A DNA stretch of 64,000 bases from assembly GCA_015178975.1 (NCBI GenBank), contig WHVD01000001.1, positions 3,534,001-3,598,000 of the forward strand, written 5' to 3'. Shown here piece by piece: positions 1-64,000 of the stretch (positions are counted from its first letter, which is position 1; each line of letters opens with the position of its first letter). A model generated the notes under the pieces. It worked only from the letters and a program-made list of their open reading frames with translations, had not been told where the DNA came from and searched no databases. The position numbers and the translations under genes are program-made. The DNA is from Hysterangium stoloniferum. Lineage: Eukaryota; Basidiomycota; Agaricomycetes; Hysterangiales; Hysterangiaceae.

Positions 1-759
1 ACATAGGGCGACAGGGAAAAGTGAAAATGAGTCCAAATGTAACACGGGGTCTGTGGAGTGCGGTCAGAGAGACGATAGTGGTCCAGGTTTGAGTGGGTAA
101 GCTGTATGAAAGTCAGTAACGATTTCCATGGCATTACCGAGTTCTGTGGCCAAAATCCATGAAGTTTCTTCATCGGTGCCCTTGTAACCCACTCACTTGA
201 CCAAGTAAAGCAGTTTACAAGTGCATTGATGCTTGTCAATTTTTGAATCTAAAATCTGTGAGATTTCAAACTCGGGTTCTCCGTCAATAATGACCGCAGG
301 AGGCGGAGATTGCACGCGATCCAGGATAGTGTTAGCAGTACAAGGTTCTAGCATAGAAACATGAAATACCGGGTGTACTGCGTGCATGCTATCTGGAAGC
401 TGTAGAGTCCAAGAGACTGAACCTACTTGTGCGATAATTTCAAAAGGACCTAAATATTTTTCAACAAGCTTTTTTGATGGACGGGTAGTCTGGAAGAATT
501 GAGCTTTGACAAAAACACGATCGCCAATCTTGAAGTTCAGTGGCGGGATCTGGTGTTTGTCCGCTGAATGTTGATATTGCTCTTGGGCAGACATTATAGC
601 AGTCCAGAGTTCCTCGTGGAGCTCGTGGAGGTCTGTGGTGAACTTTTGAGCACAAGCAGAGGCGAGATTTCATTCTGGATGTACTGTAATATTTGGATTA
701 TATCCTTTATTTGCAAAGAACGGGGAAACACCAGTAGTGGCCAAGGGTGCATTGTTGTA

Positions 760-983
760 CAGTGGGTCAAAAAACTGCCCCAATGTTTGTGCATTTTAGA
801 AAGATTGATATTGTGTGAAGGAATGATATCAGCAAAAATTCTGAAAAATTCACATGATATACTAGAACATGTTGGCTATCTACCAACTTAAGAAATCATG
901 TGATTCTGATCAAAACTCTTTGCTCAATAAATCAAACAAAATAATCACTCATTGGGGCAGTTTTTTGACCCTCTATTATTTTC
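760..983 (+). repeat. Left terminal inverted repeat of T1
   Basis: It matches 2144-2366 in reverse complement almost throughout. Its outer tip, GGGTCAAAAAACTGCCCCAA, recurs inverted at its inner end, so the repeat is itself bounded by inverted tips. Tc1 elements of the IR/DR type carry two transposase sites per end, normally in direct orientation; here the second is inverted. Confidence 0.85.
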
Positions 984-1119
984 TCTGCTTTTCAATGTTA
1001 CACACTAGTATAAGGTAGGGGTGGGTCATGTGAATCATCAACATGTCATGTGACCTTATTTGTATCAATTTAGCATGTTGAACTTTGTTCATCCATCTCC
1101 TTGACTCCTTACCACCACT

Positions 1120-2138
1120 ATGAAATCCATCTCTGCTGAAAAGCATTCTTCTGTTGTTTCTCTCCTCAGTGAGGGGTATTCCCATTGTCAAATTCAACCT
1201 AGGACTGGCCTGGGGAAGGGTACTATTGGCAGAATCAGTAGGGAGGTAGAGAGGGATAAGGAAAATCATCCTGGCGGCCATTCTTCCAAGCTTTTCCCTT
1301 ATGATAAACAGTCAATTATCTGTCAAATCAGCTCTGGGAAGCTTGACAATGCTGTCCAAGCCACCCAATTCATAAATTCCATCATATCTACCTCTGTCAC
1401 TCCTCAGACTGTTAGGAATGTGTTGAAGGAAGCTGCCTTTAGGTCAGCAACAAAGAAGAAAGTCCCTATGCTCAAGGGGTCTCATCATCAGCAACATCTA
1501 AAGTTTGCCCAATACTATAAAAATTGGACTATGGAGGACTGGAAGAGGGTGTTGTGGACTGATGAGACAAAAATGAATAGGATTGGGTCAGATGGGAAGG
1601 TATATGTTTGGAAGCAACAAGAGGAACCAGTATCAGATGGGACCACCACACCAACTGTCAAACATGGAGGGGGGAATAACTTGATGGTTTGGGGGTTGAT
1701 GGGCTGGAATGGGGTGGGGAAGCTGATAGAGATGCAGGGGAACATGGATGCAGTGCAGTATTGTGAGATTTTGGAGGAGGGAGTAGAGGAGAGCATTGAA
1801 AGTTTGGAGATGGCTGAGGATAACTGGTACTTCCAACAAGACAATGATCCAAAACATACCTCAAAAAGGCAGACCAGTGGTTTTCTGACAATAACATAAT
1901 TCCCATGAAGTGGCCTGCCCAATCCCCTGATCTAAATCCCATTGAACACCTCTGGCAACACCTCAAGGCCAAACTCCAACAATATGACATACCACCCAAA
2001 GGAGTACATGAATTATGGGACAGGGTGGCAAAGGAGTGGACTGAAATACCACCAGAGACATGCCAGAAGCTAATAGAAAGCATGCCTAGGAGGATACAGG
2101 CAGTTTTAAAGGCAAAGGGGGGTCATACAAAGTATTAG
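1120..2138 (+). pseudogene. Tc1-like DD34E transposase, one frameshift
   Basis: The gene starts at ATG 1120 and ends at the stop at 2136-2138, about 340 codons, the usual length for Tc1 transposases. The first 110 residues form the paired-type helix-turn-helix DNA-binding region (residues 1-60, GTIGRISREV) and a linker. The catalytic domain follows: first aspartate in WTDETK, second in QQDNDPKHTS, glutamate in DLNPIEHLW with 34 residues between the last two, which is the DD34E signature. It ends in the family-typical SMPRRIQAVLKAKGGHTKY. One frame change in an A-run near 1862-1866, just after DNDPKHTS, divides it into 1120-1899 and the continuing frame to 2138. Everything else is open. The protein should act in the nucleus, binding the terminal repeats and cutting at TA. 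This copy is probably inactive but very close to whole. Confidence 0.92.
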
Positions 2139-2143
2139 ATTGT

Positions 2144-2366
2144 AAAATAATAGAGGGTCAAAAAACTGCCCCAATGAGTGATTATTTTGTTTGATTTAAT
2201 GAGCAATGAGTTTTGATCGGAATCACACGATTTCTTATGTTGGTAGATAGCCAACATGTTCTAGTATATCATGTGAATTTTTCAGAATTTTTGCTGATAT
2301 CATTCCTTCACACAATATCAATCTTTCTAAAATGCACAAACATTGGGGCAGTTTTTTGACCCACTG
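2144..2366 (-). repeat. Right terminal inverted repeat of T1
   Basis: Reverse complement of 760-983. It ends GACCCACTG next to TA at 2367-2368, and begins six bases past the transposase stop. Confidence 0.85.
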
Positions 2367-5300
2367 TAAGCAAACTCTGCAAGTGGTAACAAGGATTTCC
2401 AATTGTCCTGTTGGTAGTTGCAATATACGTGGAGATATTGTTCCAATGTCTGATTGACGTGTTCAGTTTGTCCGTCGCCTTCCAGGTGATGTCTGGACAT
2501 GAAATATAATGTCATGTCCAAGGATTTCCCAAGGGATCTAAAGACGTGAGACACAAACTCTGATCCTCGATCAGAAGTCACGTGGGACGGAACTCCGTGC
2601 TTGGAAAATACGTGGATAATGAAAAGTTCTGCTAACTGCACAGATGTAATTGTGTCATATGTAGGGATGAATATACCTTGTTTTGAGAATCTGTCAACAA
2701 TGACTAGCATGGCGGAAAAGCCTTCAGAATCCAGTAGGTGTTCAATGAAATCCATAGAGATAGAATTCCACGGGTGTTCTGGTACTGGGAGTTGTTTCAA
2801 AAGGCCATATGGCTTGTGTCGCTGAGATTTCGAGTGGGGACAAGTAGTGCAAGATTTACAATAGTTCTTAATGAATCCATGGAGTCCGGGCCAAGTGTAT
2901 TCTCTTCTTATTAATGATAGAGTTTTGTTGTACCCAAAATGTCCTGAGAGTGGATGATCATGTTTGTATTGAAGGATCCTGAGGTGGAGGCCGTCAGAGT
3001 CCGGTACATAGATCCAATCGTCAAGTCTAATGAAACCATGCTGATCAAGAGACCACCGAGGTTGATCGGGGTCCACGGGATTGTCAAGGTGAGCTTTAGT
3101 AATTGGGTCTAGTGGAATTGCCGATAGAATATCTTGATGTAACTTCTCGATATCCATAATGATAATTCCATGGACAATAGGGTTGATGAGGAAAGTTGCG
3201 CAGACCGATGCAGTAAGTTGCTGATTCGTGATAATAGGTTTCAGGTTGAACGGATTTACCGTGGCATAGTTGTTGCTCCCCTCTTTAGGATAGACGTCCC
3301 ATCATCTAGTTAAAGCGTCAGGTTTGCCGCCAAGACGGCTGGGTTGAAAGTGGATAATCATGTTGAAGGCAGATAGATATTCAGACCAGCGGGCCTGCTG
3401 AAGGGTCAAAAGTTTTGTGGTAGAAAAGTATTCCAGGTTTTTGTGATCTGTTACAACATCAATAGGGGTTCCCGAGCCTTCCAAACAGTGTCACCATGCT
3501 TTGAAAGCTGAAAAGATTGCCAGGAGTTCCTTATCATGAACATCGTAGTTGAGCTCTGCTCCAGTGAAAGTCTGGGACAGAAAAGCCATGGGATGGACTT
3601 CTCCATTGGAGTCCTGGATAGACAGAATGGCTCCAAGCGCATAATCTGAGGCATCTGTTTCAATGATGAGTGGGAAGTCCAGTTTCCAATGCAACAGAAT
3701 AGGAGCTGTAGAAAAAGAATTTTTTAAAAGATTGAAAACTTTTTGACACCTATCGTTAAAATTCCACGGAGTACCCTTACGTGTAAGATGGGTAAGGGGT
3801 ACTGTAATGTCAGAATATCCATGGATAAAACATCGGTGAAAATTGGCAAAGCCGAGGAAGGATTGTATGTCTTTAACCTTTCAGGGTTCAGGCCAATCTT
3901 TGATGACTTGCACTTTAGTTTCATCCATGCGGAGCCCGTCAGGTCCCATCATGAAACCCAGGTATTCCACGGAGTCTGTGTCAAAAGTACATTTTTTACC
4001 ATTTGCGAATAAACCATGTTGTCTGAGTCTCCGGAAAACTTCATGGACTTGTTTGTCATGTTCTGTGGGATTCTCAGAATAGATAAGAATGTCAACCAAG
4101 TAAACAATGACACATACATCGAGCATGTCAGAGAAAATGTTGTTGATAAAATGCTGAAAAACAGACGGAGCATTGGTGAGTCTGAAGGGCATCACCAACC
4201 ACTCGAAGGCCCATAGTGGGTTCTAAAAGTGGTCTTCCATTCATCACCCATGGCAATCTGGACCAAATGATAGGCATGTTTGAGATCTATTTTTGTGTAA
4301 ATCTGGGCATTCCGCAGAGCATCGAGCAGATCAGATATAAGTGGGAGTGGATATTTACCCTTTTTGGTGACAGCATTGAGTCCTCTAAAATCAACACATA
4401 GTCGAAGGGATCCATCCTTTTTTCTGACAAACCGAACAGGTGCTCCAAAAGGAGACTTTGAGGGTCTGATAAAACCTATGGACAAATGTTCATCCAGGAA
4501 ATCGCGGATCATGGAAAGTTCCATGGATGAGAGTGGGTAAATATGTTCTAGGGGTGGCTGCGCGCCATCTTCGAGATCAATTTTTAAGTCATATTCTCTG
4601 TGAGGCGGGAGCCGGTCAGCTTTCCGCTTGCTAAAAACATCCGCAAAGTCATGATATTTCTCTGGGATGCCTTCTAGGTCAGTGGCTTGCTCAGATTTGG
4701 ATCCCGGGGTTGAAAAATGTCCAGTTGCTTCATCAATTTTCAAGTTGATAGTGAATGCCTGGGACCCATCCATTTTTGAAGCCCTAATAAAAGCTGCAGC
4801 ATTAATCAGAGAAATAGACAGAGGTGCCATGGGTTCTGGGGAAGCCATGGGTGCCGTAGGGATCACAGGAGTCCTCGAGACTGCAGGTGCCGGGAAGGCC
4901 AGGGGTGCCATGGAGGCCAAGACAGGTGCAGTTTCCTCGGCTGCCATGGGAGTCTGGAATGTTATACTGCTAGCTATCCAGTCAATCAACAGATTGTAGT
5001 GGGTAAGCCAGTTATGTCCTAGGACCACCGAGCAACTTGAGTCTAACTGGGTCACATAGAAAGTGACCAATTGAGATTTTCCACATGGGAAACAGATGGG
5101 TAAATCACAAGCTTGGGTAACAACCAAATTACTTGTGCCATCGAAGAGGCGGAGGCCGATGGGATTTATCAAATAAGTTGACAAAGGATTTTTTTGCATG
5201 AATTTTGTATCTAAAAAACAATGAGTTGAGCCTGAATCTATGAGAGCTGAAAAAATGAATTTTGGAATCATATTAGACATAAGTTTAACGAAAAATGAAT

Positions 5301-6715
5301 CAGAATGCAAAAGAGCGGATGCGTTGAGACAGGTAAACTCTTGAATGCGCGGAGAGGCAACGCAACCCCCAACCCGCACAGAGTCCGTGGGGTTGCTTAC
5401 TCTTTTTTCAAGTCAGAAGCTGGTTTGTCCTTCGACGGGGTTTCCGTGGAGGCCTTGGCTGTTCGACCCTTTGAAGAGTTTGCTTTTGCCAGCGGACATT
5501 CTGGGACTAGATGACCGGGTTTCCTGCACAAGAGACAGAGGTTGTTGTCCATACGACGTTGTCTTTCCTGTGGGGCTCAATTTGCCATCGGGTCTGAGTT
5601 TGCCTGAGAGGTCGGGTTTTCCGGCTTGCTTGCCAGACTGTTGACCCTTGTTATTGTCCTTGTTGTTATTGTTGTTGTTGTTGTTTGAAGACTTTTTATC
5701 GTTCTTCTTGTCGGATTGCGTGGAGTTCTGGTTGCTGGTTGATGAATTATTGTTGTTGTTTTTATTGGCTGTGGACTTGTTCACTTTGTCCGTGGAGGTC
5801 CTGTGGGCAACTTCCACACAACATTCCCAATAATGTGCGTCCGCCTTTTGAGCTTTGAGGTGCATACGTGACAGGGTTTTTGGCTTGCCATCTTCTCCTT
5901 TCGAGACTTCGTCTTTAAGGCGGGATGGCAGACCGGCATAGAATTGGTGGCAGAGAGCGGGATCACCCCACTGACAATGAGCTGCAAGATTATTGAATTG
6001 GACGATGTAGTCCGTGATGCCCTGCGTGTCCTTCATACGAAGATTTGTGAGACTATTCTCAGCTTCTCCTGTCAGGTCATACGGGCCAAAGTTGGTTTCA
6101 AGCTCCTCAACAAAAGCATCCCAATCTTCGAGCCAAAGCAGCTCTTCCTCAGAAATCCTGCTAAAAGCCGGTTCGAACCATTTCAATGCAGATCCCGACA
6201 AGTATGAAAGTGCGTAGTTGACTTTACGGGAGTCCATGGAGAATGTGGCAGATCGATCGTGGAAATTGAAGCGACATTGTATGAGGAAAGTAGAGAGTTT
6301 GTTTGGGTTGGAACCCGTGAAGGGTTCTGGAGCATTGACTTTTGACCGTGAAGGTTCTTGTTCCTTTTTCTTTCGTTCTTCGAGCAGGTGCATCATGAAT
6401 TTATCTATAGTACCTGCTAAAAATTCAGAAGTAGGATCCCCCAAGTGTGGTCGTTGACTAGGCAGAGGATTTTTGAGACCTTTGGCCTTGTTGGGGGCCA
6501 CGGATTTGTCCTCTTGCTCAGATTCATCTGGGATTTCTGGGATTTCTTCAATACGGGCTTCTTCCGTGGATTCTGACTGGTTCGCAAGCGTCTGACTGGT
6601 ATACAAAGTTAATAGGGAATGAAGAGTCAATGGTCCAGGTAATGATGTCTGTGCACGTGTATTTCTTCTTGGTGGCATAACAAAAAACAATCTGCAAGTC
6701 TTAGTCAGAAAATAC

Positions 6716-7523
6716 TGTTAGGATATGTAAAGGGTGGGTCTCTGGAGAAACCCACGGAATATCCAGTAGGACTTGGCTTCAGCTTATAGGCTGCACCCTC
6801 GCTAGATCGTGTTGTCCAATTTCAGACAGGCAGATGGGAATCCCCGGGAGTCCAGGCAGGGGCCGTGGGTTGAGGGGTCAGAGGTTGTGGGTCATGAGTC
6901 AAGATTAGTGAGAGAGATAGATGCGCCGGAGCCCGTGGGCTCCGACTAGTGCAAGCGGTGTGATTCAAGTAGGGTTTTAGAGTGGAAAATGTATTAGATT
7001 ACTGGGGGGAATCTAAGCTGATTTTCTGAATGGATTGTATGTACAACATCTGCCAGTTTAAATAGACCATGGAGTAAATGTCATACCGAATCCAGTAATA
7101 ATGAAACCAAATGAGCAAAACATAAAATGGGAATAGTAAACACCACATTGGTGTTAGGAACAGGATGGAACGGAGCGGAGTCTGAATAGTGACAAATCAT
7201 AAACCATAATGGGAAACGGAGCAGGAGCGGAGTCCGAATCGTGACAGGTCATTTGACTAAAATGGGAATGGGGTTCGGTTAGAGGGATGGTGGGTATTCT
7301 GAGCGGGGTCTGGTGGCTGATGCGTGGGACGAGGTCAGATATAGACAGAGATGGAGTCCAGTGGGTTTTCCGGTGACTGAAACACAACATAACGAAGACG
7401 AACATAGACGAGTCTGATGTACGGAGTCCGGCGGGAATTCCGGTAAACTGATAATGGGTGCATATAGGGTGCGGGTGCGTATAGGTTAGTGCCCGGAGTC
7501 CAGCAGGATTTCTGGTTGTAACA
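6716..7523 (-). repeat. 5' LTR of Gypsy G1 (LTR family A)
   Basis: About 808 bp with TGTTA..TAACA ends; the right end matches the ends of the solo LTRs at 28790, 44638 and 47970. The next 110 bp (7524-7633) belong to an older LTR into which G1 inserted. The gag leader and MPPRR start lie directly beyond 6716. Confidence 0.8.
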
Positions 7524-7633
7524 GCTGGGCACATATAGTGTGGGGTCCAGAGCCCAGTGGGTTTTCCAGTCTGTAAACTGATAGGTGCATATAGGATGGG
7601 GTCTGGAGCCCAGCGGGTTTTCCAGTCCTAACA
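7524..7633 (-). repeat. Tail of an older LTR (family B-like)
   Basis: About 110 bp ending TCCAGTCCTAACA at 7633. It resembles the end of the LTR at 26777-27239 and of the repeat ending at 30667 (blocks GTGCATATAGG, TGGGGTCTGG, CCAGTCCTAACA). G1 appears to have inserted into it. Confidence 0.6.
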
Positions 7634-7936
7634 CCCTCCATGAGGCTGCATGACCCTTGCCAAGAGGCAGAAGAGGTGTGTTATGTATTTTTAGGGTTTT
7701 CCGATTTTTAACCAATCTCCCCTAAACAAATTGATAAAAACAAATTTAAATGTACTTATATTGCGACGAAATTATTGTACAATAGTCTCCTGAAATTAAC
7801 TTGATTTTTACAATTTATTTTATATTTTTATCATTTATTTTGGGAGAGCTATCGAATGTCTACTGTTTATTCTTTTTTAACTAAATATCTTCTAAGTCGG
7901 CCATCTGGCACTTATTGCACAACGCACAGGAAAATC
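7634..7936. other. AT-rich spacer, nothing recognised
   Basis: No supported reading frame, terminal repeat or RNA signal was seen here. Confidence 0.5.
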
Positions 7937-8020
7937 TGTCACAACAGGTGACATTCATCACAACAAGTGACATTCGTCACAACAGGTGACATCCGTCACA
8001 ACAAGTGACTGTTGTCACAA
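7937..8020. repeat. 19-bp tandem repeat of GTCAC..GTGAC hairpin units
   Basis: Four units of about 19 bp, CACAACAGGTGACATTCGT with small changes. Each holds GTCAC-AACAG-GTGAC, an inverted repeat that could form a 5-bp stem. TGTCAC at 7937 could be an LTR start, since 8825-8865 resembles the 3' part of LTR family A, but I found no matching end or target duplication. Confidence 0.75.
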
Positions 8021-9130
8021 ATGGCTGAATAATCACAATGTCACACATATGGAGACATTGTGACACACGCGGGAAAATTAAGTAATCAGCGCATGTGCAC
8101 AAAATCAGCAACTTCGCGACATGTGAGAACATTACATCAGCATATATGCTACAATGGAAAGTAGTAGAAACTCCTGGAATATTCCAGCAGATTTGTTACA
8201 ACCGTGTCGCAATCCTATCGGCCCCGAGGTTATCGCCACTTGTCAACGTTTCAAGTCATCCTCTCGGAAACCATCGGCACCGAAGCTGACGAATGTTTCG
8301 CGAAGATCAAACTCCATTTACGCCCACGTCAAAATAACTCGTATTGTCTGGTCAAACTTTGATACGTCCCCTTTATTATGTTGATCCGTTCAATCTTATG
8401 TTTCGCATATGTCTATCTATATTTGTAGTCCTTGAACCATTTCCTTTTATCGTAATCCCGCTCTCGGTTATCATCGGCCTCCGAACTAATCATAAACTTC
8501 CCGTTCCTAGTCAAGCTTATTGTTAATACCGTGTTCCGCCCTTCTCCCCATTAGTATTTTCCAGACGCCTGTTACTTGTATAAACCCACTGTAATTGTAG
8601 TTACTAGGCAATCAGAATATCGACTCAGAATACCCTCATACATCTGTAGCAGTCTCATACTAGAAGAACCCCCTTCCGCCTTCACGTGCGCTCGCCCATT
8701 CTCGGCCCGATCCCTTGGCCCGACACTTGACCTGTCCTTCGGTTCCGATCGGTATCTCACCGAAAGGTCCTTCTTAGGATATAGTCTTCGCCTGCCCAAA
8801 ATTTAAGGACAACCTACGGATATTTGCGAGGGCGCAGCACATAAGCTGAAGCCAAGTCCTTCCGATCGGTCCCCGTCGGCCACCGACATTAGTCAGTTTC
8901 CAGTTCTTAACAGTGTCACTACCTTACACATTCTGGGTATTCAAATATTGACTGCTTTGAGTGAAACTTCTAGACGTAGAATGCATTTGATACTAAGGAG
9001 GACAATACAGAGGAACAGAACAGATGTCACTAAGGATGTTGAGTACACAGTGGGATACTATGACCATAATGGAACAGATAGAATTATGCAATTGGTGAAA
9101 TGTGGATAGACATGATTACACATTACAGCG
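8021..9130. other. Spacer with a short LTR-A-like patch
   Basis: No convincing gene. The stretch around 8825-8865 (AAGCTGAAGCCAAGTCCT) matches the 3' region of LTR family A, so part of this may be a diverged LTR running from about 7937 to about 8915. Short open frames at 8095-8526 and 8572-8806 lack recognisable motifs. Confidence 0.4.
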
Positions 9131-9430
9131 TTATTGATATGGAAGTATTGGGAGGAAATTAGAAGTCTTTGGGAGGATATTGAGGGTGTTGGGAGGGAGG
9201 TTGGGAGTATTAGGAGGGAGGTTAGACATTGGGAAGGAGGTTGGAGGTACTGGCAGAGAGAGAGATAGAAGGCATTAGAAGAGGTATTGAGGTATTGGAA
9301 GTTGATTGAATGGTTTGGAAGGCATTAGAAGAGATATTGAAGGTATTGGGAGAGTGATTGAGAACATTGGGATGGGAGTATTGGGAGAGAGATGGAGGGA
9401 AATATATCAAGGAGTTGGACAGAGGGATTA
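9130..9430. repeat. Degenerate G-rich repeat (TATTGGGAGG-like)
   Basis: Irregular repetition of TATTGGGAG, GGAGGTTGGGAG and GGCATTAGAAGAG blocks with purines mostly on the plus strand. It abuts the C-rich array at 9463, where the purine and pyrimidine strands swap. Confidence 0.65.
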
Positions 9431-9462
9431 GGTTTAGGATTGAGTTGAATTATTCCTCAACT

Positions 9463-9942
9463 CTCTCCAATTCCTCCAATCCCCCCAATCCCCCCAATCC
9501 CCCAATCCCCCCATCCCCCTAATCCCCCTAATCCCCCCAATCCCCCCAATCCCCCAATCCCCCAATCCCCCCAATCCCCCAATCCCCCAATCCCCCCAAT
9601 CCCCCAATCCCCCCAATCCCCCCAATCCCCCAATCCCCCCAATCCCCCAATCCCCCCAATCCCCCAATCCCCCAATCCCCCCAATCCCCCAATCCCCCCA
9701 ATCCCCCCATCCCCCCAATCCCCCTAATCCCCCAATCCCCCCAATCCCCCCAATCCCCCAATCCCCCATCCCCCAATCCCCCTAATCCCCCCAATCCCCC
9801 CAATCTCCCCAATCTCCCCAATCCCCCCAATCCCCCCAATCTCCCCAATCCCCCTAATCCCCCTAATCCCCCCATCCCCCCAATCCTCCCAATCCCCCCA
9901 ATCTCCCCAATCCCTCTAATCCTCCCAATCTCCCTAATTCCC
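9463..9942. repeat. 480-bp C-rich minisatellite, CCCCCCAAT / CCCCCAAT units
   Basis: About 55 units of 8-9 bp (CCCCAATC, CCCCCAATC, some CCCCTAATC or CCCCATC). The minus strand is (GGGGGATT)n, with runs of four to six G every 8-9 bases, which is G-quadruplex-prone. Long minus-strand open frames rich in GIGG and GDWG (9434-9944) arise only because the repeat lacks stops, and I do not call them genes. It is not the TTAGGG telomere repeat known from fungi. Confidence 0.93.
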
Positions 9943-9999
9943 ATAAGGCTTGACTCTATGTATTTCCTTAAATATCTCTAGATCAGCTGTATTTGATTC

Positions 10000-10440
10000 A
10001 CCGTAGGAATCTTGAGAATCACCTCAGTGTAGACACCCATATAATCTGTATATCATGTTCTGTGTATGTACATTAAGAATCTCAAGAATTACCTTTATGT
10101 GAATTATCTTATAATCTGTATATCACTTGCTGTGTATGTATCTACCCTAAAAATCTCAAGAATCACTTCTGTGTGAGTACATCTATTTTCTGCATAGCAT
10201 GTAGGATGTATTTACCCCAGGAATCTTAAGAATCATCTCAGTGTGGGTACCCATATAGTCTGTATATCATGGTTTGTGTATATACACCCAGAATCTTAAG
10301 AATCACCTCTGTGTGAATACTGCTATAATCTGCATATTACATCCTATGTATGTATCTACCCTAAGAATCTAAGGAATCACATTTGAGTGAGCTCCCTATA
10401 TACTGACCTATTTCCATCAGTTAATACACAGAATCTTAAG
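10000..10440. repeat. ~70-bp degenerate tandem repeat, seven copies
   Basis: The block GAATCTTAAGAATCACCTCTG recurs in variant form starting near 10006, 10076, 10149, 10220, 10290, 10364 and 10434, with ATAATCTGTATATCA and TGTGTATGTA between. The period is 70-74 bp and copies differ by roughly a fifth of positions, so the array is old. Confidence 0.85.
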
Positions 10441-10445
10441 ATGCT

Positions 10446-11158
10446 TTATTGACATGTGGTGGGGAGGAGCATGGGGTGGGAATGAAAGAGGAGCTGGTAT
10501 TTGTAGATATGGACATTGACAGTGGTTGGCCCTAATGCATTGCGTGCATTGGCAAGAGTGGTGGCATAATCCAAAAACAAGTGCTGATTTTGAGTGCACA
10601 AAAAGAATTTGCAAAGGGCAACCATCTTGTAGCCCTTGGGCATAAAATGGCTTTGGATTTGCTTCTCAAATGTCTCCCATGATGTGAGCTTCAAGAAATC
10701 CATGCGGCCAGCATTCCACCAGGCAGCCATTGTTGGTTTTTGCATATTGGCACCTGCAATTCAGATCTTTGTCTCAATAGAGAGGTCTGGAGCTTTGTCC
10801 GTTTTTGTGGAGGCATAGATAGCAAATCCATCCTCACACTGGCCAAGCCACACTTCAATAGTAGTTGCTGTGAGGGGGCCAGTGAAGACGGCGATGATCT
10901 TTGATGCCATCAGTGATGTGTCACTGTCATCATTGCTGTCGTCTGAATTGGGAAATGTGTGTGGCAATGGATGATTTCATGTGGAACTGGATAGGGGAGT
11001 GTGAATTGTGAGAGAATGTGAACAAGCGATGTGGTGAGTGAACTGGGGTGCAGTGGAATCATCCAGAGTGAAAAAAAAAAGGCCGGTGTCAAAAAAAAAA
11101 AAATTGGAATCTCATTATCAATGAGATCACTGGTGGTCACACGAGTTGACAGGACCAC
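10446..11158 (-). mobile_element. Retrotransposon gag-like fossil
   Basis: Minus-strand frames carry a gag-type core: VWLGQCEDGFAIYA (about 10800-10860), then PTMAAWWNAGR, SWETFEKQIQSHFMPKGYK and LANARNALG (about 10470-10745). This resembles gag-like proteins of basidiomycete LTR elements. An A/T-run region lies upstream (11070-11105). No pol is attached. It is broken, with a few interruptions, and old. Sequence to the right (11160-11400) may include leader or LTR, but no ends can be placed. Confidence 0.6.
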
Positions 11159-11597
11159 GGTGTATTGTCTAGAACCGAAATGGGATACAGGAGGTTACAG
11201 CATACAGTGAGGTAAGAGAGAGAAAGCTCCCTAGGCTATATACATAATGTGATGTGGTCACCTGCCAGAACAAAAGGAGTGGAACAAAGGAAACGAGAAG
11301 AAAGGGTGAACACATAGCAAAGGAGTGAACATGTAACAGGAACAATGAGTGAATATGTAAGACTGGGGCACCAGGCTTACAGGTAAGGTGGCATCACATT
11401 TCTGATCTACAAATAAACTCAGCATCACAGATTGCACTGTCCTCGCAGTTTCTTAGTTCACGTTGTTATATGTGCACATTCTGATTAATTTAGAGAGTTT
11501 AATGTTTTTAAGTACATAATAATTTTCAGGAAATAGTGTTGAAATCAATCTTCTTTTATCCCCACAAATCTGCCTCAGCCTACTAAGGAGGTTTTAC
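11159..11597. other. Spacer, nothing recognised
   Basis: Moderate complexity. A stretch of GAGTGAACATGTAACAGG-like words repeats loosely (11300-11360). No gene or element end could be supported. Confidence 0.4.
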
Positions 11598-12075
11598 ATA
11601 ATAATTATAATATCAAATGTTTACTACTAAAAGCAATATTGCTAGAAAACTTCATCTTTAAATAGTGGTATATATTCTGAGACTATTTATTATATTGTCA
11701 ACCACCAACCTTGAGAAATAATTCTCCATTTACATCCTAAACAATTCAGAGTCAATTAATAGAACATATTGTATATGGTTTCCAAGTTGTGTAAATACTT
11801 GCTAATACTTTTGTTGGTAATTTGTTTTTTAGAAGCTAAACTGTAGTTATTTCTCAGTAAAATATGTGAGATGTCATTGGAGATTTTTCATCCTATGACT
11901 TTCTTCATTAAGTGAAACCACATATATATTCTTGGTATGTTGAATCAAGTAGAAATCTGTTCAGATTGACAGACCCATTCCAAGGTAATACATATGTATT
12001 CAGAGATGTCAAGGACATACACATGTATGAAAGGGACCATTTAAAAGGATATGCTTTTTAAAAGTTTTAATCTAC
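11598..12075 (+). repeat. Interspersed repeat C, copy 1
   Basis: An AT-rich stretch of about 480 bp that matches 25870-26378 in reverse complement at perhaps 85% (for example GTAGAAATCTGTTCAGATTG and GTCAATTAATAGAAC). Non-coding. No terminal repeats or target duplication were found, so the family is unknown. Confidence 0.8.
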
Positions 12076-12885
12076 TAAACTCTTTCATAATCTATTCAGG
12101 TCCTGAAAGATGCTTTGTTTCATAATATACAAATAACTTTTAAACATTCCCAAAGTTTGAAGTGATGTGACATGTAATATATAGTTCCACCTTATCTCTA
12201 ATAAATAATATGGCAAGTTAATATCCTGCATGATTTCTTGAAACAGAAGGGGAGTTGGCACCTTGACCTCCCTGAGCATACACCACCATCAATGTCAACA
12301 TTGAGTTTTGTGCGGTCAACATGGTCAGGTAGATTGAATAGCAACCCTAGTGGACAAATAGACCACCACTCAGACACAGAGACATACAGGTTACCAGAAG
12401 TAACCAAACTCAGACAACTGCACACTGGACAGAGTCACAGACATGGATAGGGACTATCATGGATACATGTGGGTACTTAGGGTACATGAGTGCCATGTAA
12501 GGAACAAAGATGTGTTACTTACCATATTTCAGTCATGTCAGAGTAGCGCATACCCACTTCCCACTGGCCGTGAAGCTTTGATGAAGATGCCGTTAGCAAA
12601 CACAAGTTGGAAATGCGAGCACCGACCTTTGAGTAGCAGTTACAACACAACCCCCCCATTGTTCTCAGTAATACGTGTAGAATCAAATGAAACAAGACCT
12701 TCCATGCACCTCAAACAAAGCTTATGCCATGCCCTTCCCCCCACCATCACTTCATGAATTGCGCCTGAAAACATCACCATCTGCTCTTCCCGCGGATACC
12801 ATGAAGTTGGGCACCACTACCGTCTTAAAGAAGGAATCAACATCACAGGTGTTTTCTTCCGTGCATCTAGCGCGGGACGAAAGGA
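12076..12885. other. Spacer with low-grade coding-like stretches
   Basis: Plus-strand frames at 12443-12757 and 12687-13088 and minus-strand frames here are open but match no motif I know. They may be remnants attached to the minus-strand frame at 12886-13242. Confidence 0.3.
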
Positions 12886-13242
12886 TCACTGCGATGGCCA
12901 AGGAAATAATTGTACGGGGCGAACTGGGGGTGGCGACAAACCCGAGTAATATGGTGGTCGGGATCGATGGTCACCGCGGAGAATACCGTCCATGGAAGGC
13001 ACATATCTATAAAGAGAACCAGGAGCAAAGTTCACGAATAAAACGCCAGATATCCAGAGAACGCCAACACAGACTACGAACCAAATAATCCAACGCAGCA
13101 AAGGACGACTACAACCGAAGGACAGCCAAACATTCAGTGAGGATGAGCTTTGTCTGGTGAATGACTGACATGGGTTCGGAGTATTTTGAGGTGACAGGGA
13201 ATTTATAATGAGTGATAAGCACTGAGTAAACTGAAAACGCAT
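12886..13242 (-). pseudogene. Possible N-terminus of a type II membrane protein, remnant
   Basis: A minus-strand frame of about 118 codons. After a serine-rich stretch it has one clear transmembrane segment (RWIIWFVVCVGVLWISGVLF), then VNFAPGSLYRYVP, then a proline-rich stem (RPPYYSGLSPPPVRP). That layout (short cytosolic tail, single anchor, proline-rich stem) is what Golgi type II enzymes such as glycosidases and glycosyltransferases show, but no catalytic motif follows. Reading on in the same frame to about 12540 gives further coding-looking stretches broken by three stops. No homology is proven. It may be a decayed host gene or chance. Confidence 0.3.
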
Positions 13243-13644
13243 CCAGAAAATGGTTGATACCTTTGTACACCTACATGGCCTAGTATATTCGTCAATGAAC
13301 AGAGACGGTAGGTAAAACGATACTACTATGCGCGTTTATCGTAATTATCTAACGAAGCGGATACTAAATATTCAAGGTCCGTTGTGGTGCAGCCTCACAG
13401 GCTTACAGTTGGCGGGTCGGCAAGTTTTCTTACCAATGTGCCCGTTCACAGCAAAGGAGTATTTACGTTATTGGATTCAGGGGAACACCAAGGACAGGAT
13501 AGAAAGCAATGTAATTAAAAGGCACACCCTACACAACCATCTTCCGCTGGCCATCATAGCGTGCATCCTGGTGTCGTGAGGTAGTTGCTTTGGTTCAGAT
13601 GTTGGTCATATCGCTACCGACGGTGCTCCTTCAGGGCGTGTTTC

Positions 13645-14957
13645 TCACAAAGAAATATAAAGGATGACTGACTGTTCTGCCATTTTCTGCCTTATGAGGT
13701 AAGCATGGACATGTGAACCTAGCGGGGTCGACCATCTTGGATCACCAGTATCTATCTCGTCATCGTAAATGCCAAGTTCTTCCATGAAAATCTCAATCTC
13801 CTGATCTCGGTAATCTTCCAGGACGTCGCCACGGCCGACACTGACAGCAAGGCATTCTTGGAAATGCAGACGGAGAAACCGGTCGCTAGGTCTATAGGGT
13901 CCATCGACAAGGATCATATGGCTTTTCAACGGTACACCACTCTTTAAGCTTTCCGACCCCTCGAATAAGATGATGCGATAATCGTCCTGTATGTCATAGA
14001 TACCACAGCTAGCTAGTTGAAAGGGAGAATACGCACTTCAACGTCAACGCCGAGTTTGTTTTCCCAAAAGAGAGTGACAATGTCCTTACGACCTGATACG
14101 ACATTGTCGACCACCATCAAGTCGCTTAGATCGCATGCATCGGGATTTTGATAGTACTTGTTCTCTAGCCATGGATCATCTGACAGCTTATTAGGGATAA
14201 TAAGGATCGTGGAAAATATCAACATAGATGCGATGGTTCGAAATGTTACACACTTGCCTTATAGCCCATGAATGGGGGAAATACCCATGTTGCTACCAGC
14301 GCATCAGAGCCACAGCTTGGCACGACACCAGAAAAAATACATTGACGATCTCTATCGAGAGCTTGTTGAATGATAGGGGCAGTCAAGGACGCCTGTTAAG
14401 CATCAGAAAGAGTAAAGCACATTCCACGACACAATGAGGTACCTTGGCAGAGAGCAACGGGCTATTTTCTTCCACTACTTCCTCCATACTCGAAAATGGG
14501 TGAACTGGATGGAAGAAAAAGTAAAGTGCGGCGTTTCCTGTGTCAAGGTCACGTAGCCTGTAGTGGTACACGAAATGGTATTCTTGCCTATAGCATATAA
14601 CCCATAGTCTCCAGGAACAATGATGTCTTGAGATTCTCGGGACAAGGCAGCGCCATTTTTGTGGACAGAATACGTCAACACATTATTAGGTCGAACCTCG
14701 ACCGGGAAGAGAGTATACGTCTCGGCTTCCTCCCAAGCATGATACAGAGCTCGACTCAAAACAGCATCGGTTATCCAGCGATATGCTGTCGAAGCAGTAA
14801 TGGGTGAGTTGTTATCAACACGCCAGCCTACATATGAGTTTGAGGACGATTTTGGAGATTGAACGTCAAAGAAACTCTCCTAAGGCCAGGCGGAGCGATT
14901 TAGTGCACCAAATGAAGACGTTGCGGTGTTGTCGAGTGGATTTTCTGGACAATACAT
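13645..14957 (-). pseudogene. HNH-nuclease family gene 1, four exons, two lesions
   Basis: Minus strand, ATG at 14957. Exons 14957-14443, 14392-14254, 14179-14037 and 13986-13645, with introns of 50, 74 and 50 bp: GTACCT..TTAACAG, GTGTGT..CTGTCAG and GTGCGT..CATACAG. All three junctions keep phase. The N-terminal part has VEVRPNNVLTYSVH and SQDIIVPGDYGLYA, then RDRQCIFSG (start of an HNH_2-like core), KYYQNPDACDLSDL, DDYRIILFEGSE and the tail LVDGPYRPSDRFLRLHFQEC with GIYDDEIDTGDPRWSTPLG. I recognise these blocks from a large HNH family of mushroom-forming fungi; its role is unknown. Lesions: an in-frame TAG at 14880-14882 and a frame change near 14480 within exon 1. A downstream start would avoid the first only. 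The gene points away from gene 2. Confidence 0.7.
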
Positions 14958-15450
14958 GAACAGGTTCGTACATAGCGGTGTGACTCGTGCGTGAGGAATG
15001 CAAGATACAAAGTTACAAATATGACAAAACAGTGTCAAACAAGAGTACATCTACAACGCCACCTCGATTGATCTCTGCTTCGTCTTTCATACAATTTTTC
15101 TTGCATTCGTTGTTGCCGTCGATACTCCTGAATTGAAGTATTAGGTCCATAGAATACCTACCTGAAGCAGATTCGAATGGTTTTTACATCAACGAATCTG
15201 AACGAAATGTAAATGTATGATGTTCCATGGTGAGGCGGTGCTCCCACAATAGCAAAAAGCTGAACCATAAACCCACTCTTGGACTAATTGCCGATAAACT
15301 TGGTATCTGTATTCGTACATACTTGGTCCCACTAAGCTCTAGGTTGCTATGTACACAATGGGTGGCTACCGGCTTCCGTGTTTGATAGCTGGCTCGACAC
15401 AATCATGAAACTCAACACGCAGGGTCAGATGTGGTTTATAATACTTCTCT

Positions 15451-16416
15451 TTGCGCATCCCTCTAATGAAATATCGCAGAGATCGGAAACACCGCTGCCC
15501 CAAGGATCCTAGGACGATGTCGTTTCCGATAGGCTTCATTGAACACCCTAAAGAGCCTCCTCCTCTTCCGAGAAGCCCCACAATTTCAGTGAAAGAGGGG
15601 CATTATATGATATATCAATTTGGTAATAGTGGTTCCATTCATCACCGAACGCCTACATTGGATGTTTTGTTCCAGACAGGCAGTATAGGAAATTTGTCCC
15701 TTCTTGGCCACAGCTCGTTCTCACTGCGTTCAAGCGGCGGAGCCGTTCCCCATCGCAGACCTGTACACCTTCTCCAAGCGGCACACCATCTCGTGTAAGT
15801 CTACCATTGCTAGGGTTATCATGCAACTTCAACTTAACACACTCCGTACGCATGAGAGATAAGTGCTGCCTAGTCACAGGTCAGGCCGCTGTTAAATGTG
15901 CTCGTGGTGGCAATTTCACCGGGCTTGAGGTTGCACACATATATCCATTAATGAGTGTTGTGACGTGAGTACAGACTTACATCACGGAGTTTATTCTTCT
16001 CACTTCTCACATGCAGAGAGAATGTATAGTGATCCTGTCAGCATCTGCTCAGGCACAAGTACTTACTTGTCAGGCTGCAGATCATCCTCACAATGCTATG
16101 CTTCTCTGCACAGATATTCACACTTTGTTCGATGACTATCAATGGAGCATATGGGTATGTCAGTTTTACCCTACATTCTGCTCTTTAATTTTCATAGCAG
16201 TCTGATCAGGGTAGACACAAAATTGTTTGTTTCGAGAAATCGGGTGCTAATGTTTTAGAACAATACCCTACTGCCAATATTCTACTGTCAAGTTTGAATA
16301 CCACCCCTTCATGTAGCATGGAGTTGCTTCGGGCACACCTCCACATCACCTTGTTGATACATGTCAGAGGAGTGGGAAAACGGGCAGCTGCTGGCTTTAA
16401 TGCTACCTTACTCTAG
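15451..16416 (+). pseudogene. HNH-nuclease family gene 2, plus strand, one or more lesions
   Basis: The clear part reads RDKCCLVTGQ, ARGGNFTGLEVAHIYPLM, intron 15965-16018 (GTGAGT..), DHPHNAMLLCTDIHTLFDDYQWSIW, intron 16155-16197 (GTATGT..CATAG), then GRHKIVCFEKSG, NTTPSCSMELLRAH and a stop at 16414-16416. Cys-x2-Val-x-Gly, the central His and the Asn-x(6)-His spacing fit an HNH (beta-beta-alpha metal) fold. Upstream, 15690-15853 is open (FSKRHTISCKSTIARVIMQL) but in a different frame, with the shift at GAGAGATAAG around 15850. The stretch 15451-15680 (VKEGHYMIYQFGN) may be the N-terminus, with the join unresolved. Being head to head with gene 1 suggests a duplicated pair. Confidence 0.65.
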
Positions 16417-17199
16417 CAAGCTGAAACTGGGCTTCATTAAATTAGCAAAAGTGGTTTCCTATCATCCTTTAGCTCTAGTACCATGGTTGGTTGTTTGGTG
16501 ATCATGTATTATGTAATACTAACCTTTTTTTGTCTTGTAAATATTAGGGATTCCTTATTGTGAGTATAAATGTCATGACACAAGGAACAAAATAAAGTAT
16601 CCATCTTGAAATCGGGTGTTGTCTTAGACCCTTACTGGCTCCTTACCCACTTTGAATAAGTCAAATAAGATGGGTAAGTGTAACGGAGCAGATGTGGTGG
16701 TGGACTTTGAATTAGGTGGGTAACCACCCTAGTTTTAGATGGTAAGGAGTAACGAGAAGACATTGGAAGTTTTCGATCATTATGTTAGATAAACACCATA
16801 AAAACTCCACAAACGACATAAACAATAGCAAGACTACAGTTATTAGGACAAAGGATTAAGGACGCACAAAGGAATTGATCATTCCTTTTGTGCCACTATT
16901 TCTTTTGTCCGTGTTATATCTATTGTTCATAAAAACATATATAAACCATACAACTATCATAGCTACACCTCAGTCCGTTATACTATACTACGAGGCTGAG
17001 GTGAGCTATCTTACACTATATCTTCTAACCTATCATTGATCACATATGTATCAGATATATATTAGGTATATAATATTATAGTCCATTATACTATACTACG
17101 AGACTGAGATATATATTAGGGTTACCTTTAACACAATAAAGGGTTTCAGACTTATTAGATATTGTCAGGGGATGTAGCTTATGATTGCTAGCATAAATA
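16417..17199. other. Spacer with a ~30-bp direct repeat
   Basis: AT-rich. The block GTTATACTATACTACGAG(G/A)CTGAG occurs at about 16977 and, with one change, at about 17085, 108 bp apart. No gene is seen. Confidence 0.5.
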
Positions 17200-17408
17200 C
17201 AGTGAGGGACAAAACCCTTCCAATGATTTTTAGTTGTGCAAAGATTCTTGAATAACTCAAGAACCACTGTAGATACAGACCTGAAATTTGGTGGTTGGTT
17301 AGGTCTACATGTTATCTACATGGCCTTAAAATATTATGACATAAGCATTAGTATTTCCCATGCTATAAATAAAATAATAATAAAATCACATTGGAAGGGT
17401 TTTGTCCC

Positions 17409-17473
17409 AGTCACATGATTAACACAAAACCTTATTGATTATCAGCAAATAAGGTTTTGTTTAATCATGTGAC
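17409..17473. repeat. Subterminal palindrome in T2
   Basis: GTCACATGATTAACACAAAA and its near-perfect reverse complement face each other across about 10 bases, with arms of about 27 bp. It lies between the left terminal repeat and the transposase start. T3 keeps a decayed version at 23394-23460. Confidence 0.8.
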
Positions 17474-17548
17474 CTGTCAAAATTAGATATATATATAGCT
17501 GTTCACTTTCTAGTTCAACAACATCCCCACAACTCAACATTCTACACC

Positions 17549-18551
17549 ATGAAAGCTCTTACTCCTCTTCAGGTTAGCCACATTATTTTGCTCAACAAGG
17601 GCAAGTCTACTTCTCAGATCTCTGCAATCACTGGCAGAGATCTGTTTACTATATCCAGAATTCACTATACCCATTGCCCATCACTTGCCAAAGCACCTGG
17701 TGGCCATCCATGCAAGCTTTCTCCCTCAGATATTCATTATTCCATCCAACAAATCACTTCTCAGAAGGCAGAACATGCCACTGAGGTCACCAAAATCCTT
17801 CAAAATATGACTGGAGAGTCCATTTCAGTGAAGACTATTCATAGAGCACTCAAGAAGGCTGGAATGAGGCCTGTGGTGAAGAGAAAAAGGCCTTTACTCA
17901 CTAAGAGGCAAAAGAAGGCAAGGATGGACTTTGCTCTGGCATACAAGGACTGGACTTTGGATGATTGGAAGAGGGCTGTTTGGTTAGATGAGACAAAAAT
18001 AAATTGTTCGGAGTCAGATGGGAGGAAGTAGGTGTGGAAAAAGGCAGGAGAGGGGCTCAGTGATAGGGTGGCTGAGGGTACAATCAAGTTTGGAGGAGGA
18101 AATCTGATGTTGTGAGGCTGTATATTGTGGGAAGGACCAGGATATTCCACCAAAATTGATGGAAGGATGGATTCTGACCTTTATGTTAACATTATGGAAG
18201 ATGAACTTCAAGAAATCATGGAGTATTATGGCAAGAACACAGGAGATGTGGTCTTTCAGCAAGACAATGACCCCAAACACAAGAGCAAAAAGACCACCAA
18301 TTGGTTTAAAGACAATGGATTTGTGGTCATGGTATGGCCACCTCAGTCTGCTGACCTTAATCCAATTGAACACCTCTGGTATTACCTCAATAGGAGGCTG
18401 GGTGGCACCCAAGAGTATTCATGAGTTGTGGGAGAGGGTTCAGACAGAGTGGGAGAAGATCCCTGCCTCTACTTGTCAGAACTTGATAGAGAGTATGCCT
18501 AGAAGGGTTGAGCCTGTTTTGAAGGCCAAGGGAGGCTATACCAAGGACTAG
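17549..18551 (+). pseudogene. Tc1-like transposase of T2, broken
   Basis: ATG at 17549 follows a TATA-like run at about 17485-17500. It encodes about 334 codons: an N-terminal helix-turn-helix (KGKSTSQISAITGRD), a basic linker (VVKRKRPLLTKRQKKAR), first catalytic Asp in WLDETK, second in QQDNDPKHKS, Glu in DLNPIEHLW (DD34E), and the C-terminal SMPRRVEPVLKAKGGYTKD. Lesions: TAG at 18029-18031 (after ESDGRK), TGA at about 18114 replacing a Trp, and a frame change near 18400 after the catalytic Glu. The product would be inactive. The long protein-level match to T3 and the weaker match to T1 make this a separate subfamily from T1. Confidence 0.9.
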
Positions 18552-18789
18552 ATTGTTTAATTTGTATTTCTTTTATACCAGGGACAAAACCCTTCCAATG
18601 TGATTTTATTAGTGTTTTATTTATAGTGTGGGAAATACTAATGCTTATGTCATAATATTTTAAGGGCATATAGATAACATATAGACCTAACCAACCTTCA
18701 AATTTCAGGTCTGTATCTACAATAGTTCTTGAGTTATTCAAGAATCTTTGCACAACTAAAAATCATTGGAAGGGTTTTGTCCCTCACTG

Positions 18790-19094
18790 TAGGTGAACCC
18801 CCCACTAGTTAGAGTAGTCTTTTTCGAATTGGAGCCTATTCCTACTCTGTACGTTCCTCTTCATAAGAGCTCAACTGAAGAATTACACTATATCCAAAGC
18901 TGAACCATACAGTAAGGAAAATGAGATAGTGGCCTAAATTTGCCGAAACATGGGGTGGGGCAGAGGCTTAACTCAAAATTTTACCTAATATATATACATC
19001 TTCTGCATGATGAAAGGGGAAAGTTACAGTAAACCATGTGTTGGGGAACCATCGGTGGCAATGCCATGGTTGGGGTGGCAATAGTGGAGTAATA
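18790..19094. other. Spacer, nothing recognised
   Basis: No open frame with motifs. It may include the decayed 5' part of T4, but no repeat tip is visible. Confidence 0.4.
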
Positions 19095-19737
19095 GAGGGT
19101 TATGATGGCAAAACAAGCTTGCAGGGGGCCAAACAGCAGGGATTCTAACACATGGCATGGGATGGTGTTGGATATACATGCAATATTGATGGAAGGATGG
19201 ATGCTGAACTACATGTTCATATTCTGGAAGATGATCTTCAAGAAAGCCAAAACATTGTTTGCTGACAGGGGCTTAAGGTTATGTCATGGCCAGCAGTCTG
19301 CAGACCTTAATCCCATTGAATGCCCAAGGCATCACCTCAAAAAGACACTTGGAGAATATCAATTGCCACCAAATGGGATACTGGAATTGTGGGAGTATGT
19401 GCAAAGGGAATGGGATAGGGTGAAGCCAGAGGTGTGTCAGAATTTGATTGAAAGTATGCCTAGAAGAGTGGCAGCTGTGATAAACACCAAAGGAGGTTAC
19501 CCTAAGTATTGTTACATAGGAGTTTATATGCTTCAGAATGTCAGGGACAAAGCCTTTCTCATGATTATCCTCAAAAGAAATATTTGTATACTTACCATAT
19601 ACAGATACTATGTGCTGCCATGATGTCAGAGTATCCAGTTGAATATTTTCATATTTTTTCAATCTTATGTCCATGATCTATGTATAAACAAAGCAATCTG
19701 AAATGATAAAACATGAGAACAGTTTTGTCCCTCACTG
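19095..19737 (+). mobile_element. Tc1-like element T4, 5'-truncated and internally deleted
   Basis: The right end is intact: tip GTTTTGTCCCTCACTG at 19737 followed by TA, with the inner inverted tip at about 19537 (CAGGGACAAAGCC). The left terminal repeat and the first half of the gene are missing. The transposase remnant (about 19180-19510) has KMIFKKAK, then directly QQSADLNPIE and PNGILELWEYVQREWDRV, ending PRRVAAVINTKGGYPKY; the catalytic QDNDPKH block is deleted. The tip reads GTTCTCATG where T2 has CTTCCAATG, so it is a separate variant. It lies in the left arm of the 1.2-kb inverted duplication. Confidence 0.8.
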
Positions 19738-20534
19738 TATACAAAAAGCTGATGTAAGCCTAATGCTGTAGACCATAGAACTTCAACAGTAAGAGATACT
19801 GCAATATCTCTAACTGGCTGTAGGAGTAAGATGGAGTGTAAGACTTAAATTTCTGATTTAAGAATGGGCTTTGTAAATAAGATATAACAAAATTGCTTGT
19901 TTCAATAGTGGGCAAAGAGAGACCCTTACATATATACATGAATGGGTACAGGTTAAACAAATATGTTGTTGAGTGCAGGGCTCATGGGTGGGTTGAGGAG
20001 AAACCTGTAGATATTCTGGGGAAGGATGTGGCTTCAGATGATGTGGTGTGCTCTTGCAAGATCACATTGTCCAACTTCAGACAGGAGTGGATGGGAAACC
20101 TGTGGGTTCCAAGAATATGCTGAGGCAAGAAACTAGAGAGATACTGAGCCAAAGCTAAGTTGATTTTGTGATTGGATTTTATGTAGAGCAAGCTACTTAG
20201 CTATGTAGACTATTGTACTACTAATTCAGACATACAAAAAGACATAACAGGTATACATACAATAACACAATAAACCAGATGTCAAATGGGCAGAGATGGA
20301 TTGAGAACAAGGGGGTCCATAATGTCCAGTTGGGGTCTGGTGTGTGGTTCTTGCAATAAAGATAGTTGAGTGCATATATGTAGGATGGGGTCTGGGACCC
20401 AGTGGGTGTCCCAGTCCAAACACATGCACAAACAATGATGCAATAATGATGCAATATGGGGTGAATTATATCTGAGTCATCTTAGTAAGAACATTAGTAA
20501 AGCTGTGAATAATAAAGGGGGAGGCTGCACAGAA
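19337..20534. repeat. Left arm of 1.2-kb inverted duplication
   Basis: The last 400 bp of T4, 230 bp of flank, an LTR of family B and about 110 bp beyond match 26686-27885 in reverse complement over their whole length, with scattered substitutions and a few short indels. Both arms share the same Tc1 insertion and the same LTR insertion with the same flanks, so this is a segmental duplication, not two independent insertions. Confidence 0.9.
19967..20422 (-). repeat. Solo LTR, family B, copy 1 (fossil)
   Basis: About 456 bp with decayed TGTTG..AACA ends. It is shared by descent with the copy in the right arm. Related at low identity to LTR family A in several blocks (GAAACCTG, TGGCTTCAG, CACATTGTCCAACTTCAGAC). 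Old. Confidence 0.75.
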
Positions 20535-21745
20535 CCATATGGCAAGTGTCTAATAAGAAAGAACTTTAGAAGAGAATGACTAAATAATATTATGTAGATA
20601 TGTAAATAGGGGAATAACAAGTCACGAGGGGTAACGAAAACAATTAGATGATGATGGAGTGGCGACCACATGAATAAGGATAAGAGACATTGAATATTAG
20701 GTATAACAAGTATTGCAGAAGTAAGTGCACGTATGAAAAAGGTGAGACAAAATGTCTTGAAAAGATGCAATGCATCATATTGTTCAATCTCCTCTCAAAT
20801 GTACTATTATATACACATAGTATAGCTAGTGAATCTCTCAGTGAATGTTTAACCACTGAGAGTAAGTGATATGTCTATTGCCTCATCATAAAGCAAAACT
20901 TATCATATGTATTTAGTACTTAAACATCTTTAGGTATTGTATAATGCAGTGAATGTTTAACCACTGACATACTTAAACGTCTTTAGGTTATGGGCCCCGG
21001 CTCTTTATATTGATAGCAAATAATTAACAAGCCATCCTAATTAATCGCTGAAATGATTACCCTGGACAAAATTAAGAATTATGAAATAAGCACTGGGAGT
21101 GCTTACCAAGTTTTTCCAAAGTTACACAAAGACAATTATTTTACTTGGAGTGCGAGTATGAAAACCATGCTGGAGTCTTTGAACCAATGGAAGGTTGTAA
21201 CTGGAGAACTGGTGGATCCTATCCACACAGACATGAAAACAATGGAGGAACTTGAGATTGAAGAGGCCTGGGAACTTTGAAAGAAGAGGGCCTACAGCGA
21301 GATAATGCTCCGCGTTGAAGATAACCCCAGGGTGGCTATAATGGTGGATAGTAATCCAGTCAATGCATGGGAAACTTTGAAGATGACTTACGGAATGCAA
21401 TTGGCCAATAGTCGTGCAACGCTACTTTCCGAACTAGTTCATATGCATTACGATGGGATGGGAATTATCAAATACAAATCTCAGATGGATTCTATAAGGC
21501 TCAAACTATTGGAGGCCAGACATGCTATCACGAATGCTGATTATCTCAGTCTATTCATGAGGATGCTACCCGAAGATTTTGACATAATGTCAATGACAAT
21601 CGATTATGACATTGATACTGTTGAAGAAGTAGTCAATAAACTGCGTCAAGTTGAGATTCAAAAAGAGATACATCCAGGCTATGGCGAAGATTCCACATTT
21701 CATGCCCAGAGGGGTATTGAAGTTTCCGCGTTTTGTCCTTAAAGG
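20535..21745 (+). mobile_element. Ty1/Copia fragment C1: leader and gag (fossil)
   Basis: The leader or LTR part at about 20640-20840 matches 35800-36000 in reverse complement, and gag follows from ATG 21053. Gag has FPKLHKDNYFTWSASMKTML (the DUF4219/UBN2 type gag start of Copia), NPVNAWETLKMTY and MRMLPEDFDIMSMTIDYD. The fragment is cut before the zinc knuckle and joins LTR-A-like sequence at about 21820. Broken, with few interruptions. The leader holds a 109-bp-spaced direct repeat (GTGAATGTTTAACCACTGA at about 20840 and 20950). Confidence 0.8.
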
Positions 21746-21835
21746 GGTATCAGTACGCAAAGAGGAGCATATCGAAATAGAGGTCGTGGTCGTGCCATCA
21801 TTCCAGTTAGGGTACATGGGACAGAATGGAGCAGA

Positions 21836-21965
21836 GTCCGAATCGTGACAAATCATAAACCATAATGGGAAATGGAGTGGGAGCAGAGTCCGAATCGTGA
21901 CAGGTCATTTGACTAAAATGGGAACGGGGCTCAGTTAGAGCGATGATGGGTTTTCTGAGCAGTGT
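21836..21965 (-). repeat. Fragment of LTR family A
   Basis: About 130 bp matching 7160-7310 closely (GTCCGAATCGTGAC, GACAGGTCATTTGACTAAAA). No ends are present. Confidence 0.85.
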
Positions 21966-23184
21966 GAGGTATCAGCATTATCTCATAATGTTCTCTTAAT
22001 TTTCTTTGAATTATTTAATATTTTCTCGAATTTTTATTGTATTTTTACTATGTTTATTGTGAAAAATAGGCCTTATTCCTTTTAACTTCACATAAATAAT
22101 AGCATATATGGACTCATATTATGCTATTATTACTTAATTAATTTATTATAATTTCTAACTAATTATTTATATTTTATCTACTTAGTTATTGCTTTGAGGC
22201 ACCTTGCTGCAGCTTGTTTGTGCATTTTTGAAGTCATGTGACGTATTAGATAAGCCTCCGGTGTCGGGATGTCACACAGGTCACGGACGTGACTACCCGA
22301 GTCATTAATTGATTCCGCCGACTCATTGTTTGCTTCCGTCCCGGGACCGCGGCCTTGAACCTTCATGTTCAAGCCAAAGGATGGAACCCTTGTCTCAGAG
22401 AGGGGAATCATGTGATAAATAAAGGGTAAATAATGAGTAGAATATGAGGTCATTATGATCTAACTAGTGGCCTCATAAACTAAATAATTAGCTAATCATT
22501 TAGTTATCAAAATGTATATAAGGAGGGCCAAGTTTCCAATAAAATCATCTTATCTCTCACACATTTTATTGCAGAAGCTTATCTAGTCATGCTAAGGACA
22601 ATAATAGCCTTAGTCTGATACACTAACTGCAAGCACCTACACTTGCAGAATCTTGAATCTTTGTCAGCAACTCTTGAACTTAGCTAATCATCTAAGTTCC
22701 CCCAGCCTCACAGCTACCCTTTAGGCTTATTAATTACATAATAAACCTAATAAGTATCTAAGTATCCTTACTGAAATTCCCTGCCAATACTAGATTATTC
22801 AAGGCCCAGCCCTAAGTTTATTGAATTAATCAAGTACAAGCACTCAGATAATCCAATACAAATTAGTTTCTCTATTAATAAATTATTTAACACCTTGTTA
22901 AATAACTATTAATAGTTACAAATAAGCAGACAAGAATCCGAAGCTTTATATCAAGTCTCTGCTAAGTTACTGTGCATATACTCAGCTTCTAGCCCCTATT
23001 CTCAAGGAATAGTTCTTTTATTTGCTAAAAGAGTCATACACAGTTCTATTGAACCTTTCAATAATCAAAATAAGCATTGATTTGAGTTGTTTAAGCTTCA
23101 TAGCATGGCTCATTAATCTATCAGTATTTAAATTACTGGACCTTTGCTTATTTTATTGTTGAAGCTCTGTGACACTATAGCATA
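21966..23184. other. AT-rich non-coding stretch, possible Copia LTR
   Basis: No gene is seen. A TATA-like TGTATATAAGGAGGG at about 22512 followed by AATAAAA at about 22540 looks like a retroelement promoter and polyadenylation pair. No ends were placed. T3 is inserted at its right edge. Confidence 0.4.
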
Positions 23185-24650
23185 CAGTGAGGGACAAAAC
23201 CCTTCCAATGATTTTTAGTTGTGCAATGATTCTTGAATAACTCAAGAACCACTGTAGCTACAGACCTAATATTTGGAGAGTGGTTAGGTCTATATGTTGT
23301 CTATTTACCCTTAAAGTATTATGACATAAGCATCAGTATTTCCTACACTATAAATAAAATACTAATTAAACTGCATTGGAAGGGTTTTGTCCCTGTCACA
23401 TGATTAACATATAACCTTATTGTTTATATGCAAATAAGTGTAAATAAAAATCATCTGACCTGTCAAAATTATATATATATACATCTGTTTACTTTCCAAT
23501 CCAAAAAAATCCCCATAACTCAACATTCTACACTATGAAGGCTCTTGCTCTTGCTCAGCTTAGCCATATTCTCACTTTGCTCAATAAGGGCAAGTGTGCT
23601 CCTCAGATCCCTGAAATACCTGCCCAGGATATGTCCACTATCCATAATTCATTCTACCCATTGCTCATCACTTGCCAAATCATCTGGTTCACTGTTTATG
23701 CAAGCTTTCCTCCTCAGATATTCATTATTCCATTCAACAAATCACTTCTCAAAAGGCTGAAAATGCCACTGAGGTCACCAAACCATTCAAGATATGACTG
23801 GGGAGTCTATTTCAGTTAGAACTGTTTATAGGGCATTCAAGAAGGCTGCATTGAGGGCTATAGTGAAGAGAAAAAGGCCTTTACTCACAAAGAGGTATAG
23901 GAGGGCAAGGATGGACTTTACTCTAGCACACAAGGACTGGACTATGGATGATTGGAAGAGGGTTGTTTGGTCAGATGAGAAAAATCAATTGTTTGGGGTC
24001 AGATGGGAGGAAGTAGATGTGGAAAAGGGCAGGAGAGGGGTTCAGTGGTAGGCTGGTCATGGGCACAGTCAAGTTTGGGGGAGGAAATCTGATGTTGTGG
24101 AGCTGTATGTTGTGGGAAGGCCCAGGATATTCCACCAAGATTAATGGGAGAATGGATGCTGACCTTTATGGTAGCATTCTGGAAGATGAACTTCAAGCAA
24201 CTGTGGAGTATTATGGCAAGAACACAGAAGATGTGGTCTTTCAGCAGGACAATGACACCAAACACAAGAGCAAGAAGGCCTTTAATCGGTTCAAAGACAA
24301 TGGATTTGTGGTCATGGTATAGCCATCTCAGTCTGCTGATATTAACCCAATTGAACATCTCTGGCATTATCTCAAAAGGAAGCTCGGAGAGTATGAAGTG
24401 GCACCCAAGAGTATTTATGAGTTGTGGGAGAGGGTTCAGACAGAGTGGGAGAAGATTCCTACTTCTACTTGTCAGAACTTGGTAGAGAGTATGCCTAGAA
24501 GGTTTGAGGCTGTTCTAGAGGCCAAGGGAGGCTATGCCAAATACTGGATTGTTTGATTTGTGTTCATTTTGATACCAGGGACAAAACCCTTCCAATGTGG
24601 TTTAATTAGTATTTTATTTATAGTGTGGGAAAGACTGAAGTGTATGTTAA
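23185..24650 (+). mobile_element. Tc1-like DNA transposon T3, right end truncated
   Basis: The left terminal repeat is 23185-23393 (209 bp) after TA at 23183-23184, with tip CAGTGAGGGACAAAACCCTT. The right repeat begins at about 24578 but match to T2 stops near 24650, so the outer end is missing. The gene inside is a broken close relative of T2. Confidence 0.88.
23535..24556 (+). pseudogene. Tc1-like transposase of T3, broken
   Basis: ATG at 23535 in the same context as T2. The reading starts MKALALAQLSHILTLLNKGK but leaves frame before the end of the DNA-binding region (about 23640-23790), then returns with TGESISVRTVYRAFKKAALR and KRPLLTKRYRRARMDF. The catalytic region is WSDE (first Asp), QQDNDTKHKSK (second Asp, with Thr for Pro) and NPIEHLWHYLKRKLGEYEV (Glu). 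Lesions include at least two frame changes in the first half, another just after WSDE, and a TAG near 24319 between the second Asp and the Glu. It is more decayed than T2. It ends AKGGYAKYWIV. Confidence 0.88.
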
Positions 24651-25869
24651 AAAGAGTGCTATATCAAACCCTTATCCTCCCTCCCCACAGTTGTCACTGT
24701 GAGAGCAGGTGAAAATGAACCCCATAGTCTTGTTTGCATAGCTGGTGTAGGAAGAGTGGATTTTGTGGATTTGTGCAATGGTGAGACACAAGGATCTTTG
24801 CCTATCAGAGGTGATTTATAGCTCATCACTGTAGACAATGGGACTCTGACATGTTTTCATGTGTACTTTGTGCAGGACAACAACAAATCAATTCATTTCC
24901 AGTGAGCACTTGTATATCTGAGGTCAATTTATGAATCTTTCTCTATAATGAAGGTTTTTCACCAATGGTTGGGTGTTAATATGATTTCCACTTCTATTCT
25001 GAACAAAGGATCTTTGGGAAATAATAAAATATGGACATCTTCACAGACAATTCAAGTCTCTCCAAGGGCCACAACTGCTCGAGTCTCCATTAGGATGTAG
25101 GACCATTGTTGGCATCTGAACAAATACAGGTCAGTCAATATTTAGCTTCACCTAATAGTACCAATTAACTATACAATTAGATGTATACAATCCTCCTGTC
25201 AGGGCTCTGAATATTTTTCTTGTTTTTTTATCTCTGTTTAAATTTGTGCTTATTTTAGTTTAGTTTATTTTATCACACATTGAACAACACATGATACACA
25301 TGTGTCAAAATATTCAGTTTATTTAGGTTTTCTTTAGTATAAATACTTCAAGATGTACATAACTAGACCCCAGTTTCAATCTCTTAGGATGTCCACTAAA
25401 CACAAGTGTGATATTCTTAAGTCATTAGAACCTCTCTTCCTTTACTCCTTATCCTTGTCCTATCTCTTGTTTCCTCTTTGTGTTTTGGTAGCCTTTTTAG
25501 TGCTGCTCTAAGAGAAAATTGCAACTCTCTTTGTTGGATTAGTAAGTGCGCAATAGTCCCTTTTAGTGCAATCACATGGTCATGCATAACTGCAAACAAT
25601 ATGCTCCTTGTTTCCTTTGTTCATGCACTCCTTTTGTCTTTTGTCTATGAAACATTTCTAGTACATTCTATACAATTGCCTCATTCTTACCATTTTTCCT
25701 TTTGTTCTTAGATAGGAGGATATCTGAAAACTATTAAGTATACCAAATTCTAATATACTCTAAAGGTCATTTAAACATCTGGGATGTGATTCAAACATAA
25801 TTTGGTTTTTAAAACTTTCAAAAAGTTTTAAACTCTCTCATACATTACAAACTAAAGAATCTTTCCGGA
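24651..25869. other. Spacer with a possible stray exon
   Basis: The stretch 24697-24825, preceded by CCCCACAG, is open and codon-like (AGENEPHSLVCIAGVGRVDF, VDLCNGETQGSLPIRGDL) and stops at 24826. I do not recognise the family. The minus-strand frame 25417-25599 (HDHVIALKGTIAHLLIQQRE) is also unrecognised. The rest is AT-rich. Confidence 0.3.
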
Positions 25870-26378
25870 CATGAGTAGACAATAAAAAAAATTAGTAGTT
25901 TGAAACACTAATACTTTTAAAAAATAGATACCTTTAGATAGTCCATTCCATGCATATGTATATCATTGGCACCTCTAAATACATATGTATTACTTCGGAA
26001 TAGATCTGTCAATCTGAACAGATTTCTACTTGATTCAATATACACAGAATATATAGGTGGTTTCACTTAATAAAGAAGGCTATAGGATGAAAAATTTCCA
26101 ATGACATCTCACATATTTTACTAGGAAATAACTACAGTTTAGTTTTTAAAAAACAAATTAACAACAAAAGTATTAGAAAGTATTTACATAAATTGGAAAA
26201 CTATATACAACAGGTTCTATTAATTGACTCTGAATTATTTAGGATGTAATATGAAGAATTGTTTCTTATGATTGGTGGTTAACAATATAATACTCTCAGA
26301 GGATATGTCACTATTTAAAGATGGATTTTTGTAGCAATTTTGCTTTTATTAGTAAACATTTGATATTATAATGATTAC
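25870..26378 (-). repeat. Interspersed repeat C, copy 2
   Basis: Reverse complement of 11598-12075, about 85% similar with small indels. Confidence 0.8.
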
Positions 26379-26685
26379 GGACAACCTCCATAGCTTAAAT
26401 ACAAGCCATCCTAGTTAGCATCACCTCAGCTATTTGGCATACTGCAAATACTGAGATAGTAATCATTACATTTATCTAGTCTGTTACTTACTTTCACTAC
26501 CTAGTTTAGATTCTTGTATCTAGGTAATCAATCTAGCTATTTGCCATACTGCATGCAAATACTGAGTTCATATTCTTGTATCTAGTATCTAGCACTCTTA
26601 ACAACTCTATCATCTCTCTCTCTCTCAATATGTAACTCCTCCCATCCAATTCCCCTTTCCTCCATCCTTTCAACCTCTCAGGCTC
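26379..26685. other. Spacer with short duplicated words
   Basis: TAGCTATTTG(G/C)CATACTGCA and ATTCTTGTATCTAG each occur twice within 150 bp. (TCTC)n is seen at about 26611-26625. No gene. Confidence 0.4.
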
Positions 26686-26776
26686 TTCTGTGCAGCCTCC
26701 CCCTTTATTATTACTAAGATGACTCAGATATAATTCATACCATATTGCATCATTATTGCATCATTGTTTGTGCATG

Positions 26777-27239
26777 TGTTAGGACTGGGACACCCACTGG
26801 GACCCAGACCCCATCCTATATGCACTCAACTATCTTTATTGCAAAAACCACACACCAGACCCCAACTGGACAATCTGGACCCCCTTGTTCTCAATCCATC
26901 TTCACCCATTTGACATCTGGTTTATTGTGTTATTGTATGTATACCTGTTATGTCTTTTTGTATGTCTGAATTAGTAGTACAATAGTCTACAAGTCTACAT
27001 AGCTAAGTAGCTATTTGTACATAAAGTCCAAACAGAAAATCAACTTAGCTTTGACTCAGTATCTCTCTAGTATCTTGCCTGCCTCAGCATATTCTTGGAA
27101 CCCACATGTTTCCCATTCACTCTGTCTGAAGTTGGACAATGTGATCTTGCAAGAGCACACCACATAATCTGAAGCCACATCCTTCCCCAGAATATCTACA
27201 GGTTTCTCCAAGACCCACCCATGAGCCCTGCACTTAACA
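26777..27239 (+). repeat. Solo LTR, family B, copy 2 (fossil)
   Basis: 463 bp, TGTTAGGACTGGG..CACTTAACA. Flanks GCATG (26772-26776) and ACATG (27240-27244) match at four of five bases, an aged 5-bp target duplication. It is the better-kept twin of 19967-20422. Confidence 0.8.
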
Positions 27240-27466
27240 ACATGTTTGTTTAACCTGTACCCCTTCATGTATATATGTAAGGGTCTTTCTTTGCCCACTA
27301 TTGAACAAGCAATTTTGTTATATCTTATTTACAAAGCCATTCTTAAATCAGAAACTTAAGTCTTACACTCCATCTTACACCTGCAGCGAGTTAGAGATAT
27401 TGCAGTATCTCTTACTGTTGAAGTTCTATGTTCTACAGCATTAGGCTTACATCAACTTTTTGTATA

Positions 27467-27885
27467 GAGTGAGGGACAAAACTGTTCTCATGTTTTGTCA
27501 TTTCAGATTGTTTTGTTTATACATAGATCATGGACATAAGATTGAAAAAATATGAAAATATTCAACTGGATACTCTGACATCATGGCATCATATCTGTAC
27601 AATAACAATTATGTAGTATCTGTATATGGCTGTATATGGTAAGTATACAAATATTTTTTTTGAGAAAGGCTTTGTCCCTGACATTCTGAAACATATAAAC
27701 TCCTATGTATCAATACTTGGGGTAACCTCCTTTGGTGTTTATCACAGCTGCCACTCTTCTAGGCATACTTTCAATCAAATTCTGACACACCTCTGGCTTC
27801 ACCCTATCCCATTCCCTTTGCACATACTCCCACAATTCCAGTATCCCATCTGGTGGCTATTCATATTCTCCAAGTGTCTTTTGAG
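27467..27885 (-). mobile_element. Tc1-like remnant T4' (duplicate of T4 end)
   Basis: The tip GAGTGAGGGACAAAACTGTT follows TA (27465-27466). The terminal arm runs to about 27685, then comes the transposase C-terminus on the minus strand, cut at 27885 by the duplication boundary. Same insertion as T4 by descent. Confidence 0.82.
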
Positions 27886-28201
27886 TGTGGAACATGGATC
27901 AGGTTCAGAAGTACAGGAACTAGAAGGATTCCATGGATGGAAGTTGGGTCAGAAGTTATAGATAATTATGGAAGATTGAGGTATCCAAGAATGGTTTGTA
28001 ACAGGTAGAGGGAGATTTGAGTGACAAAAGTGTCTGACCTTTGCTGTGAACCATTAAAGGAGTCTGGAGTGGCTACTTTGAAACTTTTGGCTGATGAGGT
28101 GTGTGATGATGAGGGACTCTCCAGAAACTGCTGCATCTAAATAATCTTCTGCTGTAGTTCTTCAATGGAAGGAGTAGGGGTATGGAGGTGATTGTAGGGT
28201 A
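27886..28201. other. Spacer, nothing recognised
   Basis: Medium GC, no supported frame or repeat. Confidence 0.4.
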
Positions 28202-28743
28202 GGAGGATAACCCAAAACCTTAAAAGTTATTTATCTACTAAAGTATATATATTTATATTGTTTGCTGTAGAATTAATATTTAATCAAATTCAGTTGATTA
28301 GGTATCACTCTGAAGAATGCTAAAATATTAATATTTATCCTATATCTGACAAAATTTAGTCAAACAATCATCTGTAGATTATTCTTTTGGAATAAATTGC
28401 ACAATGGGGATTGGTACCCCAGATAGTTCTGGTTGACTCTCTAAACCAGCTAAATTTAAATTATATGAAATCTATTTGAAAGTTTGCTTATATACAAGAG
28501 AATACATCATAACCCAAAGATTAAGTCATAACCCAAATAATCTAGGTTAACCCAAATAATTTTGTGTAACTATGTCATTTGTGTGTATTTTAAAAGGGCA
28601 TGCATGTTGTAAAGATGAAATTTCAGGTAATTAAATATAAACCCCTAAAACATGTAGTCATAGCCAGAGGAAGTAATTGCACTTAAAAATATGAGGAGTT
28701 TTTCATAAAATTTTGTATATTCAATGAGTTGTGACTATCCTCC
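28202..28743 (+). mobile_element. MITE copy 2, GGAGGATA terminal repeats
   Basis: 542 bp, starts GGAGGATAACCC, ends GACTATCCTCC, and matches 34587-35205 in reverse complement over its whole length with many substitutions. AT-rich, no coding. Flanks (GTA / ATA) do not form a clean duplication here, so the family is set from the other copy. Confidence 0.8.
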
Positions 28744-28789
28744 ATAGGAGTATGTTTATCCATGGTATCTGTAAAAGAAAGGGGGTGGG

Positions 28790-29614
28790 TGTTAGAGTAT
28801 GTACATGGTGGGTCTCCGGAGAAACCTGCGGAATATCCAGTAGGACTTGGCTTCAGCTTATAGGCTGCACCCTCACGAGATTGTGTCATCCAATTTCAGA
28901 CAGGTGGCCAGGAATCCCGGGGAGTCCGGGCAGGGTTCGTGGGTCGAGGGGTTGTAGGTCAGGGTTCATGGGTTGAAAGGTTGTGAGTTGAGATAGGTAA
29001 GAGAGACAGATGCGCCAGAGCCCATTGGCTCTGACTAGTGTGAGTGGTGTGATTCAAGTAAGGGTTTAGAGCGGAAAATGTATTAGATTACTGGGGGGAA
29101 TCAAAGCTGATTTTCTGACTGGATTGTATGTACAACATCTGCCAGTTTAAATAGACTGTGGAGTGAATGACATACCAAATCCAGTAGTGATGAAACCAAA
29201 CTAGAAAAACATAAAACAAGAATAGTTACCACCAAATTTGGTGTTAGGAATGGGATGGAACGGAGCAGAGTCCGAATTGTGACAAATCATAACCCATAAC
29301 GGGAAATGGAGTGGGAGCAGAATCCAAATTGTGACAGGTCATTTGACTAAAACAGGAATGGGGCTCAGTTAGAGCAATGACGGGATTCTGAGTGGGGTCC
29401 AGTGACTGATGCGTGGGATGAGGACGGACATAGACAGGGAACGGAGTCTGGGGGTATTCCGGTGACTGATACGCGATGTAATGAGGTCGAATGTGGACAA
29501 GTCTGACATCCGGAGTCCGGGCGGGAATTCCTGTAAACTGACAATTGGTGCATCTAGGGCGTGGGTGCATACGAGTTAATGCCCAGAGTCCAGCAGGATT
29601 TTCCAGTCATAACA
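28790..29614 (-). repeat. Solo LTR, family A (fossil, complete)
   Basis: 825 bp with TGTTAG..ATAACA ends and a perfect 5-bp duplication GTGGG on both sides (28785-28789, 29615-29619). Such a structure results from recombination between the two LTRs of a full element. Confidence 0.92.
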
Positions 29615-29819
29615 GTGGGGTCCAACAGGGTAGGATGTGTGCTGATCTTCCCTCAGGATTGTGTGTGGAGAAGAAAACTAGCTACAAAAGTGTCCTTAGT
29701 CTAACTATTGTAACTATTGTAAACTAAAAAGAAGTTAGCTGACTACTGAGCACCCAGTTGTCAGCACCCTCCCCTATTCCTGGAATCACAGGGATGACTA
29801 CCTGGATATTTTCTTGAGA

Positions 29820-30667
29820 ACTACTGTATATAGACTTTGAAATATATCCAATACCAAATATGGTAATAATAAGGTGCAAAACAATTAAACATACAATGAG
29901 ACAACTAAACACCAAACTAGGTGTTAGGGACGGAATGGAATGGGAGCAGGGTGTGAAACATGACAGGTCATTTGACCATAACAGGAGTGGGGTCTATGCT
30001 CTATTATAGGGGTTCTGGGAGTCTGGTTGGAGTCTGGTTGGAGTCTGGTGACAGAGTCGGGTATAGACATGTTTGACATGTGTGGGTGCATATAAGGTGG
30101 GGTCCAGATGTTGGCAGGTTTTCTGGTTAACTGTAACCTGGTGGGTATAGGGAGTCAGGTGCATGTAGAATGGGGTCTGGAGCCCAGCAGGTTATCTGGT
30201 CCTAACAGCAGGGTTCAATGCTCTGTTAGAGGGGTTCCAGGAGTCTGGTCAGAGTCTGGTGACAGAGTCAGATATAGACAGGTTTGACATGTGTGAGTGC
30301 ATATAAGGTGGGGTCCAGATGCCAGCAGGTTTTCCAGTTAACTGTAACCTTATGGGTATAGGGAGTCTGGTGCATGTAGGTAGGGTCCAGAACCCAGGGG
30401 TTTTCTGGTCCTAACAGCAGGGTTCCATGCTCTGTTAGAGGGGTTCTGGGATTCAGGTCAGAGTCTGGTGATAGGCATGTGAGACACAGAGAGTCGGGTA
30501 TAAACAGGTTGAAGTGTGGGTCTGGTGGAGTCCGAGAACTGGTGCATATAGGGTGATGTGCAGGTCCTGGTGGGAACTCTGGTTATAATTGTACCTTGGG
30601 TACGATATAGAGAGTTGGGTGCATATAGGGTGGGGTCTGGGTCCCAGCATGTTTTCTGCTCCTAACA
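29820..30667 (-). repeat. Diverged LTR (family B-like) with internal triplication (fossil)
   Basis: 29820-29995 resembles the middle of LTR family A. Three tandem blocks of about 222, 209 and 241 bp follow, at 29996, 30218 and 30427, each opening ATGCTCT(G/A)TTA and ending near GGT(C)CTAACA. The last ends TCCTAACA at 30667. Blocks differ by 10-25%, so the expansion is old. Confidence 0.8.
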
Positions 30668-30849
30668 TTTGCATCCCGTAGTAATAACACTCCTCACTTA
30701 GAGTCAGTTGGCTGGGAGGTCAAGATAACTGCACAAATTCTCAATGCCTAATTTTCATTTGCATCCATTAATCCCCAGGCTATCATTCCTCTGTGGCTAC
30801 AGATGAAGGCCTTCCCTGTCATCTGTAATGTGGAAATCATACACTGACC

Positions 30850-31060
30850 TCAAGTGCATCTTTGACAGGTTTGGGATGGCAGACTGTAATCCCCACAGTA
30901 CTCCTCTGCCACCTGGCACCATCCACAGGAGAGGAGCGTACTTTCATGGCCAACAAACCATATCATGAATTGCTTAGCTCTATCATGTATGCACAAATTG
31001 CAATGTGGCCTGATCTGTCATATGTGGTATCAACACTCAAAGTTTGCATTGAACCTGGAG
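30850..31060 (+). mobile_element. Copia pol fragment, plus strand (fossil)
   Basis: A plus-strand stretch with FMANKPYHELLSSIMYAQIA and WPDLSYVVSTL, the block between reverse transcriptase and RNase H of fungal Copia elements. It stands head to head with the minus-strand Copia fossil that starts at about 31061. Broken, short and old. Confidence 0.75.
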
Positions 31061-33481
31061 CCCATACCCTGTAATGAATATAATATATCAGTCGATTCTC
31101 ACCATGTGTTGACTGAGATATTATTAGAAACAAAAGGGCAACTGTTGATTGTTTCCTCAAAGACCAAGATACCATCCCCGAACTAAAAAAAATCACATAG
31201 CCACCTGTGGATCATCTATCTTCATTATCTCCTGCAAAATCTGCATCCGAGTATCCATGCAAACAAAGGGCTTGTCCTCCCAATCAAATCTCAAAATTGC
31301 AAGTAGTATATAGGTATTGCAGGATGTGCTTATCTAAGTTCCAATGCATTCTTGTGGGATTTGATAAATACTGAGATAATTTGTTAACAGAATACATGGT
31401 ATCTGGACAGAGATCTAAAAGTCACTTTTCATCACTTACAGCTGTTGCATCATCCACCCAAAATGCAACAACAGCCCAACTCCCATCATCCCATGTTTTG
31501 AAGAATGTAGCACTGTCAAAATCAGAATAGAACCAGGTAATTTCCTTAACCATAAAATTGTATAAGGTTTTTCTCCACTCATTGCCTCCTTGTTTTGTGC
31601 CATATAAAGCTTTCAATAACAGCAATACCAGGTGCTCCTTTCCAGGTTCTTCAAGCCCCTCTGGCTGTTGAACCCAAACTCTTTCTTTCATCATCCCATG
31701 TAAGCATGCTGATTTAACATCAAATTAATGGATGGCTGAATTCATTATTCCTCCCAGTGCTAGTAAAATTCAGAATGTTTCCCATTTCATAACTGGTGCA
31801 TACATTTCATTAAAATGTAATCCGGGAATTTGACTAAACCCATTTGCGACAATTCATACTTTTCTTTTTGCTGATTTGCCATTTTTTTATGATCCACAAC
31901 ACATTGTTAATACATTATGTTCTACCATGTTCTTCCGCTCTGCTTGTCTGGCTTCTTCCCAAGATAATCCTTCATCTCCTGGCATATTCAATGCCTCCTC
32001 TATCATCGGATTGCCCAAAGTCGAGAAAACAACCAGTATGTTGTATTCTTCTAGTTCCTTTTCTTCAACTGACAATGAACTCCGAATTCCTTCCCATAAT
32101 TTTCCAGATCTTGATATTCCACAGGGATAGTCAGGTACATCCAATATCAATTGAGATTCTTTCATTAGCTTAGTTTCTTCTGTTTATTCAATAGGATGAG
32201 GATGAGGTGGGATATGGATCGTGAGTCTAGCTCGAGGCTCACTCCCAGGTTGATTTGGAGGTAAATTATATCCCTAAATTGACCTTCTCTCCATATGGCA
32301 CTGGTGATGGCAATGTCATAGCATCTTCATACCTTTTTGATCCTTCTCATTCCAGGAAACCACACTAAATACCCAGAAGAATATGGCTCATAACCCACTA
32401 AATGACCCATTGTTGAACGTGAGTCCCACTTTTGGCATTTTTGTTTGGGAATTGCCATGCTAACTGGACTTCCACATATGTATATGCAAATGTGATAAAT
32501 CTGGTTTTTCTCCAGTTATTCATTCGAGTGGCATATGTCCATTCTTTGCATGCGATGGACTATTATTCCTCAAATATGCCATTGTTTTCACTGCAATTGA
32601 CCACAAAAAGTTTGAGAAGTTTTGACGCATATAAAAAGCTTCGAGCACCTTCCATTATTTTTGTCCCATATAACATAGTTCTCGCCTCTCCAGTAATGGT
32701 GCATGTTCCTCTTTCCACAACACCCTTCTGCTGTGGTGTATACAATACTGAGGTAAATAACACTATTCCTTTGATAACAGATAACTTCTAAATTCTGAAT
32801 TTATTACCTCAGTTCCATTATCTGTCATAACCCCCTGGACTCTTGTATTAAATAACATCTCCAGTTGGGTTGCATATTCCTTTATGTTGCACACCGCTTC
32901 CAATTTGCTTCCTAATGTTTTGATCCATATAGCATGGGAAAAATTGTCAGCAATGAGAATGAAATAACACTTTTTGTCAAAACTGATTGTTTCCATAGGT
33001 CCTGCAAGATCCATATGAAGCAATTCTCCCAATTTCATTGCTCTGGTACATCCAGTTTTAAATGTGTTTCTGTGTTGTTTACTTTTAATACATGCAATAC
33101 AATTGACTTCAAAACCTTCAATTTCATCAATTTCCATCCCAGTCAAAAAATGACATGCAAGATTCCTAATAGCATTAGTATTCAAATGCCTCCAAATGCT
33201 GATGCCATCACATAATGTTGCATGTCAAATTCGCAGAAAAGACTATAGATACATCTTCCAACCTATTTTGTAGTTCATCATCTGATAAATTCATATATTT
33301 ACATTCTGTCGGCAATGCAGGAATTGTATCCAGCTGAAAGGGATATACATTACCCCTCTCATTCACCTCAATGAGTGCACAGCCCAACAAATCAACAATT
33401 GTTTAACCACTTTTGCTCAACATAATGTGATATCCATGCTTGATAAACTGCATGGGATTAAGGAGTCACACCTTAACTTTG

Positions 33482-34187
33482 TGTTATGACCAGAAAATCC
33501 CGCCAGACTCCAGGCACTAACTCATACACACCCACACCCTATATGCACCAAATGTCAGTTTACAGGAATTCCCAGACTGTGTACATCAGACTTATCCATG
33601 TTCGACCTTATTACATCACGTATCAGTCACCAGAATACCCCTGGACTCCATTCCCTGTCTATGTCCATCTTTGTCCCACACATCAGTCACCGGACCCCAC
33701 TCAGAATTTTGTCATCGCTCTAACTGAGCCCCGTTCCCGTTTTAGTCAAATGACCTGTCACGTTTAGGACTCCGCTCCCGCTCCATTTTCCTTTATGGGT
33801 TATGCTTTGTCACGATTCAGACTCTGCTCCATTCCAACCCATTCCTAACACCAAATTTGGTGTTTACTATTCTTGTTTTATGTTTTGCTAGTTTCGTTTC
33901 ATCATTACTGGATTTGGTATGTCATTCACTCCATGGTCTATTTAAACTGGTAGATGTTGTACATACAATCCAGTCAGAAAATCAGCTTAGATTCCCCCCA
34001 GTAATCTAATACATTTTCCACTCTAAACCCTTGCTTGAATCACACCACTCATGCTAGTCGGAGCCCACAGGCTCCGGCACATCTATCTCTCTCACCTATC
34101 TCAACTCACAACCTTTCAACCCACAACCTCTGACCCACGAACCCCGCCCGGACTCACTGGGATTCCCATCCACCTGTCTGAAATTCC
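33482..34187 (+). repeat. LTR family A, 3'-truncated, inside Copia C2 (fossil)
   Basis: Starts TGTTATGACCAGAAAATCC and follows the family to ACCTGTCTGAAATT, then stops about 110 bp short of the normal end. No target duplication remains. It separates the gag and protease parts of C2. Confidence 0.85.
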
Positions 34188-34586
34188 TGCTAGCGACAGG
34201 AGGGGAAGATGTACTCCCAGATGAGTCATCTTTTTTTATTTAGGTTCTTCTGATTTTCGGATTGCTGAGCAAATCTCTGTCTTCTTTCAGGACAATCCCT
34301 TGCCCAATGCAACAAATCTCCACATTTGAAACAACCTGATTGAGGATTGCTCCTCCTGATTGGCATTCCATGTGGAATGGCAGCATGGTACATTCCTCTT
34401 TGTGGACTAATACCCTCTCAGCACGAAACATGGAACCTTCAGCATAACCAGGATGTATTTTCTTTTTGAATTTCAACAGGTTGTAACTTATTGATGACTT
34501 CTTCAACAGTGTCAACATCATAATTGATTGTTGTTGACATTATATCAAAATCCTCAGGCAGCATACTCATGAATAAACTGAGCTAA

Positions 34587-35205
34587 GGAGGATAGTCACA
34601 ATTCATTGAATACACAAAATTTTATGAACAACTCCTCATATTTTTAAGTGAGACTATTTCTCCCAGCTATGACTACATGTTTTAGGGATTTATATTTCAT
34701 TAACCCAAAACTTCATCTTTAAGACTTGTACACTCCCTTAAAATATGCACAAATGTCGTGGTTATACAAGATTAGCTGGTTTGTTACCTAATATTTGGGA
34801 TAAAATACATTCCCTAGTATCTACATGATTTTTAAAATGTCCACAAACATTATAGTTGACCAAAATTACTTGGGTTATGACTTAATCTTTTGGATAAGAT
34901 GCATTCTCTTGTATATTATGCAAACTTTCAAGTATAGTTCATATAATTTAAATTTATTTGGTTTAGAAGGTTAACCAGAACTATCTGGCAACCAATCCAT
35001 GTTGTGGAATTTATCCCCAAAAGGATAATCTATACATGTTAGTTTGATTAACTTTTGTCAGATACAAGATAAATATAAATATTTTTGCATTCTTCAGAGT
35101 GGTACCTAATCAACTGAATTTGATTAAATATTAATTTTACAACAAACAATATAAATATATATACTTTAGTGGATAAATAACTTTTAAAGTTTTGGGTTAT
35201 CCTCC
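34587..35205 (-). mobile_element. MITE copy 1, PIF/Harbinger-like (TAA duplication)
   Basis: A 619-bp non-coding AT-rich element with short terminal inverted repeats GGAGGATA / TATCCTCC, flanked by TAA on both sides (34584-34586, 35206-35208). The 3-bp TWA duplication is typical of the PIF/Harbinger superfamily. It interrupts Copia gag between the blocks ARHAITNA and LSLFM, which are contiguous in C1 (about 21530), so both ends are placed exactly. No transposase of this superfamily is in the window. Confidence 0.85.
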
Positions 35206-35427
35206 TAATCAGCATTTGTGATAGCATGTCTGGCCCCCAACATTTTGAGCCTAATGGAATCCATCTGGGCCTGACTATTGGCCAATCGTGTCCTGTAGGT
35301 CATCTTCAAAGTTTCCCATGCATTAACTGGATTACTATCCACCATTATAGCTGCCCTGGGCTCATCTTCAACACACAGCATTATTTCACTATAGGCCCTC
35401 TTCTTACAAAGTTCCCAGGCCTCCTTG

Positions 35428-35671
35428 TGTTAGAAAACATGAGTAATGGAGAAAATGAATAGCCAGGCTGGGGATTGAACCCAGGATCTCTCGATTACAT
35501 AACGAAGGTATTAACCACTACACCATCTGACCTTGGATAGGTTTGGTCTTACACTGTACTTATGGATATAATCCTAAGTGCCATTCCTATTAGATCATAT
35601 ACACACTGAACTCAGAGCTGTACACCATATGGTCCCAGTTGGAACAATGGTTGGTATTATATAATCTAACA
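35428..35671 (-). repeat. 244-bp solo LTR carrying a tRNA-like sequence (fossil)
   Basis: TGTTAGA..TCTAACA ends with a perfect 5-bp duplication CCTTG (35423-35427, 35672-35676), interrupting Copia gag. Very short for an LTR, in the range of TRIM-type miniature elements. On the minus strand, 35461-35532 folds as most of a tRNA. It has no similarity to LTR families A or B beyond the end bases. Confidence 0.8.
35461..35532 (-). tRNA. tRNA-like sequence inside the small LTR
   Basis: Minus strand. Box A-like TGGTGTAGTGG, box B GGTTCAATCC, and a perfect 5-bp T-stem (CTGGG/CCCAG around TTCAATC). The acceptor stem GGTCAGA/CCTGGCT pairs at six of seven positions, with wobbles. The anticodon arm is imperfect; GTA (Tyr) is the reading that keeps U33 and a purine at 37, but TGT is also possible, so identity is uncertain. 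No CCA and no poly-T terminator directly follow. It may be a captured tRNA, a decayed tRNA gene or a pol III promoter used by the element. Confidence 0.5.
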
Positions 35672-36010
35672 CCTTGATCTCAAGCTCCTCCTTCGTAGAA
35701 ACCGTTGAATCTCCATGTACAGGATCCACCAGTTCTCCAGTTACGACTTTCCATTGGTCTAACGACTCGAACATGAGATTCACTAACTATACTATGCGTA
35801 TATAATAGTATATTCGAGAGGAGATAGAAAATTTATGACCCTTATTGCATCTTCTCGAGACATTCTGTCTGACCTTTGTAATACAAGTGCTTGGTTCTTC
35901 AATACTCATTTTCCTAACAATTATATTCATTACAGCTCCTCTATATCATGGTACCTACCTCACCCCAGTACCACATGCTTTCAATGGCCCCCACCCCATC
36001 ATCACCCACT

Positions 36011-36475
36011 CTTCCCTAGATAGCTGTGTAATTAAATATTAGGTATCGGAGTAACCACATAGGCCATTCAGGCCTGACACTACTATGAAAATGGAACATA
36101 TCTATCTATCTATCTATCATATTTATATAGAGCTCAAGTAGATCAGTCAAAGTGGCCATAGAATAAAGTTGTGATGTAATAAGTAAGTAATACTTCTTAC
36201 CCAAGTATTTAACTGAAATTGTTACACTACAGTCCATCTGAACTATCCCCCGCAATATCATTTGTATTCAACATAGAGATGTCACGGGTTATTCTAACTA
36301 TGGATGTTTGATACACATAGTTAGAACTATCTGTAAATGGACAGTGAAAGGACTCCAATCATTACATGATGTTTAGTTAATATTACTCTGAGACAATCGG
36401 AAGGAAAATACGCAGTGATGCTATGATTGCACGCAGATGTGCAGTAACGCTACAATCATTAGCTCACATCGAGCC
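36011..36475. other. Spacer with a (TCTA)n microsatellite
   Basis: (ATCT) repeats at about 36090-36116. The rest shows no gene. It may include the proximal promoter of the small reading frame at 36476. Confidence 0.5.
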
Positions 36476-36616
36476 ATGCCTACGTTCTTTACTAACAAGC
36501 CTTTTCAATTCTTAATAACTTTCCTGGCGGCAGCCCTTTTTGCAACCGAGGTTGAAGCGAGACCTTGTGTGGCCTTCGACGCCAAATTCAACCTCTACGC
36601 ATTCGGTTTTGGATGA
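36476..36616 (+). pseudogene. Secreted-peptide remnant (46 codons)
   Basis: ATG 36476 to TGA 36614-36616. The first ~28 residues form a signal peptide (basic-polar start, QFLITFLAAALFA core, likely cleavage after EVEA), followed by RPCVAFDAKFNLYAFGFG. I recall an RPCVxFD..NLYAFG block following the signal peptide in small secreted proteins of mushroom-forming fungi, which would place this as a first exon cut short. GC-rich codon use contrasts with the AT-rich flanks, supporting real coding origin. No further exon is seen downstream; CCTGGAACAGGT repeats begin within 120 bp. It could also be a very small complete peptide. Confidence 0.45.
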
Positions 36617-36689
36617 AGACAAATGAATAGCTTTCATTCAAAGAAATACGTAACTAAGTTAAGTCACACAACTGAAAAAGGATGATTCT

Positions 36690-36757
36690 CGTTAACCTGA
36701 GAAAGGTAAGCTCCTATAACCTGGAACAGGTGAAGATCCTGTAAACCTGGAACAGGT
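36690..36757. repeat. Short tandem repeat, CCTGGAACAGGTGAAGATCC
   Basis: About two and a half units of 24-25 bp (AACCTGGAACAGGTG), with the palindrome-like core CCTGGAACAGG. Confidence 0.7.
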
Positions 36758-36912
36758 GGAATAAAGTGCGAAAACACAAAGAGACAAGTAGTCTAGTTAG
36801 GGGGTTTGATAAAAGCTATCTTTCGTAGTTCAACTTAGCAGTTTAAATACATATGAGTGGTGCTGCGCAACTGCGCATTTACTGTGTATATAACTACGGT
36901 TACTTACAATCA

Positions 36913-37039
36913 TAGCATTGCTGTGCACGATTGGTAGCATTGCTGGGCATGATCAGAGCATTGCTGGGCATGATCGTAGTGTTGCTGGGCATGATTGTAG
37001 CATTGCTGGGCATGATTGTAGCATCGCTGCACGATATTT
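36913..37039. repeat. 21-bp tandem repeat AGCATTGCTGGGCATGATTGT
   Basis: Six units, the inner ones nearly identical and the outer two with GTGCACGAT. Related words (CAGTGATGCTATGATTGCACG) occur at about 36412-36460, on the other side of the secreted-peptide remnant. Confidence 0.85.
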
Positions 37040-37525
37040 CACTTTACTTTAACCATTAAAATACAAGAACCCTAAGTTAATAGACTACTGACACACTCAA
37101 CCCCTTATATCCCTTGGTCGGCATTTTTAACTACTGGTAAGTTATTTAAGAATTCCTAACATAGGTGATACATCAGAGAAGTTGCTGGTGAAGATACTTA
37201 TGAAGTGGAGAAATTGTTGGTAGTTATATAGATTATGGGCAGACCTAGTGGTAGAAGTTTTATAACCCAGTTGTAATATTGTATTGTTGTGAGTATGTAA
37301 GCAGTAACTATTTGTTGGTCGTGTGTTCGATTTGTGTTTTGAGTAAATTAATTAAATATCATTTGCTCCATGTACCTCTTGGGCATGTAATTCATCCTCT
37401 AGAATGAGAGTTAGTAATCAAAGGTGTAATTAGAGCTAGAACAAACATAAGAGAGGGGAGGGAGTTGTGTGGTTCTGTCAGGGTTGAACTGCTCCACCTT
37501 TTTATTTATTTATGTAGTTGACATG

Positions 37526-37700
37526 ACCAGGCCTGGTCAGCTTCACATGACCTGTCCAAGCCTGAACAGGTCTGATGAGCCTGTTCAATCACCTGACCAG
37601 CCTGTACAGGCCTGGTCCAAGTTTTCAATGAAATCAGGCTTGATCCATCAGTTGGCGAATCTAAACATCTGACTGACCTGCTCAGGCCTCCTTAGGTCTG
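37526..37700. repeat. CCTG/CAGG-rich palindromic tract
   Basis: Repeated words AGGCCTGGTCAG, CCTGACCAG and CCTGTACAGGCCTGG give many overlapping inverted repeats. It lies just upstream of the Gypsy G2 fragment. Confidence 0.6.
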
Positions 37701-37741
37701 AGTGGAGGTTTTCTATTTTTGAGACATTGTCTTCACAAAGA

Positions 37742-39216
37742 CCCTTGAAAAACACACAGAAGCAGTCAAGATGGTTCTGGAGATTTTGGAGACAAAAAAG
37801 CTATACTTAAAAGCAGAGAAATGTGAATTTGAGCAGGAAAAGATTGAATATCTTGGACTGATCATTTCACATGGCCGCATCTCCATGGATCCAGTAAAGA
37901 TAAAGGGTGTCTCTAAATGGCCTGAACCTACCACTGTAAAAGAGATACAGTCTTTCCTTGGTTTTGTCAACTTCTACAGAAGGCTTTGCAGGCCTTGCCA
38001 GACCCCTTCATAACTTAACAATGAAGGATACACCCTGGGAATGGACTTTGGAAGAGAAAACTGCTTTTCAAGCCTTGAAGGACAGGTCAGTTCATCCCCA
38101 GTTCTTATCTTCCCTGATGACAACAGACCTTACAGACTAGAAGCAGGTATTTTTGACTTTGCAACTATTTTGTTTCAGAAAGGATCAGATGGAAAGTGGC
38201 ACCCTGTGGCTTTTCTAAGCAACAGTCTGATTGAAGTAGAAAGAAATCATGAAATCTATGATAAAGAAATGCTGGCTATTATTAGAGCTTTGGATGAATG
38301 GAGGCACTATCTTGAGCAAAGAAGTCACCTCTTTCAGATCTGGACAGACCACTAAAACCTAGAATATTTTATGTCTGCTAAAAAAACTTAATAGGAGACA
38401 GGCTAGGTGGTCCTTGTTTTTGTGCAGGTTTAACTTTTCCCTACATCATAGACCTGGAATAAGATCCTTGAAACCAGATGCCTGATCCAGAAGACCAGAT
38501 CATGGGAAGGGAGATGGGGATAATGAAAATATTGTCCTTCTAAAACCATCCTACTTCAAAATCCAGGCTCTTAAGCAGGGTCATGCTGTCTTGATAGGCC
38601 AACAGACAGATTTACTTAAGAAGGTCAGACAAGCAAAAGATATGGAAGAGGTTGTGGTTAGAGTAGTGGAGGAATTAAAGATGTCAGGAAATAAGAGGAT
38701 TGAAGGGAATGAATGGACAGCGGAACAGGATCTTATTCTCTTTACAGGGAAGGTCTATGTGCCAAAGGATATGGAACTCAGAAAACAAATTTGTGAACTT
38801 TATCATGATGCTGATACCAGTAGCCCTCCAGGCAGGTGGAAAACCTTAGAGTTGGTATCTGGGAACTACTGGTTGCCAGAAATGATATATTGCATCCTAT
38901 ACCAAAGGGTGTGATAGATGCAATAGAACAAAGACATATCCTGCCAGCCCTATAGGAAAGCTTGTACCAACCCCGGATCCCTAAAGATATTTGGGAAATC
39001 ATCACTGTTGACCTAATTACTGGACTTCCAGAAAGCCAAGGATACAATGCCATTGTGGTAGCAGTGGACAGACTTAGCAAAATGATTCATGTGCTACCCA
39101 CTACAGACTAAGTCACTTCAGAAGGCATAGACAGGCTTTATAGAGATAATATATGGAAGCTCCATGGTCTCCCCTTGTGGATCATTAGTGATAGCAGACC
39201 CCAATTCATCTGTGAC
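37742..39216 (+). mobile_element. Ty3/Gypsy pol fragment G2 (fossil)
   Basis: Plus strand: end of reverse transcriptase (KIEYLGLIISHGRISMDPVK), RNase H (FLSNSLIEVERNHEIYDKEM and IWTDH), integrase zinc-finger and start of the core (VDLITGLPESQGYNAIVV). No LTR is attached. Broken, with about half a dozen interruptions. Stops at the edge of T5. A relative of, but clearly different from, G3. Confidence 0.85.
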
Positions 39217-40681
39217 CCAAAAAAGTGTCCAGATGTTTGGTGAAATTGGAAAGATGGTTTACAGCTCCAGAAATAAAATAGATCAAATTCTGAATAAATC
39301 AGAGGTAAGAGGTATACATCTGACCTACACGATGACATAAGCATGACATCATAGCTTTCCTTATCAGGAAAGTAGGAAATTAATAATGGACATGGTGCAT
39401 CTGGACACTTTTTTTGCTCTTGTAATTAATTACTAGTTTTGCCAGTTTCAGTATTTAGTGTACCCCCCCTTGGCCTTTAGTACTGCAGCAACCCTTCTAG
39501 GCATGCTCTTTATCAATTCAAGGCATTTCTCCCTTGGAATACCCTCCCATTCCACCTCCACTCTCTCCCAGAGCTCCAATATGCTCTTGGGTGCCTCAGG
39601 GTATGTTCCAAGCCTTCTCTTCAACTCCCACCATAAGTGTTCTATTGGATTCAGGTCTGGAGACTGTGCAGGCCAGTCTAAAACCTCCACCTGATGGTCC
39701 TTGAACCAATCCTTGGCCAACTTGCAAGTGTGTTTAGGGTCATTGTCCTGCTGGAAGACAAACCTTTCCCTGCCCATCCCATAATACTCCACTGTTTTGA
39801 AGATATAGTCCTCCAATATGTCCTTCTACATTTCCCCATCCATCCTCCCATCTATCTTGCACATGTACCCCACACCATGTGCTGTCATACATCCCCAAAT
39901 CATTAGACTTCCCCTCCAAATTTGATAGTTCCATTGATATGCTGCTGAGTGAGTGCAGAACCTGGTCTTTTCCATACCCACAACCTCCCATCAGAGCCCA
40001 AATGATTGATTTTGGTCTCATCTGAGAAGATAACCCTAAACCAGTCCTCCTCAGTCCAATGCTGGTACTTGATAGCAAACTCATATTGAGCCTTGATGTG
40101 TTGACAGGCAAGAAGAGGTCTTTTGGCCTTCACCACAGCCTTCAAATTCTCTTTCTTCAATGCATTTCTAATTGTCTGTGTGCAGACATTGAGGGAGAGG
40201 TGGGACTTGGCTTGGGAGGCATTATCAACCTGTCCAGAGGTGATAGAACGAGCCAGGTGGTGATGATCCCTGGGGGAGAGTTTGGGAGGACAACCTCCGG
40301 AAGGTGTTGGAAGTGGACCAGGGAGTTGGGAGTGAATTTCTGATACTGTAGAGTGCCCAATATGAAGTTTAGAAGCAATTGTTCTGCAGGAGTGACCCTC
40401 CTAGAGAAGAGAAATGACAGAGAGCCTTGTTTCAGTAGAGTGCTTCTTCATCATGTGGTGGGGGGGTGAATTGAGGCAAAGGTTCATGTAAATGTGTTAT
40501 TTAAACATGATTGTTCATTTCCTACTTCCCTGATAAGGAAAGCTATGATGTCATGCTTATGTGATCATGTAGGTCAGATGTATACCTCTTACCTCTGATT
40601 TATTCAGAATTTTATCTATTTTATTTCTGGAGCTGTAAACCCATCTTTCCAATTTCACCAAACATCTGGATGCTTTTTTGG
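39217..40681 (-). mobile_element. Tc1-like DNA transposon T5
   Basis: About 1465 bp. The outer ends CCAAAAAAGTGTCCAGATG (39217) and its inverted form ending at 40681 begin terminal repeats of roughly 180-200 bp; an inner inverted tip (CATCTGGACACTTTTTTT) is kept at 39399-39416. TA is not visible at either edge. It sits exactly between two unlike Gypsy pol fossils (G2 and G3), so its flanks are not one disrupted target. Confidence 0.82.
39448..40454 (-). pseudogene. Tc1-like transposase of T5, broken
   Basis: Minus strand, ATG at 40454 (MMKKHSTETRLSVISLL). The DNA-binding part includes ASKLHIGHSTVSEIHSQ, followed by the linker VVKAKRPLLACQHIKAQYEF. Catalytic motifs: IFSDETKINHLGSDG (first Asp), FQQDNDPKHTC (second Asp) and DLNPIEHLWWELKRRLG (Glu, DD34E). 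It ends SMPRRVAAVLKAKGGYTKY at 39448. Lesions: a TAG about 17 codons in (near 40402), a frame change near 39900 after TIKFGGEV, and a stop near 39827 before ILEDYIFKTVEYYG. About 335 codons, full family length. Closer to T1 than to T2 at the C-terminus. Confidence 0.9.
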
Positions 40682-43341
40682 CGAATTTGAGAAGACCAAG
40701 ATTGAGTATTTGGGACTCATTATTTCAGAGGGCCAGGTGGAGATGGACCCGATCAAAGTGGCTGGTGTAGCAGAATGGCCAACCCCAGGTAGCCGCAAGG
40801 AAGTACAGTCCTTCCTGGGGTTTGCCAACTTCTACCAATGCTTCATCAAGGATTTCTCCCACCATGCACATCCCCTGTTTGATCTCACCAAGAAGTACCA
40901 GCCTTGGAAGTGGGGTGAGAAGGAAGTGGATGCCTTCCACACTCTCAAGCATCTGGTGACTTCAGCACCAGTTCTTGCCTTTGTGAAAGATGACCTTCCA
41001 TACCATATTGAGGCTGACAGTTCAGACAGTGCCATGGGTGCAGTACTGTCTCAGCAGTCACAAGAGGATGGCAAGTGGCATCCCATTGCATTCTACTCCA
41101 AAAGCCTCAATGAGGTGGAACATAATTATGACATTCACGATAAGGAGATGCTGGCTATCATCCAGGCACTGGAAGAGTGGTGTCACTTTGTAGAAGGTGC
41201 TGAGCATAAATTTGAGATCTGGACAGACCATAAGAACCTGGAATACTTTCGCACATCCAAGAAGTTGAACCAGAGGCAAGCCAGATAATCACTTTACTTG
41301 GCACAGTTTGACTTTGAAATGCATCATCGTCTGGGAGCCTCTATGGAAAAATCAGATGCTCTATCCAGACGTGCTGACCATGGTTCTGGTGCAGAAGACA
41401 ACAAAGATAGGGTACTCCTCTGACCGGAATTGTTTGCTATTCGAGCATTGGAGGGAGTAGAGGTTTATGGTGAAGAATGGGACATCCTGAAGGATGTCTG
41501 GAAAGGCTTAAAGGAATTCACTCCAGAAGATGCAGTGGCAAATGCCATTCAGGAGATGCAGAAGACTAAAAGCAGGTCTATACAGTCCTCAGAGTGGTCA
41601 GAATCAGAGGGCCTACTCCTGTTTTGTGGTAAGGTATATGTTCCAGACCACTTAGATCTCCGTTGCTGCATCATGGCCCAACATCACGATACCAAGGTAA
41701 CAGGCCACCCTGGCAGATGGAAGACCTTAGAACTCATTTCCAGGAGTTACTGGTGGTCCCAAATGTCCAGACATGTAGGACTCTATGCCAAGACTTGTGA
41801 TGTGTGTTTGTGGACCAAGATCATCCGGCATAAACCTATGGGCCAGTTGCATCCATTGCCAGTCCCCAGTCAACATCAGTGTGGACTTTATTACAGAACT
41901 GCCAGAGGCCCATGGTTTCGATGCAATTATGAATGTGGTCGACTCACTCTCTAAATGGGCACATTTCATCCCTACCATGACCACAGTATCAGCAGCAGGT
42001 ACAGCAGGTCCTTTCCTACAGCATGTTTGGAAACTACATGGCTTGCCAGTGAAGGTGATTTCTGATCAGGGATCACAGTTTGTGGCAGAATTTGCCAAGG
42101 AACTCTATCACTTGCTTGGCATCAAGATAGCCTCCTCTACAGCCTATCATCCTCAGACAGATGGACAGACAGAACATCTCAACATGGAACTAGAGCAATA
42201 CATACAGGTGTTCACAAATGAGCGACAGGATGACTGAGATGAATTACTCCCCTTAGCAGAGTTCCAATACAATAACCACATACATTATTCCACACAACAC
42301 ACACCATTCATGGTTGACACTGGTTGTCATCCACACATGGGTTTTGAACCACATCAGGTGTCATCCAGATTGGAATCAGTAAATGAACTTAAGGAGCATA
42401 TGGCAGATGCCCTATAGGAAGCTAGGGCTGCCTTACAGAAATCGAAGGCTGACATGGTGAGATACTATAACCAATGGCGAGAACCCACTCCAATCTATCT
42501 TCCAGGAGATAAGGTGTTTTTGGATGCAAGTAATCTAGCTACTACTGACCATCGGCCAAACTGGCACATCAGCGTTTGGGTCCCTTCACAGTGGAAAGGG
42601 CAGTGGGCACACATGCATATCGACTACGGTTACCTCAAAAGCTCAAACATTTACACCCAGTCTTCCCTGTTGTTAAAATCATGCTAGCTCCAGTGGATCC
42701 ATTTCCAGGCCACCCTAAGCCCTACCAACCCCCCCCCCAGATCTTGTAGGTAACCAAGAGGAATATGAGGTAGAGGAGGTCCTAGATAGCAGAATGCACT
42801 ACAGGAAGTTCCAGTATCTTATCAAATGGAGAGGTTATGGCTATGAGGAAAATGAGTGGGTGGATGCCAAGGATGTCCATGCACCGGAACTGGTAGCAGA
42901 GTTTCATCGACTACACTCAGGGACACCCAGACCCACTCAGGAGGAAGACTTTGCCATTTTTAGGGACCCCAAGTTGAGGTTGGATAACTCTGGTGTGTCG
43001 GGATGCCACACCTAGATGGGGGGGTGATGTAAAGAGACAAGTCATTCACACCTTATATACCCCAGATTATACTCTACTCTCTATTCCCTTTTATTACCTA
43101 ACCATTGTAGAACACTTCATTTTTTGTAGGGTACATTAAGCTGATGTGTGCGGGCGCTTAAGGCGTGGGAAAATGCATTGCGCACTGTATAGCTGACATG
43201 TCACACCTGGTAGAGTTTCCCTAGACTTTTCTCTTTGGATTCCTCTATCAGGTGAGTAGATAGTTATCTTATATTTAGATACTTATATATACTTTGGATT
43301 CCTCTATCAGTGTGATATCGAGTGCTAGGGTTGCCCTTACA
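40682..43341 (+). mobile_element. Ty3/Gypsy chromovirus fragment G3 with 3' LTR (fossil)
   Basis: Plus strand: reverse transcriptase end (IEYLGLIISEGQVEMDP), RNase H (ADSSDSAMGAVLSQQS and [11 protein letters not shown]), integrase zinc finger and core (VDFITELPEAHGFDAIM, VISDQGSQFVAEFAKEL, YHPQTDGQTEHLNMELEQY), then a C-terminal chromodomain (FQYLIKWRGYGYEENEW), which marks it as a chromovirus. A polypurine run at about 43016-43025 precedes an LTR. The 5' half is missing. Broken, with about five interruptions. Confidence 0.9.
43028..43341 (+). repeat. Probable 3' LTR of G3 (fossil)
   Basis: Starts TGTAAAGAGACAAG directly after GGGGGGGTGA and ends GCCCTTACA, giving TG..CA with TGTAA/TTACA inverted ends, 314 bp. 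It contains a TATATACCCC promoter-like word at about 43055 and a duplicated ACTTTGGATTCCTCTATCAG-like block. The end position is inferred. Confidence 0.5.
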
Positions 43342-43355
43342 GGCACACATTTCAA

Positions 43356-43622
43356 ATGCAATGTGCATGTAGATGCTGGCAGACACGATGGGCCCTCATG
43401 CCACCTCACTTGCGTCACAAGACCAGGCACATATGTATGTCATGAACACACATGTGTGGGTGTGTGCAATGGGCCCTCCCACGCTGCCTCACTCACGTTG
43501 TGCCACTGGGTGCATTACATCATGAATCTGCACATGTGGGCATTCCATGAGGGTGCTGGCAGGTGTGATGGCCTTTCACACACACCACCTCATTCACATC
43601 ACATGACCTGGCACATTACATG
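43356..43622. repeat. ~87-bp degenerate tandem repeat, three units
   Basis: Units share TGGCAGACACGATGGGCCCT-like, CACCTCACTTGCGTCACA-like and CATGAACACACATGTG-like blocks. A related single unit is at 60480-60580. The GT/CA content makes the plus-strand open frame here (43294-43704) meaningless. Confidence 0.65.
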
Positions 43623-43754
43623 TGGGTGGGTGGGGTGGCATGGACCCATGGACCCATGGACCCATGTATTATTACCTAACTCTAATGGTGGCTGCAGTTC
43701 TTAAAACAATTACAATAAATTTCAGAATTGTGGGAAATGGAGGAAAATGCCAGT

Positions 43755-43900
43755 CAATTGAATGAAATACCAATAAACCTGTAAATCCACTAAATCCAAC
43801 CAGTAAATTTCAGTAAATTCTAATTAAATCCAATCAAATTCCAATTAATTCCAATTAAGCTCAAGTAAATGCCAGTAAATTCAATTAAACAACATTGTTA
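43755..43900. repeat. AATTCCAATTAA low-complexity repeat
   Basis: Loose 11-12 bp repetition of CCA(A/G)TAAATT and CCAATTAA words. Confidence 0.65.
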
Positions 43901-44637
43901 AACTGTTCTATTCCTGACCATTCTGTTACATCCTTTGTGGACTGTTTTATTGATATTTTGAAAAGATTTTAAATAAATGTACAGCACCCAGTGTAATTAC
44001 CAGAGGCTTGGGATACTAAGAGTTATTATTCCATGAGCTTCTCCAAATGAGAGGGGGATTCAAAATGGGTATTCTGAGTCAATATTTAAAATGAAGGGTA
44101 ATAGTGTACAGGATCAGGTTTTATACCAATGTAAATGGAAACATGGAGCACTGAGAATGGAGATTTTATATTAACAGAATACAGGAAAGTAGGAAAATAG
44201 AACAGAGGATCAAGAAAAGAAATACAAGACCATAAAAAAAAGATCAATACTCTGAGGTCACAAATGATGTGGTGAAGTGATGCAAGAAATAATAGAATGC
44301 CATCAGCAAGGAATGGGATGGAGTGGCTACAAAATGAAGTCATTAAGTATGTGTGTTGTTAATATATTGTTATAAGAGATGTTGCTATTAGTAATATTAA
44401 TCTTAGGATGTTAAAAATAGTATACGTTGAAAAAACACACTGGAGCCTGAATGATGTGGTTCCTAACAGGTAGGTTCTAACTCAATCTTTGAACTGGATA
44501 TTAGTAGAATATAAGACAATAATTTATACTAGAAAATTTAATGACAGACAGATGAGTAGAAGGGAAGAGAAATGGTATAAGTATGATTGAGAATAAATGG
44601 GGAGCTGGAATGTGCAGAAGTCCTCAATATGACATGG
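43901..44637. other. AT-rich spacer, nothing recognised
   Basis: No coding or terminal-repeat signal. Confidence 0.45.
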
Positions 44638-45459
44638 TGTTATGACCGGAAATCCCACCGGACTCCAGGCACTAACGTATATGCCCCCACACCCTATACG
44701 CACCCATTATCAGTTTACTGGAATTCCCACTGGATCCGTATGTCAGACTTGTCTACATTCGACTTTGTTACATTGTGTTTCGGTCACCAGAAAACCCACT
44801 GGACTCTTTTCTGTCTATGTCCGACCTCATCCCACACATCAGTCGCCGAACCCTGCTCAGAATACCCGTCATCCCTCTAACAGAGCCCTGTTCCCATTTT
44901 AGTCAAATGACCTGTCATGATTTGGACTCCACTTCCACTTCATTTCCTGTTATGGTTTATGATTTGTCACTATTTGGACTCCGCTCTGTTCTGTCCCATT
45001 CCTAACACCAAACTTGGTGTTTACTATTCCCGTTTTATGTTTTTCTCGTTCCATTTCATCATTACTGGATTTGGTATGACATTCACTCCATGGTCTATTT
45101 AAACTGGCAGATGTTGTATGTACAATCCAGTCAGAAAATCGGCTTAGATTCCCCCCAGTAATCTAATACATTTTCCGCTCTAAACTCCTACTTGAATTAC
45201 ACCGCTCACGCTAGTCGGACCCTGTGGGCTCCGGAACATCTATCTCTCTCACCTATCTCGACTTACAACCTCTCGACCCACAACCTCTGACCTACGACCC
45301 CTTGACCCACGACCCCCACCTGGACTCCCCAGGATTCCCGTCTGCCTGTCTGAAATTGGACGACACGATCTAGCGAGGGTGCAGCCTATAAGCTGAAGCC
45401 AAGTCCTACCGGATATTCCACAGGTTTCTCTGGAGACCCACCATGTATGTACCCTAACA
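44638..45459 (+). repeat. Solo LTR, family A (fossil, complete)
   Basis: 822 bp, TGTTATGACC..CCCTAACA, with perfect duplication CATGG (44633-44637, 45460-45464). Opposite orientation to the copies at 28790 and 47970. Confidence 0.93.
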
Positions 45460-46037
45460 CATGGTCATGGAAGGTAATATAAAAGTTATGTGATCAGGTA
45501 TTGAGGCACTATCAACAAAGATACCAGAGCTGGCATTTGGCACTACCAACAAAGATCCCACAATTAGGGGGACCAATGTCAGGATGCTGGATGCATAATG
45601 ATTGTGGAAAATAATACCTGTCATAATGGAGCAAGGCTGTGGTTGATACAAATGTCTCACAGAGTACTTTGAGTGAAAATTAGAGATATATGGCATTCAT
45701 TGCTTGAATAACAACTATTCTAACTCTAAAACAATTGTTCAGATTGGCTCAGGTAATATAACTATCAATAAGTCAGAGGTCAATCACTAAAATAGTATTG
45801 GCATCTTCTCACATGTACAGTTTTATGTTGATGCTTCAAGGGGAGCAAGTTGAGGAAGAATGAAAATACTATTCCAAGACAGATATGACTGCTGATATAG
45901 TGTTTAAAGAGATTATTATTGATCCAGATCACATGTACTAATAAATACTTAGAATTGTTGATTTAGGTCACAAAGTGACCGAGTAAAGTTGTGGGTGGTA
46001 GCATGGTGGGTCACAGCCTTGTAGTCATCAAAGTTGC
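45460..46037. other. Spacer, nothing recognised
   Basis: AT-rich. A short direct repeat of TTTGGCACTACCAACAAAGAT-like words is at about 45505-45555. Confidence 0.4.
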
Positions 46038-46252
46038 CAGCAAAAAAACCCTTCACATGAGTCTCTTGTATATAAATATTTGTAATATTTCCATATTTGG
46101 AGCTTATGTAATGGCACCATGCTTTCATAATCTAGATATGATAGAGCATATTCACAAATATTCTTGATATTTTTGCATTTTTATTCTTTGAGTTATCAGG
46201 GATATATGTAGGTCTGAAGTACAAAACATGTGAAGGGTTTTTTGCATCACTG
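46038..46252 (-). mobile_element. Solo Tc1-type terminal repeat (mini-element)
   Basis: 215 bp bounded by the inverted tips CAGCAAAAAAACCCTTCACATG-like (46038) and CATGTGAAGGGTTTTTTGCA..TCACTG (46252), followed by TA. Size and layout equal a single terminal repeat of T2 or T3 (209 bp, with outer and inner inverted tips). It has no coding sequence. Confidence 0.75.
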
Positions 46253-46289
46253 TATTACTTTTATATTCACTTCATTAGCTTTAATGAGA

Positions 46290-46664
46290 TTTGTTTTAGT
46301 TTTTATAATAATGTTGCATTTCGAACCTGTAAATTCAATGACAGAAAATATAAGGGGCAGCCAATCATCCAGACTTTCGAAAGTGTAAGTTTAAAATTCT
46401 TTTTTATTTATATGTTTCAACAATGATGTTCTTTAGATGATGGCATTTGGCAAGAATCAATTTATTGGATGCTCAGCATGGCAACCTGCTGAAGATGAAC
46501 ATGCCCACATTTTTTTCTCAATCCCACTCCATGTCTCCCAGTCTGCATTAAATGATATTTTCACTACCCAGGGTTCCACATCTCAGGATACTGAAAAGCA
46601 TACAGGTCCTTGCTATTATACCATCCCACCAACTGTTGGTTTGAAACAGGAGAAATGCTGTTAA
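46290..46664 (+). CDS. Unknown two-exon reading frame (3' part)
   Basis: An open stretch after TTGTTTTAG (about 46300) reads FRTCKFNDRKYKGQPIIQTF, then a 52-bp intron 46385-46436 (GTAAGT..CTTTAG), then MMAFGKNQFIGCSAWQPAED, HAHIFFSIPLHVSQSALNDIF and a stop at 46662-46664. The frame continues across the intron in phase, and the intron length and borders fit basidiomycete introns, so this looks like genuine coding sequence. CxxxF..K and GCSAW might hint at a small zinc-binding fold, but I do not recognise the family. The 5' end is not found. It could be a host gene piece carried by a transposon, as the neighbours are all mobile elements. Confidence 0.45.
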
Positions 46665-47118
46665 GTCTCAGTGCATATTATTATACACATATATATTGTT
46701 AATTTGCTATCTAGCCCACATACATTTTGAAAATGGAAAATTAATTAATGGCCTCATCACCCAGCATCAATGCCCCACTCAGATTATAATATGTACTCCA
46801 ATTGATCATTCCATTTGAAAAGCTGTCATCATAACCACACCTGGACTCCCCCACATCTGAGCCCTTCTACACACCACTCCCTCCTGAACTGGAGCCACCT
46901 CCATCTTCTTATAACATTCATTTATCTTGCCTCTAATCTGGACTATGCACCAATTCTGTGCCTGTGTTTCCACCTGCCACCTGCCCTCCCAATCTTAGTT
47001 CTAACCAATAACCATTTTAATTTTTTTATTACTGTAAAACTGTTTTGATTTTTTATTACTGTAATTATTTTAGTTCTTTTTGATATTTAGTCAATTATTC
47101 AAACTTCCTTAAATGGAC
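46665..47118. other. Spacer before Helitron H1
   Basis: Pyrimidine-rich with proline-type codons in places. No clear gene. Confidence 0.35.
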
Positions 47119-49500
47119 AGGACAACTCAACGCTTACAGATTATGCATAGCCTCCTTCCGCCTCCACCTCCTGTGGCACCATTACCCATTGGATGGCAGC
47201 CAGTTGTTGAGGCCAGGTTCCCAAGTCATGACCTGGGTCCTATGAACATATAGTGTCCAGACTGTGGAGCCTTTCACTGGATGGATGAGCATGTGGCAAA
47301 TAGCTCCAAGACACATCCAAAATTTGGCAAGTGTTGCAAGTGAGAAAAAGTCACCCTTCCAATACTTGAGCCAGTCACTCACACTTTAAGATCTCTCCTG
47401 GAAGATACATAATACAGACAATAGCAGGGAATTTCTGGAGAATATTCGTGCCTATAATAATGCTTTTGCATTTACATCACTGGGTGTTAATTTAGATGAG
47501 TCTGTCCTGTGAGGTGGTGGTGGCCCATATGTCTTCAAAATCCATGGTGAATTGTACCACCAGCATGGTTCCTTGATTCCTTACACAGAAGGTGTATCAT
47601 GTAGTTATGCTCAGCTTTACATCCATGATCCTGCATTGGCAGAGGAGGATGGAGTGAGGCAGGTATTGCAGCAGAGGCAGAATCACAGAGCAAATTGAAG
47701 CCTAAACAACCAAACCTTTTCTGACCTCCAGGATATGATGGAGCAATATAATCCTTTTATAGAACTCTATTGCCAGGTACATGAGTGATTGAGGACACAG
47801 GCAGAAACTCCAAGGTTACATGTTAGACTGAGCTACAAGGCTTTTAATGATCCACAATGGTACAACCTTCCAACTGGTGATGAGGGATTTATTAGAAAAG
47901 GAGGATCTTCCCTTTGGAGGGATGCCTATTGCCTGGGGAGGTGACTTCCAGCAGACTTTTCCTGTTGTATGTTATGGTACGTACATGGCGGGTCTCTGGA
48001 GAAACCTGTGGAATATCCAGTAGGACTTGGCTTCAGCTTATAGGCTGCACCCTTGCTAGATCGTGTCATCTAATTTCAGACAGGTGGATGGGAATCCCAG
48101 GGAGTCCAGGCAGGGGTCGTGGGTCAAGGGGTCATATGTCAGAGGTCGTGGGTTGAGAGGTTGTAAGTCGAGATAGGTGAGAGAGGTAAATGCGCCGGAG
48201 CCCGTGGGCTCCAACTAGTGTGAGCGGTGTAATTCAAGTAGGAGTTTAGAGCAGAAAATGTATTAGATTACTGGGGGGAATCTAAGCCGATTTTCTGACT
48301 GGATTGTACGTACAACATCTGCCAGTTAAAATAGACCATGGAGTGAATGTCATACCAAATCCAGTAATGATGAAACGGAACGAGCAAAACATAAAACGGG
48401 AATAGTAAACACCAAGTTTGGTGTTAGGAACGGGACGGAACAGAGTGGAGTCCGAATAGTGACAAATCATAAACCATAATGGGAAACGGAGTGGAAGCAG
48501 AGTCCGAATTGTGACAGGTCATTTGAGTAAAACGGGAACGGGGCTCTGTTAGAGGGATGACGGGTATTCTGAGCAGAGTCCGGTGACTGATGCATGGGAT
48601 GAGGTCAGAAATAGACAGAATGGAGTCCAGTGGGTTTTCCGATGACCAAAACACAATGTAACAAAGTCAAATGTAGACAAGTCTGACGTACGGAGTCCAG
48701 CAGGAAGTCCAGTAAACTGATAATGGGTGTGTATAGGGCGTGGGTGCATATAAGTTAGTGCCCGGAGTCCGGCAGGATTTCCAGTCGTAACATTGTACCA
48801 AAGTGTTCAAAAGAACAGATCATTGGACAATGTATCCAGAAATCAGAACTGTGGAAGCATATCAAGGTACTGTTCTTGAAAAACAATATGTGGGTGGACC
48901 AGGATGATCCACACAGTCAACAGTTTGCTAAGTGGCTCTTGGATGTAGGCCATGGAAAGAATTTGCCTTTGGATCATACAATGGATATCCCTCCTCATAT
49001 GATCTGCAGTCCAGAAATGTCTGATCTAATTGCTGAGATATATCCAGACATCCATGTGGATAGAGACCAGAGAGATTGGGAAGATGAAGACTTCTTAGAC
49101 TGGGCAATTCTGTGTCCAAGATATTCAGGGGTAGATGAGATTAATTCAGAACTTCTGAATAAATTCCCAGGGGAGAGTTGTGTGTACCACAGTGCTGATA
49201 CTGCAAGGGAGACAGTGAGACAGAAATTTATCCTGTAGAGTATTTGAACAGCCTGAATTTTGATGGAATCTCACCAAGTTGACTTGAGGTGAAGCCAGGA
49301 GTGCCTTTGATGCTATTGTGGAACATAGATCCACAGAGGGGGCTTTTCAATGGGACATGGTTGTGACTGGTGAAAATGGAAAATCATTTGCTTCAAGTGT
49401 GGATCTTAACTGGACCATGTACTGGAAAACTGGCATTTATTTCATGGATCAAAATAATTATGAATGATAATCAACTCCCATTTAAACTGCATCATATCAT
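47119..49500 (+). pseudogene. Helitron H1 Rep/helicase remnant, internally deleted
   Basis: Plus strand. The N-terminal part (47150-47885) has LPIGWQPVVE, CPDCGAFHWMDEHV, HPKFGKCCK, GGGGPYVFKIHGELYHQHGS and DLQDMMEQYNPF, matching H2 and H3. At about 47885 it jumps from ..NLPTGDEG straight to the helicase block LLEKEDLPFGGMPIAWGGDF, so the HUH nuclease and Walker A are lost in a deletion of roughly 2 kb. The helicase then continues after the solo LTR (48793-49250: DIPPHMICSPEMSDLIAEIY, RDWEDEDFLDWAILCPR) and fades out at an ATC run near 49500. There are several stops and frame changes. Inactive. Confidence 0.85.
47970..48792 (-). repeat. Solo LTR, family A, inside Helitron H1 (fossil, complete)
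   Basis: 823 bp with perfect duplication TTGTA (47965-47969, 48793-48797). The interrupted helicase sequence (CCTGTTGTA / CCAAAG) is continuous in H3 at about 59211-59225, which fixes both ends. Confidence 0.95.
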
Positions 49501-49609
49501 CATCATCATCCATATAAATGAATTTTGCTTGGTGGGTTGTGGGCACAAAAATATGCGAAAATCCCAACTGGGTGAAAAAAGACACTGGAAAAATAAAAGG
49601 TGTCATTAG

Positions 49610-50060
49610 TGACTCAGCTTTCATTGTTACATCAGCACGGAACCAAATCTGGAAGCATTTTCACAATTGTGGGGGTATTTTTAATGTCAGGGAGCTTTTT
49701 GGCACTCGTAGGAGTATTCTTTAGCACCGTGGGAGCATTTTTACATGTGCAGAATTATTTTATGGGATGTGTGGGAGCATTTTCACCCACATGGATTTAT
49801 TTTACATATGCAGGAGCATTTTCAACTGTGTGGATGTATTTTATGCATGTGCGGGAGCATTTTCACCTCCGCAGAATTATTTTATGGATGCGTGTGAGTA
49901 TTTTCACCCATGCGGATTTATTTTACAATTCATGGGAGCATTTTCAACTGTGCAGATGTACATATTTTATGCATGTGCAGGAGCATTTTTGCCTCCATGG
50001 AATTATTTTATGGATGCATAGGAGTGTTTTCACCTGTGCAGGAGCATTTTTAGTGGCAGA
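49610..50060. repeat. 41-bp tandem repeat, GTGGGAGCATTTTCAC family
   Basis: About ten units, starting near 49731, 49773, 49812, 49853, 49893, 49934, 49979 and 50020. Consensus includes GGGAGCATTTTCAC, then ATGTGGATTTATTTTA. The same motif returns at 56220-56400 in front of Helitron H3, which ties the repeat to the Helitron family. Confidence 0.88.
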
Positions 50061-50224
50061 CCCTTCATGGTGGCATTTCAAAGCCAGTTCCCCAGAGAAG
50101 GATCGCATATCCCTTGGAGAGTTCTATGGGGATTTCCAGGAAACACAATAAAATCAGAGAATAAGTAAAATAAAATAAATCAAAATATAGCACAATAAAT
50201 CAAAATAAAATACACTAAATTAAA

Positions 50225-50427
50225 ATAAAATTCATTGTGACTGTTGTTTCCTTTTGTAACCATTGTTTGCTTTTGTAAATGTTGTTTGCTTTTGTGACTG
50301 TTGTTTCCTTTTGTGACTGCTGTTTTCTTTTGTGACCATTGTTTCCTTTGGTGACCATTGTTTCCTTTTGTAACTGTTGTTTCCTTTTATTGCCATTGTT
50401 TCCCTTTGCAACTATTGTTTCCCATTC
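50225..50427. repeat. 19-bp minisatellite, TTGTTTCCTTTTGTGACCA
   Basis: About ten units with scattered changes, continuing into the next array. Confidence 0.85.
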
Positions 50428-50784
50428 TTTAAAGACTTTCCATTCTTTAAAGACTTTCTGCTCTTTAAAGACTTTCTGCTCTTTAAAGACTTTCTGCTCT
50501 TTAAAGACTTTCTGCTCTTTAAAGACTTTCTGCTCTTTAAAGACTTTCTGCTCTTTAAAGACTTTCTGCTCTTTAAAGACTTTCTGCTCTTTAAAGACTT
50601 TCTGCTCTTTAAAGACTTTCTGCTCTTTAAAGACTTTCTGCTCTTTAAAGACTTTCTGCTCTTTAAAGACTTTCTGCTCTTTAAAGACTTTCTGCTCTTT
50701 AAAGACTTTCTGCTCTTTAAAGACTTTCTGCTCTTTAAAGACTTTCTGCTCTTTAAAGACTTTCTGCTCTTTAAAGACTTTCTG
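50428..50784. repeat. 18-bp minisatellite, CTCTTTAAAGACTTTCTG x20
   Basis: About 20 nearly identical units. Being a multiple of three and stop-free, it makes open frames on both strands (SLKTFC repeats on plus, RKSLKS on minus), which I treat as by-products. Confidence 0.95.
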
Positions 50785-50955
50785 TTCTCCAAACAGTTTC
50801 TGTTCTCCAAACAGTTTCTGTTCTCCAAACAGTTTCTGTTCTCCAAACAGTTTCTGTTCTCCAAACAGTTTCTGTTCGCCAAACAGTTTCTGTTCTCCAA
50901 ACAGTTTCCATTCTCCAAACAGTTTCCATTCTCCAAACAGTTTCCGTTCTCCAAA
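50785..50955. repeat. 18-bp minisatellite, TTCTCCAAACAGTTTCTG x9
   Basis: Nine to ten units, in phase with and clearly related to the preceding array (shared TTTCTG and AAA core). Confidence 0.93.
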
Positions 50956-50959
50956 TAGC

Positions 50960-51300
50960 CATGATTCCTTTTGTAATCTTTGTTTCCTTTTCTAACAGTT
51001 ATTTTCTTTTGTGATGGTTGTTTTCTTTTATGATGGTTGTTTCCTTTTATGATGGTTGTTTCCTTGTGATGGTTGTTCCCTTTTGTGATGGTTGTTCCCT
51101 TTTGTGATGGTTGTTTCCTTTTGTGATGGTTGTTTCCTTTTGTGATGGTTGTTTCCTTTTGTGATGGTTGTTTCCTTTTGTGAAGGTTGTTTCCTTTTGT
51201 GATGGTTGTTTCCTTTTGTGAACATTGTTTCCTTTTGTGACTGTTGTTCTCTTTTGTAACCAGTGATCCTTTTTGTCACTATTGTTTCCCTTTGTGAGTG
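50960..51300. repeat. 19-bp minisatellite, GTGATGGTTGTTTCCTTTT
   Basis: About 15 units. Same family as 50225-50427, so the two 18-bp arrays are embedded in an older 19-bp array. Confidence 0.92.
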
Positions 51301-51329
51301 GTTTTCATTCTTTAAATGGTTTCGTTTAT

Positions 51330-51500
51330 AATCCACTTTCCATTCTAATGTGACTTTCCATTCTAACATGACTTTCCATTCTAATGTGACTTTCCGTTCT
51401 AACATGGCTTTCTGTTCTAATGTGACTTTCCATTCTAATGTGACTTGCCGTTCTAATGTGACTTTCCATTCTAACGTGACTTTCCACTCTAACAGTTTCT
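51330..51500. repeat. 18-bp minisatellite, ACTTTCCATTCTAATGTG
   Basis: About nine units. The TTTC.(A/G)TTCT core again resembles the other 18-bp arrays. Confidence 0.9.
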
Positions 51501-51517
51501 CTTTTAAAACAATGGAC

Positions 51518-51650
51518 CTCAGAAATACTTAAGAGTTGTGGATGCAGGGGGGTTTGGGGGCCCTTCGCCCCCCAACAAGCCAGAGCCTGCAGCGAGCAGT
51601 GGGGCAGGTCATGAAGTGACCGCCCCGCAGCGTAGCAAGGGTTCTCAGGC
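51518..51650 (+). repeat. Helitron-associated GC-rich hairpin module, copy 1
   Basis: Shared with 60140-60290 (CTCAGAAATACTTAAGAG, GGGGGGTTTGGGGG, GCAGCGA, GCAAGGGTTC(C/T)CAGGCTTGT). It holds a strong hairpin, GGGGCAGGTCA-TGAAG-TGACCGCCCC, at 51601-51626, and a second, TTGGGGG..CCCCCAA, at 51553-51574. In H3 the module lies 60-210 bp past the helicase stop, so it is probably the Helitron 3' region, where a hairpin is expected. No CTRR terminus could be fixed. Confidence 0.7.
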
Positions 51651-51837
51651 TTGTCATCATATAAAGTAAAGTTGTACGGTGGGTGGTGGGTCCCATTTTC
51701 CTTTTTTGGTAGCTCGGGCACCTGGTGATGCCCAAGCCCTGTCATGGCTTTCTCCCTCCACCTGGCCCTCTGCTACCTGTATTGTTTGGGACCCCTCTTG
51801 AACTAATTCTGTAAGGTATTAGGTCCTCATTAAAGGC

Positions 51838-52791
51838 AGTTGAGTCCTGTATCATATTTTATTATAATTTTGCTTTTTTAATGATTAAATAATATGTATA
51901 CAGCCGGAATTGATCTCTTTCCACACTTTTCTCTCACTCTAAATTTGGAAATAGACTCTCTGAAGGATATACACTGTCTTCAGGTGTGTTTAGGGATCAG
52001 TTTACACTGTTATACAGTATGTATAATCTCTTTTTCTATCCTTTTTTGGGTCATTTTAGTATATTTTGCTTCAATCCCCCTCCATCTACCTTTGACTTCT
52101 CAATTGGTGTATTCTCCCTCTGTTCTTAAGGTACAAGGTGAGTCCTGGCTTTTGATTAATTTCTGCTCCTTTAATCATTAAATAATATATATGCAGTCAC
52201 AATTGGCCTCTTTCTACACTTCTCTCTGGCTCTAAATTTGGGAATAGACTCTCTGAAGGATATACCCTGTCTTCAGGTGTGTTTGTGATCTGTTTACATT
52301 GCTATCCAATATTTAATCTCTTTTTCTATGCTTTTTTGGACCATTTTAGTATATTTTGCTTCAATCCCTCTCTCCCTGCTCAATTTCTACATTCCTCCTC
52401 TGCTGTTGAGTGCTTTTTAAGGCACAAGGTGAGTCCTGGCCTTTAATTAATTGTTTGGTTTGTTTAATTAATAAATTAAAATAAATTTCATAATAGTTGG
52501 CCCCTTTCTGCCACTTTTTTGCCCAGTCACCTATTCTTTCCCCCTTTGAGAAATCTCCCAGTATGTTATTTTGGGTGCTCTTCCTTAGCATAAAATTGTT
52601 TAATATTTATTTTAGGACTCATTCTCTCCAATATTTGACTGGACTTTTCTTTGGATTCATCTGCTCTTCCTGTTTCCTCATTCTTCTACTCCTCCTATTA
52701 TTTGTCACTGCTTTCTAATAATCAGGACAATTTTAAAGGTGAACTCCTGTTTTTATATTTATATTTTAACAATCAAATAATTCATATCCAG
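51838..52791 (+). repeat. ~300-bp exon-plus-intron modules, four copies, upstream of H2
   Basis: Intron-like segments at 51838-51903 (donor decayed), 52138-52196 (GTGAGT..TGCAG), 52429-52496 (GTGAGT..AATAG) and 52739-52791 (GTGAAC..CCAG) start 300, 291 and 310 bp apart. Donors of the middle two share ACAAGGTGAGTCCTGGC. The stretches between share GACTCTCTGAAGGATATA and TGTCTTCAGGTGTGTTT. A further such intron is at 56712-56775 before H3. This looks like a repeated spliced 5' leader. Confidence 0.7.
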
Positions 52792-52999
52792 TGCATTTCC
52801 TGTATTTGTCTTGGCCTCCTGATTTGGCTGCACACATCTTGAGATCATTCTATTGCTCATAAGTGGGTTAGTGCCATTGGCTTATGCTGCTGTCAATTGT
52901 TAATGCCTTTTGGGACCTTCTTTTTTTATAGACTCATCTGCTTTTCACATTCCCTCTGCCCTAGCTGTCTACTCTCCCAGCTTAGCTGAACCATCTATT

Positions 53000-55590
53000 A
53001 TGGACCCTCCTCAAACACCTGAGCGTCATTGTCAGCAGGAGCAAGATGAAGAACATGGGCAGCATTTGCAAATGACCTCTCCAACTATCTGCCGTGAGTG
53101 TTCTGATATGCAGAATCAGTTACATGATATCCCACCACCTCCTCAACCATTCCTACATCCTCCAGCAGTTGCAGGCCCATCTCATGATGATCCATTTTTG
53201 GTTCCTGGGCATCCTGCAGTAATGCCTCACCATGGTAGACATCCTCCTGCCCTCTGCCACCATTGTAGCCTCCACAGAATCCACATGTACCTGCAAATCA
53301 AGCTGTGCCACCCCCACTTGGTTCTGTTGCAGTGGCTGCCATGCATGCTCAGGCTGAAGCTCTACAAGCAGCCTTGCAACCTTCTCGCCATAAATGTGCA
53401 AATAAAAATATAACTCAACAACCATTGCCTCCTCAACCTCCAGTGGTTGCAGGCCCATCTCATGATAATCCATTGTTGGTTCCTGGGCATCCTGCAGTAA
53501 TGTCTCACCATGGCAGAAATCCTCCTGCCTCTGCCACAATTGCAGCCTCCTCAACAGAATCCACATGCACCTGCAAATCAAGCTGTGCCACCCCCACTTG
53601 GCTCTGCTGCAGTGGCTGCCATGTGTGCTCAGGCTGAAGCTCTACAAGCAGCCTTGTGACCTTCTGGGCATACACATGTAAATGCAAATATACTTCAACA
53701 ACCACAGGCACATACAAATGTAAATATAGCTGTACAACCAGAGGCAGCCATTTTACAATTGGCACCACCACAGCACCACCATCCACCTAGCCATGTAGCT
53801 CCACAAGTGCCTAATTTACAATGGGAACCACCACAGCACCACCATCCACCTAGGCATGCAGCCCCACAGGTACCTATATTGCAATTGGCACCACCACAGC
53901 ACCACCATCCACCTAGGCATGCAGCCCCACAGCTACCTATATTGCAATTGGCACCACCACAGCACCACCACCATCCATCTCTGCAACCAGGACCACCTAT
54001 TCAGCATGGTCAGCCAGCAGCAAATGCAGCTGTACAACCACAGCTGCAATGGGTTCCACCTCCTGCCATGCCTCCCCCACCTGCTGTCATGCCACCACCT
54101 CCAGCTATTCCACATCCAGCAGCAAATGCAGCTGTACAACCACAGCTACAATGGGTTCCACCTCCTGCCATGCCTCCACCTCCAGCCATTCCACAGCCTG
54201 CAGCCATGCCTCCACCTCCACCTCTCATTCCACAATTACCCATTGGATGGCAACCTGTGGTGGAGGACAGGTTTCCAAGATATAATTTGGGACATATGGA
54301 TATACAGTGTTCAGACTGTGGAGCTATACATTGGATGGATGAGCACATCTCAAATAGCTCTAAAACACATCCAAAATTTGGCAAGTGTTGCAAGAGAGGA
54401 AAGGTGGCCCTTTCCATACTTGAGCCAGTCCCTCACACTTTAAGGTCTCTCCTGGAGAATAACACAGACAATGGAAGGGAATTTCTCAAGAATATTTGTG
54501 CCTATAATAATGCATTTGCATTTACATCACTGGGTCAATTTGGATAAGTCTGTCTTGTAAGGTGGTGGTGGCCCATATGTCTTCAAAATTCATGGTGAAT
54601 TGTATCACCAGCATGGTGCCTTGATTCCTTACACAGAAGGTGTATCAGGTAGTTATGCTCAGCTTTACATCCATGATCCTGCATTGGCACAGGAGGATGG
54701 ACTGAGGCAGGCATTGCAGCAGAGGCAGAATCACAGGGCAAGTAGAAACCTAAATAACCAAACTTTTTCTGACTTGCAGGATATGATGGAGCAATATAAT
54801 CCCTTTATACAACTCTATCACCAGGCACATGAGCGATTAAGGACTCCAAGGTTACATGTCAGACTGAGCTACAAAGCTTTTAATGATCCCAGATGGTACA
54901 ATCTTCCAACCAGTGATGAACTTGCAGTCATTCTCCCTGGAGATGGTGATACAGGTCATGGTGACCCAAGGGATATTATTGTTCAGAGGAGAGGGGGTCA
55001 GTTCCATCATGTACATGATGCACAAGCCATTTATACACCCCTTCATTATGTCATGCTCTTTCCCAGGGGTGAGTGTGGTTGGTCATGGGACATTCCCTAT
55101 GCCAATCAAAATTGGCAGCCCCAGCCTGGACAGCAGGATGAAAAAGGTGAAGATGAAGGTAAGAGTCAGAAGGTGACCAAATGTGAATATTATGCCTATC
55201 GCCTATTTCCCAGAGCATACAAAGCCATGACCCTTTTTTATGCACAAAGGCTGTATATTGTTAATGCCTGGGAAGTAACAGAGCAGCGCAGATTGAGATT
55301 TCTCAGGGATAATCAACCAAGGTTACAGTACATGCAGAACTCTACAACCAGGTGGTTGATGCCTTTACACGTGAGGATGTCAACACAGATGCCAATAGTA
55401 TTGGTCAGAGGGTGATACTCCCTTCAACATTTACTGGCAGTTCAAGGGATGTGAGACAAAGTTTGCAAAATTTATTTTCAATTGCACGAAAGTATGGCAA
55501 TGCCAACTGCTTCATCACCATGACAGCCAATCCCAAGTGGAAGGAGGTTACTGATGAATTACTTCCTAGCCAGACTCCAGCTGATTATAG
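53000..55590 (+). pseudogene. Helitron H2 Rep protein, N-terminal half, truncated
   Basis: ATG 53000 (MDPPQTPERHCQQEQDEE) follows TTTTTTTATAG, a possible splice acceptor. A proline/glutamine-rich leader contains a 279-bp tandem duplication (around 53171 and 53450) and four 63-bp in-frame units (53758-54010, APPQHHHPP), then PPAMPPPP repeats. The conserved part follows: LPIGWQPVVEDRFPRYNLG, CSDCGAIHWMDEH, HPKFGKCCKRGK (cysteine-rich), GELYHQHGALIPYTEG, and the Helitron_like_N block (MTLFYAQRLYIVNAWEVTEQ). The last part is the first Rep motif FITMTANPKW. It breaks off after LLPSQTPADY at about 55590, before the HUH motif. There are several frame changes and at least three stops. Inactive. Confidence 0.87.
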
Positions 55591-56219
55591 TAACTATCTA
55601 AGGTAGAGTAGATAGCTACAATGAAATAAAAGAATCGACCGGGAAGTGTGATTCCAAGTGACTGCTCAAGTGTAGAAAAGAGTAATGAGAGTTGAATGAT
55701 AGAGTAGCGTGGATGTTGTCTGCAGGGATTGAGATATAAATGGGGTTTTGACTGGTACAGTTCAAAACTAAGATTATGTAGATAGTTGAAGCCCATCTGT
55801 GACGGTCGAGACAATACCTCAATCATGACTTACAGGACACTAACTGTGTGTCTGGGTAAGTCATGGTTGTGAGATAAAAAAGTGTCTGAGTTCTAATTAC
55901 GGGTGCTAGAATACATGAGTCTGGCATATATGCACCCACAAGAGTCCATGTACCGCATACATAGGTTGTCGAACTAATATAAGTGTATAATAGAATAGAG
56001 AGAAAGAAGAAATAATAATGGGAATATAGTATGGGCTTATCCAGACTATATTTCCAAGCATATTTCACCATACCTCTCACACTAGGCACCCTATTCGTGA
56101 GGGCGTGGAGCACCCAACTTTTTCCCCGATTTGGCCCTGAAATCCCAATGAGGGCACATCAGCACCTGAATGGCCCGATAAGGCAGGTAAAAGGCACCAG
56201 AATTTAGTGTTATGAATGA
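55590..56219. other. Unidentified 630-bp segment breaking H2
   Basis: It begins with an 11-bp-arm hairpin, GTAACTATCTA..TAGATAGCTAC (55591-55620). No gene or terminal repeat pair was recognised. H2 does not resume beyond it, so it is not a simple insertion. Confidence 0.4.
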
Positions 56220-56400
56220 GTCAGTGTGGGAGCTTTTCTCCACTCACAGGAGTATTTCATGATGCCGTGGGAGCTTTTCTAATAGCGTGGGAGCATTTGT
56301 GATGCCGTGGGAGTATTCTGTCACATCGCGGGAAGTACTTTCATGACAGTGTAACTCTGTGGGAGCTTTTTCAACACCATGGGACCATTCCCTTTGCCGG
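56220..56400. repeat. GTGGGAGCATTT repeat before H3
   Basis: Six or so degenerate units of CCGTGGGAGC(A/T)TTT. Related to the 41-bp array at 49610-50060. Confidence 0.7.
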
Positions 56401-56711
56401 TGTGGGAACACAGGAAGCCCGCATGCAGTCAAGCCTCAAGGCTGCCACTCTTATCTCCCTTCCCCCTCTCACCCAGCCGTCTCCTCCTCAGAGTTGCCAT
56501 CTGGAATTATTTCTCAACATATTAAACCTTTATCAAGGTGTGTTAAGATTGTATTTAATCTCATTTAATGTTGCTTTTCTGATTGATAATTATTTATTGT
56601 CATGTTATCATGCAGACAGAATCTGCCTCCCTTCTGGCCCTCTGCTCCCCATATTAGAGGTGGCCCTTCTCTGAAGTTTTCCTGGCCTCTTGGCACTATA
56701 TAAAAGGTGTG

Positions 56712-56775
56712 GTGAGTCTGTAGTTATTATTAATCAACTTTTACTTTTTTGATTGACTAAATAATTTGTCTGCAG
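56712..56775 (+). other. Intron-like segment upstream of H3
   Basis: GTGAGT..CTGCAG, 64 bp, with ATTAATCAAC as a possible branch region. Matches the H2 leader introns in ends and AT-rich body (GACTAAATAAT). Confidence 0.6.
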
Positions 56776-56809
56776 TCAAATTGCCCTTTCCTGGCAGTTC
56801 TTCTTATTC

Positions 56810-59800
56810 ATAATGGTGGTGGTCCATATGTCTTTAAAATCCATGGTGAATTGTATCACCAGCACGGTTCCTTGATTCCTTATGGAGAAGGTGTATCACA
56901 TAGTTATGCACAGCTTTACATCCATGATCCTGCATTGGTACAGGAGGATGGACTCAGACAGGCATTGCAGCAGAGGCAGAATCACAGGGAAAATCAAAGC
57001 CTAAACAACCAAACTTTTTCTGACCTCCAGGATATGATGGAGCAATATAATCCCTTTATACAACTCTATGGCCAGGCACATGAGCGATTGAGGACACAGG
57101 CAGAGACTCCAAGATTATATGTTAGGCTGAGCTACAAGGCTTTTGATGATCCCAGATGGTACAATCTTCCAACCGGTGATGAACTTGCAGTCATTCTCCC
57201 TGGAGAGGGTGATACAGGTCCTGGTGATCCAAGGGATATTATAGTTCAGAGGAGAGGGGGCCAGTTCCATCATGTGCATGATGCACAAGCCATTTATACA
57301 CCTCTTCATTATGTCAGGCTCTTCCCCAGGGGTGAGCGTGGTTGGTCATGGGATATTTCCTATGCAAATCAAAATTGGCAGCCCCAACCTGAACAGCAGG
57401 ATGAAGATGAAGATGAAGAAAAAAGTCAGAAAGTGACCCAATGTGAATATTATGCCTATCGCCTATTTCCCAGAGCACATGAAGCCATGACCCTTTTTTA
57501 TGCACAAAAGCTATTCCAGCAGTATATTGTCAATGCTTGGGCAGTAACAGAGCAGTGCAGATTGAGATTTCTCAGGGATAATCAACCAAGGTTATGTGCA
57601 GAACTTTACAACCAAGTGGTTGATGCATTTACCACACGATGTCAGCACAGATGCCAATAGTATTGGCCAGAGGGTGATACTCCCTTCTACATTTACTGGC
57701 AGTTCAAGGGATATGAGACAAAGTTTACAAAATTCATTTGCAATTGCACACAAGTATGGCAATGCCAGCTGCTTCATCACCATGACTGCTAATCCCAAGT
57801 GGAAGGAGGTTACTGATGAATTGCTTCCTGGACAGACTCCTGCTGATCATCCTGATTTGTTCTCCCGTATCTTTGCTGCCAAGAAGGCTAAGTTGCTCAA
57901 GATGATCACAGAGGACCACATCTTTGGTAGAACAGTAGCCCATATCCATGTCATTGAATTCCAAAAGCATGGTCTTCCACACATGCACTGCCTCATATGG
58001 TTTGATGACCACAATAAGCCAAGGACACCAGAAGATGTCGACTCAATGGTCTCTGCCTGTTTTCCAGATCCTGAAACACATCCCAGACTGTTTAATTTAG
58101 TAGGACAACTCATGACCCATGGCCCCTGTGGGGCTGAACATCCAAATGCTGCCTGTATGGTAGATAAGAAGTGTAGTAAATACTATCCAAAGGATTGGTG
58201 TGAAGCTTCCATTGTCAATGAGGAAGGCTATCCAACATGCCATCGCCCCAACAATGGAAGGGTTTATCAAACTCCCAAGTTTACATATGACAACAGACAT
58301 GTTGTCCCTTACTCCCCTGGAGAGTTGACCTTTACCAATAGGTCAATGAAGTACATGCATAAATACTGTTACAAGGGCCATGATCATAACTATGGAATTT
58401 GGAAAGACACCAGATGAGATTCAGCAGTACCTTGATGCACATTATGTCAGTGCACATGAATCTGTCTGGCAATTAATGCGCAATGAACTCCACACCCAGG
58501 TTCCTGCAGTAATGGCACTTGGTGTCCATCTCCCTGGGGAAAACACTGTACTTTTTGATGGTGATCAACGTCCTGCTGAGGCTTTACAAAGGGCAGAGCT
58601 TTCAGGGACAACTCTCATGGCTTATTTTGAAGTTAATGCCAAGGGTCTCATTGGTTATAATGGACAGCATGCCCAGGATACATTTTATATGGACTTTCCT
58701 GAGTATTTCACATATGTACCCAAGAAGAAATCATGGAAGCCACGTCAAAGTGGTTTTTCCATAGGGCACATTCATTTTGTCAATATTGCCAGTGGGGAAA
58801 GATTCCACCTAGCAGCAGGGCAAATTGTTTTTTGTGAATGGTCCAGGTGGCACTGGCAAGTCCTTTGTATGGAATACTCTTGCACATGCATGTTGTTACA
58901 AGGGCTACATTGTGCTTTGTGTGGCATCTTCTGGAATTGCATCAATGATTCTCGAGGGTGGTCAGACTTCTCACAGCACATTTTCAATCCCTGTTCCCTG
59001 TGAGAAGAATGCTCTATGTCATATCAAAAAGGGTTCAGAAAAAGCAGAGCTTATGAAGAAGGTCTGACTGATTATCTGGGATGAAGTTCCAATGCAGTCA
59101 CATTTCACATATGAGGCAGTTGACAGAACCCTGAGAGATTTATTAGACAAGGAAGATCTTCCCTTTGGAGGGATTCCTGTAGCCTGGGGAGGTGACTTCC
59201 AGCAGACTTTGCCTGTTGTACCCAAGGGTTCAAAAGAACAGATCATTGGACAATGTATCCAGAAATCAGAACTGTGGAAGCATATCAAGGTCCTGTTCTT
59301 GAAAAAGAATATGCGGGTGGATCAGGATGATCCAGATAGTCAACAGTTTGCTCAGTGGCTATTGGATATAGGCCATGGAAAGGATTTACCTTTGGATCAT
59401 ACAATGGATATCCCTCCTCATATGATCTGTGGTCCAGAAATGTCTGATCTAATTGCTGAGATATATCCAGACATCCATGTGGATAGAGACCAAAGAGATT
59501 GACAAGATGGAGACTTCTTAGACCAGGCAATTCTGTGTCCAAGGAATTCAGAGGTTGATGAGATTAATTCAGAACTTCTGAATAAATTCCCTGGGGAGAG
59601 TTGTGTATACCACCGTGCTGATACTGCAGAGGGAGACAGTGATCCTTGAGGTGAAGCCAGGAGTGCCATTGATGCTATTACAGAATATGGATCCACAGAG
59701 GGGGCTTTTCAATGGGACACAATTGTGATTGGTGAAAATGGAAAATCATTTGCTTCAAGTGTGGATCCTAACTGGACCATGTACTGGAAAAATGGCATTT

Positions 59801-60076
59801 CTTTCATGGATCAAAATATTTACAAATGATGATCAACTGCCACTTAAACTGCATCGTATTCAGTTTCCAGTGCGGTTAGCATTTGCAATGACAATTAACA
59901 AGTCACAGGGACAGTCTTTGAAAGTGGTAGGAATAGATTTGAGAATGGCAGTGTTTGGACATGGGCAATTGTATGTGGGACTTTCAAGGGGAAGAAGTTG
60001 GAATAGGATAAAAATATTATTAAAAGAGACAAAGAGAACAGCAAATATAGTGTACAAAGATGTATTATTAGATTGA
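56810..60076 (+). pseudogene. Helitron H3 RepHel gene, broken
   Basis: The best Helitron copy. The N-terminal part starts at GGGPYVFKIHGELYHQHGS. The Rep domain has FITMTANPKW (57773-57802), HUH motif GLPHMHCLIW (about 57970-58000) and YMHKYCYKGHD (about 58350) with its tyrosines; it would nick and rejoin single-stranded DNA. The PIF1-type helicase has Walker A NGPGGTGKS (about 58840), IIWDEVPMQSH (Walker B), GGIPVAWGGDFQQTLPV, TINKSQGQSL and YVGLSRGRS (about 59970), stop near 60076. Lesions: frame change near 57640, another near 58400, a deletion joining SGERFHLA to FFVNGPGG at about 58815 (roughly 1 kb of the family's middle is absent), TGA for Trp near 59066 and 59502, and further frame changes near 59600-59760. 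The proline-rich leader of H2 is absent. Confidence 0.92.
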
Positions 60077-60139
60077 AGTTTTAATGTATTTATTGTTTTG
60101 ATTGAATTTTTTTTAATAGTGATTGTGATATGTAAATAC

Positions 60140-60290
60140 TTAGAAGTTCTCAGAAATACTTAAGAGTCATGGACATGGGGGGGTTTGGGGGGTGAAGCCC
60201 TCCAACAAGCTGGAGCCCGCAGCGAAGTTGTGGGGCAGGTCATGAAGTGACCACCCCGTAGCATAGCAAGGGTTCCCAGGCTTGTATATA
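60140..60290 (+). repeat. Helitron-associated GC-rich hairpin module, copy 2
   Basis: Follows H3 by about 65 bp. Hairpin GGGGCAGGTCA-TGAAG-TGACCACCCC at 60232-60257. Same module as 51518-51650. Confidence 0.75.
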
Positions 60291-60589
60291 AGTTAATTCA
60301 CATTGGTGGGTCCATGGGTGTCATTGCTGAGTTATCAAATAGAAGCACCTGCAAGTGATGCGAGCAGTATGTTCCCACCGTCTGATCTGCAAGCAAAGTG
60401 AGTCTTATTTTTCTCATGGTCTGTATCTGTGAGTGAAGTGAGCCTTGGGTTTCCCATGCCCACAATGGCACACCAGTTACATTGTTGTCACACACATTTG
60501 TGATGTAATGCACTCAGTCACGTGATGCACCACTTCACTCATGTTGTGCAACTGGGTGCATTATGTCACAAACACACCCATTTGTATGT
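60291..60589. other. Spacer with a single unit of the 43356 repeat
   Basis: 60480-60580 resembles the ~87-bp units at 43356-43622 (CAACTGGGTGCATTA). GCAAGCAAAGTGAGTC and GAGTGAAGTGAGCC words repeat at about 60392-60442. Confidence 0.4.
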
Positions 60590-60952
60590 GTGTTGTCCAA
60601 TTTCAAACAAGAGTGGATAGGAAACCTGTGGGTTCTGAGAATATGCAAAGGACAAAAGACAAGTAGAAACCAAGTCAATATTCTGATCAGATTGTATGTA
60701 CAAATAACTACTTGGCTGTACTACTAATTCATACATACAAAAAGACATAACAAGAGTACAAGAACACAATAAAGCAGATGTCAAAACTAATAGAGAAGAA
60801 GGGGTAAACTGAACCAGATGCAAAATGGGCAAAGATGGATTGAGAACAAGGGGCTCTGGAATGTCTGGGTTTGGTGTATTGTTCATATGATACAGAGAGT
60901 TGGGTGCATATAGGATGAGGTCTGGGTCCTGGTGGGGTTTCTGGTCATAACA
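60590..60952 (-). repeat. LTR fragment, family B-like (fossil)
   Basis: TGTTGTCCAATTTCAAACAAGAG.. to GGTCATAACA at 60952, similar to 20050-20422 (AAACCTGTGGGTTC, CATACAAAAAGACATAACA, GATGGATTGAGAACAAGG). The other end is missing. Old. Confidence 0.75.
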
Positions 60953-61656
60953 GTGCTCCAGTATTTCCAAACAGAGCAGATAGTATGATATGCTTTCCTG
61001 ACTGGATGGCTGAAATACTAAGAGTCATAAGGTGGAGAGCTGCAGCTTGCAGATGATGTCTTCAAGGGTATTAAAGGGGGAGTACAGTGGCTGAAGACTA
61101 AACAGGGGTAATCTAAGTTGATATTTGAACTAAGGAATAGTAGCATACATGGTAGGAACTTTATACAAAGGTGTAATGGATGAGCAGAGGTCCAATCAAG
61201 GAAGTGAGAAGTAGTGATGGGTTAAAATAAGTATGGGAAGGAGTAGGGATCAAGCTAGAAAGGGTATGAGGTGGCAGATAATGTTTACATGTAGACCAGG
61301 TGACAGGAGAGCATCAGCATTGGGTCACTGCATCTACTGCCTCTAATGCTTCAGTGCATATTCAAGCATATCAAATGTCGAGGTTCAGCAAGTTGACATG
61401 TTGTGAGGCATGAGACTGATAAACATATTCAACTCTTTGAGGATACCTTGCCAAGCTGGAAGGACAATATTTGTCAAGTGGATTATCTTGTAAGCAAGGT
61501 TCTGCAGCTAATGCAGTGGTTTGCTGTCAGTTCAGTGGTCTGAAACTAGTCCTAATAAACCTTTACAAGTGCTAACTTCACAGGAAGTATGGTTGTTTCA
61601 AGTTCGAGGTGTTCTTCCTCATTCAGTGACTCCACTTCATCAACCCAACCTCAACA
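60953..61656. other. Spacer, nothing recognised
   Basis: No supported gene or repeat. Confidence 0.4.
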
Positions 61657-62016
61657 TTGTCTGCCAGCTCCTCACCACTGACAACTATTGTGGCATCCTC
61701 GCCTGCCATTCCAGCACTCAACTCATCCAACTCTGCCAGTTGCACAATCAAACCCTCATCAACTGTGCTGCCAGCCCCTCCATTGAGCACACCATTCATT
61801 GAGCACACCATTGGCATCTTTCTTTTTTACATCAAATTGTCGGACCAGCAATTTAGCTACAAGGTTGATGATGTGCAGGAAGCAACAAGTATGACATGTA
61901 GAGCTGCCAAAGGATGGGACCATGTCCTTGGACTCTCTGATCATGGTGTCATTGTTAGATGCACTATAACAGGTCATGCTCAAGATCTACAGCAGTTTTC
62001 AGCATGGAGTAAGTGA
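61657..62016 (+). other. Unrecognised 119-codon open frame
   Basis: A serine/proline/threonine-rich first half (SSPAIPALNSSNSASCTI), then FFYIKLSDQQFSYKVDDVQE and AAKGWDHVLGLSDHGVIVRC. It lies directly upstream of a Gypsy integrase tail and may be foreign sequence or a decayed host exon. I do not know the family and see no start context or intron that would confirm it. Confidence 0.25.
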
Positions 62017-62059
62017 TTTTGTCATCCACTGCACCTTATCTTAAAATCTTACCATGCTA

Positions 62060-62337
62060 ATGCACACCAAGGTAAGGAGGTACCCTACAAGGAGGGTGAT
62101 CTTGTTATGGTATCTACTACACATTGGCAATGAAACTACAAATGGAAGGGGAAAAGTGTCACTAAGTTCATGCCACAGTTTGACAGCCCCTATGAAGTTC
62201 TAAAAGCCTTCCCTGAGAAATCCAAATACACCTTGCACCTGCCCAACAATCCAACCACCTACCCTGGATTCCATCCAGCCTCCTCAAACCTTTCATTCCC
62301 AATGATGCCACCCTTTTCCCTAACCGAGAGATCATCC
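62060..62337 (+). mobile_element. Gypsy integrase C-terminal fragment G4 (fossil)
   Basis: The stretch YKEGDLVMVST, KFMPQFDSPYEVLKAFPE, YTLHLPNNPTTYPGFH is the integrase tail of a Gypsy element unlike G1-G3. Cut by the LTR of G5. Broken, with a few interruptions, and old. Confidence 0.75.
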
Positions 62338-64000
62338 ACGTCTCTGTCTATATCCAACCTTGTCCCGCATGTCAGTCACCAGACCCCACTCAGAAAACCT
62401 GTCATCCCTCTAACAGAGCCCCATTCCTGTTTTAGTCAAATGACCTGTCACAATTCGGACTCCACTTCCACTCTGTTTCCCGTTATGGTTTATGATTTGT
62501 CACTATTCGGACTCCGCTCCATTCCATCCTGTTCCTAACACCAAACTTGGTGTTTACTATTCCCGTTTTATGTTTTGCTCATTTGGTTTCATCATTACTG
62601 GATTTGGTATGTCATTCACTCCACAGTCTATTTAAACTGGCAGATGTTGTACATACAATCCAGTCAGAAAATCGGCTTAGTTTCCCCCCAGTAATCTAAT
62701 ACATTTTCCGCTCTAAACTCCTACTTGAATTACATCGCTCACACTAGTCGGAGCCCACAGGCTCCGGCACATCTATCTCTCTTACCTATCTCAACTCATG
62801 ACCTCATGACCTCTGACCTATGACCCCTTGACCCACGACCCCCACCCGGACTCCCCAGGATTCCCATCTGCCTGTCTGAAATTGGACAACACGATCTAGC
62901 AAGGGTGCAGCTTATAAGCTGAAGCCAAGTCCTACCAGATATTCCGTGGGTTTCTCCAGAGACCCGCCATGTATGTACCTTAACAGTATTTTCTGGCTAA
63001 GACTCGCAGATTGTTTTCATTATGCCACCAAGAAGCAAAGCGGACACACAGGCATCATTACCTGGACCATCGACTCTTCATTCCCCATTAACTTTGTATA
63101 CCAGCCAGATGCTTGCGAACCAGTCAGAACCCATGGAAGAAGCCCATATTGAAGAAGTCCCAGAACACCAGGACGAATCCAAGTACAAGGATGAATCCGT
63201 GGCCCCTGACAAGGGCAAAGGTGTCAAAAATCCTCCATCTATTGAACGACCGCACTTGGAGGGCCCTACTTCTGAATTTTTAGCAGGTACTATAGATAAA
63301 TTTATGACGCACCTGCTCGAAGAACGAAAGAAAAAGGAACAAGAACCTCGATGGTCAAAAGTCAATGCTCCAGAACCCTTCACAGGTTCCAACCCAAACA
63401 AACACTCTACTTTCCTCATGCAATGTCGCTTCAATTTCCGTGATTGATCCACTGCATTCTCCATGGACTCCTGAAAAGTCAACTATGCACATTAATACTT
63501 GTCGGGATCCATGTTGAAATGGTTTGAACCAGCTTTTAGCGGAATTTCTGAGGAAGAGCCACTTTGGCTCGAAGATTGGGATGCTTTTGTTGAGGAGCTT
63601 GAAACCAACTTTGGCCCATATGACCCAACAGGAGAAGCCGAGAACAGTCTCACGAATCTTCATATGAAGGACACACAGCGCATCACAGACTACATTGTCC
63701 AATTCAATAATCTTGCAGCTCGTTGTCAGTGGGGCAATCCCACTCTCCACCACCAATTCTATGCCGGTCTGCCATCCCACCTTAAAGATGAAGTCTCGAA
63801 AGGAGAAGATGGCAAGCCAAAAACCCTGTCCTGTATGCACCTCAAAGCTCAAAATGCGGATGCACACTATTGGGAATGCCATGTGGAAGTTACCCACGAG
63901 ACCTCCATGGACAAAGTAAACAAGTCCACGGCCAATAAAACCAACAACAACAACTCGTCAACCAGCAACCAAAACTCCATGCAATCTGACAAGAAGAACA
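62338..64000 (+). mobile_element. Ty3/Gypsy element G5, LTR family A (fossil, cut by window edge)
   Basis: A 5'-truncated LTR (62338-62985, about 170 bp missing) ends ACCTTAACA. The same leader as in G1 follows (GTATTTTCTGGCTAAGACTC), then gag from ATG 63022 (MPPRSK; GTIDKFM, NAPEPFTGSNPNK, LSGS-type core, asparagine-rich tail beginning at about 63935). Pol lies beyond the window. Broken, with a few interruptions in gag. Same family as G1 but on the opposite strand. Confidence 0.92.

Follow-up and report, generated by a model that had tools for sequence, protein, structure and literature searches.

A tRNA-bearing solo LTR in Hysterangium stoloniferum belongs to a Helenus-type TRIM family, and a sister family forms composites with probable Copia relatives

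Results

A solo LTR is inserted in a decayed Copia element

The window, meaning the whole 64-kb stretch of DNA analysed, contains a 244-bp solo LTR at positions 35428-35671, bounded by the ends TGTTAGA and TCTAACA and flanked by a perfect target-site duplication, CCTTG, at 35423-35427 and 35672-35676. The primer-binding site (PBS) and purine-rich tract (PPT) of the two-LTR copies described below place the sense strand of the element on the minus strand of the window, so the tRNA-like sequence within the LTR lies in sense orientation. When the LTR and one copy of the duplication are removed, a 110-aa minus-strand frame (35208-35786), split by the LTR and running in the same orientation, reads across the site. 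The piece of this frame on the left flank has a weak Pfam match to Retrotran_gag_2 (E 0.0012; 18.8 bits against a cut-off of 27). On the minus strand, RVT_2 also matches above cut-off at 31422-31724 (E 7.8e-14) and rve more weakly, below cut-off, at 32763-33224, which strengthens the Copia reading; the insertion site is a decayed Copia on the minus strand. The unit, its duplication and its position in a Copia gag gene are all present as an earlier note, made from the sequence alone, had described them.

Several mobile-element fragments are present in the window. A Tc3-like transposase fragment (HTH_Tnp_Tc3_2) lies nearby at 39903-40400 on the minus strand, and a reverse transcriptase RNase H frame at 40599-41288 on the plus strand.

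The LTR carries a tRNA-like sequence

ARAGORN calls one tRNA in the window, a Thr with anticodon TGT at 35460-35532 on the minus strand; the earlier note had placed the stretch at 35461-35532, with the end correct and the start one base off. The same stretch scores 37.1 bits against RF00005, whose gathering score is 29 bits, and this is the sole Rfam match above threshold in the window. Both the tRNA prediction and the covariance model therefore support a real tRNA-like stretch, and 5S or another small RNA in the LTR was rejected, as Rfam gives tRNA only. The T-stem of the window copy is paired and its acceptor stem mostly paired in the predicted fold, in agreement with the earlier description; the fold as a whole is no better than that of shuffled sequence (z -0.28, 74 of 200 shuffles as good).

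Two minus-strand motifs within this stretch, TGGTGTAGTGG at 35515-35525 and GGTTCAATCC at 35472-35481, are what we take to be box A and box B. Among 43 family-A LTRs of equal length, 0 of 11 columns vary in the first and 0 of 10 in the second. Compared with the rest of the LTR (0/21 versus 30/223 variable columns), the difference is not significant (chance 0.056) in this sample of young LTRs taken from the best-scoring matches. A minus-strand run of four T at 35452-35455, 3' of the tRNA-like part, may act as a weak Pol III stop, and a second T4 run adjoining the LTR end (35434-35437, minus) may also be functional.

The LTR belongs to a dispersed family with complete two-LTR members

The genome searched was the window's own, of 111 Mb in 554 contigs. 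The best of its five matches to 5.8S (L123) has GCGCTCCTTGGTATTCCGAGGAGCATGCCTGTTTGAGTGTC near its end, which is presumably typical of Agaricomycetes and not of rusts. Among 353 candidates for the window LTR, 40 were scored, and all 40 are full length at 97-100% identity. A 29-nt probe from the tRNA-like part, with at most three mismatches, matches 121 places (46 + 75), and its reversed control none. The loci sampled from this family, designated A, are biased toward the best-scoring copies and contain 48 distinct full LTRs, of which 15 are 5' LTRs, 17 are 3' LTRs, one lies between a PPT and a PBS, and 15 are solo.

ARAGORN finds a tRNA in every one of the 48 (37 Thr-TGT, ten with an undetermined anticodon, one Tyr). 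A main role as a functional host tRNA gene was rejected on the dispersal of the LTR family and on those ten copies. Box B is followed by two runs of at least four T in 45 LTRs (44 T4/T4, one T4/T6) and by one run in the other three, and in 47 of 48 the tRNA-like part is preceded by a TATA-like TTATATCC. Elsewhere in the genome, contig C112 holds dense RF00005 matches at ~0.91-1.22 Mb, on both strands and mostly of 95 nt, which are presumably either tRNA genes with introns or a repeat that carries a tRNA.

There are 14 distinct two-LTR elements of ~656 bp, typically 244+168+244, and 5-bp duplications flank 13 of them, as they do 14 of the 15 solo LTRs. LTR pairs are identical in 7 of the 11 elements whose LTRs are of equal length, which indicates that family A moved recently. 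The 168-bp internal part starts with TGGTAGCAACTCC and ends with the PPT, ATTAAGGGGGTG, which precedes the 3' LTR. The PBS lies apart from the tRNA-like part; it corresponds to cellular initiator tRNA-Met (iMet), as the exact 14-nt complement of positions 62-75 at the 3' end with CCA added; three iMet genes were found in the genome by a pattern search allowing at most two mismatches. No mobilisation genes occur in the two-LTR form, the longest frame wholly inside the copy at L030:1501-2156 being 68 aa. The proposal that the feature is a TRIM-type solo LTR from a dispersed, tRNA-bearing family with PBS-containing two-LTR forms is thereby borne out, and none of the findings named beforehand as refuting it (copies without the tRNA-like part, no tRNA score, no further copies) was encountered.

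Among 27 exact 16-mer matches, a search that is blind to a Copia with a different LTR end, no Copia partner with the 3'-end PBS of family A is found: 19 matches are family A, six are family D (see below), one is the right edge of the unit at L048 and one is other. At L048 a family-A unit with one LTR, bordered on each side by a PBS copy, sits in a Copia pol gene; one flank matches RVT_2 (E 4.9e-62) and the other has no Pfam match. At C212:~48.4-49.1 kb (L028, L049, L050), family-A pieces are inverted and the 3' LTR stops at base 121.

Sister families share an internal core

A core of ~85 bp from the internal part of family A recurs elsewhere in the genome and is common to families A, B, C and E. 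A 21-mer from the core, with at most three mismatches, matches 123 places, with 91 exact among the 100 matches listed and one in the control; none lies inside the window. From the 123 matches, 69 distinct sites were classified: 15 belong to family A, 43 adjoin a PBS of the GGTTATGGGCCC type, and 11 have no recognised adjoining PBS. The GGTTATGGGCCC-type sites make up family B with its close kin B2 and E. Seven of the 11 PBS-less sites form family C, in which the core lies inside an LTR-like unit, followed at most sites by a tRNA-like stretch; L055 ends before that point. Family D (L092-L096, L121) has the PBS type of family A and lacks the core. RF00005 scores above threshold in 9 of 12 loci tested (A, B, B2, D and E) and in none of three family-C loci.

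Families A and B align at 59 of 72 positions across the tRNA-like part, and 37 of 39 are alike in the tRNA 3' part and just beyond; 5' of the tRNA-like part lie 139 bp in A versus 34 bp in B. The PBS of family B is complementary to iMet positions 25-39, in the anticodon arm. Where a 5' LTR is recognised, 27 of 35 family-B rows have 5-bp duplications, with seven further rows lacking such an LTR; the other eight are four inner junctions of two tandems, the composite L100, the truncated tandem L105, L075 and L082.

The whole internal part of family A folds as one hairpin (z -4.30, 0 of 200 shuffles as good), at whose base the PBS pairs with a motif resembling the tRNA's own 3' end. This iMet-3'-like motif is common to families A and D. 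A corresponding PBS-motif hairpin is not significant in B (22/200) or in four D internal parts (17, 72, 129 and 144 of 200), so a general role for it is unsupported. The core alone forms a sense hairpin matched by 0 of 200 shuffles in A and by 12 of 200 in B, which is not strong; for the antisense hairpin the counts are 14 and 140 of 200.

Several loci of family B, or with the core, have irregular structures. At L076 (C57:~845.7 kb) the 5' LTR is cut inside box A, TAATGGTTAACACC, with a perfect GTCCG duplication, and at L088 (C104:~117.1 kb) it is cut at the same base of TAATGGTTAACACC, with a perfect ATCAC duplication. The tandem at L105 (C168:~280.1-280.9 kb) is 5'-truncated in its internal part, with a 7-bp flanking match, AAGAATG, in place of 5 bp. 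At C520:241279-241743, three core copies are spaced 220-224 bp apart, versus a period of 283-285 bp in family-B tandems. The 129-bp 3' LTRs of B2 type in the rows tabulated occur at L071, L090 and L102, all composites, with no ordinary B2 element there.

Family B forms composites and tandems

Foreign sequence lies directly before the PBS in 5 of the 43 family-B sites (L071, L077, L090, L100 and L102), and three of these five composites appear Copia-related, by similarity or by short motifs. Two, named here C124 and C58 after their contigs, are seen at both ends, and in each one perfect 5-bp duplication surrounds the foreign element together with the Helenus unit (the family-B part; see Discussion). 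C124 (L090, L091) begins with a 307-bp LTR, a PBS and a leader; a second copy of the LTR follows 4.1 kb on (306/307 identical), and after it come the Helenus internal part and then the Helenus LTR, with ACAAT flanking the whole composite. A minor part of the 3.8 kb separating the two LTRs was read, and a frame in it, ahead of the second LTR, gives LASADNLTDMFTKSF; we take this motif to be a Copia RNase H tail.

C58 (L077) consists in turn of an LTR, the Helenus internal part, the Helenus LTR, the foreign internal part and a further LTR. AATAC flanks the composite, and the outer LTRs match at 99%. Within the first 1.3 kb of the C58 internal part, the stretch that was read, the leader shares 79% identity with the C124 leader across 204 bp. 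C58 may thus be assigned to Copia through its similarity to C124, which is itself a candidate Copia by a short motif. Both foreign elements have a PBS exactly complementary to iMet 26-39, against 25-39 in family B. The core, with at most four mismatches, is found neither in the 701 bp of Copia-family leader at L091 nor in the 1309 bp of L077 that follow the C58 unit.

The remaining composites were seen less completely. L100 has the layout of C58 at one end, with a different LTR; L102 has a pol end, TKALPKPKVEKFRSMMGL, before the PBS, without a Pfam match, which we take to be a Copia-like motif; and L071 has an LTR-like stretch before the PBS.

Two homotypic tandems of three LTRs are each enclosed by a single duplication. 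L080 (CTATC) has identical outer LTRs, from which the middle LTR departs at two positions. In L069/L070 (TCGTG) the outer LTRs are two differences apart and each is one from the middle, so the pattern of like outer LTRs is absent.

Discussion

The window feature is a Helenus-type LTR on every Helenus feature that could be tested, and its kind has already been described. Helenus (TRIMp3) comprises TRIMs with tRNA-derived LTR sequence in fungi, animals and one plant, and the fungal members are reported from rusts and a few Agaricomycetes (Kojima 2024, PMC10886601, cited throughout from part of its text). The earlier note had regarded a tRNA-like sequence inside an LTR as unusual; it is not a new kind, given that 2024 description. 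For annotation, Helenus-like families can yield many tRNA gene calls that are no tRNA genes, and Table 2 of that paper gives hundreds of such calls in some rusts (PMC10886601).

We consider it probable, at roughly 80%, that the window feature is what LTR-LTR recombination left of a 656-bp Helenus-type TRIM mobilised by Pol III transcription and Copia-type enzymes. Boxes A and B would serve as a Pol III promoter in the 5' LTR, and read-through of the short T4 runs would give a full-length RNA ending in the 3' LTR. The enzymes of a Copia-type element would then reverse transcribe and integrate this RNA, and recombination between the two LTRs of the inserted element would leave the solo LTR. Copia as the mover is suggested by the composites, which are seen in the sister family B; no Copia with the family-A PBS is among the 16-mer matches.

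Two other accounts of the tRNA-like part were weighed against this Pol III mobilisation. The element might be an ordinary Pol II TRIM that picked up the tRNA-like part as a passenger with no role as a promoter, which we judge unlikely. The TATA-like TTATATCC upstream in 47 of 48 LTRs would suit it, as would the lack of significant excess conservation of boxes A and B in family A (0.056). Against it, tRNA-like LTR sequences are kept across families A, B, B2, D and E (RF00005, 9/12 loci), in sense orientation, and A and B align at 59 of 72 positions there, yet differ upstream in length (139 versus 34 bp). Still far less probable is a tRNA-derived SINE, moved by a LINE, inserted beside or inside an unrelated LTR: although tRNA-like heads are typical of SINEs, and a SINE inserted into a TRIM LTR is the origin that Kojima proposes for such families (PMC10886601, in part), the moving unit here is bounded by LTRs with fixed 5-bp duplications (13/14 two-LTR, 14/15 solo) and its two-LTR forms have a PBS and a PPT. 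The SINE is already contradicted as a present-day mechanism and may hold as a distant origin.

For the family-B composites, co-packaging followed by strand transfer at the shared PBS is the best reading of the sequences, and the joining to Copia-family elements supports it. Copia and Helenus RNAs would enter the same particle; a plus strand whose end lies in the shared PBS would switch to the other genome, and the product, now mixed, would be integrated. For one composite that mixed molecule would have had a Copia and a Helenus LTR at its opposite ends. A precedent exists in the composite-type signature described for template switching between related LTR elements (Sabot and Schulman 2007, PMC1950507, of which part is drawn on here). 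The composites might instead have arisen after integration, if one-LTR Helenus circles underwent homologous recombination, at the PBS in common, with Copia elements already in the genome, and would then be uninformative on co-packaging. This alternative is a serious contender, if a somewhat doubtful one. It predicts the L077 and L100 layout (foreign LTR, Helenus internal part, Helenus LTR, foreign internal part) equally well; the single-LTR family-A unit of L048, flanked by PBS copies within a Copia pol gene, is of the kind it expects, and the unlike outer LTRs of L069/L070 (two differences, each one from the middle) also favour it. It fits C124 less well, where the Helenus unit lies after the foreign 3' LTR, ACAAT lies beyond the Helenus LTR, and only about four bases (AACA) could guide a post-integration event; and L080, with identical outer LTRs and a differing middle one, has the template-switching pattern of Sabot and Schulman 2007 (PMC1950507, in part). 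Judged from sequence, circle recombination would explain C58 and L100 equally well and C124 poorly.

The fuller interpretation, in which the composites are fossils of TRIM and partner RNAs held in one particle, primed on the same iMet stretch and joined by a jump at the PBS with integration in a single step, and in which the core is the packaging signal, is tentative and falls slightly short of an even chance. The packaging role of the ~85-bp core is a guess, as the core is absent from the Copia-family leader pieces examined. Fungal Helenus partners have been assigned indirectly, from similar PBSs and a single alignment of internal sequence (Kojima 2024, PMC10886601, in part). If a TRIM and a Copia-family element are joined within a single target-site duplication, the genome itself would record directly which element mobilises which, and an integrase would be seen to take one LTR end from each; no case of a TRIM joined to a Copia-family element was met in a literature search at listing level. 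The shared core provides a defined candidate packaging signal; with two PBS types directed at the same tRNA within a single genome, primer switching can be put to the test.

Comparison with known systems

Family A agrees with Helenus in having two LTRs within less than 1000 bp and no mobilisation genes, a tRNA-derived LTR sequence with boxes A and B, a PBS and a PPT between the LTRs, and the 5-bp duplications of fungal members (13/14 two-LTR, 14/15 solo, and the window copy). Families A and B also agree with it in the PBS, which in many fungal families lies on the 3' end or anticodon loop of initiator tRNA-Met. Copia is the suspected mover of fungal Helenus, as it may be here for family B, and Pol III transcription is left unproven by Kojima (PMC10886601, as far as the text drawn on extends). 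The families differ from that description in the iMet-3'-like internal motif of families A and D; the ~85-bp core and the Copia composites are without mention in the parts of it used here (PMC10886601). A SINE, which lacks LTRs and moves by LINE target-primed reverse transcription, does not match these elements, with their LTRs, PBS, PPT and fixed 5-bp duplications.

Cassandra likewise has an LTR that contains the sequence of a small RNA gene, Pol III promoter included, and forms tandem LTR-internal-LTR arrays, but its sequence is 5S rRNA, not tRNA, it occurs in plants, and its autonomous partner is called unknown (PMC7215508, in part). No 5S rRNA-derived LTR sequence is found here, only RF00005 scoring above threshold in the window. 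The Triticeae complexes resemble the arrays in having three LTRs, one flanking 5-bp duplication and similar outer LTRs; they join close relatives, whereas the composites in this genome join Copia-family and Helenus elements, with different LTRs, at the PBS (PMC1950507, for the Triticeae complexes, in part).
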